64,000 nt of DNA, taken from assembly GCF_022458985.1 (NCBI RefSeq), contig NC_061772.1, positions 31,296,506 to 31,360,505 of the forward strand. Direction: 5' to 3'. Each line of letters begins with the position of its first letter. Positions within the stretch are counted from its first letter, which is position 1. Under the pieces are notes generated by a model that was given only the letters and a program-made list of their open reading frames with translations, was not told the origin of the DNA and did no database searches. A program made the translations under genes and the position numbers. This document shows positions 1-64,000 of this stretch, one piece after another. This stretch comes from Mugil cephalus. Its lineage: Eukaryota; Chordata; Actinopteri; Mugiliformes; Mugilidae.

Positions 1-104
1 ACAAAGATCCGTTCACTGTTGGATGTTCTAGGTCAGGAGCCACATTCACACCAGTTTGATCCAAAGGGTCCGGACCAGTAACACGACAGACTCAGACTCA
101 GACT

Positions 105-480
105 CAGACTGACTTCACTGATCCCTTTGGGATGTCTTCCTCCGGGAAATTATATTTCAAGCAGCTGTTTACAAAAGAAATAAGAAATAGAATAGAGAAT
201 GTACAATATAAAATAAACTGTTAACCGATTAAATTACAAATAACAGACATCAAGTATCAAATAAAACATATATATATTGCACAGTGTGTGGGTGACTGAC
301 CACTACTCCTTCCCTTCTGTCCTCTCTGGGACACTTCCTGCAGAGCCTGATGGTACGAGGAACAAAAGAGTTCCTGAGTCTGTTAGTCTCCTCTGTTTGC
401 TGATGACGGTGTGAGAGCAATAACATATAAGTAACAACAACTCCAAACATTTGGTTTGATGGAAAGAAGAACGAGTTTAT
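105..480 (-). mobile_element. LINE 3' end remnant (Rex1/CR1-like)
   Basis: Read on the minus strand, a short stretch encodes RLRNSFVPRTIRLCR, which resembles the last residues of fish Rex1/CR1-group LINE proteins (SFVPR.IRL). It is followed by an AT-rich tail and a block resembling the usual 3' ending of these elements (TTTCCC...GGGATCA), then short CAGACT repeats near 85-110. Only the extreme 3' end survives. The family assignment is tentative. Confidence 0.4.
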
Positions 481-513
481 ATTTAATAAACTACCCTTTA
501 AAAAAAAGAACAT

Positions 514-1150
514 TTCTTAAAATCATTGTAATCCGGCTCAGGTCCTGATCCTGGACCTGTTTAGTCCTGGTCTCAGTGTTGTGTGTGTGAATAATACAGT
601 GAACACATTAAGTCTAGAAGTTATGAAATTTCTGCAATTTGCAAATTCATGCTGTGGACCAGATTAGACCTTAGACCATATTTCTTTTAGTTCAGTCACA
701 GATAAAATATTAAACAAACCCTAAAACAGCCATTAAAACTTTAAACTGACTGGTTCCATAAAAATCCATCAGAAATGTTGAGTTCTGGGTCATTTTGGTT
801 CCAGTGATCCACTAATGGCCGTGCTTCTTATTTAAAGACACGTTGTTCTGTTGCTTCGTGTCCATATTAAGACAGAACATCTAAAGTTCTTCAGAGACTA
901 AAATAAGGAACCTAACACAGGAAACACGCCTGAAGATCCAGGTCCAGCTCCAGATCACCAGGAAGTACAGATTCAGTCCTTCATCAGCTGGATCCACTCT
1001 GCAGAAATACAGACAAACCAACATCCAAGGGTTTCTACAGCAACCAATGACCTCATCCTGATCCACATGTGCAGGGAAACCAGCCAATGACATCACAGGA
1101 GCTCCAGCAGCAGTGGTCAAACCAAACTGGTGTCCAGTGTTCCAGCCTCA
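514..1150. other. Gene-free stretch
   Basis: Ordinary AT-rich sequence. I see no conserved reading frame, splice-flanked exon or repeat family here. Confidence 0.5.
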
Positions 1151-1154
1151 CTGT

Positions 1155-1460
1155 ACGTGGTGGACTTAAGGTCCTACAAGGCTGTGAAGAAGCCCCTGAT
1201 CAATGAGAGACAGAGCTTAGACCCAAGAACACAAGGACTGGACCTGGAAGAAGATTCTGTGGTCAGATGAGTCCAGTTTCCAGCTTTATCTTCCTCCTGC
1301 TAATGTTCTGCTACGCAGAAGGCCAGGCCAAGCATCATCTCCAGCATGGACAGTAGCTACTGTCAGACATGGTGGAGGCAGCATCAGGCTTTGATGCATG
1401 ATGCTGCTGGTGTTGCTCATCTCACTGTCTGTCATCACACATTCAGCTCCTTCTCCAAAC
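1155..1460 (+). mobile_element. Tc1/mariner-like transposase fragment
   Basis: Translating the plus strand in broken frames gives KKPLINERQSL, then HKDWTWKKILWSDESSFQL, then VRHGGGSI. These match, in order, the region of Tc1-type transposases around the second catalytic aspartate (xKDWxxxxWxxVLWSDESxF, then TVKHGGGSxMVWG). The D in WSDES is the expected DDE residue. No terminal inverted repeats were found, and the frame is interrupted, so this is an internal fossil piece of a Tc1 element. Confidence 0.65.
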
Positions 1461-1602
1461 CCACATGGTCCCTTCTGCACGTGCTCTGTTGTGTCCAGGT
1501 CCAAACTCAAAGAAGGAGAATCTCAGTGAACTAATTGAATCGGTTGTGAAAGTTATTCAGCTTTATTTCAACTCAGGCTTTTATTTTTACAGGCTGATAA
1601 CA

Positions 1603-1604
<2 letters not shown>

Positions 1605-1674
<70 letters not shown>
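1605..1674 (+). repeat. (TG)35 microsatellite
   Basis: Uninterrupted TG dinucleotide run of about 35 units. The open frames across it are artefacts of the repeat. Confidence 0.98.
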
Positions 1675-1675
<1 letters not shown>

Positions 1676-2000
1676 TATGAGGACATGTTGCCTCGGATAC
1701 GAGCCACGGCAACATCATAACAATGTCAATCAGGAAGGAGCGGCCCTGGGAAGAATGTAACACACACACACTTGTCCCGGGAATTCCCGCGGTCAGTGAA
1801 CACATCGTGTGAGAAAATCTGACATTTTTATTTTTTTATTTCTAGGGAGGAAATTCTGTTCATGAGTTAACCAGGTTCAACTACTACAACTACTACAACT
1901 ACTACAACCACTATGACTTAAAACACACCAACCTCCATGTTTAGTCTGGACGGTGCCTCTGCTGCATCACTAGGTTCATTTCTTTGATTTATGTCCATCC
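1675..2000. other. Gene-free stretch
   Basis: No gene seen. A short CTACTACAA triplet-type repeat lies near 1880-1912. Confidence 0.5.
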
Positions 2001-2002
2001 AT

Positions 2003-2232
2003 GGTGCGCCCCGGCCCAGTATCCGCCCCGGTACAGAACCTGCCCCGGCCCCGGCCCGGTATCCGCACCGGCCCAGTATCCGCCCTCACCAAGTACCGGC
2101 CCCGGCCCAGTACCCACCCCGGCCCAGTACCCGCCCCGGCCCCGGCCCAGTACCTGTACCCCGGCCCCGGCCCCGGCCCAGTATCCGCCCCGGCCCAGTA
2201 CCTGTACCCCGGCCTGGTACCCGCCCCGGTCC
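2003..2232 (+). repeat. GC-rich minisatellite
   Basis: Degenerate tandem array built from CCGGCCCAGTA(C/T)CCGCC-type units of roughly 12-18 bp. All three plus-strand frames and the minus strand are open, giving Pro/Ala/Arg-rich low-complexity ORFs that should not be taken as genes. Confidence 0.85.
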
Positions 2233-2500
2233 AGTCGTGATTGGATTCATGGAAAAACCTGCCAGAGAACATCAGGAACGCACCGTAGATGTTTTTAAAA
2301 GGAAGCTTAAGACTCATCTTTTTATCTGGCTTTCATTTAATTTCTTTTACTTCTTTTATTTCTCCTATTCTTAATCTTTATTGGTTTAACAAATTATTCA
2401 TCTCTTTTATTTAAGTCGTTGTGCATTTGATTCTCATTAAATCTTTAATATTTTATCTTTAAATCCTAAACTGTCTTTTAATTCTCTAGTTTTTAGCTCC
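2233..2500 (+). mobile_element. L2-like LINE 3' end fragment
   Basis: The plus strand encodes RTVDVFKRKLKTHLFIW. This is the typical C-terminal end of fish L2/CR1-group reverse transcriptase proteins (VxxFKxxLKTHLF), and it is followed by an AT-rich 3' untranslated tail. Only the end of the element is present, directly abutting the GC-rich minisatellite. Confidence 0.5.
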
Positions 2501-3540
2501 AGTGTTTCGTCGTGGGGCCTCTGCACAGGCCTGGTCTACGCTGGTATATCTGGGTCCAGGTCTCTGTGGTGGCCCCCCATTGGTGGTTTTTCCTCCCCTG
2601 GATCCTCAGTGCCCTGTTTCTGGACTACGTGGGCGTGCGTGGGTCTATATGACATGTGAATTACAGGAAGGACATGGAACTAAACACAACAAAGACCAAA
2701 GAGAAAACATCCAGCACCACTTTGGATTCATGGAGCACATGTGGAGCAGGTTCACTCCTTCACGTACCCGGAGGTTCATGAGCCATAAACACCAAGTAAA
2801 CCATGAAACAGGAACAGAGGAGGAGCTGCTTCAAACCTTCTACCAGCCATTAAAACATCACGTCTAACGTCACAGTGTGGGAATGTCGTCACTGGCTCTG
2901 TGGAGAAAGTCATGGGCTGAACTAAACCTTCAATAATCCTCTGAATTCAGGCAGATTATCATCTCATTCCTCTTCCTCTTCACTACTACTGACACAAGGA
3001 GCAGCATCTCCAAGTTCATTTAATCGATACATTAATAATAAAGATTCTACTTTTATTTCTCCTCTTGTCGTGAAGATGCAGCCTCTGATTAAACTAATCT
3101 CTTTGGCTTTGAAATGTGGTCTGAGTCTTTCTGGACGTTACTGCTGATCCTGTCAGACTGGGTCCTCCTGATAAACATGAAATCATTGTTGTCATGGCAG
3201 CAGAAACACAAACACTGGGACAGGAAGTCCTCTCTGCGAGGCTTCACATTCGCTCTATATTTATATTCTGTGGATTAGACGCGTGTGGAGACGTTAAATA
3301 AATGTTTGACCTCCAAACTCGTTGCATAACGTCAGATGTTTCATTGTGTCTGATTAATTAAATTAATTAATTAATTAATTAAAACATTTAAAATGTTTCC
3401 ATAATCCTGAGAACTGGAGTCGAAACATTAGGAACAGTTAAGAGACATCAAAGCGACCTCAGTCTCTGATCGAAGCGGTTTCTTTAGAACCAGAACCTCC
3501 AGAACCGTTCACCAGTGACCCGTCACAGCCGTCAGCCTCT
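2501..3540. other. Gene-free stretch
   Basis: No gene recognised. It contains an (ATTA)n run at about 3352-3380 and otherwise unremarkable sequence. Confidence 0.5.
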
Positions 3541-3850
3541 CTGTGGGTCTCTCTGAAGTTGTTTAGTGGCTCTTTTTTGTTGTTTTATGCCAGTTGTAGT
3601 TGTTTGTTTTTACTCTCCTTGAACTTGTTTTGTGTCTCCTTGAGTCTCTTCGAAGTTGTTTTGAGTCTATTTGAAGTTGTTGTGAGTGTTTTTGAATTTT
3701 TTGTGTCTATTTGAAATTGTTTTGAGTGTTTTTGAATTTTTTGTGTCTATTTGAAGTTGTTTTGTGTCTATTTGAAGTTGTTTTGTGTCTCTTTGACGTT
3801 GTGTTGAGTGCGTCTGAAGTTATTTTGTGGTCGTTCTGTCTTTTAGTTGT
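3541..3850 (+). repeat. Degenerate ~21-25 bp minisatellite
   Basis: Imperfect repeats of GTTGTTTTGTGTCTATTTGAA-type units. A related array lies at 4255-4565. Confidence 0.8.
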
Positions 3851-4254
3851 TTGTTGTCCAGTCAGAGTGATCTCTCTCTGACAGAGGTCCGACCAGAACC
3901 ACAGACGTTCTCCGATGACCCGCCTCAGCCGTTAAACTGGAGCCGACTGAATCGCTTCTGATTTACTTTTATAAGACTCATATTTACAGGACCTTTCACA
4001 CTGAGCCTCATATAAAAACCTGACGGCCTGTAACGTGTTCACATCGCAGCATTAACACTAACAGTTTGCTCCTCGTGTCTGTTCTGTGTTTGGATAAAGA
4101 AATATTTTATTAACTGACGTTTTAAAGCGAAACGTTCAGACCTGATCCACGTTTAAAGTCTCCACAGTGAAAAGGTTTAAAACCAGAGTGTGTGTCTCCC
4201 GGAGGCAGTGAAGTCAGTAAACGTCTAGATTCAAAAATGAGGAAACTTTTACTG

Positions 4255-4565
4255 GACTGTCTGAGGTGGTTCTGTCTCTTTGAGTCTCTTTGGAGTTGAA
4301 TTGTGTGTCTTTCAGCAACCATGTAGTTGTTCTGTGTGTTTGTAGTTGTTTTCAGTCTCTTGTAGCTTTATTGTGTGTCTTTGTTGTAGTTTTGTGTGTC
4401 TTTTGGTCTCTTTGTAGTTACATTGTGTCTTTAAGGCTGTTTTGGGTCATTATAGTTGAGTTGTGTGTCCTTCAGCAACTGTGTAGTTGTTCTGTGTATC
4501 TTTGTAGATGTTTTGTGTATTTGTAGTTCTCGGTCTCCTGTAGTTGTATTGTGTGTCTTAGTAGT
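4255..4565 (+). repeat. Degenerate minisatellite, related to 3541-3850
   Basis: Units such as GTAGTTGTTTTGTGTGTCTTT recur with variation. The unit is recognisably related to the array 400 bp upstream. The ORFs inside (Cys/Val/Leu-rich) are repeat artefacts. Confidence 0.75.
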
Positions 4566-4624
4566 TTAATTGTGTAACCCTGTCTTGTTGCATACTGAGT
4601 GATGGCTGTGTGTTGGTACGTGTT

Positions 4625-4894
4625 TAAATGCTGAAACCGGGCCGTGATCGGGCCGACCTCCGGCCCGGGAGCTGGCAGGAGTCTGAATGGACGTCCTGCA
4701 GGAGGACTAACCCTCTCTCTCTCTCGCTCTCGGTTTTATTGCCCTCCCCTGATGTTGCACAGGACGTGGTCATGGGAACGGGGTAAACAGATGACAACAA
4801 GCCCTCAGCACTTCAGAGCTCATGTGAATGCTGCGACCGCCACCGAGGGCCAGAAGAGGGAGAGCAGAGACAGACGGAGGACGGAGCTGAGACA
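4625..4894 (+). promoter_or_regulatory. Candidate promoter / 5' non-coding exon of the TPPP3-like gene
   Basis: A GC- and CpG-richer patch starts with GGGCCGTGATCGGGCCG and ends in a good splice donor (GACAG|GTAACG at 4894/4895). The first coding exon of the TPPP3-like gene at 7621 begins right after a splice acceptor, so at least one upstream 5' UTR exon is required. This patch is the best candidate I see. No TATA box is evident. The assignment is inference from position and splice signals only. Confidence 0.3.
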
Positions 4895-4919
4895 GGTAAC
4901 GGGCTTTAATTTGATTTAA

Positions 4920-5550
4920 CGGAAACCGGATCAGAATCTGGATCAGAGCTGGTGCAGGTGTGAGACTTTAGAGGTGTTATCATTGTCATGCAGCTGATGT
5001 TTGAGCCTGATTAGATGTGAACTGGTTATTTAGTGAAAACGATTAGTCTGTTATAATGTGGTCATATTTATTATTTGAGCTTAGATTTGATGAAGGAGTG
5101 TGTTTTCCTCTGGGTATTTGCTCGTGTTGTTTGATGGTCAGAAGGCAGCGTATTGGCTGTAGGTGGTGTATGAATATCAACACACACCCCGACACTTCAC
5201 GTCTACTGCTCATTGATCACATCCCTCAGTAACACGTCCAGGTGTGATCACACTCTCTAAGTTCCATCTCTCAGGCTTTTTGACAAAACGCCTCCAGAAA
5301 CAACTCAAAGGTGAACAAACGCTTCATTTTTAATGTTTATACATGTATCCTGTGATATTTGTTTTACTAAAATTCTCCAGAAAAGATGCAAAGATTTCTT
5401 AACTGGAGATTAACTGTAGATACTGGATTCATACACAGGAAGGTCACTAAATACAGAAATAACTAGAAGTAGCAGAAAGAACTTGAGTCAGATCGATACT
5501 GACTGCAAAGAGGTCCGGTTCAGCCCAGTCTGCTCAGTTTGGTCCAGTTC
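4920..5550. other. Gene-free stretch
   Basis: No gene or named repeat recognised. It would lie in intron 1 of the TPPP3-like gene if the candidate 5' exon is real. Confidence 0.4.
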
Positions 5551-5558
5551 AAGACCAG

Positions 5559-5766
5559 TTTTAGATCATCTGGTCTTAGATCATCTGGTTTTAGATCATC
5601 TGGTCTTAGATCATCTGGTTTAAGATCATCTGGTTTTAGATCATTTGGTCTTAGATCATCTGGTTTTAGATCATTTGGTCTTAGATCATCTGGTTTTAGA
5701 TCATTTGGTCTTAGATCATCTGGTTTTAGATCATCTAGTTTTAGATCATCTGGTCTTAGATCATCT
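5559..5766 (+). repeat. 15-bp minisatellite
   Basis: About 14 tandem units of TTTTAGATCATCTGG with T/C and C/T variants. The Arg/Ser/Gly and Val/Leu/Asp/His repeat ORFs across it are artefacts of the 15-bp period. Confidence 0.95.
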
Positions 5767-5829
5767 TGGAGAACTTGTCTCAGCTCTTCTGTTGGTTCAC
5801 ACTCTTCGTGTGGTCTGGACTGATGATGC

Positions 5830-6760
5830 TCAGACCATCTTGTTCTTGTAGCTGATGCTCGTTCTTCAGGACTCTGACTGGATGCTGGTCTTCATTGATC
5901 AGATAATGTAAAAGTCTTCAAACACCTACTCTCCATTCTGTACCTAAACACATCTGTCTGTCCACACCCACACATGTTGTGACATCAGGTGGAAATGTCC
6001 AGACCTCCACGTTTTGAGGAGGCAGTAGTGTTCACAGTTCTCAGCTTCAGTCTGGATCGATAGTAACCTGCAGGATGTCATGATCATAGAAACCAGACTC
6101 ACTGAACTAAAACTATCTTCACAGTCTGGAATCTGACACCTACATACCAGCATGAACACACACAGCACTGTGTGTAGTAGCCCCGCCCACTGGGACGTAC
6201 TGCCACTCTGATTGGATGAGCCCTTCAGAGACTTCCAAACACGTAATCCCAGCAGTGGCGCGGGGAAAGTAAGACTCCATCACTCATAGGGTGGCAGGAC
6301 TCTGTTACCGTGACGACCGTTGTTGGGGATTGCATCAGTGGGTGTGTGATCACACCAGCCTGAGAGGCCAAAGTGAAGTCATGTCTCAAGCTTCTTTCTT
6401 CGGGAGCAGAAGACGAGATCAGAATGTGCATCAGAGCGAATCCAGAACCACATGAGGATGAGGATTCTGCAACAGAAACAGTTTTCACACAGCAGAGTCA
6501 GAGATGCAGCCCAGCGTTTAGAGTTGCTCCAGCGTTTAAAGTTGCTCCAGCGTTGAGAGTTGCTCCAGCGTTGGTTTCTCCCCGTGTTGCTCCCCGAGTC
6601 ACCATCCATTTAGAAATACGCATCACAAACCCAGACGTTACACAACAAGCTGCAGTCCTGGCAAATAAATAACTCTGGGAACCTTTTTCCTCCAGAACTG
6701 TTGACTGGTTAAAAAATACATGTAGGAAGCAACATGATTATGCATCCTCACAATTAGTGA
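5830..6760. other. Gene-free stretch
   Basis: No gene recognised. A short imperfect repeat (GTTGCTCCAGCGTT units) lies at about 6521-6580. Confidence 0.45.
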
Positions 6761-6762
6761 TG

Positions 6763-6866
6763 TGTACTGATACTGGGTACTGATACTGGGTACCGATACT
6801 GGGTACTGATACTGGGTACTGATACTGGGTACCGATACTGGGTACCGATACTGGGTACCGATACTG
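6763..6866 (+). repeat. 12-bp minisatellite
   Basis: Eight to nine tandem units of GATACTGGGTAC/GATACTGGGTAT type. The minus-strand Val/Ser/Ile/Tyr-rich ORFs derive from it. Confidence 0.95.
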
Positions 6867-7620
6867 GATTCCATAATGGCCCCGGTGCTGACTCTAACAG
6901 TAAACAGACAAAAAGAAACTCTGATCCGGGTGCTTGGTTTAGTACCAGTGAGTGTTTAATTAGCTTAGCCTCCTTAGCTCTATCGCTGCATGGATGGAAG
7001 TGAAGCTTCAACATGTCTGAGACCAAACGTTTGTCTAAAGTTTGTCTGGACTTCACCTCTAAAGATGCAACAAGGAGGAAACACCTGGAATTAGATGCAA
7101 CATCTGACCACACATAGCATTAGCATTAGCATTAGCATTATATTGGTGCATTTATTTCTTAGTCTTAGTTGTATTTATTTTATTTAACTTATTATTCTGT
7201 TCAACTTGCACTTCACAAAATGCCTTAAAAATAAAAAGACAGTTTTTGAACAAGGTTTGTATGTTTTCACTCTTTAAGCATTGGCGCCGTTTCATAAGTT
7301 TGGCTCCGGTATCAGGTAATTTGAGTCATTTGTTGCGTAAAACCTAAATGTAAAGACATTTTTATGTTCTCATGAGGTGGTTTTTGAGACATATTGATAT
7401 AAAAGTTTATTGTAAAAGGGAAAGGAACTCTCCAGTGTCACTGGAGACGATGTGGAGGGTCGTGTAAAAAAAGACAAAAAGTTGTTGAATTGTTCAGTTG
7501 AAGGTGTTTAATGAACACGTTCAGTGCAGATATATTCTGTTCTTCCCGGAGTCTGTTTGCTCATTAAACATGAATCACTACACTCAGAACATCTGCCTTC
7601 AGCCGTGTCTTCTGCTGCAG
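6867..7620. other. Gene-free stretch upstream of TPPP3-like coding exon 1
   Basis: No gene recognised. A four-unit AGCATT repeat lies at about 7115-7140. The stretch ends in the acceptor TTCTGCTGCAG at 7610-7620. Confidence 0.45.
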
Positions 7621-7633
7621 ATATCTTCCCATC

Positions 7634-10110
7634 ATGGCGGAGAGCGCTGACATGGAGGAGCTTCTCACGGCTTTCAGGAAGTTTGCCGTCCACGGGGACA
7701 CGAAGGCCACGGGGAAGGAGCTGAACGGGAAGAACTGGGCCAAGCTGTGCAAAGACTGCAAGATCATCGACGGCAAGAACGTGACCGGCACCGACGTGGA
7801 CATCGTCTTCTCCAAAGTCAAGTCAGTGCAGAGCTGAAGCTCTTTGGCCTCAGTGTGGGTCAGTGTGTGTCAGTGTGTGTCAGTGTGTGTCAGTGTGTGT
7901 CAGTGTGGGTCAGTGTGTGTCAGTGTGTGTCAGTGTGGGTCAGTGTGGGTCAGTGTGTGTCAGTGTGTGTCAGTGTGGGTCAGTGTGGGTCAGTGTGTGT
8001 CAGTGTGTGTCAGTGTGTGTCAGTGTGGGTCAGTGTGGGTCAGTGTCGGATAGTGTGGGTCAGTGTGGGTCAGAGTGGGTCAGTGTGGGTCAGTGTGCGA
8101 TAGCCATTTGAGTGTGAACCCCGTGTATCTTACCAGGATGTGTCAGTACGTATGGAAGAGGTTTAGTCAGGCTCAGATCTTGTCTCGTCTCGTCTTAACG
8201 TTCGTGGACATAATAACATAATAACGACCTCCAATAAACACGAGACTCAACCATCAGACTCCATCGGTCCTGGGGAGAAGAGGAGGTGGCCTCAGATCAG
8301 ACTCAGTGGTTAAAGTCAGTCGTGGCATCACTGATCTGGGAGGAACCCTCACAGTCTCCTGTTTCAGAGCTTTCCAGACCTCTGACGTAAAACGATATTT
8401 GTGTGTGTGTTGTCTTTGTGTGCAGACAGAAGACGTCTCGAGTCATCACCTACGAGGAGTTTCAGAAAGCTCTGGAGGATCTGGCTCCAAAGAGGTTCAA
8501 GGGCCAGAGCAAAGAGGAGGCGCTGCAGTCCATCTTCAGACTGGTGGAAGGCCGGGAACCCACCAACGTGGGAGTGACGGTGAGACCCGATGCTCTGATC
8601 TAGTTTGACTGAGTTCACGGCCAAGAATGGAAGAATCTCCAGAGTCCAGAGCCGTTTTCAGGTTCAGTAAAACGTGACCAGACCTGCTGCTCACCTTTAA
8701 CATGCTCTCAGTGCTACATCGCCTCTGGCTTCTGTTCACGCCTCAACGCTCAGGCTGGAAACAAGTCCAGAGCTGCTCCACAGACACACAGACCTCTCAC
8801 TCTGCTTCAAAACCATCCGATCATCCAGCCCCAGAGTCTGAGCCCAGAGGGGGGGCGGGTCAGAACCCCTTCAGATCATTAAACACTCCTCAGGCGTCCA
8901 GGGAAACTAATCTGACTGAACCATAACATTTAAATGAAAAGACATCGATTATAGAGATTATGGAAAATCAAACTGTTCCTGAGTCACGATTTTATTCAGG
9001 AATGCTCTGATTCCAACCTCCAAGATGATTGAATGCACTTTAATCTTCTGTGAGCGGGACAGTTTCACATGGATCAGAACACAAAGTCACATCGTGTATC
9101 GGGGTTCGATGCTTCATGTGAAGTTAACCATCCTCAGCTTCAGTTTTATGTTAATAAATGTGGATGGATGGATGTTAGTTGACGTCTACACGGTATAATA
9201 ATATAATATGAGTCCTGATCGCTTAAGAATCATCGTACCGGCATCAGGCTTCAGACAATGTCAGTAATAAACCAAAACCGTGTCCCTGTAGCATCAACAC
9301 TTCTTCTGTTTTAGTGTCAGTCAAAGCTACAAAGTATCAGTGACTGAGGCGTTAGTCTCTAGTGTGGATGTGTGGTAGGAGATCATCTAAACACAATCCA
9401 TGGAGTCACACAGTCAAAGGCTGCAGACAAACAACAACAACATTTAAAAGTAGAGAAAAGTTCCCTGGAGACAGATCTTCCAGAGAGAGTTAGAGAGTTT
9501 ATGGCAGAACATTTCTGGAGTAGAGAACACAAAGTAGGAGCTCCTGCCTCCACATTAACTCTGACTGGAAGAAACATTCACTGGATCCAGTCGGCTGTAG
9601 AAGACAAGGACAGACTCCAGGAATCTACAGGAGACCAACTCTAGGACATTTAACACCAGAGAAGGACGTCCCTACGGGGGACTGAGTCCAGGACATTTAG
9701 GATCAGAAAAACTTGATCGAAATGTCCCTAATAATGATAATAGTGATTTAATAAGGTTTGTTTAAATACAGTTAACTAAACGTTTCCCTTCCACTGCTCT
9801 GACCTTATAAACCAGGTTTCTTTCACACTAGGGTCCAGCCTGGAGCACTCAGGTGTCTCAGCAGGAATCTTCTGACCCCGGTACATTTATGACCAGTCTT
9901 CTGTGTCTCCATCAGAAAGTGGCGAAGACGGCGGCGGTGGACCGTCTGACCGACACGTCCCGTTACACGGGATCACACAAGGAACGGTTCGATGACACCG
10001 GCAAGGGCAAAGGTCGGGAAGGCCGGGAGGAGATCGTGGAGAACACGGGCTACGTTGGAGCGTACAAGAACGCCGGGACGTACGACGCCAAGACCAAGCC
10101 TGAGAAGTAA
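7634..10110 (+). CDS. tppp3: TPPP3-like tubulin polymerization-promoting protein (p25-alpha family)
   Basis: Three coding exons join in frame: 7634-7821, 8426-8579 and 9916-10110 (188+154+195 nt, 178 aa). Donors are AA|GTCAGT and ACG|GTGAGA; acceptors are TGTGTGCAG and TCCATCAG. The ATG lies 13 nt after an acceptor at 7620, so a 5' UTR exon exists upstream. The protein has the p25-alpha hallmarks in order: [21 protein letters not shown] and [13 protein letters not shown] (exon 1), [21 protein letters not shown] (split around residues 68-88, exon 2), [16 protein letters not shown] and [10 protein letters not shown] (residues about 125-175, exon 3). Known family role: binding and bundling of microtubules in the cytosol. 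The short N-terminus, without the extension of TPPP1, and the 178-residue length (vertebrate TPPP3 is about 176) favour TPPP3. A TPPP2-like assignment is less likely. The frame is intact, with no sign of decay. Confidence 0.93.
7852..8103 (+). repeat. 10-bp minisatellite in intron 1 of the TPPP3-like gene
   Basis: About 25 tandem units of TCAGTGTGTG/TCAGTGTGGG begin 30 bp after the exon 1 donor. Cys/Val/Ser/Gln ORFs in three frames are artefacts of the 10-bp period. Confidence 0.97.
8580..9915 (+). other. Intron 2 of the TPPP3-like gene
   Basis: Intron bounded by GTGAGA at 8580 and TCCATCAG at 9908-9915. I see no transposon or conserved element in it. The open stretch at 9372-9644 has no recognisable similarity. 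Confidence 0.7.
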
Positions 10111-10887
10111 GGAGGCGGCAGGAGGCACAGCTCCTCTACAGCACTTAGACTGGACCAGACCCTGGACGATGTGTTTGAACTGGGTTCACATCAGATCAGA
10201 CAGAAGCAGCGCCCCCCTGAGTCTGAAATGTTCATCACACATCTGGACTGAGTCTTCAGTCTCTGTAGTCTCACTCAGACCAGACTCTGTGTCCTCAGTC
10301 CACAGTGTGTGAGACAGTTTCCAGATTAATTACAGACGTCCTGTTTGCTCCTGATCTCACGGCTCCTCCTGTAATTTAAACCCTGTCCTGAAGCGAGTCC
10401 TGTAGAACAACCACAGATCACTGAGACGCTGTTCTACTGAGACTCTTCTCTCTAACTGGACACCAGAGATTTCATCAGATCTAAAAACCATGTTTAATGT
10501 GTCATGACTCTGTCTTTGCCTAAGCTTCAGCTCGGTGGCGCCCCCTAGGGGACACATTAGTCTTTATCCTGCTGAACGTCGACTACACATCACGTCCTGT
10601 CGTCTAACGTCCTCAAGAACCAGGAGCTAAATGTTCTCCAGTAATCGTTGTTTGTCTGAAAGAAGCTTTTTTTTTAGAGTCATTCCTTAGTTAAATCTTT
10701 ATTAATCAGACCTGCTTCATATTTTGACAGCATCCAGATTCACTCTCATCTCATTGATGTTTTGTAATTTTCTGATCTGAAATCTGCATATTTTAAAATA
10801 TATAAACATTTTAAACGTGCTTCATCATCTTTGTGCCTGACTTGAACTGTTTACACATGGAGTTGATGCAGGTGACTCTACTGAATG

Positions 10888-10893
10888 AATAAA
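10888..10893 (+). terminator. Polyadenylation signal of the TPPP3-like gene
   Basis: AATAAA 778 bp after the stop codon, followed by a GT-rich element (GTGCTTCGTGTT). It would give a 3' UTR of about 0.8 kb. Confidence 0.65.
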
Positions 10894-10914
10894 ATCTCTA
10901 AAAGTGCTTCGTGT

Positions 10915-11385
10915 TCCCTCAGATTCAGTTTCCTCTGCAGGAACGTGCGGAGGAATTTCCTTCCTGTCTCCAGATGTTGGGTTCATTCAGGTGCAGTTGT
11001 TTGTTAAAGATAAATGTTAATCCCAGTGCTTCCAACTATTCTCTCCCTGTCCAGTTCATTAGGTTCAGTAGTGAATGTGTTCTACTAAAACCGTCCTGCA
11101 CTGAATCTTCTCTTCATGAAGGTTCTGGTGTTAAAATAACTGAGAACTTTTGATTCAACTGTGTTATTTTTTTTTTTTTAATTTTTTTTTTTCATTAAGA
11201 GAAAAATCTCTTAAATATTTCAGGCAACACATTGTCTTCACTTTGCAGAAAGTTTCGTTACGTAGACTTTGGTTCTTCAAACCATCTCCTGAGGAACCAG
11301 GTCCCAGTCTGGGTTCAGGATTCTGACCCTGAACCATCCCTTGGCTGTGCTGCTATAGGTCGAGGTATTTTTCTCTTTTACAACC

Positions 11386-11437
<52 letters not shown>

Positions 11438-12125
11438 AATAATAATTAATTTGGGAAAATCCAATATTTACCATTACATCAAATTATACATTTACTTTTG
11501 GAATAAAGTAATTGAATTGCTGTAATTCTGTTACACGCAATTTTACGTTAAATTTCTGATTCAGTACAAAGTATTTTTTTAAATTATACCATAATCAATA
11601 TATTTTCTTTAGTCACAAGTCAAAGTATTACTTACTTAAATATACAGTGATATTTTTTGCCTTTTCAAAAATGGTGATATATCACCATAAACAAAATTTA
11701 ATTCCCTATAATACAGAACTAGAATTCACTGAACTGATTCACTTAAGAGGAAACTTAAAAAACAGGAAAATTCTCTTTCTAACCATCTATCAAATCAAAT
11801 CGTTGCTATTCTTTGACAAAAAGGTATGAATATAATTATTCTGAACAATTATAAATGCAATTATGAACAAAGGCAGTTCAAGAAAAAAAAGGAATGATTC
11901 CTAGTGCTCTTGCTGATCATTCTGAATTTAGCATCATTCACATCAATGTTAATATCAGTGCCACAATATTTATACAACAGAAAGAATCTTGTTAACAGAG
12001 AATATCAGAAATTAAAGCCCATTTTGAATCAAAGCTGTTTTTTCCTCTCATTTATAATGACCCCAAACATTATCATGGGATGTAACACAAGCACTAAAAA
12101 CAGATCAGATGCTGTATCCAGATGT
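10915..12125. other. Gene-free AT-rich stretch
   Basis: No gene seen. It holds a T-rich run at 11163-11193 and a (TTA)n microsatellite at about 11386-11435. Confidence 0.5.
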
Positions 12126-12129
12126 CTTT

Positions 12130-12490
12130 CTTTGAGCAACCCCATATTTAGAGCTTGACACTCAGACTCTGCACGTCATTTTCTTTGGCATTATCTCCAT
12201 GAATATTTTCTGCAGTGCCTCAAAAGTGTGTTTGAGCTCACCTGGATAGCTAGAGCATATAGTTTAGAGCATAAATGAGGCTAAATAAGAGGGCACAGCC
12301 ATGTGCAGCTGATGGCAGCTCATTAAACACCTTCAGACTTTCAATGACGATGCCTACGTCACGTGGTGGCTGTAACAGAAGCTCTCGTTCAGCATCATCC
12401 TTCTCGCCAACCTGACAAAAGACAAGACATTTAGTGTATAAAAAGCTATGTATGCACGCACACGAGTCTGTCTCCCCTTTGTGTAGCACA
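12130..12490 (-). mobile_element. Fragment of a dispersed repeat-gene family (C-terminal exon)
   Basis: On the minus strand the sequence reads PPRDVGIVIESLKVFNEL, then CALLFSLIYALN. After a frame change it continues SSYPGELKHTFEALQKIFME. This looks like the last exon of multicopy fish proteins ending in an LLxxIYALNxxYPxELKxTFExxQKIFM motif, recalled from many uncharacterised, SAM-domain-annotated fish gene predictions. The frame break shows decay. It may belong to the same family as the inverted pair at 15.4-18.6 and 29.9-34 kb. Confidence 0.4.
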
Positions 12491-12499
12491 AAGTGATTT

Positions 12500-13835
12500 C
12501 ATCATACAGCAGAAGACCAAAAGACTTTTTTTGTCAGCTGTAGTAAACTTGTAGCGGACAGCTACTCATATAGTTTCTGCCTGTGGTTAGATATTTTTTC
12601 TTGTGAGTGTCAGGTAAATAAAGAAAAGTAAGTATCTTTTCTGTTGTACTTACCTTACATCTCACACTTGTATTTCTTCAGTGATAGTTAAAATTTTTTG
12701 GTATCATTGCATAGTTTTACAATTATGAGCTTAAGATGAGTGGCTTGTGTGTTTAGTAATAGATGGTCCGTCAACTCATCTGTTCATTGCTCCATGGGGA
12801 GCAGATGTGCACTTTGAGAGCTTCTGTTTGCAGACGAGCAGATGGCGGATAGCAGATTGTTTGATACTGACTGTACATGAAACAATGATTTCCAGCTCTA
12901 TGTTCAGCGACCAGCTTTATTGAACTACTGCTCAGCCATTCTTTAGTACAGCGCCACCACCTGTTGAAGTTGTACACAAAAACAATCGTCTCCTGTTAAT
13001 GACCTCATCAATACTCGACATCCCCCCTTTACTTGGAATTTAACTCTTAACTCTGTATCAGTGAAATTTGAAACAGTTCTCGTATTAGGCCCATAGAGGC
13101 CTTAAAAAAATTAGAATACTGACAAAAAATAATATGATGCAGGTTGCCAAAACCAAGAAGAAAGGAAAGAAAGAGAGAGGAAGGAGTCAAAGGGTCGATA
13201 GTATGTCACCCAACACTTCAAAAAGCGAGGTGGGTTTGTTCGTGGTTCATGTGGTGGAAAGTTATAGAATATTAACTTTGTCCATGGCCTATACGTTAGC
13301 TCACTTTTCTCCCCATGTTAGCTCATATTTCTGAATAAAACTCTGGATTTTTACACTTCACTGTTGTTTTAGGTAAATAATTGATGCAGTCAAACGTTAA
13401 GCATCAGTTCATATTCAATCAGTTGACCTCCCCACTGTCAAAATGATGCCTCACCCCGAAAATCCACCGGGTCCGTCCACGTCGCGTGAGCGTCACGTAT
13501 TTGGTCCGTCCTCCGCGCGGCGTCAACACCTACGGGGCGCGACACGGGCGCGGAACGGCAGCGTAGCGCTGGCTTGTGAGCCGGCCATATTCACACGATA
13601 TCACGAGATCACGCGATAATCCTGGGCGTACGTGAGGCCGCGGGATTACATTCCAGCCTTTGTCCTTTTTTGTACTGTCCTTGTCGGATTTCCGGTCCTG
13701 ATGCAATCTGCTCTGTTGATCTTGGCACAGTTTAGCAACAGCTCCGTCAAAACTAGAACTGCTACGGAATGATAGCGTAATGTTGATCTAGCGACAGGAA
13801 ATAAGACCCTGAGTCTGCTCATGGTATTTTATTGT
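12500..13835. other. Gene-free stretch with a CpG-rich patch
   Basis: No gene recognised. A sharply GC/CpG-rich patch at about 13450-13640 sits in AT-rich surroundings and looks like part of an unidentified transposon end rather than a host promoter. Confidence 0.35.
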
Positions 13836-13837
13836 GA

Positions 13838-15175
13838 AAAACGGTGTTAAATTACAGTGTTACGAACGGCGTTATTTTTTTTCAGTAACGGGTAATCTCA
13901 GTAATTACTATTTCCATCGTTACAACGCCGTTGCTGTTACTGGCAATTAAACGGGGCGCGTTATAAACTAAAGCTGTCTGTGTTCGTCCAATTTGGTTCT
14001 CAGCCACATGAGCCACAGAGCGTTTTTTTTGTTTTTGTTTTTTCTTTGGTGAAGAGGAGGGAGGGGCGAGACAACCGCATAAATGATGATGATTGGCTAA
14101 GGTGGAGTAAGCTTTGATGATAAGCCAATCAGAGGCAGAGTTCAGTTTACACTACGGGTGGGTGAAATGGCAAAAATATCATATCACGATTTTTTAAAAA
14201 TAAAATCACGATCTTAAATTGAAAAATGAAAATCTCGGCATTCACAGTAGAGACGTGGCATGGCCGTGGGTCAACTACTTTAAGGAGGCATTTGAACCCC
14301 TCGTTTTCTACCGTCTTGAACAGTACCATATCTTTTGCAAGATAAAAGGTAACTGCTCCTGTTGCCTCTTTCCATCGCTTGCTTGACTTGTCATACGGAG
14401 TTCCTTTGTTAAACGCCTGTGTTAATGTTGACTGTTTTGGTCTTACACTAGCTGCTGCCTCCGCCTGCGGTGCCGGTGCCGCCGGGCCTCTCGCTGTTTG
14501 GTTCTCAGTATATTGTTTGGGATGATTCCTCTTCAAACGATTGAACAGGTTCGTCATGTTGCCACCAGACGTGCAAACCTGTTCTGTGCAAACTTTGCAC
14601 AAAACATTTGCCTGCACTTCATTAGTTGGGGAAAATCCAAACCAATTCCATTGATGGAAGTGGATTTTTTATAGTGACCAACTCTGTTTGTCTTTCAGCC
14701 GTGGCTCCATGCGGCTACACACATAAACAAGGAGGCGGGTAAGAAAGCGTCACTTCCCATAATTCGCTATGATTGGTCGGTGTAATACGTCTGGTGCTTC
14801 GGTGCATCAGCATAGAACTGCACTTTATAGAATTGGTTGTAATCGTTCACGATTTAATATCGTCATATCGCCCACCCCTAGTTTACACACAAACCGCACA
14901 CACACACACAGCAACTTCACACACACACAAACACAACTAGCAGGTAAGCGGCAGGTGTGGAGGAAAAGTTGTCCTTTTCGAAGTGGAAGTCCAGGCATTA
15001 CTTCAATCTCTTACAACACTACAGAGAGTTAAAGCACTTCATAGTTAAAGTGTTTACTTATATTTTTAACGAAATACTTCAAATACCATCAAAATGCATA
15101 GTTGTATTTAAAATAGCACCACAGATTTTCGCCAGCGTCCTGGCCAGCTGTTTGGGGGCCCAGTAAAAATTATTT
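13838..15175 (+). mobile_element. Possible outer DNA transposon (hAT-like) interrupted by a second hAT
   Basis: The left part (about 13840-14144) has GTTACGAACGGCGTTA and CAGTAACGGGTAAT motifs like those near the ends of some fish hAT elements. After the inner insertion, the right part encodes KLSFSKWKSRHYFNLL (14966-15013), which resembles the N-terminus of hAT transposases. The inner hAT at 14153-14880 splits the two parts. I could not define the outer termini or a target-site duplication. Confidence 0.3.
14153..14880 (-). mobile_element. hAT element with BED-finger transposase start
   Basis: A 728-bp element flanked by perfect 8-bp target duplications GTTTACAC at 14145-14152 and 14881-14888. 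Its inverted ends are TACGGGTGGG and CCACCCCTA, with further ATATC/GATAT-rich subterminal similarity. On the minus strand it encodes a BED-type zinc finger (CKVC...GGNMTNLFNRLKRNHP) followed by STLTQAFNKGTPYD and SSKRWKEATGAVTFYLAKDM. These are the N-terminal part of a ZBED/hAT transposase of the Charlie/Ac group. The catalytic and dimerisation regions are missing, so this is an internally deleted, non-autonomous copy. Eight-bp duplications are diagnostic for hAT. Confidence 0.85.
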
Positions 15176-15358
15176 TCATGGGGCCCAAAATCCCTAGCAG
15201 CACTCCTGAAGACCAGTCCAGTTGAAGCTGCAAATAATACATTTTGCATTTAATGACTTGCTTCAAAGTAAAACCAGTTGAGTGCAAGCCTCAAGAATTA
15301 TTCCCTAAAACATGGGCGCCAGTCATGGGCGTCTGCATACCCGTAGTCACGCCCCTGC

Positions 15359-18300
15359 GTGTCCTATGTGCCGGCATTTGCATTGTATGAAGTGAAACAA
15401 GCATGAAATGTTGGAAGCCTGAGCGGAAACTAGATTATTACCATTTGCATGTGTACAAGCTTTGTGGGACAAGACTTATTTCACTGAAGCATAGCACTGT
15501 TGACTCAGAGTCATCTGGAGTTTGAAAGATAAAAATCTGACAGTAACAGTATTTTTCATCCTTCTAGTCGTCCTAGTCATGGATGCAGAGTGTCCGCTTC
15601 TGTCTTTCATCAAATCAGTGCCTAAACTGAGACCCTGAGCTTTTGCTGGAGCATCTGCAATGTTTAGGAGTTGAGGACCTGAGCTTCCTGCAGGAGAGTG
15701 ACCTCCTTTCTGTCCTCAGACCAGTTGAAGCCAGGAAACGTCTGTCACTGCTCAAAAGACAAGTATGTGTTTCAGTTTGTACAGAATAAACTTTCACATT
15801 AAAAAAATGTGCATAGTCAAAATCTACTTATTAGGTCCACCTGTACTAATCAATGCAGTCCAATACAGCAGTTCTACTATGAATTATACTTCAAAGAATC
15901 TTCTCTACATTTTTGTTGATGTTTTGAAAAAGGTGATGACTATACACTACACCTTGTTCATCATTGATTTCATAGTGGGTCTTAGTGGTGGTGTACTGAC
16001 TTTTATTGAGAAAGGAACAGTTTTAAATATACCAATGGCTACTGAGGATATAATTATGTAAGGTATTAATATACCCAGATTGAGCTATGTGATGCCTGTG
16101 TTTAAATATTACTACTATCTGTCCTTTAATAAGGCCAAAAACATGTCTTGGACAGTCCTCCAAGCAGCCAGAGCAACCAACAGTTGAGCAGAGCCTGTAC
16201 CAGTACAAGTCCAGTAACACAGTCTGATGAGATGCCCCTCTCTGGTGAGTACATGCATCTGTTGCACACAGTTACTCTTTTGGGTTAGATGGGCTGAAAA
16301 ATAACATAATCTACCTGTAACTTAGTGTAATATAGTACAATCAGCAGCAGTGAATTGACAGTGTGCTTATAAATCAGTATCATCAGTTGGGTCTATCTTC
16401 TCTAGATTCTGATTCGGTAGCAAGTGACACACAACTAATGATGGGATGGGATTATGGGATGAACACAGGATACTGTATCACAATGTACAGAAAAAATGAC
16501 TTTTGTATCCAGCAGTAGCAATAGTTCCCCCAACAACAACATGTTGTTCATTTAGTTCCCATGTATAGTCAGCCTGGTGTGTATTTTCTTTGTAGTGTGT
16601 TATGTTGAGATCTTGCAAGCTTGTCTGTCCCAAAGCAACGGTGTCGTCTATAGTGGGACTCGTGTGACTGCTGTGGTGTTGGAAAAGGCTGGATCTGCTT
16701 GCACCTTTATCCTGGTCCTGCCTCATAAACTGGATCACTCGCAAATGTTCTCAGACTCAATAAAAGCTCCAACCTAACAACAAAAACAGTCAGGTCTACC
16801 AGCCAACAACAGTAATGGAAACATGTGAGGAAATGACATTTTTCAGCCCAATGCTGATAAAGAAAACTCATCAACTTACCCATGTGACCACGCAGGTAAT
16901 ATTTCCACCGTAGCTCTGCTTAGTGTTTTTCTTTTCCTCCCGTTTTCATTCCTGCAACCAGTATCAGGACTACTACCTCCATGCTGGGGTTAAAATGCTG
17001 CCCACTGACTATTTGTGGAAACTTTAACTGTTGCATCACAAACTGGGTTTTCAAGGAGCCAAATAATTTCATTACAATCAGCCCAGTCAAAAGAAACCAG
17101 CCCAGAGAGGTGGAATGACAACCCAAACAAATGACACTTCTGTCATGGAAACGATCAAACTAAATGTTGTCTTGTTCCGTTCTTTCTGCTCCGCGTCCAT
17201 ACAAATCAACATGTAAACGTCACTATGCATTGACCACTTCTTTTTGGGCCTGAAAATGAAAATTGGACCGGAACCGTGGGTGTTGGAGCCTGGACTCAGC
17301 GCGTCTCACTAGCATTAAGTCTCGGCCTGAACGTGACAAAAAAAGAGGACAAATCACCCAAGTCATTTCTATGTGCAGTAGTTTGGGCCCCAACCAACGT
17401 CCGCAAAGAGGAAAAAAAGCTCCATGAAAAACCAGCTATTATTTAACAACAGCTAATGTTTTCTGTCTCCTCTTCAGGTGCTTACAGCTCAGGAACTGCA
17501 ACTTCACCGCGTTCAACAAGTACTTCAAGTATGGACACCACACCTCGTCAACTGTCTGGATAGAGTATGGATTCATTTCCATTGAGCTTTCATCAACTTT
17601 GGAGTCAATGTTGTGGATGTTTGGTGACATGACCAGGTTATGATGCTTTGTGTGCAAACTGGGAACTCAACTTGTTTCTTTCTTTCATCACCAGTTCAGT
17701 TGAATTTGATTCTTGTTCTTTCAGAACCAGTCGTTTTAATTGAATTGATGTTTGAATATTGCTGTAATAATGGTTACCTGCTACAGCTGAATAAAAATAC
17801 GGAGAATGGGAAATTGTAGCTGTTCTTCTTCAGCTTGGTCTCATTGAAACACAACCATTCATTTAAGCCCCTTTTCCCACGGGACAAAAACTGCTTTAAA
17901 CCATTTCACATTCAAATCATTCTGCTGTTATTAGGTCACTATAGTTTTTCAACTTGAAAGTCCTTTAAATATTCAGGAAATCAATGGAAAAGAAATCACA
18001 GAAATTACAATAAACAGTAAATTGTTGCAGTTGTTCACCCAATATGTAGTTACCTTTATTACCTTATTGTTGTATACTGTTATATTACATCTAATATAGT
18101 CATATACAGCCTTTTTAAATAAAATTATGCCATTAAAAACAACTAATAAGAGCACATTTCTGTAACTTTAAGCATTATTATTCATATTACAATGTTAATT
18201 TTCCATCTTTATGGTAATTTCGTTATTTTAAAATATAAAATGTTTGTAATTAAATGTTAAAAACAACGTAAAACAATTAAATATCCATTTGCTGTTTTCT

Positions 18301-18570
18301 AAAATTAACAGTAAATTCTTGCAATTTAACCAAACATCTCGTCTTTCAACAGTTTTTTGACCTGTTGTAAAGATGAATCTCATTATTTTGTGTCATATAC
18401 TGTTGTATTACATCAAATATAAATTATTGTACAATCACTACCCATAAAATCATGTCATTAAAACCAGCTAATAACAGCACATTTATGTAAATTTAAGTAT
18501 TATTGTTCGTAATACAACATTTATTTACCATATTTCTAGGTAATTTAACCTAAAACAACCTGAAAATAAG
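15359..18570 (+). mobile_element. SAM-like-exon repeat, copy A
   Basis: Copy A of a dispersed repeat whose inverted partner lies at 29.9-34.0 kb. Shared blocks are 15359-15410 with 32225-32275, 16265-16735 with 31770-32215, 17435-17600 with 31626-31745, and 17600-18570 with about 30060-30931, all in opposite orientation. Copy A also keeps an exon-like segment (about 15637-15761) encoding LLLEHLQCLGVEDLSFL and then SDLLSVLRPVEARKRLSLL, which resembles a sterile alpha motif. A second exon-like piece ending at a GTGAGT donor (about 16140-16240) encodes SPPSSQSNQQLSRACTSTSP. The tail (17940-18560) contains a diverged tandem duplication of about 315 bp. I cannot assign a named superfamily. It behaves like a mobile, gene-carrying repeat. 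Confidence 0.6.
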
Positions 18571-19939
18571 GCAAAATCTTGTTAAAATGACAAGTCCAAA
18601 CTTTATTTTAATGATGGAAAATAAGTGTATTTTTCTGAGTTTGTGAGTGTTTTTCTGATTTTTTCCAGTGTGGTCATCAGCTCCATTCACTCATCTGTTT
18701 AAAAGGAATTAATGTGAGCAGAACTCACAGGTTTCTCAGTTGATTTTCCTGTGGTTTTCTTTGCTGCAAACGTCAGACATGTGACTTTCATACAGGATGA
18801 TTATTTACGCTGACTGAGGAGGAGGAGGAAAAACAAAACATACAGCACATAAAAAATGATGAAATCTATTTGTAGAGTTGATTGTAATTAGAAAAGCATG
18901 AACCCTACCTGAGGCTCTGATTGAATTCTGTTAAACCGTTGCAAAATGTGCTGTTGTTGAACGTTGCCCTCCTACTGACACCAGCACCAGGTGAAGCAAA
19001 TCTTTAAATCAATGACTGACTGCTTGCTCTTGTGCAGCTCTCCCCAGTCAAACTAAACTCAGTTGTGTCGTCTCTCTTGATGTGCTGTGTGAACGCTATT
19101 CCAGCTCTTTGTGACTGCGCCAACATTTCACGTCCAAGTGATCCTGGCTGCACCTGTATCATAGTTAGAGATGGATACGGTCTGTGCCTCCCTGTGGAAA
19201 ATACTCTGCTCAGTGTTATACCAGGTCACTAGGCTTATTTCTACAAGGCCATTCATAATCTCAGCTGTAATCTACATCTGTGTTATAGACACATGATTTC
19301 TACAGTTTCACACATTTAACTTTTAGAACTAGCACTGAACATGAGTTGGGCCTAATTAGTCCCTGATTGAACAGATTATTACAGGACAGATGTTCAGTCT
19401 TACTTGTGAAAAGTAATTCCTCGTGTCCTGTTTTGTTGGCTCCGCTGATTTTCCAGGAGAAGCTGCACAGTGCTCCGGTCCAGTGCTTCAGTACCGTAGT
19501 AGCTGCAGCTGGAGGCTGAGTTTAGACCGGTCCAAGATGGCGGCGTCTCCTCTTTATTCTGACCATGGGTGCATCCACTTCACATCCCTACTCTCATACA
19601 AGACTGACACAGAGAATGTGTGGATAGAAATTACTGTTGCGATGGGAAAGAGCCAAGAAAGTGTCAGAAAAGACTGGAAATAAATGTGAGGGACAAACTC
19701 AGTAGGACACATAAACAACAAGGTGGTGTCCCACCGTCTCTACTGCGTCTTATCGGCCAAGAAAAAATATTCCTGTGTTTTTCCTGATTGAACCCAAACT
19801 TAACTGAACTGAATGGGATTTATTTATTTCCAACATAAGAGAAATAAATTTAAAAGCTGAAAGAAAACCAAAGTCTAGTGTCTGAAAATGAGCAGGTGGA
19901 AGTAAAACTTATCTCTGTCCCTTTCTCACTTCTTTAGAA
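18571..19939. other. Gene-free stretch
   Basis: AT-rich sequence without a recognisable gene or complete transposon. ORFs here are short and lack similarity to anything I know. Confidence 0.4.
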
Positions 19940-19943
19940 TTAA

Positions 19944-21476
19944 CCGTCTGATACACAACATATGCTCACCCCTTCTAAAGCACAACATGGCTTAAAAATG
20001 ACCCGCATTCATTTCTTAGCATGTAAGTATGCTGAGGTTTTCTTTGTTCTTACTTTTGAAAGTAATTTATTTTATCACTGAATATTCCAAGTACTATTTA
20101 AATATCTTGTTTTTGACGACTACAGATCATTATTTCCATTTTTCCTTTCATACTTTATGAACAAGTTTACACACATGGGTCAAAAATGACAGAGTCATGA
20201 AACTGTGATTTAAAATGAATTAAAATGAATTCTATGATAATTAGTTTCAGTACAAGTCAATACTGAGACCAAATACTTTCTAAGTAATACTTTTGTCTTA
20301 AATGTGGCTGTTGATCTGAACTGAATCAGTAGTTTAACAGCTGTACACTGGTGAAACATGACCAAACATAGTAAGAATCCCCTGAAGATGACAGCAGTTA
20401 GTTTGTCTTGTTGCTCCTGCTCTTCTTTTCTCTCTATCTTCTCTGTTTCTGGCATTAGACAGATGGTCCCTCCATATGAGCTGGTTCTGCTCAAGGTTTT
20501 TCCTGTTAAAGTGTTTTTCCTTCATGCTGCTCTGGAGGTTTCAGGCTGGTTTTTGTGAAAAGTCTTGAGACAGTTTGTGATGTTATTGGCGCTATATAAA
20601 TAAAATAAAACTGAACTGAACACGTCACTAGTGCACAAATTGCCATCCTGATTTTTCTCAGATAATCACTAAATGTGCTAAGTGTACTCTCTGAACAAAG
20701 GCCTGGTGCACAGGGAACCACCTGCTGACTTTTCTGACTGTGGAAACTGGGCAGACCTCTTCACACCTCTTCCTCTTCCTTTGGCCCTTCTGTCTAGTGT
20801 CTTCTGGTGGCGGGTGGTTGCTGTGATCTTCCCACTGCCTCAGTGACGTGCTTTTAGAGTTTGGGCATGCACTCCATGCATCTCCATCTTGTCATCCACT
20901 GCTTTGTCATCATGCATCGTGCTCAGGAGGACAATAGTCTTCCCCTTCCTCTGGATAGAACTCACCATGGCCATGTTGTCTTTGAATCCAATCAATTTAA
21001 CATTAGAATAATGGAAAAACAACTTACAGTAGATGTGCAAAGGGAGCTATGCTGAGCTGTGAAATGTCTGAACCGTGTCTCAGTTTCAGGCTAAATAAAG
21101 CAGTAAATGTGCGGCTTTGGAAACTTGATGTAGAAATACAAAAGGTTTTGTTTGTTCATGAAGCAAGAATGGAAAATAAAGAGATTTGTGGTAAAGAAAA
21201 ACAAGATATTTACTGTATAACTGGGACAGTAAATGATAAGATAAGTTCATTTCTAAGAATTATCATAGAAACACTCAGCCATACATAAAATAACACTGAA
21301 AATGAATACGGGTTATTTTTGAACCATGTTGTGCATTAGAAGGGCAGTGACTCAAAGGGGTTTATTCAAAAAGTAAAAAGGTAAAAAAAAGAAAATATTT
21401 ATTATTGCAATATAAATTATTGCAAAAATACAGGAGGAAAAACCTCAGGTCACTTTTTACGTTGTGCATCAAAGGG
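19944..21476 (-). mobile_element. piggyBac-like transposon, decayed
   Basis: The element is flanked by TTAA at 19940-19943 and 21477-21480, the target site of piggyBac. Its ends are inverted: CCGTCTGATACACAAC on the left and, as reverse complement of the right, CCCTTTGATGCACAAC. A second, internal inverted pair of about 45 bp (19970-20014 and 21303-21346; CTTCTAA.GCACAACATGG with AAAAAT.ACCCG) is well conserved. On the minus strand near 20860-21035, SSIQRKGKTIVLLSTMHDDK matches the LLSTMHxDxxV region of piggyBac transposases. The transposase is a remnant only. An L2 LINE 3' end lies inside it. Confidence 0.75.
20395..20625 (+). mobile_element. L2 LINE 3' end inserted in the piggyBac-like element
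   Basis: It carries the fish L2 tail seen elsewhere in this window: CCATATGAGCTGGTTCTGCT, TCTGGAGGTTTCAGGCTGG and TTATTGGCGCTATATAAATA, ending in AAAACTGAACTGAA repeats. It is a 5'-truncated copy of the LINE at 54115-55812, and more diverged. Confidence 0.8.
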
Positions 21477-21639
21477 TTAAAGAGGAAAACTAAGTAAAGC
21501 TTTAAATAAATCAAGACGACTCACAATAACATAATGTCCTCCTCCGTAGATATTTTGGAGACTTCATCTCAGAGCTGTTTATAGAGATAATAATATCTGA
21601 ATAAACCGCTGTGTTGCTGCCCCCTGGTGGTGAACAGTG

Positions 21640-21777
21640 TGTCCATTTGACTCATGTCCCTCGCGTCTTGTCTCCACTGTTTACACTGAACGGACGTGAA
21701 TCACGTCATTGCGTCACTCGCTTTGACTTTGTACAGTTGTAACTCCGAGTTTGTGTTGCCAGATCGGGCGTTTAAAG
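21640..21777 (+). promoter_or_regulatory. Candidate promoter / first exon region of the NLR gene
   Basis: A CpG-containing block with CRE-like sites (CACGTCATTGCGTCAC near 21701-21716) ends in a good donor (AAAG|GTAAAA at 21777/21778). It lies 2.4 kb upstream of the first NLR coding exon on the same strand. The link to the NLR is positional inference, and no transcript evidence is visible. Confidence 0.25.
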
Positions 21778-22284
21778 GTAAAATCTGACAGGTTTGAGTT
21801 TTATTTTGCGACTAAAATACAGTTGTGAACAAACTCTGTTCTGGTTCAGGATGATTTCGTCTGGTTTTCTAATAACATGTGATGCTGATTTGAAACCAAA
21901 CTAATATTCTGGTGGTTGTTGAACAGCACTCACTGGGCTGGAAACCATCAGCTGTATCTGGCAACACGACGAGTTTCCTGTTTTGACTTTACTTTCTCCA
22001 GAGTCGTGTCGCAGATCTTTTTCTCCATCTGAAGGTAATGAAGCGGTTTGTGGTGTTTTCTTCATCATCAGCTCAGTTCCAGCAGAAATCTGCCGCTCCA
22101 TAGTTCACGTTAAACTCAGTCACAGCTGAAAGGAAAGAGTCTGGATCAGTTTGTGTCACTCGGTGCATGAATATGATTGAAGGTGATTTTCTTTCTTTTC
22201 TTTTATTTTGAAACTGTCTGTAGAAGTTTGACCTGCTTTTGTAACGTAAAGAGCTGAAAGTAACTAAGTACTTTTATCCTCCCA

Positions 22285-24025
22285 GTTGATTCAGTTCAAT
22301 CCAGTTTTATTTATATAGCGCCAATAACAACACAAATCGTCTCAAGACGCTTCACAAAAACCAGCCTGAAACCTCCAGAGCAGCCTGAGGGAAAAACTCC
22401 CTTTAACAGGAAGAAACCTGGAGCAGAACCAGCTCATATGGAGGAACCATCTGCTGAAGACCAGCCGGGTAGAACCAGAGAAGATAGAGAGAGAAGAAGA
22501 ACAGGAGAAACTAGAGAAACTAACTTCTGTCATAGATACAAACATCAAGCTGAAGGAAACATGTAGGATCTAGTAATATAACACGTAGCTGATGATCTGT
22601 GACAGTTTGTGAGTATAACAGGAATCATGGGCAGGTTGGTGAATAGTTCATCTAGGTAGGAGTGGACACCTGGAGGAGGACATGAAGACTGGGACAGATG
22701 CAGTTTATGGAGCTCCACAGGTCTGATACACAGACTCCAGACCATGAAGACTGGGACAGATGCAGTTTATGGAGCTCCACAGGTCTGATACACAGACTCC
22801 AGACCATGAAGACTGGGCTGGTTGATGAGGCCACGGCAGCAGATGTAGCTTAGAACTCCACAGGTCAGATATTCAGCACTCCAGACCATGAATCATATAT
22901 GATGGAGCTCGGCCTTTCAGGGCCTTGTATGTAAGGAGGAGGATTTTAAATTCAATTCTAGATTTTAAAGGGAGCCAATGAAGAGAAGCTAATACTGGAG
23001 TAATATGATCTCTCTTGCTAATTCCTGTCAGTGCTCTTGCTGCAGCGTTTTGAATCAGTTGGAGGCTTTTAAAGAGTATTTGGAGCCAGACAGTAACGAG
23101 TTACAATAATCCAGCCTGGAAGACACAAATGCATGAACTAGTTTTTCCGCATCACTCTGAGAAAGGATGTTCCTAATGTTGATGATATTACGAAGGTGAA
23201 AGAAAGCAGTCCTGGTCACCTGCTTTATGTGAGAATTAAAGGACATATCCTGGTCAAATATAACACCAAGGTTTTTCACAGTAGTACTGGAGGCCAAGGT
23301 AACGCCATCCAACAAAAGCAGGTGATTAGATAATGAATCTCTGACATGTTTAGAGCCAAATACAATAACTTCAGTTTTGTCTGAGTTTAAAAGTAGAAAA
23401 TTACAGGTCATCCAGGCCTTTATGTCTTTAAGGCGCTTGGAGTTTAACCAGTTGATTAGTTTCATCTGGTTTCATGGATAAATATAGCTGGGTATCATCT
23501 GCGTAGCAATGGAAGTTTATGCCGTGCTTTCTAATAATATTGCCTAAGGGAAGCATGTATAATGTGAATAATATTGGTCCTAGCACAGAACCCTGAGGAA
23601 CCCCATAGCTTACTTTGGTATATACAGAAGAGTTGTTGTTTACATGGACAAACTGGAATCTGTCTGACAGATATGATTCAAACCAGTCTAGTGCAGTTCC
23701 TGTAATCTTGATCACACTTTCAAGTCTCAATAGTGTCAAATACAGCACTGAGATCTAGCAGGACAAGTATAGAGACAAGTCCATCGTCTGAAGCCATGAG
23801 GAGATCATTGGTAACTTTAACCAGAGCTGTTCTGTACTATGATGAGCTCTAAAACCTGACTGAAACTCTTCAAACAAACCATTCCTGTTTAAATTATCAA
23901 GCAACTGATTGACAACCACCCTTTCCAAAACTTTAGAGATAAAAGGAAGGTTGGAAATTAGCCTATAGTTGGCTGATAATAGCTCTGTCTCAGGTGTGGG
24001 GGCCTTTCTCTGCACTCCCTCTCTC
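22285..24025 (-). mobile_element. L2/Maui-type LINE (3' two-thirds of ORF2)
   Basis: Minus-strand fragments encode, in order, [65 protein letters not shown] with the YADD catalytic box, then NLLLLNSDKTEVIVFG and SSRLDYCNSLLSG. This is the L2-clade reverse transcriptase. The 3' tail (TATATAGCGCCAATAAC read on plus) ends near 22285. The frame is broken in several places, so it is inactive. It is close to the plus-strand copy at 54115-55812. Confidence 0.9.
22681..22804 (-). repeat. 62-bp tandem duplication inside the L2 3' UTR
   Basis: Two essentially identical 62-bp units start at 22681 and 22743 (CATGAAGACTGGGACAGATG...). A third partial unit starts at 22805. The related L2 tail at 44.7 kb carries one such unit. 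Confidence 0.9.
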
Positions 24026-24187
24026 TCACACTATTTAATTTTTTAGAACAGATTACAGATAATAATAATAATAATAATGATATTATTTCAGACTTGGAAT
24101 CGATATTTTGATGTGAAGATGGATTCTAAAAGACACACGTCTAGATCAGAAGTATCGATGTTTGGATCGATACCACATCCCTACAGC

Positions 24188-24414
24188 ATGGACCAGAGTA
24201 GAGAGAAACTGGAGGGACCTGGACCTGGACCTGGACCTGGACCTGGACCTGGACCTGGACCTGAACCTGAACCTGAACCTGGACCTGAACCTGGACCTGG
24301 ACCTGGACCTGGACCTGGACCTGCACCTGAACACAGCTATGTGTCCTTGAAGAGCGACCAGTCGAAGGACAAGGGGATTTATTTTAAAGGAGGAAGTGGT
24401 TCTGGTCCAAAGAG
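24188..24414 (+). CDS. NLR exon 1: N-terminus with (Gly-Pro)n tract
   Basis: The ATG at 24188 opens MDQSREKLE, then 19 hexanucleotide units (24215-24328, GGACCT with GAACCT and GCACCT variants) encode 8 GP, 3 EP, GP, EP, 5 GP and AP. The exon ends [19 protein letters not shown] plus GGSGSGPK and the first two bases of an Arg codon, at donor [18 protein letters not shown] is the recognisable fish-NLR peptide. The start is uncertain, because the frame is open upstream to 24077 and an earlier exon could feed in. Confidence 0.7.
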
Positions 24415-27400
24415 GTAAAGTGTCAGTGAAGCTGTAACATGTAAAGTAACATGTCTTGGTGGAGATTATTTGTTTTGGTAATGGGCACCAGGACAGACTG
24501 CTTCCATAAAGATGGCACCTTCTACACAAGAGACATGTTAAAAATAAAGTTAAAAATATGACCAATCTGCTCATCACAACCACTAATATGATCAGCTCCA
24601 GGGCTTTTCCTTGGTTTACTCTTCTTAAAACACTTAAAACAGGGCGGGAGCAAACAGAGATGCAGGAAGAGGACATTGTTTGAGTGTTTTGAAGCTATAA
24701 ACTAAATGAACTTGTCTGTTGAAGAGTAATCAGCGTTGTGTCTCTGGAAGCTGTTGAACCTTAGAAAAACATGAATATTTGTTTCTTGTGTTCATAGCAG
24801 TAGTTGGGGAAACACAGCCTTAGAAGAGATGATCAATAAGGGGATATTTGAAGCAGAGTAGTGTCTTCAATCTTGTAATGGATGAGAGCTAATTGTTGAT
24901 GGTTGGTCCACAGAGTCCACCAGCAGAGCTCAGAGGTTCTCAGTGGTCAGTCTACCCAGCAGCATCAGAAACAGCTGGACTCCATCTTTCTGGTCTGTAC
25001 ATGTACAACAACTACTTTGCTCTTTGTAGACCAGTGGATTGTCAGTGTGTCCAACATGGATCTGATGTTTTTTCTCCATGGTTTCAGTCTGCTTGTGTCA
25101 TTCATATTGTCTTCTGTTCCAGCTGCTGGAGGACAACATCATCACTTTTATAAAAAACGAGCTAAAGAAGATCCAGAAGGTTGTGAGTCCAGATTACCCA
25201 GAATGCTCAGAGAGTCAGAGGGAGGATGAGGAGGTGTTGGAGGGTGAGGATGAAGAGCAGAGGAGGAGCAGCAGAGATTTATTAGTGAAGATGACAGCGA
25301 ACTTCCTGAGGAGAATGAAGCAGGAGGAGCTGGCTGACTGTCTGCAGAGCAGTAAGAGGATTTCTCTAAACATTGAAGCTGCTGGAGAAATGAGACATTT
25401 AATAACGTCTCAAGAGATGAACCAAGATATATTCACACACTCATTCTTTAGAGCAACGACATGTTGGAATATTTACTGGAGAGTTTATTCATTCATCTTA
25501 TTTGTTGTTTCTTCATTCAGGACATTTTGCTCCAGTTTGTCAACGTAAAGTTAAATCTTCTCTGAAGGATAAGTTCCAGCGTGTGTTTGAGGGGATTGCT
25601 AAAGCTGGAAACTCAACCCTTCTGAATGAGATCTACACAGAGCTCTACATCACAGAGGGAGGGACTGCAGAGGTCAATGATGAACATGAGGTCAGACGGA
25701 TTGAAACAGCATCCAGGAAACCACACAGACCAGAAACAAGCATCAGACAAGAAGAACTCTTTAAAGCCTCACCTGGAAGACATGGACCAATCAGAAGAGT
25801 GATGACAAAGGGAGTGGCTGGCATTGGGAAAACAGTCTTAACACAGAAGTTCACTCTGGACTGGGCTGAAGACAAAGCCAACCAGGACATCCTCTTCATA
25901 TTTCCATTGACTTTCAGAGAGCTGAATGTGGTGAAAGAGAGAAAGTTCAGCTTGGTGGAACTTGTTCATTACTTCTTCACCGAAACCAAAGAAGCAGGAA
26001 TCTGCAGCTTTGAAGACTTCCAGGTTGTGTTCATCTTTGACGGTCTGGATGACTGTCGACTTCCTCTGGACTTCCACAAGACTGAGGTCCTGACTGATGT
26101 TACAGAGTCCACCTCAGTGGATGTGCTGCTGACAAACCTCATCAGGGGGAAACTGCTTCCCTCTGCTCGCCTCTGGATAACCACACGACCTGCAGCGGCC
26201 AATCAGATCCCTCCTGAGTGTGTTGACATGGTGACAGAGGTCAGAGGGTTCACTGACCCCCAGAAGGAGGAGTACTTCAGGAAGAGGTTCAGAGATGAGG
26301 AGCAGGCCAGCAGCATCATCTCCCACATCAAGACATCACGAAGCCTCCACATCATGTGTCACATCCCAGTCTTCTGCTGGATCACTGCTACAGTTCTGGA
26401 GGATGAGTTGGAAACCAGAGAGGGAGGAGAGCTGCCCAAGACCCTGACTGAGATGTACATCCACTTCCTGGTGGTTCAGGCCAAAGTCAAGAAGGTCAAG
26501 TATGATGGAGGAGCTGAGACAGATCCACACTGGGATAAAAAGAGCAGGAAGATGATTGAGTCTCTGGGAAAACTGGCTTTTGATCAGCTGCTGAAAGGAA
26601 ACCTGATCTTCTATGAATCAGACCTGACAGAGTGTGGCATTGATATCAGAGCAGCCTCAGTGTACTCAGGAGTGCTGACACAGATCTTTAAAGAGGAGAG
26701 AGGCCTGTACCAGGACAAGGTGTTCTGCTTCGTCCATCTGAGCGTTCAGGAGTTTCTGGCTGCAGTCTACATGATCCACTGTTACACCAACAGGAAGACA
26801 GAGGAGCTGCAGGACTTCCTGAAAGAAAACTACAATAACTCACCTCTGGATGAGTTTCTGAACGGAGTCATGATTAAATCCCTGGAGAGTAAAAATGGTC
26901 ACCTGGACCTGTTAGTTCGCTTCCTTCATGGCGTCTCTCTGGAGTCCAACCAGAGACTCTTAGGAGGTCTGCTGGGTCAGACAGGGAACAGTCCAGAAAT
27001 CATCCAGAGAACCATCAACAAGCTGAAGAAGATGAACACTGGTAAAATGTCTCCTGACAGAAGCATCAACATCTTCCACTGTCTGATGGAGATGAACGAC
27101 CTCTCAGTTCATCAGAAGATCCAAGAGTTCCTGAAGTCAAGGAACAGATCAGAGGAACTCTCTGAGATCCACTGCTCAGCTCTGGCCTACATGCTGCAGA
27201 TGTCAGAGGAGGTTCTGGATGAGTTGGACCTGGAGGACTACAACACATCAATGGAGGGACGATGGAGACTGATCCCAGCTGTGAGGAACTGCAGAAAGGC
27301 TCGGTGAGTCCTGATCAATAACAGAATCAATCAGTGGAGATTAGTAGTTTAGTTCTTCAGACGTTCTCATTCTTCTTCAGTGTTCCACTTGTTCTCGGCA

Positions 27401-30400
27401 AACATTACAGTCAGTTGTATTCAGTCACAGATGTTCTCCAATTTTTTTTGTAGTTACTGGGTCTTTTCTGTTTCTCTGTCCTATTATTCTCTCCATCAGT
27501 TTATCAGTTTAGCTGAAGCAGCCTCTGAGGCATCATGTTACAATGATGAGAGGATGTTGAAGGCTGTTTTGTCAAAATCTGTGTTCATTAATTCTTCAAA
27601 AAGGAATTATGTTATTGTGTTTAAAACATTTATCAAGATATATATATATATAATTTCCCCAATGGGGATCAATAAGGTATTATCCAAAAAAGCGTTGAAT
27701 AAGGTCAGCTGGACTTGTAGAATTTCTTGAAGACGTAGAATTGAGGTTCAATTTCCCACTAGTTTATCAGAACTGAAGAAGCTACTCGGATGAGTGGCGA
27801 AACGTCTTCAAGAAATTCTACAAGTCCAGCTGACCTTATTCAACGCTTTTTTGGATTACCATGACCTGGATGACTGTGAACCTTCACAGACAATAAAGTA
27901 TTATCTTATAATTGATGTCTGTCAAGTGGCTTTCACTTATGTGAAGTTTAAACTGCAGCTACCCCACTTGAAAAGGCAACTTGCTCGGAAGATTAGACTG
28001 GAATTCACTCAATGACCAAGATTCAGACTTCTTTTTCTTCCTGTTCTTTTTGAAAATTGTCCAAGGCATACTTGAAAAACCTTAAAATGCAAACACAAAT
28101 AGATGGTCACAAAAAATGTACCCAAGAAACCATAATCAATCAACATCAAAATAAAGATTAAAGTAGATAAAATCAAATACTTAATTTCTAATCTACTGGA
28201 AATTAACTTCAAAATAAGTAGAAAATATCCATATTTAAAGTACCCAAAAATATATTAAATACATTTTTATAGCACTATTTAATGATGATTTTAACCTTAG
28301 CAGCTTTTAACTCCTGTAAATACACACAAATGACATTTATCCAATTACTTTTAGCTTGAATACTTTTTAAAACACATCATATTATGAACTGTACTTTCAC
28401 CCACATGATTTTAAATGTATAACATTTTATCTTGCATTTTATACACATGATTTACCACAGCACATTTTAGCTTTTTATTTGATCACATAATTAGTCCACC
28501 ACTCAATCCCAATGTGAGCTGGAGTGAGGCTACTATTACTTACATTTTAACAGTTTATGTACAAAACCACAGAGTGAATGTTATTGCTTGCCTGTAGGTG
28601 GGGAGGAGCAGTAGCTTAGACTTAACTCTCCCTAGTGGGGAACCAATGCTTGAGCTTAATGCTTCATTCTTTTCATCCTCGATGACCTCACTTTAGACAA
28701 AAGGGAGGCAAAAAGAGAGAAAGAGAAGGGTGAGAAACAGAGGAAAGGAGGGGGGAACAACCCCATTGCTGTTTGATCTCCTAGACATCCTTCTTGGGTT
28801 CTTTCAGCTTTCTGTCCTAATCATAGTAACTGGAAATACTAACCGACACTAAAAAGAATACAACAAATACAAACTACATCTCACATTTTCTAGAGGCTGT
28901 GAAGTGGTTCCACATCAACATCTGACTAATATCCCTTTTACATTGAAAATCCTGGGTCGACCCACATTTGGTGCACTGTCACATCACCAAAGGTCTTGGG
29001 TCTGACCTCCCACTGTAAGAGCTGTGTGCTTGTGTTTTCCTTACTCTCATACCTCATCACATTGATAACGTCATTACACATTTAAGGCCCGTACACTGCA
29101 GGTAAACAATGGACAGCATGGCGTATTTTTTAATGCTTTCAGTTTGTTGATAACCTGAAGAATGGACTGATCAAACTCCCACTTCTGCCACCGAATCTCC
29201 ACTTCTCCTCGGATGCAGAGCAATTGCAACTGGCAGAGCTCATAGTCCTACCAGTGCACTGCCATGATTGATAACAAAAAAGTGAGGGATATTGCTATGC
29301 AAGCTGTATATGAATACAGTTACACATGCATTCCCTGATCGGTGCACTTTTCCAAACATGACGTAGGGCTAATTCACCTATGTGCTTCCATTAATCGTGT
29401 AACAACACATTTTATTTGTATGATTGGAAAAAAAGATCAAAAATCTAGAAGAAGTAGAACAAAACTTTGCTCTGTTTATGAGCTGGAGCTTCTATAATGA
29501 TACAGTCTGACAGGCCATTGAGTGCCAAAATCAGAATGCGTCAGGCAGATACATCAACGTCACAACGAAAAACCAGGTTGACGCAGCATTCCTGTTCATC
29601 ATGTTCAATGATGTACAGGTCCGAGGGTTGTCAAATGATCAGTTGCATTTGTGTTGGACTAAAGGCAAGGCAAGGCAAGGCAAGGCACCCATGTATTGAG
29701 GCTGCAGTCCTCACTGCAGGCGCCCCCGGTTTGAGTCTTGCTCTGGGCGGCCTTTCCTGCATGTCCTTCAGCCATCTCTGCCTCCCTGTTTCCTATCTTC
29801 TCTGTGCTTACCTGTCCATTAAAGGCTTAAAATGCCACCCAAAAATATATTTAAAGGCATATATTTAAAAGCTTCACTTATATAGCACATTTCATACACA
29901 GTCAATGTGTTTTAAATTAAAAAGTGAAGACATACACTGTAAAAAAATACTCGTAAAAAAACGCTAAATTTATGGCAGCAGGGGCGCCATAAAAATACAG
30001 TAAAATAACGGAAATTACTTTCACGTAAAAATACAGTTATTTTCCATTAAAAAATACAGTTTGTACTTGTTGCGTTGTAACTTGTATTTTCAGGTTGTTT
30101 TAACATTTAATTAGAAACATTTTCACATTTTAAAACAATTAAATAACCTAGAAATATGAAAAATAAATGTTATATTACGAACAATAATGCTTAAATTTAC
30201 AGAAATGTGCTGTTATTAATCGGTTTTAATTGCATTATTTTATGGGAAGAGATTCTATAATAATTTATATTTGATGTAATACAACAGTATATGACACAAA
30301 ATGATGTGATTAATCTGTTGCAAAACTAGATATTTGGTTAGATTGCAAGAATTTACTGTTAATTTTAGAAAACATCAAATGGATGTTTAATTGTTTTACT

Positions 30401-33400
30401 TTTGTTTTTAACGTTCAATTACAAACATTTTACATTTTAAAACAATTAAATTACCCATAAAGATGGCAAATTAACATTGTAATATGAATAATAATGCTTA
30501 AAGTTACAGAAATGTGCTCTTATTAGTTGTTTTAATGGCATCATTTTATTTAAAAAGGCTATAGGCTATAAGATTAAATGTAATATAACAGTATACAACA
30601 ATAATTTGATCTTTTCAAAACATGAGAACATGAAAAAAATGAGACCAAGCTGAACAAAAACAGCTACAATTTTCCATTCTCTGTATTTTTATTCAACTGT
30701 AGCAGGTAACCATTATTACAGCAATATTCAAAAATCTATTCAATTAAAATGACCGGTTCTGAAACAAAACAAAAACAAAATTCAACTGAACTGGTAATGA
30801 AAGAAAAAAGTAAAAAAAAAACAAAAAAAAAAAATAGTTGAGTTACCAATTTACAAACAAGTCACCATACATCCACAACACTGATTAGAAACTTGGTGAA
30901 ACGTCACTGGAAATAAATCCATACTCTGTACCAGGGGTCGGCAACCCTCAACACTCAAAGAGCCATTTGGAAAGAAAAGCCTGGGACCAACAAAACCCCT
31001 TTGACATCTAAAATGAAGATAACACTGCATATATCGTTTTCACCTCTATGCTAGGCCCATAGTGTGTTGCATTTATGAAATGAAATAACTGCTACAGACA
31101 AAACGACATGTTATTTATGTAACATAACAGGAATTTATCCGTGGTTGTCTTACCTGGGGTGGAAAAGTTCAATGAATAGTGGGCTGGACCTGCCGGCGGG
31201 TGTCGCACGTCGGCAGTTGTGGCGTATATTTTGTGCAACAAAAAATTAAATACATTTTATTTTAATGTTAAAAGATCACCATCAATTTAGAATTATATTT
31301 AAAAAACTAACGCACTAAAATAAAAATACATTTGAATTAAATACTCGAGTAAATGAGCTGCAATGCACTGTGGGAGTTTAGTGTTTTTTGGTTGATGTTA
31401 CAACTGTGAGTGTGGTGTGGCATTCAGTGTCATTCAGTTGTTGTGTAACTCTCGCTCATTCACTGATGAGTGACTAGTTGCCGTTATTCTGAGGCAGTTA
31501 GCGTGAAAAAGTGAACGGCTTTGATCAGTGTCCTTGCTCCGCACCGCTCGCTGCAGAGAGCTGCAACAGAGGAAAGAAAGAGCTGCAACAAGGGAACGAA
31601 AGAGCGGCATGCGGCTCCGGAGCTGCTCTATACAGTTGACGAGGTGTGGTGTCCATATTTGAACTACTTGTTAATCGTAGTGAAGTTGCAGTTTCTGAGC
31701 TGTGACCATCTGAAGAGGAGACAGAAAATATTAGCGGTTATTAAATAATAACAGCTAATAACAGTTTAAGAGGCAGGACCAGGATAAAGGTGCAAGAAGA
31801 TACAGCCTTTTCCAACACCACAGCAGTCACACGAGTCCCACTATAGACGACACCGTTGCTTTGGGACAGACAAGCTTGTGAGATCTCAACATAACACACT
31901 ACAAAGGAAATACACACCAGACTGACTATACATGGGAACTAAATAAACAACATATTGTTGTTGGGGGGACTATTACTGCTGGATACAAAAGTCATTTTTT
32001 CTGTACATTGTGATAAAGTATCCTGTATTCATCCCATAATCCCATCCCATCATTAGTTGTGTGTCATTTGAAACCGAATCAGAATCTAGAGAAGATAGAC
32101 CCAACTGATGATACTGATTTCTAAGCACACTGCCAATTCACTGCTGCTGATTGTACTATATTACACTAAGTTACAGGTAGATACTATTATTTTTCAGCCA
32201 ACAGTATTTATCTAACCCAAAAGAGCAACATTTTATGCTTGTTTCACTTCATACAATGCAAATGCTGGCACATAGGACACGTCATGAGGTGTAACAATAA
32301 AGTATACGTGCTGGTCCTGCATCACAAGCATGAACTGAATCTGTCTGAATTCAAGTGACTCACCTTGGTTTAAACACAGAAAGACCCTTTTTGTACTGAG
32401 TGCCTTTCCGCTGCACCTCGGTAGCTGCTCAACATTGGGTTCTTTGACTAAGGTTTCTCCTACTGCGGAGCACACTGCTGCACTGTACAGTTCAGCATGG
32501 AAAGGAGTTGAGTTCTTAACCACCAGTTTATGCCATGAAATCAACTCTCACCACTTATCTGCAGAGAGAAAGAAAAAAAATTATGAATCATGAAATTTGC
32601 CAAAATCAAAATAATTGCTATTGGTTGTGAAAAAGTCGACCTAAACTGTGTTAGCAGATCTCCCCTCAATAAATCAGAAGATGATCCTTTACATATTTTT
32701 CAGTATTGTTTTGAATTTCATGTTGACCACTGACTAGTGTTGCACCAAAATGAAAATTTGAAAAACCTTGAAAAAGGCAGAGTAGGTCGCTCCTCCTATA
32801 TTTGTGAGAGGCAAGAAGAAGATGAAAATATTAGTTTTAAGAAAGAGTAACTGGTTGAAATAAACCATTACCAAATCGCAGTTTCATTTATAAAACATTT
32901 GTTCTCTCTTCTTTGGAAGATAATCCACTTAAAATGTCTCACTAGTGACACCTGCAAGTGGAGGAGTAGGAGCAGTCTGTGTGGAAAGAAGACTTTGACA
33001 TTTTGACACATTCTATAAAATCCAGCTTCCTATCCTAGCCAGAAATCATGCCATTTGAAATGACAGAGTAATAACACTGGCAGACGCCGCCGCTGGCCAT
33101 ACTTAGTTAGCTAATATTTCAATTGACGACATGCTAGCGGATTGGTTTTGTCGACTGAGTAAAGTCAGAGGCATGGTGGTAAATAAAGCTAATACCACTA
33201 AGCTTCAGTTTGATACTTGCCTTCTGCCTTCGTCCTTCCTCCAGCCTCGACATTAGCTGCTGTTTGCTCCAAGTTTCTGTGACCAAACGGGAACAGCCGC
33301 GTGGTGGTTGTTGACCTTGTTAAGCGTAACGTCAAAGACGGATGTTCAGTGTCCCAACAGACAATGGCATGTCTTCTTCTTCTTCTTCTGCTTCTGCTTC

Positions 33401-36400
33401 TTCTTCTCCAACCGTTTCTGTCGACCAATCCAAACGGGACCCGCGCTTTTCAAAGCACGCACTCCAATGACGTGTCGCGTTCACATTTTTGTCTTGTGTT
33501 TTTTTGTGCAGGGAGACGTTGCAGCAGTAAAATGTCTCCTGATTAACCGTGTTTTGTTCAGACATGCTGTGAAATAATTCAAGACGTTGTGATTTACATT
33601 GGATTGTATATATATACACACACAATAGCCTACAGTGTTAAATAGCTATTTTACTATTAATTTCTCAGTAATTTTGAATGATTTTTTTAAGTTTTAAGTT
33701 TTGTTGAATTTTACAGTTTATTCCATTAAATAACAGACTAATATTTGTAAAATTACGATACATTTGTGAACATATTTTAACAATAAATATCTGTATTCCT
33801 AATGTTTTTTGTAAAACAACAAAATATCATGTTCTCACGCGTATTTTCACAGTTACAGTGGTTTCATGTCATTTTACATTGACATGTAAAATCACAGTCT
33901 CTTTTGTTGATTGTCAGATTGTTTCTGTATTTTAAAAATACAGAGATAATATGTAAAAATAAACAGTAAAATGCCGTTATATTACATTTACATACATAGT
34001 GTGTATAGTTGAAAAACAAACAAACATTGAAGAAAAACAACAAGGGTTATAATCAATATGTTATGATAAAAACAATAAAGACATTGAGGACATAAAATAA
34101 AGCCGGATTTCCATAGACGGCCTACCTCCACACTGCCCCACTCCTCAGCGCCCCACACCTCCCCAGGTTTTCTTAAGTACCTTTTCCATTGCTTAGGAGT
34201 GACCCCCGCTCTCCCCGGTTTTGCCACACCCACCCTTGTTGCTACTAGCAACAGCGGGCTACACAGTAAAGTTATGATCCAACAACCAGTGAACGAAAGA
34301 AAACAACAATTATGCAGTTATGAGCTTTCAAACAGAACACAATGAACATAAAAGATAAAAACTTAGCGGAGGACTGCGCCAACAGTGTATATACAGTATC
34401 GTGTCCATCTCCTCATACCTCCCGATCAGCACCACTAGTTTTGTTGTGCCCCTTGGCTGCCCGATTATCGACCTTCATTTTTTCATTTTCTCCTTCATTT
34501 GTTTTGCTGTCCTGATAAAGCCAAGTTTGTCCATCTCAGCCGCGATCCGCTGGAAAACCGAGAGGTCCCATCCAACTCCCTCTGTATACTCTCTTCTCTT
34601 CACTGACCAATCACTAGTAAGCAGCGTTCTAAATCACATTTTTGGCCCCGATTCACCTACTTCAGACCGACTAAAAAGTCGTACTAAAAAGTACCCAGAA
34701 AAGTGTCCCTTTGGCCTTCTAACAACAGAAATAGCCATTTAAAGTGGGCAGTGCGGGGCAGTGTGGAGATAGGCCGTGTATGGAAATCCAGCTTGAGAGT
34801 ACAGAATTTCTTTCAAATGATTACCAATCAATATGCAAAAGTAAATAAAGAGCATTAAAGAGCTAACCCATAAGCACTTGCAAAGTAAAAAATTTTTAGC
34901 CTGGATTTAAAAACATTCCCACTTTCAGCTGATTTCACTGCTGTTGGTAGTTTGTTCCACTGGTGTCCAGAATAATGGCCAAATGCTGCTTAACTATGTT
35001 TGGACTGAACCCTGAGCTCCACTCTCTGACATGAGTCTACAGATCTCAAAGCTCTGTTGGGCTTATATTGATGTGTACACCAGTAGCAGAACTTTGAAAT
35101 CTATTCTACAGCTGACTGGGTATTATGCTTGTCAAGTGGCTTTCACTTATGTGAAATTTGAACTGCACATAACCCCACTTGAAAGGGTAACTTGCTCAGA
35201 AGATTAGACTGGAATTCACTCAATGACCAAGATTCAGACTTTTCTTTTCTTCCTTTTATTTTTGAAAATTGTCCAAAGCAAATTCAGGTGAAAAACCTTA
35301 AAATACAAACAAATAAATGATCAAAATTGTACCCAAGAAACCATAATCAATCAACATCAAAATAAAGATAAAAGTAGATCAAAAAATCAAATATTTAACT
35401 TTTAATCTACTGAAATTTAACCCCAAAATTAGTAGAAAATACTCATATTTAAAGTACCCAAAATTAATTAAATACATTTTAAAGCACTATTTAATGATGA
35501 TTTTAACCTTACAAACTTTAACAGCTTTTAACTCTTGTAAATACACACAAATCATGTTTATCTTATTTATTAATTACTTTTAACTTGAATACTTTTTAAA
35601 TCCACATCATATTAAATATATACCATTTTATCTTGCATTTTAAACACATAATTCACCACAGCACATTTTGACTTATATTTGGTCACATGATTTCTCCACC
35701 ACTCAACCCCAAGGCAAGGCTGCAAAGATGCAAAATAATCAAAAGCTCACCGGCTCCTTCTTCTATCTTTGTAAGTTTTAATCCTGCAGTCTCCTTTTCC
35801 CAAGCACAAGTTCCTTCACACACTCCTAACTCCTCAATGTCCTGTGAGTGAGTGCCTCCAAACCATCCTGATTTCCAGATTGTCTCCACCTGGTGCACTT
35901 AATCAGCTGCCTCCTGGCTGGGAGACACACTCAACCCTGATGCACCCAACCAGAGGGGGCGGCCTTCAGCTCAACTCAACAATGCTTTCAATAGCGATCA
36001 GATCCAAAAGCAGACACAGACTCACAACAGCCCAAGTCCAACAAGTTTATTGTGACATGGTGACTCAAGTGCATGGGGAGGGGGGCTGGCTTCCAAGGAT
36101 CCCACATGGTACAGTGCAGGTGATTGTGGTGGTGAAGGTGGGGTGTACACAGTCAGTTGATCCGGGCTGGCAGGGTTGATAACAGACTCAACCTTAAAGG
36201 GGCCAATGGAGTGAGGAGAGAGTTTCTTAGAGGATAAGTTGAGTGGAATATCTTGGGTACTCAACCAAACCTTCTGCCCGGGCTCGTATGTGGGAGCTGC
36301 CAACCTCCGTTCCGCTCGCGGAGTAGGGAACAGATGAGATAAGTATCCCTGGGAAGCTTCAAAAGGTGTCTTACCTGCAGCTGCTGACGTGAGGGAGTTG

Positions 36401-39400
36401 TGCGCATACTCCACCCAAATTAGATAGGTGCTCCAGGATGCTGGGTTACAGGTGCAGATACATCGTAGGGTGGTTTCCAGGCCCTGGTTCGCCCTCTTGG
36501 TCTGGTCATTGGATTATGGATGGTGTCCAGAGGACAGACAGTAGCCCCCAGCGCCCGGCAAAACTGCTTCCATACTTGGGTAGTGAACTGGACACCTCTG
36601 TCTAGATGATGGCCACCGGGATGCCATGAATGCAAAACTTATGGAGTGCACAGCTTTAGAAAAACAATCAACACTCATTATAATAGTGTTGTTACCTTTG
36701 GCCAGAGCAAGGCCAGTAACTGAGTTTGAACCTGAGTCTATTAGAGCTTCCTGCCTGAAAGTGTCTGCAACCAGTGAGGACAGGAAGCTAACTGGTGACC
36801 TGGTTATCCACAGTAGGTGCACAGGCCTTCCTTGAACCTGCGGTTGTGTTCGGTGGAGGTGAGGCGGTTCCTACTTAGCTGCATGGGCTTCTCTGTGCGG
36901 TGACTAGAAGAGGTGGAGCCTCTGGCTCAGGAGGTTGAGAGGGTGGAGTGTGAACCTTCTCCCTGCGCCTCTCTCTAAGTCGGTTGTCAAATGGCTGTTA
37001 GCTCAGATAAATCCTTTGTCTCCTCTCTTCCCACTAAATAGTCTTTTCCAGCCTCGTTTTATCCCAAAAGATGGAGAGTCCAGTCATCCTAACCTAACTC
37101 AGTAACTAGGGTACGAAATGTTACAGAGTAGTTAACAACACTGAGCATACCCTGTCAGAGGCTGAGCAGATGATCGCTAGCACCACTTCTTAAAACAGGA
37201 TGGTCAAAAACAGCAGTCATGTCAGCAGAGAATTCATCAAATGTAGCATTAGCTGTCTGAGGGCTTTGCCAATAAGCGGTTCCCCAAATTCCGGCTCTTC
37301 CCTTCTAATAAACTTAACACAAAGGCTATCTTAGAATGGTCACTGGCATAAGTTAGGGGTGGTCAAACATTAAGGAACACTGGAAAAGAAAGGATTTGCA
37401 TTCACCCAAGTTTACCTCAGATGAATGGTTCACTAGACTGTGAGGTTCCCACAGGGACTGCTGGGAGCAGGCTGATGACTAGAGTCAGGGGTGAGTGACA
37501 CTGAAGCCCCACACGAGCAAGTCTGGTAGTAAGCTCCGTCATGGCATCGGTGATGTAGCATATGGTAACGCCATACTGCTCTAATAAGGCTCCATGGCTG
37601 GACAAGGCCTGATGAAAATCTGGATCTCTGTCCACTGGGCCTATGCTTTTAGCAGGTGCCACAGGTAGGTGAGCGGGAGAAATACAGGAACTCACAAAGA
37701 GTGATGGAAGCTAATCTGGCGATCACAGTCTTTAGTGCCAAAACCAATTAACTCTGATTTGTCCTGATTCAACTGAAGGAAACTGTGGTTCATCCAAATA
37801 TTTGCCTGCTTTAAACAGCGACACAAGGACTCTATTGGGCTACAGTCATATGGGGATAGTGCTCAGTATATTTGTGTTATCTGCATCGCTGTGATATTGA
37901 ACATTGGAACGCTGCAGAAATTCACCTAAAGGGTGCATATAAGGTGTCAAAAAGTCCACTGGAGTTGATCAAAAATCATTTTCTCAACAATCTTGACTGT
38001 GAAACAGATTTAAAATAGGTCTGTAGTTGGATAACAGAGAGATAGCAAGTGTTCTTTTTTTAAGAGTTTCATGATAACAGCTACTTTCAGGGATTTAGGG
38101 AACATGTCTGATTGAATTGAATAATTTGTCATTTGTTGCAAATCAGTAAGAGGAGACTTTGCAATAGTTTTAAAAACAGTCAGATGGCATTGACACGGAG
38201 TAGATGGTTTAAGCTCCTGAGCTGCTTCCTCTCTAGTTCTTTGATCAGTTGTATTAACTTCCAACATACCAGTAGAGTTTTTCCAGGGTGGTTTAGGAGA
38301 CATCATTTTAGTAGTTAGGTGACATGAGTTGATGAAAGATGTTCCACTTGTGGACTGAAGCTAACAGCAGCAGGTCAACAGTAGTTCATGTTTTTCCAAC
38401 TGGAAGTAGTCACTGAGCTCAAGTCAGTCAGAAGAGCCAGAGTCCATTAACCAGTGAAGACAGTCCAGATATTTGTCTCATCCAGATGTCCTCATGGATC
38501 AGATCCACTGACAGATTGTGGACAGTCTGGAAGCCTCAATGTAACTCAGTGTTGTCTCCATTCATCTAAAGAAAGGTCTGAGAGAGATGATGACAATGAT
38601 TGTTTCACAAAATGTCCAACAGGATGTGTCCAACTGTCCACTCATCAATACATCACCTTCATAGAAATGTCTTCTTCCATTATAACACATTTTATGTTTT
38701 GTCTCATGACAGACTTGGTGGTTGTGGACTCTCAGAGAGTGAATGTGAAGTCGTGGCCTCAGCTCTGAAGTCCAACCCCTCCCATCTGAAACATCTGGAC
38801 CTGAGTCTCAACAAACTGGAGGATTCAGGAGTGAAGCATCTGTCTGCTGGACTGGAGAGTCCAAACTGTAAACTGGAGACTCTGAGGTCAGTTTTCATTT
38901 CTTTTCTTCTCAGGCTTCTGAAGAATGGAGATCCAGTTTAGGTGAGTTCTCTTGTCAGGACTGTCAGATAGAAAAGGAGCTCAAAGAGTTGAAATGAAGG
39001 AGCATCATGTTCCTGAACATCAGCAGGTATCTCCTTAGTCATCGGTGGTGGGACTGATCACAAACCACATCAAGTCCAGTCTTCACATGTGTTGACATTA
39101 ACAGAGTTCTTGGTGTCACTAATCATTCTTTCTGTCCATACTGTCTGTGGACAAATCCCCTTATAGTCTGACTCCAATCAGACCGGATGGAGGACAACAT
39201 CCACAGTGTTGTTGTGTTGATAAGATAAGACGAGACAAGACAAGACAAGTCAAGATAAGATAAGGCTTTATTCATCCCACAGTGGGGAAATTCTGGTTGT
39301 TAACAGCAGCAACATTCAACTTCACAAGCAGTGCACACAGTGCACACATAAAACAAGAATAGAGTATAAAAATATAAAAAATGTATAAGAAGGTTATGTC

Positions 39401-42400
39401 ACAACAAGCAAGGCAGTGTTTATGTAAAGAAGTGGATATGTTTATAAATATAAATGTACATATATGTTCACGTATCTCCAGTGACAGGGAGATGCAGACC
39501 GTACAAAAAAAAAAAAGAATGGCAGGTATATAAACGGAATCTAAGCGGTATATGTACATGTAGTTAAGATTGGGAGGAGTATTGCACAAGTATATGTAGG
39601 AGATATTGCACATAATTGCACATTATGTAGTTGTGGGTCTACTGGGAGCAGACCTGGTTGTAGAGTCTGACAGCAGAGGGGAGGAAGGACCTGCGGTACT
39701 GCTCCTTTGCACAACGTAGGTGCAGAAGCCTGGTGCTGATGGAGCTTTCCAGGGCTCTGACAGTGTTGGTGTTGTCCATGATTGACGACAGCTTCACCAA
39801 CATCCTCCTGTCCCACACCACCTCCACAGGCTCAAGACTGCAGCCAAGGACTGAGCCGGCTTTCTTTACCAGTTTGTTCAGTCTTTTTCCCTCTGCTGCC
39901 ATGATGCTGCTGCTCCAGCAGACCACACCATAAAAGATGGCCAATGCGACCACATAGTCGTAGAAGGTCCTCAGGAGGACGCCCTGCACTCTGAAGGACC
40001 TCAGTCTCCTCAAAGGATGGAGTCTGCTTTGGCCCTTCTTGTAAAGTGCCTAAGTGTTGTTAGTCCAGTCCAGGTTCTTGTTTAGGTGAACACCCAGGTA
40101 CCTGTAAAAGTCCACTATCTCAATGTCCATTCCCTGGATGTTCACCGGTGGCGGGGGAGTGGCTTTGCTCTGTCGGAAGTCCACAACCAGCTCTTTGGTT
40201 TTTCCCGCATTGATCCAGAGGTGGTTCCGCTGGCACCAGGCCACAAAGTTCCGGTTCAGTTCTCGGTACTCCCTTTCATCTGTGCTGTTGTTGATGAGAA
40301 TGACTATGGCTGAGTCACTTCTGTAGGTGAGGGTCAGTTGTGTGGTGGGTGACGTCGGCTGCGTAGATGGTAAAGAGGAGAGGGACCAGGACCGTCCCTT
40401 GTGGTGCCCCCGTGCTGCAGATCACTGTGTACGACACACAGTCCTCTGTCCTCATGAACTATGGTCTGTTGGACAGGAAGTCCAGGAGCCAGGCTGACAG
40501 CTGTTGGTGGTCCAGCTTGTCCCTCAGGGGTTCTGGCTGAATGGTGTTAAAGGCACTGGAGGATTCAGAGGACATGATTCTCAGAGTGCTTCCAGACTTC
40601 TCCAGGTGGGACAGGGATCTCTGCATGAGGAAGATGACAGTGTCCTCAGCTCCTATGCCAGGCTGGTAGGTGACCTGCAGTGGATCAGTGGATGAGCTCA
40701 CCAGGGGGCGCTGTTGTTGGAGGACCGACCTCTCCAGGGTCTTTGCCAGGTGGTCTGTTAGAGCTACTGGTCGGTAGTCGTTTATTTAATTTCCCTTCGG
40801 GGATGAATAAAGTATATCTATCTATCTAAAAGACGAGATAACTTGGGCACTGGTACGCAGGATGACTTCCACAGCAGTGGTACCTTCTGTAACCTCAGGC
40901 TCATGTTGAAGAGGTGCTCCACAATCCCACACAGTTGGCTGGAGCAGGATTTGAGGCGCAGGATTTGAGGAGTCTAGAGCTGATGCCATCTGGACCTGTT
41001 GCCTTCTTGACCTTTAGCCTGGCCAGTTCTCTCTCTACCTGGGTTGAGGAGAGCACCATGCTGGGTGGAGGGGCAGTGGGTGTGCTGGGCTGTCGAAGGA
41101 CTGCAGGGAGGTAAGTGGGGGTGGGAGGGGGTGTGGGGGCAGTGGATGCACAAGGAGGTTGCGGGGGGAGGGGCAGGGATGGTTGAGGCCATGGCAACCA
41201 GGGTTCCATGCTGCTATTGCAATAACATGCGAGAATTCCTGCGGTAGGTAGTATGGCCTCATGCTAATGGCTAACAGCTCAATGTCCCCACTACAAAGTT
41301 TTTCCTTGATAATGATGTGCCCAGGGTTACACCATCTGTCGTTCACAAACACAGCAAGTTCCCCACCTTTTCTCTTACCGCTCTCCCTTGTCCTGTCTGC
41401 TCTTATCAGCTGAAAACCGTCCAGTGCAGCATTGGAGTCCGGTGTTTGCTCCTTTAACCAGATCTCGGTGAACAGCATCAGGCTACACTCCCGGTATTCC
41501 CTCTGGTGCCGTGGTAGCAGCGTTAGTTCCTCCATCTTGTTGTAGATGGACCTCACAGTCCCGGTGATGATGGTGGGGAGGATTGGCTTGAAGCGTTTCC
41601 TCCTATTCCGACGCTTTACCCCCGAACGGCAGCCTCTTTTCCTTCTCTTCAGCTCCGGAGGACGTCGGGCCGGTTAGCCTTCCTGCGCTGCTTAGAGCTA
41701 ACAGCTGATCACAGGTGTAAACAGTGTAGTGTGTACCTGTTGAGTCAGTGGCCGCTGGTGTAATGAACCAGGTAAAAATAAGCAGGAAAAGCAGAAATAG
41801 TACCACAGTTTTGCCGCTCAGTAAACAAAAACTTTTCATAGAAAACGGCACGGGAATAGTCCACAGGCATACACAAAAAGTCAGACATATGGAGCTGCCG
41901 TAACAAGCGGCCACCTAGTGCGGCGCCATCTTGGAAAAGATCTTCAACTCATCTTGTTCTTCAGCACATCCAGTCAGTATCAGTTTGTGTTTCCACAGTG
42001 TTTCCTGCTGAGCTGCAGTGGAGGGACAGGAACTCAAAGAGGAACTTTGATTAGTGTCAGTCAGACTGCTGCAGCTTCATATTAGTGTCAGCTCAACAGT
42101 TGTGCTAGGAAGAGACCACTTCACAGTCAGTGTGGACAGCAGGAATCTCAACAACTCTGGAATCAGTCCATATGACATGTGACTATGGTTGGAAGACACA
42201 CTTGAACATGTCAACTTGTCCTTTAACATTTGAATGACACAAACCTCCTGAGACACCAAATCCAGGAAGAAGAAGGTCCTGGAATCAAAGAACTAATCAA
42301 CAGTTTGTAGTCCAACATGTGTGAGGAGATATTGATCCTGTAATGAGGTCAGCAGCATCTTATTGATCTGTGTTGACATCAATAGTTGTCTGAATGTTGT

Positions 42401-44194
42401 GCTGACGTTTGGATGATGTCTGTAGAAGGCTGACATGATGAAGATCCACAATAACACAAGGACAGAGTCACTCTACTCATTTTAGAGAACAGCTCATTGA
42501 TCAGGACACATTTCAAGATATCATGAATCATTCTATCGTTTATTCTTTATTCAGACTGAGTTACTGCAGTTTGTCAGAGATCAGCTGTGATTCTCTGGGA
42601 CCAGCTCTGAAGTCCAACCCCTCCCATCTGAAACATCTGGACCTGAGTTACAACAGTCTGAAGGATTCAGGAGTGAAGCAGCTGTGTGGTTTTCTGGAGA
42701 GTCCAGACTGTAGACTGGAGACTCTGGAGTGAGTTCACTGTCTGTTACTGTGTTAGATCTGATATGTTTAATCACCAACTGAATCTAATTCATGTTCCTC
42801 CATCAATCTGTAAATGTCCTTTAGTTCATCTTTTCTGTTTCCTTGTCTCCAAGTCTTTGTAGCAGAACGTGTAGAAAACGTCCACTGTTAATTGTTGAAG
42901 TCAATGAATGTTTGTGATTAGAGCTGAAGAGTCACATCTGGATCCAGAAGATCCTCTCAACTCACATTTGTTTCAACTGACAAAGTTTTCTTGATCAAGT
43001 CCAAAGATTTCTTTGCTTTGTGTTTATTTCAAAGTGACTTGACTGATAATGTCTGATCATTGATATTGATCCTGTAATGAGGTCAGCAGCATCTTATTGA
43101 TCTGTGTTGACATCAATAGTTGTCTGAATGTTGTGCTGATGTTTGGATGATGTCTGTAGAAGGCTGACATGATGAAGATCCACAATAACACAAGGACAAA
43201 GTCACTCTGCTCATTTTAGAGTTTAAAGTGTCTATACAGTGTCTTGTATGCAGATGCGCAACAGATGTGCAATCACCCAAGCCTTTTTAACAGTTAGTGT
43301 TGTGTATTCTAATGGCTGTGGGAATAAATAACCTCCTAAAGCGCTCTGCAGAACTCCAGAACTTTCCTCCATGAATCTGTAAATGTCCTTTAGTCCATTT
43401 TATTCTTTATTCAGTTTGTGGAGCTGCAGTTTGTCAGAGATCAGCTGTGATTCTCTGGTCTCAGCTCTGAAGTCCAACCCCTCCCATCTGAAACATCTGG
43501 ACCTGAGTGAAAACAACCTGAAGTATTCAGAAGTGAAGCAGCTTCTTGATCTTGTGGAGAGTCCAGACTATAAACTGGAGACTCTGAGGTGAGTAGAGGG
43601 TTCCAGTCAGTCCATGCTGCTTTCATCAGTATCGTCCTAAACACAGTTCGTATCAAAGATCAAAGACAGTCAGTCTTAGTGAAATGTGCAGAGGAAACAG
43701 ACTTGATGCTAAAAGTCTCTGCAGGTCTGTGTGTGTTCACTCCAACACGTTAACATGAAGCTGAAAGGAAGCTGGCTGAGCTCCACAGCTGCTCCACTGC
43801 TGCTCTGAACAGGACTCAAGTCCCTGCTGCTCTTTCTACTGGATGTGATGATGAAGGGAAACACTCCTTCACCTCCTCTCTTCTTTCTCCTCCTCTCTAC
43901 AGGTGGTATTGTGAGAGGATGAGCTGTGTCCTGATGACCCAGAGGTTGAAGCAGACTCTGACTGGACCATGTTACTGGGAGGTGGAGAGGAGAGCTTCAT
44001 CCACATGGTCTCCATTTAAGACCATCAACAGAGCTGCACTTCAACTCTTCAGAGAGCTCCAACAGAACAACAACCTGCTACTCAACCTGGCAGCATCAAC
44101 AGTCCTTTCTGTGATTGTGGAGATGTTTGTTCCAACTAGAGTTGCATGTATCCTGATTGCAGAATCTGGGGAGAGTCTCTGTGTGACTCTGTGA
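24188..44194 (+). CDS. NLR-C type receptor (FISNA-NACHT-LRR), NLRC3-like
   Basis: Eight coding exons chosen by splice sites and phase: 24188-24414, 24914-24992, 25123-25351, 25521-27303, 38713-38886, 42555-42728, 43415-43588 and 43903-44194. The sum is 3132 nt, one open frame of 1043 aa. Order: Gly-Pro tract (residues 10-47), VSLKSDQSK peptide typical of fish NLR N-terminal exons, a pre-FISNA helix ([17 protein letters not shown]), FISNA (about 180-265), NACHT with Walker A GVAGIGKT (about 276) and Walker [11 protein letters not shown] (about 347), winged-helix part with [12 protein letters not shown], three 58-aa LRR exons (773-946), and a 97-aa tail. Family knowledge: cytosolic ATP-dependent innate sensors, hugely expanded in fish. 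Ligand and partners are unknown. The 11.4-kb intron 4 is full of transposons. An upstream UTR exon is likely. An AATAAA follows at 44248. Confidence 0.88.
24914..25351 (+). CDS. NLR exons 2 and 3: linker and pre-FISNA helical region
   Basis: Exon 2 (24914-24992) completes the Arg codon and encodes [18 protein letters not shown], then KQLDSIFL. The donor is the weak CTG|GTCTGT. Exon 3 (25123-25351) starts after TTCTGTTCCAG with [19 protein letters not shown], followed by acidic [19 protein letters not shown] and [16 protein letters not shown]. These peptides and this exon structure are those of fish NLRC3-like predictions. All phases agree with the neighbouring exons. Confidence 0.8.
25521..27303 (+). 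CDS. NLR exon 4: FISNA-NACHT exon
   Basis: A single 1783-nt exon between TTCATTCAG and CTCG|GTGAGT. It encodes the FISNA region ([45 protein letters not shown]), Walker [15 protein letters not shown], sensor and Walker B segments, [12 protein letters not shown] (sensor-1 arginine), [14 protein letters not shown], the winged-helix FSxxDLxxxGI-like part and [12 protein letters not shown]. No stop or frameshift is seen across 594 codons, so the sensor core looks functional. Confidence 0.93.
27683..27855. repeat. Perfect 54-bp inverted repeat with 65-nt loop
   Basis: Arms at 27683-27736 and 27802-27855 are exact reverse complements. The loop ends with CTCGGATGAGTGGCGAAAC, close to a hammerhead ribozyme core (CUGAUGAG...GAAAC), followed by GTC. 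Similar ACTGAAGAAGC...GGATGAG...GAAACGTCTTC strings occur widely in fish repeats and are, to my knowledge, associated with Penelope-like elements. It lies in NLR intron 4. Confidence 0.75.
27920..28512. repeat. Dispersed repeat R, copy 1
   Basis: About 590 bp, repeated in the same orientation at 35130-35712 with small indels and substitutions. Copy 2 abuts the Ty3/Gypsy fossil, so R may be its long terminal repeat. In that case copy 1 would be a solitary, old terminal repeat or part of one. It begins TGTCAAGTGG. Confidence 0.7.
28513..29650. other. NLR intron 4 segment, nothing identified
   Basis: No gene, exon or named element recognised in this 1.1-kb part of the intron. Confidence 0.4.
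29655..29870 (+). mobile_element. tRNA-derived SINE
   Basis: After a (GGCAA)n run at 29663-29686, the sequence GAGGCTGCAGTCCTCACTGC, then CAGGCGCCCCCGGTTTGAGTC, contains a pol III B-box-like motif (GGTTTGAGTC). It is followed by CTTTCCTGCATGTCC and a TTAAAGGCTTAAAATGCC tail. This arrangement is that of a common fish tRNA-related SINE. It is a degenerate single copy. Confidence 0.6.
29935..33990 (-). mobile_element. SAM-like-exon repeat, copy B (inverted relative to copy A)
   Basis: Copy B begins with ACTGTAAAAAAATACTCGTA and ends near ACAGTAAAATGCCG, both with TACAGTAAAA-type AT-rich termini. It shares several blocks with copy A in inverse orientation. It lacks about 870 bp that hold the SAM-like exon in A, but extends further at its 5' side. 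There a minus-strand frame (32233-32544) encodes [18 protein letters not shown] and [20 protein letters not shown] hAT element (30932-31625) is inserted in it. The exact ends are approximate. Confidence 0.55.
30932..31625 (+). mobile_element. Non-autonomous hAT inserted in repeat copy B
   Basis: Starts CAGGGGTCGGCAACC, the well-known terminus of a vertebrate hAT group, and ends GCGGCTCCGGAGCTG. It is flanked by near-identical 8-bp duplications CTCTGTAC (30924-30931) and CTCTATAC (31626-31633). Copy A shows the empty site (CTCTATCC followed directly by AGACAGTTGACG, read on the minus strand near 17565), which proves insertion after A and B separated. No transposase is encoded. Confidence 0.8.
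34102..34792 (-). mobile_element. Harbinger-like element with Myb/SANT gene piece
   Basis: Inverted ends of about 40 bp (GGATTTCCATAGACGGCC and, reverse complemented, GGATTTCCATACACGGCC; CTCCACACTGCCCC in both) bound a 691-bp unit. On the minus strand, [20 protein letters not shown], then MKEKMKK, then [15 protein letters not shown] resemble the Myb/SANT-like DNA-binding protein of PIF/Harbinger transposons. A target duplication could not be fixed. No transposase is present. Confidence 0.5.
34860..35129 (-). mobile_element. LINE 3' part (L2-like)
   Basis: The minus strand of this block resembles the C-terminal/3' region of a fish L2-like LINE (read on plus: GGTAGTTTGTTCCACTGGTG and CAAAGCTCTGTTGGGCTTAT). 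Its 5' continuation is probably the piece at 37725-38320, the two being separated by the Ty3/Gypsy fossil. Confidence 0.45.
35130..37715 (-). mobile_element. Ty3/Gypsy LTR retrotransposon fossil
   Basis: A minus-strand fossil of the Ty3/Gypsy family. The parts recognised are integrase C-terminal sequence nearest the low-coordinate side, then scattered integrase- and protease-like pieces, and a gag-like piece near 37420-37695. The 590-bp repeat R at 35130-35712 may be its terminal repeat. It is broken, with many disabling changes and large missing parts (most of the polymerase region), and is clearly old. It appears to have inserted into an L2-like LINE whose halves flank it. Confidence 0.6.
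37725..38320 (-). mobile_element. L2-like LINE, reverse-transcriptase N-terminal part
   Basis: The minus strand encodes [20 protein letters not shown], matching the start of L2-clade reverse transcriptase ([17 protein letters not shown]), and upstream linker sequence. It is decayed. It is probably the same insertion as 34860-35129, split by the Ty3/Gypsy fossil. Confidence 0.6.
38713..38886 (+). CDS. NLR exon 5: first LRR exon
   Basis: A 174-nt exon after CTCATGACAG, donor CTGAG|GTCAGT. It encodes [38 protein letters not shown] and [19 protein letters not shown], a ribonuclease-inhibitor-type LRR pair. Its first base completes the Arg codon split at 27303, so the frame continues across the 11.4-kb intron. 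Confidence 0.9.
39225..41935 (-). mobile_element. Rex1/CR1-group LINE, nearly full span but internally deleted
   Basis: Minus-strand order: N-terminal hydrophobic part with [12 protein letters not shown] (about 41700), endonuclease ([32 protein letters not shown]), linker and RT start ([20 protein letters not shown]), RT pieces ([30 protein letters not shown]) and a C-terminus with [19 protein letters not shown] and [11 protein letters not shown]. The 3' end is GGGATGAATAAAGCC followed by TTATC repeats (39223-39270). Much of the late endonuclease/early RT region is deleted. Another LINE tail (GGGATGAATAAAGTATATC, then TATC repeats) lies inside at about 40782-40822. It sits in NLR intron 5. 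Confidence 0.85.
42328..42486 (+). repeat. Intron block duplicated with the LRR exon, copy 1
   Basis: Nearly identical to 43062-43219 (GATATTGATCCTGTAATGAG...). Each copy precedes an LRR exon, which shows that exon and flanking intron were duplicated together. Confidence 0.9.
42555..42728 (+). CDS. NLR exon 6: second LRR exon
   Basis: A 174-nt exon between TATTCTTTATTCAG and CTGGA|GTGAGT. It encodes [38 protein letters not shown] and [10 protein letters not shown]. Same length, phase and motif as exons 5 and 7. The L-x-x-L-x-L-x-x-N core is intact. Confidence 0.92.
43062..43219 (+). repeat. Intron block duplicated with the LRR exon, copy 2
   Basis: Partner of 42328-42486, about 733 bp downstream, with only scattered differences. 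Confidence 0.9.
43240..43362 (-). mobile_element. LINE C-terminal fragment
   Basis: The minus strand encodes [15 protein letters not shown]-like sequence, the C-terminal motif of Rex1/CR1-group LINEs. It lies between the duplicated intron block and exon 7, and is absent at the equivalent place before exon 6. It therefore arrived after the LRR-unit duplication. Confidence 0.55.
43415..43588 (+). CDS. NLR exon 7: third LRR exon
   Basis: A 174-nt exon between TATTCTTTATTCAG and CTGAG|GTGAGT. It encodes [38 protein letters not shown] and [11 protein letters not shown]. The usual DSG turn of the repeat is YSE here, a change from the consensus. Confidence 0.92.
43903..44194 (+). CDS. NLR exon 8: C-terminal exon
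   Basis: Starts after a strong pyrimidine tract (CTCCTCCTCTCTACAG) and runs to TGA at 44194. It encodes [17 protein letters not shown], then [13 protein letters not shown], then a hydrophobic, leucine-rich end ([19 protein letters not shown]...CVTL). CYWEVE is the entry motif of PRY/SPRY (B30.2) domains found at the end of many fish NLRs, but the remainder does not read as B30.2. It could be an eroded B30.2 exon or an alternative tail. Confidence 0.7.
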
Positions 44195-44247
44195 AAACCA
44201 GCTGAAGATAGAACATGTTTCAAGAACCATATAGGAGAGTTTCAAGC

Positions 44248-44253
44248 AATAAA
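44248..44253 (+). terminator. Polyadenylation signal of the NLR gene
   Basis: AATAAA 54 bp after the stop codon of exon 8 (AAGCAATAAACTGTCG). Confidence 0.65.
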
Positions 44254-44315
44254 CTGTCGATTATGAAGCTGACAATCTTGTTACATCCACACAAAGATCA
44301 AAACAGATCAAGGTA

Positions 44316-45070
44316 ATTCAGTTCAATCCAGTTTAATTTATATAGCATCAGTAACAAATTCAAAACCAGCCTGAAACCTCCAGAGCAGCCTGAGGGAAAA
44401 ACTCCCTTTAACAGGAAGAAACCTGGAGCAGAACCAGCTCATATGGAGGAAGCATCTGCTGAAGACCAGCCGGGTAGAACCAGAGAAGATAGAGAGAGAA
44501 GAACAGGAGAAACTAGATAAACTAACTTCTGTCATAGATACAAACATCAAGCTGAAGGAAACATGTAGGATCTAGTAATATAACACATACCTGATGATCT
44601 GTGACAGTTTGTGAGTATAACAGGAATCATGTTGGTGAATAATTCATCTAGGTAGGAGTGGACACCTGGAGGAGGACATGAAGACTGGGACAGATGTAGT
44701 TTATGGAGCTCCACAGGTCTGATACACAGACTCCAGACCATGAAGACTGGGCTGGTTGATGAGGCCACGGCAGCAGATGTAGCTTAGAACTCCACAGGTC
44801 AGATATTCAGCCTCCAGACCAGAGACCCTCACAAGAAGATGGAGGAGAGAGGGAGACACAGTGGTTAGTAAATTATAAGAGATAGAAAATAAAATGATAA
44901 GATATTAGAGGACAAAGAGGAGAGGACATGTCCTCAGTGCATCGTCCCCCTGCAGCCTCGGCCTATAGCAGCATCACTAAGGGATGGTTAAGTCCAGCTC
45001 TAACTATAAGCTTTGTCTAAAAGGAAAGTCTTAAGCCAGATCAGCCCATCCTTCCCACCCTCCCTCCCAC
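44316..45070 (-). mobile_element. L2 LINE 3' end
   Basis: A 5'-truncated minus-strand L2 whose tail (TTTAATTTATATAGCATCAG on plus) begins 62 bp after the NLR polyadenylation signal. It matches 22300-22860 closely and extends into the further 3' UTR part of the family (CCTATAGCAGCATCACTAAG). Confidence 0.85.
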
Positions 45071-45199
45071 TCAACCCACCTCAACAGGTCTGAACAAACA
45101 TTCCTACAGAGTGTGTACCTATCCAGATAAATAAGAATAAATCCAAACCTTCAGTTTATCATAAAACAAATAAACAAAACCAGAAAAAGCATTAAACAA

Positions 45200-47267
45200 G
45201 ACTGTTGCAGAGAGGGATTAAATAACAGCCACTGTACTGCACTTTAGTTGAAAAACTGGGATAAGAAGAAACATATATACCAGAAAATTAAAATAAATAA
45301 AAATGAAGTTAAAAACAGCACCATTTGTTGAATAAACATATTTAACAAACACATGACATAGGAGTTTAACACTTGTTTAGACGTAACAGGATTACTGTAT
45401 TGTGGATTCTGTGTCCAGATTTGTTAGAAAATCACCCCAGATCTTTAGAAACTCTCCAGGTTTTCCCTTCAAATTGTACATAATCTTTTCACTTCAAACT
45501 TCATTTGTCCATCTAGCAAGTGTAGGTGGTAGTACATCTTCCAATGCATAGCTATACATTTGTTGGCTGTGATAAGGGCAATCCTGATAAATTTGAGTTG
45601 GTTTCTATTGACTTTTATCACAGAAGTGTCACCCAGGAGGATTACTCTTGGCTCTGTGGGGATGTTTAGTCCTGTAATATCATTAAGCATTTTCATTATA
45701 GACATCCAATATGAATTAAGACAGGGCGAGTCCAAAACATATGTACCAACATCCCCATTCCTGATTTGCATCTTTGGCAAAACTGAGAGTACTGAGGCTT
45801 TATTTAATGTAATCTGTAAAGGGGTAAAGTATGTTCTATGAATAAGATTGTATTGTGTGAGTTTATGTCTAGAATTAAAAGAAAAACACTGACTACTAGT
45901 ACACAGGGACTCCCAATCCCCTTCTTCAAAATTACACTTCAAGTCTTCTTCCCATTTACATTCACTCTCAGCTCTTCCCAACCTATAATCTGAGAGATTC
46001 CTAAAAAATGGGTACGGGGTAACCCATACTGAGATGAGACCTCTTCAAAAGTCTGAAGAGTTCTGTTTTAAAACAAATTCTCAAAAGCTGTAATACCTTT
46101 TTTTTTTTTTTTTTAAAGACGTATGCTTGTAATACCATCTCTGAGGGTTTTAGGTAAAGAGGGATTTGAGTGGAAAGGTGATTCGTCATAAATAGGCTGA
46201 GTACAGCCCGTTTTCTTCCGTATTTGCTGCCAAATATAAAGTATGGACAGTAATTGGGTTTGTTGTAGTAAACAAAAGAGATCTTAGCGAGCTGATATAT
46301 GGAACTGATTTCAATTTCAACCCTTGTGACATGACAACACTTTTGTGTATATTGATCTTATACCCAGATATTTTACCATATTCCGTCAGTGTGTCCATAA
46401 GAGCTGGGATAAATTCATCTGGGCTTCAGAGGAATACCACTATATTGTCCACACATAGGGACAGAGTATGAATGCAGTCACCAATTTGTATACCATGAAT
46501 GTCTGGATAAGACCGTATAGCTGTAGCCAGCGGTTCAATCGTAACAGCAAATAATAGAGGCGAAAGGCAACAGCCATGTCTAGTGCCGCGTGATAAAACA
46601 AATCTGGCTGAGATGTCTTTGTTAGTTTAAACTTGTGCTGTAGGGTGTTTGTAAAGCAGTTTGACCAAGCTAGTGAACTTAGGACCTATGTTCATTTTTC
46701 CCATTGTCTCAAACAAGTACTGCCCCTCTACACGGTCAAACGCCTTTTCTGCATCAAGTGACATTGCAACACATGGGTTTTGATCAGACTTGGAGCTGTA
46801 AATGATGTTATAAAATAATTGTACAATGTCAATTAAAGGTCTATTCTGAATAAATCCTGTTTGGTCCATATTGATAATGTCAGGTAGTACTTTTTCAAGT
46901 CGTAGAGCAAGGACTTTAGAAAAAATGTTATATTCACTGGGCAAAATTGAAATAGGCCTGTACAAGCTGCAGAGTTTAGGGTCCTTCCCTGGTTTCGGTT
47001 AGGCAATAATCAACGCCTGCTCCAGTGACTCTAGGAATCTACCTGTTGCTATGGCATAAACATTGAGAGGATAGGTTTTATCAGTTTGGGAATAAATGCT
47101 TTAAAAAATTCCACGGGAAAACCGTCATGACCTGGTGATTTTCCTGAGGTAAGTGAGGTCAAGGTTTTTATCACGTCCTCTTTCGTAATATTGCCCTCTA
47201 GTATCTCTTTCTCATCATCAGACAGCATAGGAAGAGCAAGCTTATCCAAAAGGTGCTGTATATTCAA
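45200..47267 (-). mobile_element. L1-Tx1 type LINE (ORF2, 3' half)
   Basis: Minus-strand pieces: SGKSPGHDGFPVEFFKAFIP, YRPISILPSEYNIFSKVLAL, LPDIINMDQTGFIQNR and MSLDAEKAFDRVE (reverse transcriptase), KINIHKSVVMSQG, and the C-terminal CTSSQCFSFNSRHKLTQYN, LIHRTYFTP and IALITANKCIAMHWK. These are the landmarks of fish L1/Tx1 ORF2. Frame breaks make it inactive. The element is cut off at 47267, where a different sequence starts. Confidence 0.88.
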
Positions 47268-48030
47268 GTGTTACATCCCTGTGATGTATACAAGTGTAGC
47301 CCTGTACAACAATCATATAAGTTACAGAGAATAATAAATAATTAACAGTATGATAACATGCTGTGTTAAAACAAAGTTCATAAATAAATAGAGTTCATAA
47401 TAGTTAAAATTGGTTAAGATGTGTGTTTGTTAAAAGCATAAATAAAATATGTACAGTTCAATAAATTGAACTATTTACAGTTAAAAGATAAATTCATACA
47501 AAGGTCTTTAAGTTCATTAAGTCTGTGAAATATCTGTGATCCGAGAGCAAAGAGAAAGGAAGAAGACGTGTTTATATGTGTAACGTAATCTGTTACCTGT
47601 CAATCATTTCATTCCTGTTTGACCTGTGGTTAGTTAAAACTCAGGAGCCAATCAGAGTAAAGTCTCCGTTTAAGGGGCGGGTCTGGTGGCCCACGTTAGT
47701 GCGGGGAGGAGTAAGCAGCTACAGAAGACAAACAGAAACTATCGAACCAGAGAACTAAGAGAAGAGGCATCTGGTGGGGGAAACTTTTAAGTTTTATCGT
47801 GGAGGTCGACAATCGTGGTCCTGATATGAACTTCTGTGTGACCTGAAAGAGGTGAATCTAATGTGTATGCCTACTTTTTGTGCTATAGCTAACTGTTATA
47901 ATGAAGAGACTGAAAGTGTAACACGCATATCGTAGTTTTAGCATTGTGATTTTTCTGAAGCAAAGCTAATGCTAACTCGACATGAGACAGCTGTAATGCA
48001 GTTTGTGTCTTCCTGCTTAAAAGTTAATAT
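47268..48030. other. Unassigned segment between two L1 copies, promoter-like
   Basis: It contains a CCAAT box (AGCCAATCAGAG, 47646-47657) and a GC box (GGGGCGGG, 47674-47681), then purine-rich sequence with a donor-like GAAAGAG|GTGAAT near 47850. It starts TGTTAC and has GTAACA at 47919-47924. It could be a host promoter and 5' exon of the first ApoL gene, or an old solitary terminal repeat. I cannot decide between them. Confidence 0.3.
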
Positions 48031-48035
48031 TGTGG

Positions 48036-50755
48036 TCAGTGATCATGTAATTCTGCTCCTTGAATCGTCTCTTGACATAGAATCTGCAAAATCTGTCTCC
48101 TGAAAGATGACAAATTCATCTCTTATCTGAAAAGTGAATTTAAGATTTTTGTCTTTCAATTCACAATCTACTAGCAACCCATCCTTACTGTGGGAATCTG
48201 CCAAAGCATACATCAGGGGTTTATTTGTAGCCTCTTCAGCCTCGAAAAAGAAAAAAACTATTTGAACATCAACTAAAGCTGCTCTGGACACTTTACTAAC
48301 CCAGCAGTCCAAGAGTGCTTTCCTGTTCTCACAGCAGAGGCTATATGAGTATGGGGATAAGCCCAGTAAGTATCTATCTCATTTGACCAAAATCAAAAGA
48401 GACTCTCAAGTGATTCCTTCAGTCTAAGACAGGAATGGCACCCGCCACTTTGATATCAAAAACATTAATAATGCCTTCAGGCAATTTTACGCTAGGTTGT
48501 ATGAATTGGATCATCCACAGGGAGTTTCAGACAGGATGGAATCCTTTTTAGGGAAATGAACCCTTCCGACCATCTCTGATTCCCAAAAACATGAATTGGA
48601 TGCTCCCATCTCCAGGGAGGAGGCCTTGTTGGCACTTAAAGGACTGCAATCAGGGGAGGCACCTGGGCCTGATGGCCTGAGCAGTGAATTTTATCGAGAA
48701 TTTTAAGATGTGGGTATAGACTCCTTCTTGGATATGTTGGAACAGAGAAGAGAAGCCGACGTCACCTTAATTTAAAAAAAAAGGAAAGTCTCCTGAGGAC
48801 TGTTCAGGATACAGGCATATTGTTCTTCTGAATCAGGACATTAAAATATAATCTAAAATATTGGCAGTATGTCTAGAGAAAGTTCTACCTTTTCTTATCA
48901 GAGAAGATCAGACAGGTTTTTATCAAAGATAGAAGTTCTAGTTACAATGTTAGGAGGCTCCTGCACATTATCAATATTTGTCAGACACAGGAAATTGATA
49001 GCATGGAGGCAGAAAAAGCATTCGACCATGTCGAATGGTCATACCTGTTTTATGTTTTACATAAATTTAATTTGGGAGACAATTTCATTTGATGGGTCAA
49101 ATTATTATATAAGAACCCCATGGCCGCAGTCATCACCAACGACTATAGATCTGACAACTTCCCACTTCATTGCTCAACACGTCAGGGCTGCCCTCTTAGT
49201 CCTGCTCTTTTTGCTCTTGTGATAGAACCTCTCGCTGAGGCCATAAGGCTGAAATAATTGGTATAAATGTGGGTGGAATCCAACATAAAATTTCTCTTCA
49301 CGCAGATGACATTTTGCTTTATGTGTCGGAGCCTGAAGCTTCGGTTGATGTAATCACTTTGGATGTCTGCCTTAGAGATAGAACTGACACACCTCCCTCA
49401 CTACCCCACTCACACCCCACTACTTTTGTCAGGCAAGGTATTGAAGCTGCTTAATGACTGGCTGAGTGACTTCATTTGGAACAAGAGGAAGCCCAGGCTA
49501 AAAGTAGCAAAACTACAACTTCCCAGTTTGAAGGGTGGTCTAGATCTTCCCAACGTCAGATGCTAATCAGCTGGGATCTCATTTAAGATTTATAGCAGAA
49601 TGGGTCAAGGAGGAATCTTCTTCTGATTTTCTGAATTTGGAAAAGTCACAGACCTCAGGCTCTCTGTCAGGCCTTTTGGCCTTCAAGGACTTAAAGTCAA
49701 CCAGAAGCCATTGTAGAAACAACCCCATGATCTGTAATACTTTAAAAGCATGGTTTATTACACAGAAACTTGAAGGGAGATCTAGACTAACATCTTCATT
49801 GATTCCAATTCAGGGCAATCCTAACTTCTTGCCAGGTATGGTGGATGGTGGGTTTAGTACTTGGACATCTCATGGGATAAAAAGGATGCGTGAACTATTT
49901 CAGGGTGCATCCATGCTATCATTTGCACAACTCCAACTATTTTTGCACGATAAAATATAATCTTCAGGGTAACTGCTCTCAATATTGATGCCACTACATC
50001 TGCAGTTGAACAATTACTCCTCTTTGGCCCAGCTAAGAAATACATTACTTGCTTTTACAATGTCTTAAGCCAGATTGATGTGACAAATGTGCAGGATGTT
50101 ATGATGACTTGGCATGGTGAACTTGGTATACACAATGATGGGGATAAATGGACTAAGATTTGGACTCAAACAAAGAAAATATCTGTGTGTAACCGTGCCA
50201 GATTGCTGCACTTTAAAATTGTGCACCGTTTACAGATTTCTCCTAACAAAAGACATAAAATGAACTCTCAACTCTCACCCACATGTCTAAAATGTAAAAT
50301 TGCAGTGGGCACCTATACTCACTATATTCAGGCATACTGGATGGATGATGTATTACAAGATCTGGAAAACATATTACCCCAGAGAGGATACTATTGTGGA
50401 TGGTGACTCTACCAGACTCTATAATATCCTCACATATGCAGCAAAGGAAGAACATCTTTATCTTGGATAAGTGACAAGCTACCCACTAAATAAAGCTGAG
50501 TACCTGACCTGTCTGCTCCACTCTTCAGAGTTACAATTTATGAATATTTGGACTCCATATATTAACTTTTCCAACTCTGCAGTGAGCTTTAGTGTTGTCC
50601 TTGGTTAGGCCCTGGCTCTTTATCTGTGTCTTGTTTTCATTGCACTGGTTGGGTTCATGCGAGATGTGAATGTGTTGTACTGGGTGTTGTTTTATTGTTG
50701 TTGTTATGTAAATGTATATAAAAAGCTCAATAAACATATTTGAGAAAAAAATCAG
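48036..50755 (+). mobile_element. L1-Tx1 type LINE (ORF2 and 3' end)
   Basis: Plus-strand pieces in order: LLWESAKAYIRGLFVASSAS, YEYGDKPSKYLSHLTKIKRD, REEALLALKGLQSGEAPGPD, GLSSEFYREF, VLPFLIREDQTGF, ISLHADDILLYVSEPEAS (the catalytic ADD box), and the C-terminal GDKWTKIWTQTKKISVCNRA. It ends with AGCTCAATAAACATATTTGAG and an A-run. It is truncated at the 5' side and broken by many stops and frameshifts. It is a different subfamily from 45200-47267 and lies head-to-head with it. Confidence 0.88.
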
Positions 50756-50948
50756 AGAGGAGCCTGATAGCTGAAGGCTCTACCTCCATTCTACTTTAGA
50801 ACCTCTTGGAACCACAATTAGACCTGAACCTAACCGAGTGACCAGGACATTTGTTAATGTGAGGTCTGAATGTGCCCAGAGTTTACTGCCCAATTCTGAC
50901 TGTTGTACTTTTTTTCGGTCTTTGTTTTAGACTCACTGTGATCTCAAC

Positions 50949-52502
50949 ATGGGTGATGTCAAAACTCTCGTCCAAGAAATATTTTCTTGGCTGAAGCTGC
51001 AGGAAGAAAGTGCAGAGAAGTTGAAGAACCTGGCCAATGAGATGGAAGAACGTCAGAAAGCCATTAATGTCACTAAAGTTGTGGGGAGCTCTGTCTCTGT
51101 AGGTGGTGCAGCTGCCCTGACAGTAGCAGGGATATCAGTCCTCACAGGAGGAGCAGCAATACCTTTTATAGGCGCAGCAGCAACAGTAGCATCAGTGGCT
51201 GGTGTGGCTACCAACATCACCTCTGATCTCGTTGGTGCCGCTAAATCAAGTGACACCATGAAAGAGGCAGATAAGATTTCAGAGAAGATGGAAGATCTTA
51301 AGAAGAAGATTCAAGAACTTGTGAAGTCACTGAGAGAGGAGTGGCTGAAGAAAGAAAAACAGGAACCAGGAACCTCTCCAGAAGATTATGTTATCAGAGA
51401 AATTGTGAAAGAAATAGCAAGACTCAACAAATTTAAAATGGATGATGATTTAGACAACGAGATGTTTGGGAAGAATGCTGGTGACAGTCTTATGAAGGGG
51501 TCTATACTGGATTTCCCACAGCTTTCAAACTTCATTACAGCTATTACAGCTGAAATAGCAGATGAAGAATTGAAAGCTGCAACCACAGCTGCAATGAGAG
51601 CTGGAGCAGTAGTCACAATGAACGTCATAGGGAGAGGTGCAGAATATGCAATAAAATCTGCAGGCAAAGAAGCAGCGGAACATGCAGTAAAAGTTACTGC
51701 TGCAAGAGCTGCAGTAAAAGCTGCAGCCATACCAGCAACTGAACAAGCAGCAAGAGCTGCAGCCAAACAGGCAGCTGAAGAAGCAGCAAAAGCTGCTGTA
51801 GCAAAAGCTGCAGCTGAACAAACAGCAAGAGCTGCTGCAGCACAAGCAGTAAGCATGCAGTTGGCTGAAGAAGCAGCCGAACAGGCAGCAAAAGCTGCTG
51901 TAGCAAAGGCTGCAGCAGCAAAAGCTGCAGCTGCTGCTGCAGCAAAAGCAGGTGCAGCCAGAGCTACAGCCAAACAAGCAGCGAACCAGGCAGCACAAGC
52001 TGCTGCAGCCAAAGCTGCAGCTAAAGCGACAGCTAAAGCAGCTGGACATGTAAGTATCAATTACATCAAGAGGTGATACCAGTAAGTTATGTTATTTAAA
52101 TGTTTGATCGCAGGTTAACAACCACATTCATCAGTGGTACCCAGCATGGTCCTGGGAGGATAAGAGAGGTTAGCATAGGTTAGCATATGTCAGTGGGATA
52201 AGATGTTCAGTATGTCAAACATCAAGTGTAAAGTCACCACACCATTAAAAATGTCCTCGTCCAGGTGGATAATGTGTCCTTCTTTGCTCTATTCAGGCTC
52301 TTGGTGGAGTGATTGGACTCGCGTTTACGGTTCCTGAGCTGATTATCAACTGTAAAGATCTGGACAAATGTGACACGAATGCCAGTAGGATCCTGAGAGA
52401 GAACGCCAAAGCTATCCTGACTATTGTTAAACAGATCAGGGAAGAACTGGATGAAATGCAGTGAGTATGAATACAACAGTATTCACAATGAAAAGAGGCA
52501 GG

Positions 52503-52568
<66 letters not shown>

Positions 52569-52736
52569 CTTTTTTAGGTTTTCTCTCCTTATTCTGAGAT
52601 AAAGTAGCTGTGCTGAACTGAAACGCCTCACTTTAAAATGATTTAATAGAGCAGATTATATCAGTAATATTGCTTGTTTTTTGTTCTTCACAGGAAAATG
52701 TTTCGGCGTTTAGCTGCGAAAAAGAAAGAGAAGTGA
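50949..52736 (+). CDS. Apolipoprotein L-like protein with alanine-rich domain (copy 1)
   Basis: Coding exons 50949-52049, 52297-52460 and 52694-52736 join in frame (1101+164+43 nt, 435 aa). The ATG is 18 nt after the acceptor TTTGTTTTAG at 50930, so a 5' UTR exon lies upstream. Residues 1-40 are amphipathic helix. Residues 45-98 form a Gly/Ala-rich hydrophobic hairpin (SVGGAAALTVAGISVLTGGA, IPFIGAAATVASVAGVATNI), the APOL pore-forming signature. A coiled, charged part (105-160) follows. Residues 241-365 are Ala-rich with Lys, Gln, Glu and Arg (KAAVAKAAAEQTARAAAAQA). Exon 2 gives ALGGVIGLAFTVPELI, CKDLDKCDTNASRILRENA and REELDEMQ, like the APOL C-terminal helices. The end is basic (RRLAAKKKEK). 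There is no signal peptide, so it is probably intracellular. Known relatives insert in membranes and shift ions. The alanine tract is unusual for the family. Confidence 0.85.
52505..52564. repeat. (TA)30 microsatellite in intron 2 of ApoL copy 1
   Basis: Uninterrupted TA run directly after the exon 2 donor region. Absent from the equivalent intron of copy 2. Confidence 0.97.
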
Positions 52737-53204
52737 AAACTCCTTCAAACTCGTAGACATGAATGAAAGGTACCTGGGGTGTGTTATCAAAATATTTAAA
52801 TCAAATGTTGATGTGGAAGGTAAAGAAAATCTATCCATCTATCATTTAACGCAGGGCTGGGCAATTCATTTCTACAGGGGCCACATGCGAAACCTGAACT
52901 GTGTTGGAGGCCAAACCAAACGATAACTTGAACGTAATTCTGCTCAATATTAATTTTCTCCCATTGTAAAAAGCAGTAAATTATATATGTTGATAAGCTG
53001 CTACTGGTAATCAGACACATAAGAATATTCTGTAGATATTTATTTAAATTTATGAGTTTTGTTGTAGGTTGAAGAGGAAAATGAAACAATCGATCTGTAG
53101 TTTTGGATAAAACGCATTCGAATGTTGGAAACTTTGTCCTCTTTGGAAAACGTCAGTGAACCAAGAAGTGACCATGTAGTTACATGAATTATTTTCTGTA
53201 TCTC

Positions 53205-53220
53205 AATAAAGGTCAATAAA
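53205..53220 (+). terminator. Polyadenylation signals of ApoL copy 1
   Basis: Two AATAAA hexamers (53205-53210 and 53215-53220) about 470 bp after the stop codon, just before the MITE. Confidence 0.6.
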
Positions 53221-53227
53221 TGTTTAA

Positions 53228-53606
53228 CCCTTTAAGACCTGAATGTCCGTCTGCCCACAAAGAGAAGCTTGCTGTATTTGAATTACCGTAACTCACAGAT
53301 GGACAATATTCAAGTTGCGCTTTCTAGAAAAAACACTGCCATTACGGTAATGATGCTGCTGTGGCTGCAGGTTGGAGAGCAACGATCACGGAGCCTCAGT
53401 AAGAGAGACTTGTTTGGAGGAATTTGTTGGTAAAAACAAAGTTAGTTATACCCTTGAGATGTCACGAAGGTCTTCCAGGCAAAAGCACAACTAACCAGTG
53501 TTCAGTCACAATGAATATTATCAATAGAACCAAACCACTGTGACTTACGGTAATTTATAATCAGCCGCTTTGACGGATGCCAGCGATCCGTTCAGGCTTT
53601 TGAGGG
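53228..53606. mobile_element. piggyBac-type MITE
   Basis: A 379-bp unit flanked by TTAA (53224-53227 and 53607-53610). Its ends are inverted: CCCTTTAAGACCTGAA and, reverse complemented, CCCTCAAAAGCCTGAACGG, with ...CCGTC shared further in. A second inverted pair (ATTACCGTAA / TTACGGTAAT) lies inside. It has no coding capacity. Confidence 0.7.
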
Positions 53607-53884
53607 TTAATAGATGCAAGAAGCTGTTTCAATCTTACTTTTTGAAGAATTAACGAACTAACAGCATCATGACGTAAATAACACATCATGGCTCAAAATA
53701 AAAGCAACACAGTCGTATTACATGCACAGAATAAATACTTGTTCATCTGTACTTATGACTGACATACCATGGGCCATAAAATGCCCAGGTCTGATGTAAG
53801 GGAATGTATTGTCTGTGTTAATGTGTTTAACCTGTAACAATCCAGTGTAATGCAAGTGGCATGTGATTTGACCACTATCCTAAT

Positions 53885-54075
53885 AGAAAATGCGCTACTT
53901 CAACACCCAGTTTATTACATCAAAATATAGCAACACAACTGATCTATGCTGGAGGGAGTGTGGATTTGTGGGTGACACCACCCATATATTCTAGGATTGG
54001 CCAAAAATAAAAGAGTTCTGGGAAAATATTCAGAAGGAAATTAAACAGATTATAGGTATTACTTTTCCTATGGCT
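53885..54075 (+). mobile_element. L1-Tx1 LINE C-terminal fragment
   Basis: The plus strand encodes THIFWDWPKIKEFWENIQKE-like sequence (one stop in the W region) and IKQIIGITFPMAYKK. This matches the zinc-knuckle and C-terminal end of L1-Tx1 ORF2 (DTxxHxFWxCPxIxxFW). It is interrupted on the right by the L2 insertion. Confidence 0.65.
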
Positions 54076-54114
54076 TATAAAAAAAAACTTATATAAAAAA
54101 AAACTTATAAAAAA

Positions 54115-55812
54115 AAAACTCTCCATAAGATTAGAACAGCATATTATTCTTCATTAATAGAAGAAAACAAGAACAACCCCAGATTTCTTTTCAGCTGTAG
54201 CCAGGCTGACAAAGAGTCACAGCTCTGTTGAGCATCTATTCCTTCAGCCCTCAGCAGTAATGACTTCATGAGCTTCTTTACTGATAAAATTGTTGCATTA
54301 GAGATAAAATTCATAGCACCCTTCCATCTGTCAAAGATGTAAGTACAGTGGCATTAGAAACCTCTGTAGGACCGAGTCAGTATTTGGATTCTTTCTCCCT
54401 AATTGATCTTCCTGAGCTCACTTCAGTTATTACAGCATCTAAACCATCAACTTGTCTTCTAGACCCCATCACAACTAAGTTGCTCAAGGAGGTTTTTCCA
54501 TTAATTAATACCTCCATATAAAATCAGATAAACTTGTCTTTATTAACAGGATATGTGCCCCAGTCTTTTAAAACTGCTGTAATTAAACCATTACTTAAAA
54601 AACCCACAGCTCTAGTTAAAGTAACCAATGATCTCCTCATGGCTTCAGACGATGGACTTGTCTCTATACTTGTCCTGCTAGATCTCAGTGCTGCATTTGA
54701 CACTATTGATCACAATATATTACTACAGAGACTTGAAAGTGTGATCAAGATTACAGGAACTGCACTAGACTGGTTTAAATCGTATCTGTCAGACAGATTC
54801 CAGTTTGTCCATGTAAACAACAACTCTTCTATATATACCAAAGTAAGCTATGGAGTTCCTCAGGGTTCTGTGCTAGGACCAATATTATTCACATTATACA
54901 TGCTTCCCTTAGGCAATATTATTAGAAAGCACGGCATAAACTTCCATTGCTATGCAGATGATACCCAGCTATATTTATCCATGAAACCAGATGAAACTAA
55001 TCAGCTGGTTAAACTCCAAGCACCTTAAAGACATAAAGGCTTGGATGACCTGTAATTTTCTACTTTTAAACTCAGACAAAACAGAAGTTATCGTATTTGG
55101 CTCTAAACATGTCAGAGATTCATTATCTAATCACCTGCTTTTGTTGGATGGCGTTACCTTGGCCTCCAGTGCTACTGTGAAAAACCTTGGTGTTATATTT
55201 GACCAGGATATGTCCTTTAATTCTCACATAAAGCAGGTGACCAGGACTGCTTTCTTTCACCTTCGTAATATCATCAACATTAGGAACATCCTTTCTCAGA
55301 GTGATGCGGAAAAACTAGTTGATGCATTTGTGTCTTCCAGGCTGGATTATTGTAACTCGTTACTGTCTGGCTCCAAATACTCTTTAAAAAGCCTCCAACT
55401 GATTCAAAACGCTGCAGCAAGAGCACTGACAGGAATTAGCAAGAGAGATCATATTACTCCAGTATTAGCTTCTCTTCATTGGCACCCTTTAAAATCTAGA
55501 ATTGAATTTAAAATCCTCCTCCTTATCTTATCATTTTATTTTCTATCTCTTATAATTTACTAACCACTGTGTCTCCCTCTCTTATCTTGTTTCTCCTGTT
55601 CTTCTTCTCTCTCTATCTTCTCTGGTTCTACCCGGCTGGTCTTCAGCAGATGGTTCCTCTATATGAGCTGGTTCTGCTCCTGGTTTCTTCCTGTTAAAGG
55701 GAGTTTTTCCCTCAGGCTGCTCTGGAGGTTTCAGGCTGGTTTTTGTGAAGCGCCATGAGACGATTTGTGTTGTTATTGGCGCTATATAAATAAAACTGAA
55801 TAGAATTGAATA
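54115..55812 (+). mobile_element. L2/Maui-type LINE
   Basis: The plus strand carries [78 protein letters not shown] with [47 protein letters not shown] and RALTGISKRDHI. The 3' tail is TTGGCGCTATATAAATAAAA, then CTGAATAGAATTGAA. Two long open pieces overlap around 54991-55028, so a small frame change, an internal deletion near 54600 and a 5' truncation inactivate it. It is the best preserved L2 here. Confidence 0.92.
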
Positions 55813-57410
55813 TTTATATGGAATAATGTGGAAATCTAATATTGTTGAAAATGCTTTAAATGTATTAACTTTTAAAACTTATATTTCTTCCAGACCAGGT
55901 AATGTCATTTGATTTAAAAGAGAATAATTACATGCATTATTTCTTTGCACTTCATTTGTGAAGAACGGGTTTGTGTGTTTGGATGGTTCATCACTGTTCA
56001 GAGTTCTCCTTTGGTTCTCCTAACTTGTTTGTTTTGGATGGTTCCTCCTCAGTCTGAAAGGTAAAGGACAGAACACTTCTTTTATTTTGTGTTAGGGAAG
56101 TTGTTACATAGTTTTTTTTAATGTTAACCTATTTCTCTAATCCTTTTTAGACAAGGTTACATTTCCCCTCTTTAAGGAGAGTCTCTGATCCTGTGAGTTA
56201 AATATTAGATGTTTACTATGGCTGAGGACGGAGTAGAAGACGAGACCTGCTGCTGGTTACGGGGCTGTTCCAGTTCTGTCTGGTGAAGTGAAGCCACTTT
56301 GGTCCATTTCAGTCTCTCCTCCATGTTCCTTGTCGTCACGCGATGAAGATTCGGCACAAAAAGACTAATGATGTCGATGAATGGAAGCAGTTGTTGATGC
56401 CCATCCCTAGTCCTGGTTTTATTTCATTTGTTTTGATGAAAAACCATTCATTAATGAAGGGGTGGATGTAAGGCAGTTGCTATTTACGTCAATAGATGGT
56501 GCTGTTGTATGTTTTTTCTTTCAGATGTTCACCCACAGGCACGCCATTTTTAATTGTTTGAGAGAGAGAATAAACAGCAAATTAGCTGAGCCTGAGTCTG
56601 CATTTCACCCCCACAACAACACAACACAGAGTCCTCGGGCGCAGAGAGGCGCCAGAGCCAGTGCAAGATAAAAATCACACAATAACACAACTATTCTTTG
56701 CAATTCCAGACAGAAATAAAGAGCAGGATAGGCAATAAAAGCTTTAAAAACTGCCACGAGTCATTAACCATTACAAATCAAATGATGATTCCGGGTTTTT
56801 ACTCTGAGTTTTCCACTGATTTAACTACTGATGTGTTTTATGTTTTCACTCTGACGATTAAATCCAGTGAGATGCAGCATCATTTAAGAACAGCTGTGGT
56901 CATGTTGGCTGCTGTGTGTGTGTGTGTGGAAGTGATAATGTTAATTAAACTCACTCCTGGTCTTCATCCTCCTCCTCCTCCTCCTCCTCATCTCCAGAGG
57001 AGTCAGTTTTCATCTTCACTGACAGAAGATGAACCAGTGACCTCCTGACTACAGTGTCTCCATCCACTGAGTCACAGACTCAACCAGGGCTCAGCTCCCT
57101 CCTCATGATTTCCCCCAAAACTACTTGATTTTACTGCTTTTACTTTCTTCTTCACAACAAACGCTTTCTTGTTTTAATTGTGTTACGTTCTTTGTGGTCC
57201 GCTCTTAGTTTGCATGAATGATTCATCACTAGACTGTGTGCACCCTTCATTGTTTCTTACTTACTGACCATCAAACTCATTTAAATATTAGCCAAAGATA
57301 ATACAAGTAAACACAACATGCAGTTTTTAGATGAAGGTTTTGATTGTTGAGGAGGCTTTAAATCCAGACCTCCATGGTTCTTTCCTGTTAAAACTCATCT
57401 GTGGTTTATC
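55813..57410. other. Gene-free stretch
   Basis: No gene recognised. The first ~130 bp may continue the L1 piece interrupted by the L2. A short CCT repeat lies near 56968-56989. Confidence 0.4.
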
Positions 57411-57482
57411 ACCTGAGACCTGAGACCTGAGGACATCCTGAGACCTGAGGACATCCAGAGACCTGAGGACATCCTGAGACCT
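57411..57482 (+). repeat. ~21-bp minisatellite
   Basis: Three to four units of CTGAGACCTGAGGACATC type. Confidence 0.85.
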
Positions 57483-58440
57483 GGAGCCTCGCTGGGCTCA
57501 GTTAAGGTCAGAGTTCAGAAAGAGACCAGACCAAATACTGTAAAGCCGGACTCCATTCCACCTGGAGTCAAAGTAACAGAGCATTTCAGAAAAAGATCAG
57601 GAACAGGTCGACCAGACCTGATCTCCAGACACGGCTCCCAGTGCAGAGGTCGAATGATACAGAGTAAGACAGAAAACAGCAACAGGTACAATATGAAAAT
57701 CATAAATGTCAGATTTAGGAGTCAACATTTGGATCAGCCGAGTCAGCCAGAGAATCAGATCGGACCCAAATCCATCGTTTAAATGTGAGGAAACACTAGA
57801 GAAGTTTGTCCTGATTGATGCTGTGACGCTTCGGAAAGTTATTTCCTAATTAAAACCAGCAACCGGCTCTTTAGATCCATCCGTGCATCCTTTTTTAAAA
57901 TCAATTTGCAGTTTTTAAAATGAGGATGTTCTGAATTATCTGAATAGAATTTAGGCCCCGCGCCCCACACCACTGGTTTATGGTCACAAAATGATTTAGA
58001 AATAAAAAGGTTCAGTTTTTGGACTGAGTTTGGAGCCCACACCAGGAGTGACTTGCACCTATCACCTGTTTTGCAGCCACAGCTGTGTCATTAGAGGCAA
58101 CTCAGCAATTACAACGGAGGCACAAGGTAAGAGACACAGATTCCATCCCATGGACCAAACCAATGCCTCATGTGTAAACTCCCCAAACGTCCATATACAA
58201 CCATCATATGAGTAACTGACTCATCATCAGGCTCAGCCAGTCAGAACCATGTGCACATCATTGGCCTGCAGAGACATGGTCCTAGAAAAAGTCTCTTTCC
58301 TTGACAAACAAACCAGCGAGAAGAATTGAGAAGAGAAGAATTGAAATACAATATATTTTCACACCTGCAGATTGGAGAGCGTCTTGTTTGAGAGCTCCAG
58401 CAGAGAGGACAGTCTGGCTCCTGTCTGCATTTACATGAGG
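57483..58440. other. Gene-free stretch
   Basis: No gene recognised. A possible exon-like segment bounded by TTTTGCAG (58076) and CAAG|GTAAGAG (58127) is too short to interpret. Confidence 0.35.
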
Positions 58441-58459
58441 CCCCGCCCCCCCAACATTT

Positions 58460-58600
58460 CAAGTCTACAGATTTTATTTTATCTTATTCAATTTTATTTT
58501 GATATTATTTCATCTTTCTCAGTCATACACCTACACAGCACATTTCACTGCACATTGTACTATGTAGAACTGTGACAAATAAAACCTTATCTTATCTCAC
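58460..58600 (+). mobile_element. LINE/SINE 3' tail
   Basis: Sequence ending GAACTGTGACAAATAAAACC, then TTATCTTATCTC, resembles the 3' ending and short tail repeats of Rex1/CR1-group LINEs in fish. No coding part is present. Confidence 0.4.
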
Positions 58601-58945
58601 TTCTTAGAGAACAGGACAGAGTCTGCAAACACAAATCAGAACCAGGTGACGCTGCATAAATGTCCTTTAGGTCTGTTCCTCTGAAGAACCGCGCCCCATT
58701 TCTACACTCAGACCCATGTTAATTATTGAAGACTGGACCTTAGAACAGTTATTAATGAGTTACAGTCAAACTGTGCAGATGTTGAGTAAAGTCCAGACAC
58801 ATCAGGCTCTTATGGCCTTGAACATGGAAGCAGTGTGTTCAGGTAAATCATGTGGTTTACAGGAAACCAGGGAAACTGTTTGTCCTGATCAGGAAAAGAT
58901 GGAAATCTGAGTTCATTTCTTTCTGGATCGCTGCAGGAAATCTTC

Positions 58946-58962
58946 AGTACTTTCACTTTCAC
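58946..58962 (-). promoter_or_regulatory. Interferon-stimulated response element (ISRE) of ApoL copy 2
   Basis: Plus strand AGTACTTTCACTTTCAC. The reverse complement contains GAAAGTGAAAGT, a full match to the IRF/ISRE pattern GAAANNGAAA. It lies 12-25 bp upstream of the TATA box, a typical spacing for interferon-induced promoters. Human APOL genes are known to be interferon-inducible. Induction here is inferred. Confidence 0.7.
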
Positions 58963-58973
58963 CTCCATCCTGG

Positions 58974-58980
58974 TATAAAT
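58974..58980 (+). promoter_or_regulatory. TATA box of ApoL copy 2
   Basis: TATAAAT, with the expected start of transcription about 30 bp downstream (around 59005). Confidence 0.65.
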
Positions 58981-59004
58981 ACAGAAACCCTGAAGGTTCC
59001 CTTT

Positions 59005-59060
59005 GAGACGAGAGCCTCAGCTCCATCAGCTCAACACAACCAGCCTCAGCTCAACACAAA
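59005..59060 (+). other. Non-coding first exon of ApoL copy 2
   Basis: From the inferred start near 59005 to a consensus donor (CACAAA|GTAAGA at 59060/59061). It carries short CAGCTCAACACAA repeats and no ATG. It would splice to 62130, 18 nt before the coding ATG. The start position is approximate. Confidence 0.55.
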
Positions 59061-59459
59061 GTAAGACCACAGTGTTTATTTATTGTTTTATTCTTTAAAT
59101 CAAAATCAGTTTTACTTTGAAACTAATTCTTAATTAAAGAATAATAATCGTTTATAAAGTAATACATAACTACATTAGACGTTAGTAAGCTGTTTATAAA
59201 TGGGGTGATTAATTAGTGTGTGTTAATAAATGCTTCATGTGTTCTTACTGTAACTGGTTCATTTGTTATAAAACATTGATTTATTGTTAATGAACGTGTG
59301 TGAGCTCAATGAGACTTTATAAAGGAAATTTAAACTTTCAGTTAATTCAACAAAACAACACATAGTGACATAAACCGGGCATATTTATTTTAAAAAGTAC
59401 TTAATTATTCACTTTCTTTACTGGGATAATGAACATAAACATGTGAATAGGTCAGATTG

Positions 59460-59463
<4 letters not shown>

Positions 59464-59495
<32 letters not shown>
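59464..59495 (+). repeat. 32-base poly-G run in ApoL copy 2 intron 1
   Basis: Uninterrupted G32 after ACC. Such runs are prone to length error in sequencing and can form G-quadruplexes. Confidence 0.95.
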
Positions 59496-59496
<1 letters not shown>

Positions 59497-59499
59497 CTG

Positions 59500-60715
59500 T
59501 GTAAAACACTGGCAGGAATTACACTGTGCCCTACATCATATTGCAGTAAAGTGCTCGGTGTAAATTGCACTTAGCTCTGTTGCCACTATATTAATGCACT
59601 TTAAATAAAATAAAGTGGAGAAAAGAATCTCATTAAATAGTATTTTCTGTAGCACAGTTTACACAAACAATTAATACATAATTTATGTAGACTTTCTAAT
59701 AACTCCTTGAAAAATATATTTCAAAATGAAATGTTAAATATTTACATTATAAATGATAATCTGATCATTAGGAAATGATGAACATACCATTAATAAACAT
59801 GTTGCATAGATGTTAATGATTTAAGAACAACGCGTCTATAGCTACATTCATAAACTTCCTCCTATTAATGTAGCAGTAATGTGTCATAAGAGATGAATTC
59901 ATATTGAATAATGCTTCATAGTGTGGAGTTATTATAAAGTGTGAACTCTTGCTCTGCTCTGTTCAGGCTTTTCACATGTTTTGTTGATCATCTCTTTACT
60001 TCTTGGTTCCTCTAACTGAGCAGCAGGTTTAGCTTTAAATCACATTAAGAATGCAGGTCACGCAATTCAAAAGAGAACTCAAATGATTTACCTGCTTTCA
60101 TCCAATTCATCCGTTATATATTTCAGGTGGAAATAAGTTGCATTGAATGGTTGTATTTTAAGGAGGGAACATTTCATTTAATTATCTGTAGTAGTTAATG
60201 TGTGATTCATGTAAATAACCAGACATTTATATCTTTTCTAAATGGACCTTAAGGGATTTTGTCACGTTTTAATCCTCATATCAACACATGAGCGGACAAA
60301 TCTGATGCTTTATCTAATGTGTGTCTTTATTAGTGCAACACAGAGACAGATAGTGTCCAGGACATCCTCCTGAATTACCTCAAAGCTTCTGAATGCTGCA
60401 GAAATCAGGCGTGGTCTGTCTGCGGTGGAGCATTCGTTTACCCATTCACACATTTGACAGATCTAATCTTAAATCAGTAAAGATAAGATTAAACCTAACC
60501 AAAAGTGAAAGAAACAATGGAGGGTTAAAGAAAACTGCTCGAAGATGTGAAGTCACTGTGGAGGAAATTTTCATATTCAGTCATTTTCTTTTTTGCAAAT
60601 GTATTTTGTATAAACATTTCTCATGTATTAGCATGTTACAATGTAGTAGCACAGAATTTCATGACTATTAAAAGAGAAGTAATAAGACATTTTTATTAAG
60701 ACGTAGGACATTTTT
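59500..60715 (+). other. ApoL copy 2 intron 1, nothing identified
   Basis: AT-rich intron sequence. I recognise no element or exon in it. Confidence 0.4.
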
Positions 60716-60719
60716 AGCC

Positions 60720-61685
60720 TAGTTCTGTAGCCACATAGCTAAGGAATATCTCAATCCCACCAACATACTTTTTTTGGGGAAACAGAGCCAGAGTCCCGGC
60801 TTTAAGAAAGGGGACCAGGGGGTGTGTTCTAACAATAGGGCCTCCCCGGAAAAGTCTACGTCAGGGTGCTGGAAAAGAAGATCCGATAGTTGAACCTTAG
60901 AACAAGGAGGAACAATGTGGTTTTCATCCCGGGGGCGTGGAACCACGGACCAGCTCTCATTCAGGCCCTGGACCAAAGCAGTGAGAGTCTGGACCATGTA
61001 GCCGGCTGTAAGTCGGACCTGTTCCAGGTTCCTGTTCCTGTTCCAGGTCCTCTGTCACCGGAAGGAGGGTGGAGGGTGTCGGAGGATCTTGTCCCTGCTT
61101 TTTGCGGGTGATGTGGTTCTCCTAGAAACTGGGATGAAGATCAGCATCTCCAAGTCTGAGGCCATGGTTCTCAGTCGGAAAAGGGTGGATTTCCCACTCC
61201 GGGTTGGGGAGGAGGTCCTGCCTCAAGTGGAGGATTTCAAGCATCTCGAGATCTTATCCAGGAATGAGGGTCGGATGGAGCGGGAAATCAACAGAAGGAT
61301 CAGAGCAGTCCGATCTTAACCGTGGTGAAGAGAGAGCTAAGGTGAAGCTTTCCATTTACCAGCAGATCTATGTTTCAACCGTCAACTATGGTCAAGAACG
61401 AATGACCCAAAGAACAAGATCACGAGTGCAAGTGGCCAAAATGAGTTTCCTTGGTTTCCTTGGCAGGAAGGCTGGGTTCAGCCTTAGAGACAGAGTTAGG
61501 AGGTCAGAGCAGAACCACTGCTCCTCCACAGACAGAGGAGTCAGTTGAGGTGGTCCAGGAATCTGGTAAGGACACCACCCAGAAGGAGGCCTCGGGGTCG
61601 CCCCAGGATTGTATCTCCCCTCTGGCCTGGGAATGCCTGGGGATTCCTCTAGAGAAGCTTCTCCGGGAGAAGACGGTACAATGGT
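60720..61685 (+). mobile_element. Rex3/RTE LINE, 3' part
   Basis: The plus strand, in broken frames, reads RGRGTTDQLSF, LFAGDVVLL (catalytic box, with GDD in place of ADD), ISISKSEAMVLSRKRVDFPL, PQVEDFKHLEILSRNEGRME, REINRRIRAV, KAKLSIYQQIYVST.NYG-like and GFSLRDRVRRSE. It ends near WECLGIPLEKLL. These are the Rex3 landmarks. Much of the RT core is deleted. It lies in intron 1 of ApoL copy 2. Confidence 0.88.
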
Positions 61686-61689
61686 ATAT

Positions 61690-62010
61690 TTCAAAAAGTA
61701 TGAACTCCAGTGGCGTCCATTCTTAATCTCCAGGCTTTAGTGTGACGTCTCTAAGTCCAACTCATCTGGGAAGTCTTTCCACAGGTTTAAGAGTGTATTT
61801 ATTCCAGCAGCTCATTAGTGATGTTGGAGCAAAAGGCCTGGCTCACAGTCCTCATTGAATTCATCTCAAAGGTGTTGTATGGGGGTGAGGTGCAGGTGTG
61901 AACAACCAACCCCCACCATCGCCCCCCCTCCACCAAACTCCACCCTTGGCCCAGTGCAGTCAGACCAGTAGCGTTCTCCTGGGAACCTCCAAACCCACAC
62001 TGGTCCATCA
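61690..62010 (-). mobile_element. Tc1/mariner-like 3' fragment
   Basis: The minus strand reads LTPIQHL.DEFNEDCEPGL-like, then ...LLKPVERLPR-like sequence. It corresponds to the end of a Tc1-type transposase (LxPIExLWDELExRLRARP...NLVESLPRR), followed by ATTAAGAATGGACGCCACTG, a known 3' flank of that family. It abuts the Rex3 end. It is short and decayed. Confidence 0.55.
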
Positions 62011-62147
62011 GTCTTGCTTAGTGTCACACAAAATGATGAAATTATTGCTATCATCAATGTACTGATCAACAAAATTTCAAGGATATTTTTCTTTCACTTT
62101 CCTGACTGTTGTACTTGTTTTTGTTTTAGACTCACTGTGATCTCAAC

Positions 62148-63538
62148 ATGGGTGATGTCAAAACTCTCGTCCAAGAAATATTCTCTTGGCTGAAACTGCA
62201 GGAAGAAAGTGCAAAGAAGTTGGAGAACCTGGCCAATGAGATGGAAGAACGTCAGAAAGCCATTAATGTCACTAAAGTTGTAGGGAGCTCTGTCTCTGTA
62301 GGTGGTGCAGCTGCCCTGACAGTAGCAGGGATAACATTCCTCACAGGAGGAGCAGCAATACCTTTTATAGGTGCAGCAGCAACAGTAGCATCAGTGGCTG
62401 GTTTGGCTACAAACGTTACCTCTGATATCGTTGGTGCCGTTAAATCAAAGAACACCATGGAAGAGGCAGAGGAGATTACAAAGAAGATGGAAGATCTTAA
62501 GAAGAAGATTCAAGAACTTGTGAAGTCACTGAGAGAGGAGTGGCTGAAGAAAGAAAAACAGGAACCAGGAACTTCTCCAGAAGATTATGTTATCAGAGAA
62601 ATTGTGAAAGAAATAGCAAGACTCAACGGATTTAAAATGGATGATGATTTGTACAAGAAGATGTCTAGAAAAAAGCCTGGTGACAATCTTCTCAACAGGA
62701 TCGATTTCCCCATGCTTTCAAACTTCATTCTCACTATTGCAGTTGAAATAGCAGATGAAGAACTGAGAGCTGCCAAGATAGCTGCAGCAGATCTCGCAGC
62801 GAAGGCCATAGAGAAAGGTGCAGAAGAAGCCACAACAAGATACGTAATGAAAGAAGCAGCAAAGGTTGCAACGACAGCTGCTGTGGCAAAAACTGCTGCA
62901 GAAGAAGCTGCAAAAGCTGCAACAAAAGCTGGTCTGGAAGGATCAGTTAAAGTTATAACAGCAAAAGTCACAGGAGGAGAAGCAGCTAAGCTTATTATAG
63001 CAAAAGCCACAGCAGAAGAGGCAGCAAAGGTTGTAGCAGCCAGAGCTGCAGCCAAACAGGCAGCAGAACAGGCAGCAAAAGCTGCTGCAGCCAAAGCTGC
63101 AGCTAAAGCTACAGCTAAAGCTGCTGGACGTGTGAGTATCAACCACATTAACAGGTGATATCAGGGAGTTATGTCTTTTAAATGAAAAATGTCCTCGTCC
63201 AGATGGATAATGTGTCCTTCTTTGCTCTGTTCAGGCTCTTGGTGGAGCGATTGGACTCGTGTTTACGGTTCCTGAGCTGATTGGCAACTGTAAAGATCTG
63301 GACAAATGTGACACAAAAGCCAGTAAATTCCTGAGAGAGAACGCCAGCGCCATCCAGACAACTGCTAAACAGCTGAGAGGAGAACTGGACGAAATGCAGT
63401 GAGTCTCAATACAACATTATTCACAATGAAAAGAGATGAGATTTTTTTTAAATGCTATAATAGAGCAGATTATATCAGTAATATTGCTTGTTTTTTGTTC
63501 TTCACAGGAAAATGTTTGGTGGGTTAGCTGCAGTTTAA
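62148..63538 (+). CDS. Apolipoprotein L-like protein with alanine-rich domain (copy 2)
   Basis: Coding exons 62148-63131, 63235-63398 and 63508-63538 (984+164+31 nt, 392 aa) with the same phases as copy 1. The ATG again lies 18 nt after an acceptor (TTTGTTTTAG at 62129). The first ~150 residues are almost identical to copy 1: amphipathic N-terminus, Gly/Ala hydrophobic hairpin (GGAAALTVAGITFLTGGAAI) and a charged coiled part. The alanine-rich region (about 205-326) is shorter and more varied (AAKVATTAAVAKTAAEEAAK; AARAAAKQAAEQAAKAAAAK). Exon 2 keeps the APOL-like helices (ALGGAIGLVFTVPELIGN, DLDKCDTKASKFLREN, LRGELDEMQ). The C-terminus is KMFGGLAAV, without the lysine tail of copy 1. The upstream ISRE/TATA promoter suggests interferon induction. 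The function (membrane insertion, antimicrobial or ion-channel role) is inferred from the APOL family. Confidence 0.85.
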
Positions 63539-63818
63539 CGCTGCATTGGAAACAATTATAAACTATGTAAAGTTGCAAAGAAAACTGCCAAGATGAGACC
63601 GTTCTGCAGAGACTGAGAAAGGAGTTTGACTCCTTTTTCAAACTCATGGAGACGTTTCACTTCCTGAAAAAATTTTTTAAAAAAATAGATCTTTGAAAAT
63701 GAAAAAAACAATGAATAAATGAATGAAAACAATGAATTTCTGGATCTTCAGTAAGAATCTGTTCTCTGTCATTACATCAGCATGAACATCTGATTGCACT
63801 GTAGTGGACATTTATGTT

Positions 63819-63824
63819 AATAAA
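63819..63824 (+). terminator. Polyadenylation signal of ApoL copy 2
   Basis: AATAAA (TTAATAAATGATC) 281 bp after the stop, followed by GT-rich TCTTTCTGTGTGTTT. An earlier AATAAA lies at about 63714. Confidence 0.55.
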
Positions 63825-64000
63825 TGATCACCAAGAACACTCTGGTCTTTCTGTGTGTTTAATCCAGCATCTGTAAATGGGCCCACGACACAAACAAGGC
63901 ACGAAGCACAGAACGTAGCAAAATGAGCCAACAGTTCACAAAACAGACTCACTTTAAACCCTCTGTCTGCTGAAGGAGGTTCACTCCTCTCTAGTCTGGT

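Follow-up and report, generated by a model that had tools for sequence, protein, structure and literature searches.

Introduction

The ApoL proteins act in innate immunity as channel-forming effectors. In human APOL1, according to the available text of PMC8446801, a membrane-insertion domain occupies residues 176-228, a pore-lining helix residues 335-356, and a leucine zipper required for the open channel residues 368-395. Structures of the APOL1 N-domain are described in the accessible part of PMC8316464, and a gain in ApoL copy number in freshwater stickleback in that of PMC4159527. Here we describe a pair of ApoL-type genes of Mugil cephalus, g1 and g2, in which a long alanine-rich tract lies between the hydrophobic hairpin and a C-terminal helix exon.

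Domain II of E. coli K-12 TolA is a long helical spacer. Single alpha-helix (ER/K) domains are water-exposed helices whose polar residues are spaced i,i+4. In other work, fish type I antifreeze proteins other than that of flounder were derived from further genes. The flounder protein is reported to originate from Gig2 (PMC9122973, available part), and alanine codon bias unlike that of the same fish's other genes is reported for such proteins in PMC3855684.

The g1 tract and TolA domain II have the same alanine content (56%), and both are charged and long; their polar residues peak at different periods (4.25 in the tract, 5.28 in TolA), and no homology is claimed. With the ER/K domains the tract shares the idea of a water-exposed helix with i,i+4 polar residues, but it has alanine instead of dense charge, and its like-charge pairs are raised too. 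Like the antifreeze protein HPLC6 (1wfa) it is probably an alanine-rich helix (71 of 126 residues are Ala in g1; the structure model is of low confidence), but its polar period is 4.25, not an 11-residue Thr repeat, and it is part of a larger protein. With the ApoL family the two genes share a hairpin scoring above the Pfam cut-off, a C-terminal helix exon and an arrangement in tandem clusters. They differ from it by the alanine-rich arm of 126-163 residues, by a partial profile match, by a C-terminal exon in which no homology to the usual end of ApoL could be detected, and by a long branch in the tree. Its pattern fits neither a helix lying on the membrane nor an antifreeze helix, so the tract seems to be a modest, if unusual, departure within an already known gene family. 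The alanine-armed subfamily offers a natural test of how much separation between hairpin and C-terminal helix is tolerated. It also presents an alanine-rich helix growing within an immune-type gene. Such events have been discussed as the way in which fish antifreeze proteins arose, but the antifreeze pattern is absent here.

Two ApoL-type genes in tandem

The window, that is the whole stretch of 64,000 nucleotides analysed, contains g1 at 50949-52736 on the plus strand, with three coding exons encoding 435 amino acids. The main coding exon (50949-52049) carries the start codon, the hydrophobic Gly/Ala hairpin (amino acids ~44-98, 51078-51242), a charged helix and the alanine-rich tract; its open frame ends at a GTAAGT donor at 52050, one residue past the end of the tract. 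A phase-0 join leads to the C-terminal helix exon (52297-52460), and the last coding exon with the stop codon (52694-52736) was placed by its acceptor and frame. Since the tract shares an exon with the start codon and the hairpin, skipping of that exon could not remove the tract alone. Directly 5' of the start codon there is an AG acceptor-like sequence, the same in g1 and g2, which makes a further non-coding exon upstream probable in both genes.

The Pfam ApoL profile PF05461 matched amino acids 19-165 of g1 with 29.9 bits (query amino acids 1-236; cut-off 25.9), a match that includes the hairpin and spans only profile positions 65-205 of 298. When the whole 435-residue protein was used as query, no ApoL row appeared at E<=1, perhaps an effect of composition. 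Against solved structures the N-terminal part gave two weak matches (E 0.7), neither of them an ApoL. By analogy with APOL1, as described in the available part of PMC8446801, the hairpin probably corresponds to the hairpin with which ApoL inserts into membranes. An earlier note, made from the sequence of g1, had proposed this start, these exon borders, the length of 435 residues, a tract at about amino acids 241-366 and a hairpin domain of ApoL type, and all of these were confirmed, the last by the profile score above cut-off.

A second open paralog, g2, absent from that note, was found at 62148-63538 on the same strand. It encodes 392 amino acids in the exon layout of g1: a main coding exon with an open frame (62148-63131; ApoL profile 36.5 bits on amino acids 1-201), a C-terminal helix exon (63235-63398) and a last coding exon with the stop codon (63508-63538). 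Its tract (amino acids 202-327, 62751-63128) was recognized by composition and period. A third copy, rearranged and partly inverted, lies beyond the window at C3:31363290-31364468. Its hairpin piece was matched with one internal stop, the tract is mostly lost, and the frame stops in the remnant.

A genome search with the N-terminal part of g1 yielded three further relatives on C20, at 12.045, 12.051 and 12.061 Mb. These are the nearest paralogs, and they have a similar C-terminal exon without the tract. By Pfam they are weaker ApoLs: the two that were scanned, C20A (25.0 bits) and C20B (19.2 bits), score below the PF05461 cut-off of 25.9 bits. A tree was built from 25 selected rows. The three C20 genes grouped there with g1 and g2, with support 100/100 against the remaining 20 rows; the branch leading to this group has length 2.21, and the program warns that long branches meet at this point. 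The pairing of g1 with g2 had support 99/99.

Composition and growth of the alanine-rich tract

The g1 tract (amino acids 241-366, 51669-52046) comprises 126 residues: 71 Ala, 13 Lys, 9 Glu, 9 Gln, 6 Val, 5 Thr, 4 Arg and 9 others. This core agrees with the tract of about 125 residues with Lys, Gln, Glu and Arg that had been noticed before. The alanine-rich region of g1 in fact begins near amino acid 204 and is then 163 residues long (51558-52046), as delimited by composition, period and tandem arrays. The g2 tract, also of 126 residues, is homologous and less pure (41% Ala). In the final 31 tract residues g1 and g2 have three differences, and the remaining tract is diverged. Because of its extreme composition, its open frame in two diverged copies and its periodic polar spacing, the tract is not a product of chance, and it is likely, judging from the two sequences, to be translated.

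The tract appears to be confined to these two genes. When the genome was searched with PF05461, 27 places were found, among them g1 (28.2 bits) and g2 (34.4 bits). The alanine fraction of the best 60 residues was 0.65 in g1, 0.47 in g2 and at most 0.28 in the other 25 ORFs at these places, several of which are exon pieces that may miss the tract position and so do not stand for 25 whole genes. With the same reservation the tract is present in 2 of the 27 ApoL-profile ORFs, and in 2 of the 5 readable genes of the subfamily (the broken sixth copy excluded), which upholds the earlier idea of a local extension of the ApoL module. In a loose first look with the g1 tract as protein query the genome returned g1 and g2 only (2 matches at E<=1, 4 candidates scored). 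No Pfam family matched either tract at E<=0.5, and no solved structure matched the g1 tract at E<=1. Literature searches on apolipoprotein L with alanine-rich or antifreeze, in teleosts, and on the APOL family in fish gave no described tract among the matches listed, in the open-licence subset and the text it offers.

Tandem arrays occupy both tracts, with units including 51 and 102 bp in g1 (51747-52025) and 39 and 51 bp in g2 (62949-63124), which points to growth by unequal duplication. The alanine codons of the g1 tract (36 GCA, 26 GCT, 6 GCC and 3 GCG of 71) match those used elsewhere in the gene (18 GCA and 13 GCT of 39), and growth from the gene's own sequence is therefore favoured. The phase-0 donor at which the tract ends is also possessed by tract-less C20A. 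On sequence grounds the tract is best described as an insertion that grew by repeats and separates the hairpin from the conserved C-terminal helix exon.

Minisatellites also occur in the first part of the window, at 2007-2235, 5558-5766, 7850-8097 and 24215-24329, with units of 17, 15, 10 and 6 bp, respectively.

Polar spacing and predicted structure

Polar residues (KREDQNH) of the g1 tract recur at lags of 4, 8, 13, 17, 21, 25, 30 and 34, and those of g2 at nearly the same lags. The spectral peak lay at 4.26 residues for g1 241-366 (power 20.3), at 4.25 for g1 204-366 (16.5) and at 4.23 for g2 (19.2), and in neither tract did any of 200 shuffles reach it. Among the controls, HPLC6 had a Thr/aliphatic peak at 11.15 (7/200 shuffles as high) and a polar peak at 5.28 that was not significant (76/200), TolA domain II a polar peak at 5.28 (0/200), and amino acids 102-160 of g1 an aliphatic peak at 3.49 (1/200) and a polar one at 3.50 (43/200). 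The spacing of ~4.25 differs from heptads, from 3.6-residue amphipathic helices and from the 11-residue antifreeze repeat. On a helix of 100 degrees per residue such spacing implies a polar stripe that winds around the rod: the polar resultant over the whole tract was 0.05-0.06 at 100 degrees, compared with 0.55 for HPLC6, and 0.04-0.24 at the other angles tried. Charge pairs at i,i+4 in g1 were raised for both opposite charge (7 vs 2.4 expected) and like charge (6 vs 2.6). A polar period of 4.25 is unusual for a helix; should other species share it, it would have to be explained in structural terms.

AlphaFold modelling of g1 (5 rows), which had been suggested for the tract, drew helices at 242-259 and 263-366, but the mean pLDDT was only 48. 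Nearly all residues of 160-300 were below 50; in the tract, block pLDDT was below 50 to residue 300 and 53-83 over 301-367. An alpha-helix rises 1.5 A per residue, and the longer helix of the model would measure about 16 nm.

The C-terminal helix exon

The C-terminal exon is conserved across the five genes (g1, g2 and the three C20 genes), with 50% identity between g1 and tract-less C20A across 52 amino acids. Residues 386-430 of g1 have a period of 3.54-3.56 (shuffles as high: 6/200 for polar, 21/200 for aliphatic residues). The exon was at first taken for the pore-lining and zipper helices of ApoL, an assignment that profile comparison did not support. PF05461 did not match the exon in any of the five members at E<=5, and when six usual ApoL ends from the same genome were compared with it by hhalign, the probability was 11.8% over 17 columns. 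The claim of an APOL-type C-terminal helix in the earlier note is thus only partly borne out: the exon is conserved and helix-like, but profile comparison lends no support to its kinship with the ApoL end. By position and looks the exon may still be equivalent to the ApoL end: the tract follows the putative counterpart of the insertion domain and precedes a helix exon placed like the pore-lining helix and zipper. The lack of detectable homology weakens the analogy to the ApoL channel.

Divergence between the two tracts

When the tracts of g1 and g2 were aligned over 126 codons, 129 of 378 nucleotides differed. Identical residues numbered 70 of 126, compared with ~51 expected without constraint at equal nucleotide divergence (0/3000 simulations as high), an excess that is moderate evidence, as the choice of alignment favours identity. 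The probability that neither tract would contain a stop was 0.034-0.036, and ranged from 0.0035 to 0.349 under other mutation settings. Two candidate proofs of selection were rejected. Retention of the polar class was reproduced by the neutral model (18 polar/nonpolar changes, compared with 20.0 and 21.4), and phase-breaking changes were not significantly few (4 vs 7.0 and 8.1 expected; 602 and 290 of 4000 simulations as low). When 34% of the bases were changed at random, the period power of g1, initially 16.5, fell to 6.5 on average (5-95% 2.9-12.0), compared with 19.2 in g2; this result was not counted as proof of selection, as its meaning depends on the period power of the ancestor.

Synonymous divergence (Nei-Gojobori dS) rose from 0.118 in the N-terminal part to 0.67-0.68 in the tract, with 0.262 for the last exons. 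The 5' part may have undergone gene conversion, or the tract may be misaligned. The dN/dS of the tract, 0.62-0.64, rests on the same uncertain alignment. The best reading of these comparisons is that the arm is weakly constrained and that selection on its period pattern is not demonstrated.

Possible roles of the tract

We tentatively favour the following reading. The two genes would encode membrane-active proteins of ApoL type, probably cytosolic (no leader was recognized by eye), in which the Ala/Lys/Glu/Gln segment that links the hairpin to the C-terminal helix exon has expanded by in-frame unequal duplication, in units including 13, 17 and 34 codons. The expanded segment would be a soluble spacer arm, alpha-helical and largely uninterrupted over ~100 residues or more, and increase the distance between hairpin and C-terminal helix, the latter possibly doing the work of the pore-lining and zipper part of ApoL. 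Because polar residues placed every 4.25 would wind round the helix and leave no single greasy face, the arm is expected in water, not on membrane or ice. A bolder version, which we regard as a long shot, supposes that selection has designed the 17/4 polar spacing. A stiff helix of 15-25 nm, exposed to water, would part the hairpin from the C-terminal module, and one molecule could with it span two membranes or a microbial or organellar envelope. No such stalked ApoL was met in the literature and database searches made.

A close rival of the soluble spacer, and one we consider quite possible, is a tolerated repeat expansion without a role, a filler free to lengthen or shorten since the end of the exon can bear change. 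Neutral simulation accounts for the polar-class retention and for the number of phase-breaking changes, dS in the tract is several times that of the N-terminal part, and the third copy has lost most of its tract; against this, residue identity exceeds the neutral expectation, no stop interrupts either open copy, and 126-163 codons were retained in both. Less likely than either is the main idea of the earlier note, an amphipathic helix lying on the membrane and widening the pore-forming module. The net charge of +8 in each tract would suit it, and so would the local polar resultant over 18 residues (0.34-0.40), which is in the range of other g1 helices (0.30-0.42) and of HPLC6 (0.36). However, the mean 18-residue hydrophobic moment does not rise above shuffles (g1 0.173 vs a shuffle mean of 0.191, 360/500 as high; g2 0.21 vs 0.192, 136/500), and over the whole tract the polar resultant at 100 degrees all but vanishes. 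We consider this helix improbable, and assign about the same low standing to self-association, in which the alanine-rich arms of at least two molecules would pack and drive oligomers. Small alanine faces can pack closely. Zipper-mediated oligomerisation is reported for APOL1 in the accessible part of PMC8446801, but known coiled coils have periods of 3.5 or 3.67, a long way from 4.25, and at 3.5-3.67 the polar power of the tracts is 1.0-2.9 as against 16.5-20.3 at the peak.

The antifreeze reading, which had also been envisaged, takes the tract as a helix that binds ice or as the direct raw material of a type I antifreeze protein; it is very unlikely indeed. The alanine content approaches that of HPLC6 (56% vs 62%), GCA makes up 51% of the tract's alanine codons, a lead resembling the main codon of the sculpin antifreeze protein (PMC3855684, available part), and Gig2, from which the flounder protein was derived (PMC9122973, in the text available), is another immune gene. 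But the 11-residue period is absent (polar autocorrelation at lag 11 is -0.34 in g1) and Thr is found at only 5 of 126 positions; moreover, alanine codons are used no differently elsewhere in the gene, and the loose first look matched the tract to no third place in the genome. The soluble spacer thus keeps its tentative lead, with the functionless expansion close to it.

Surroundings of the gene pair

Long ORFs on the minus strand run across both tracts; they were considered as genes and set aside, as by eye they look like mirror frames of the composition. Between g1 and g2 there is a reverse transcriptase fragment (RVT_1, 54534-55025). About 24 kb before the ApoL pair, at 25502-27304, lies a piece of an NLR-type gene with FISNA, NACHT, NOD2_WH and NLRC4_HD2 domains.
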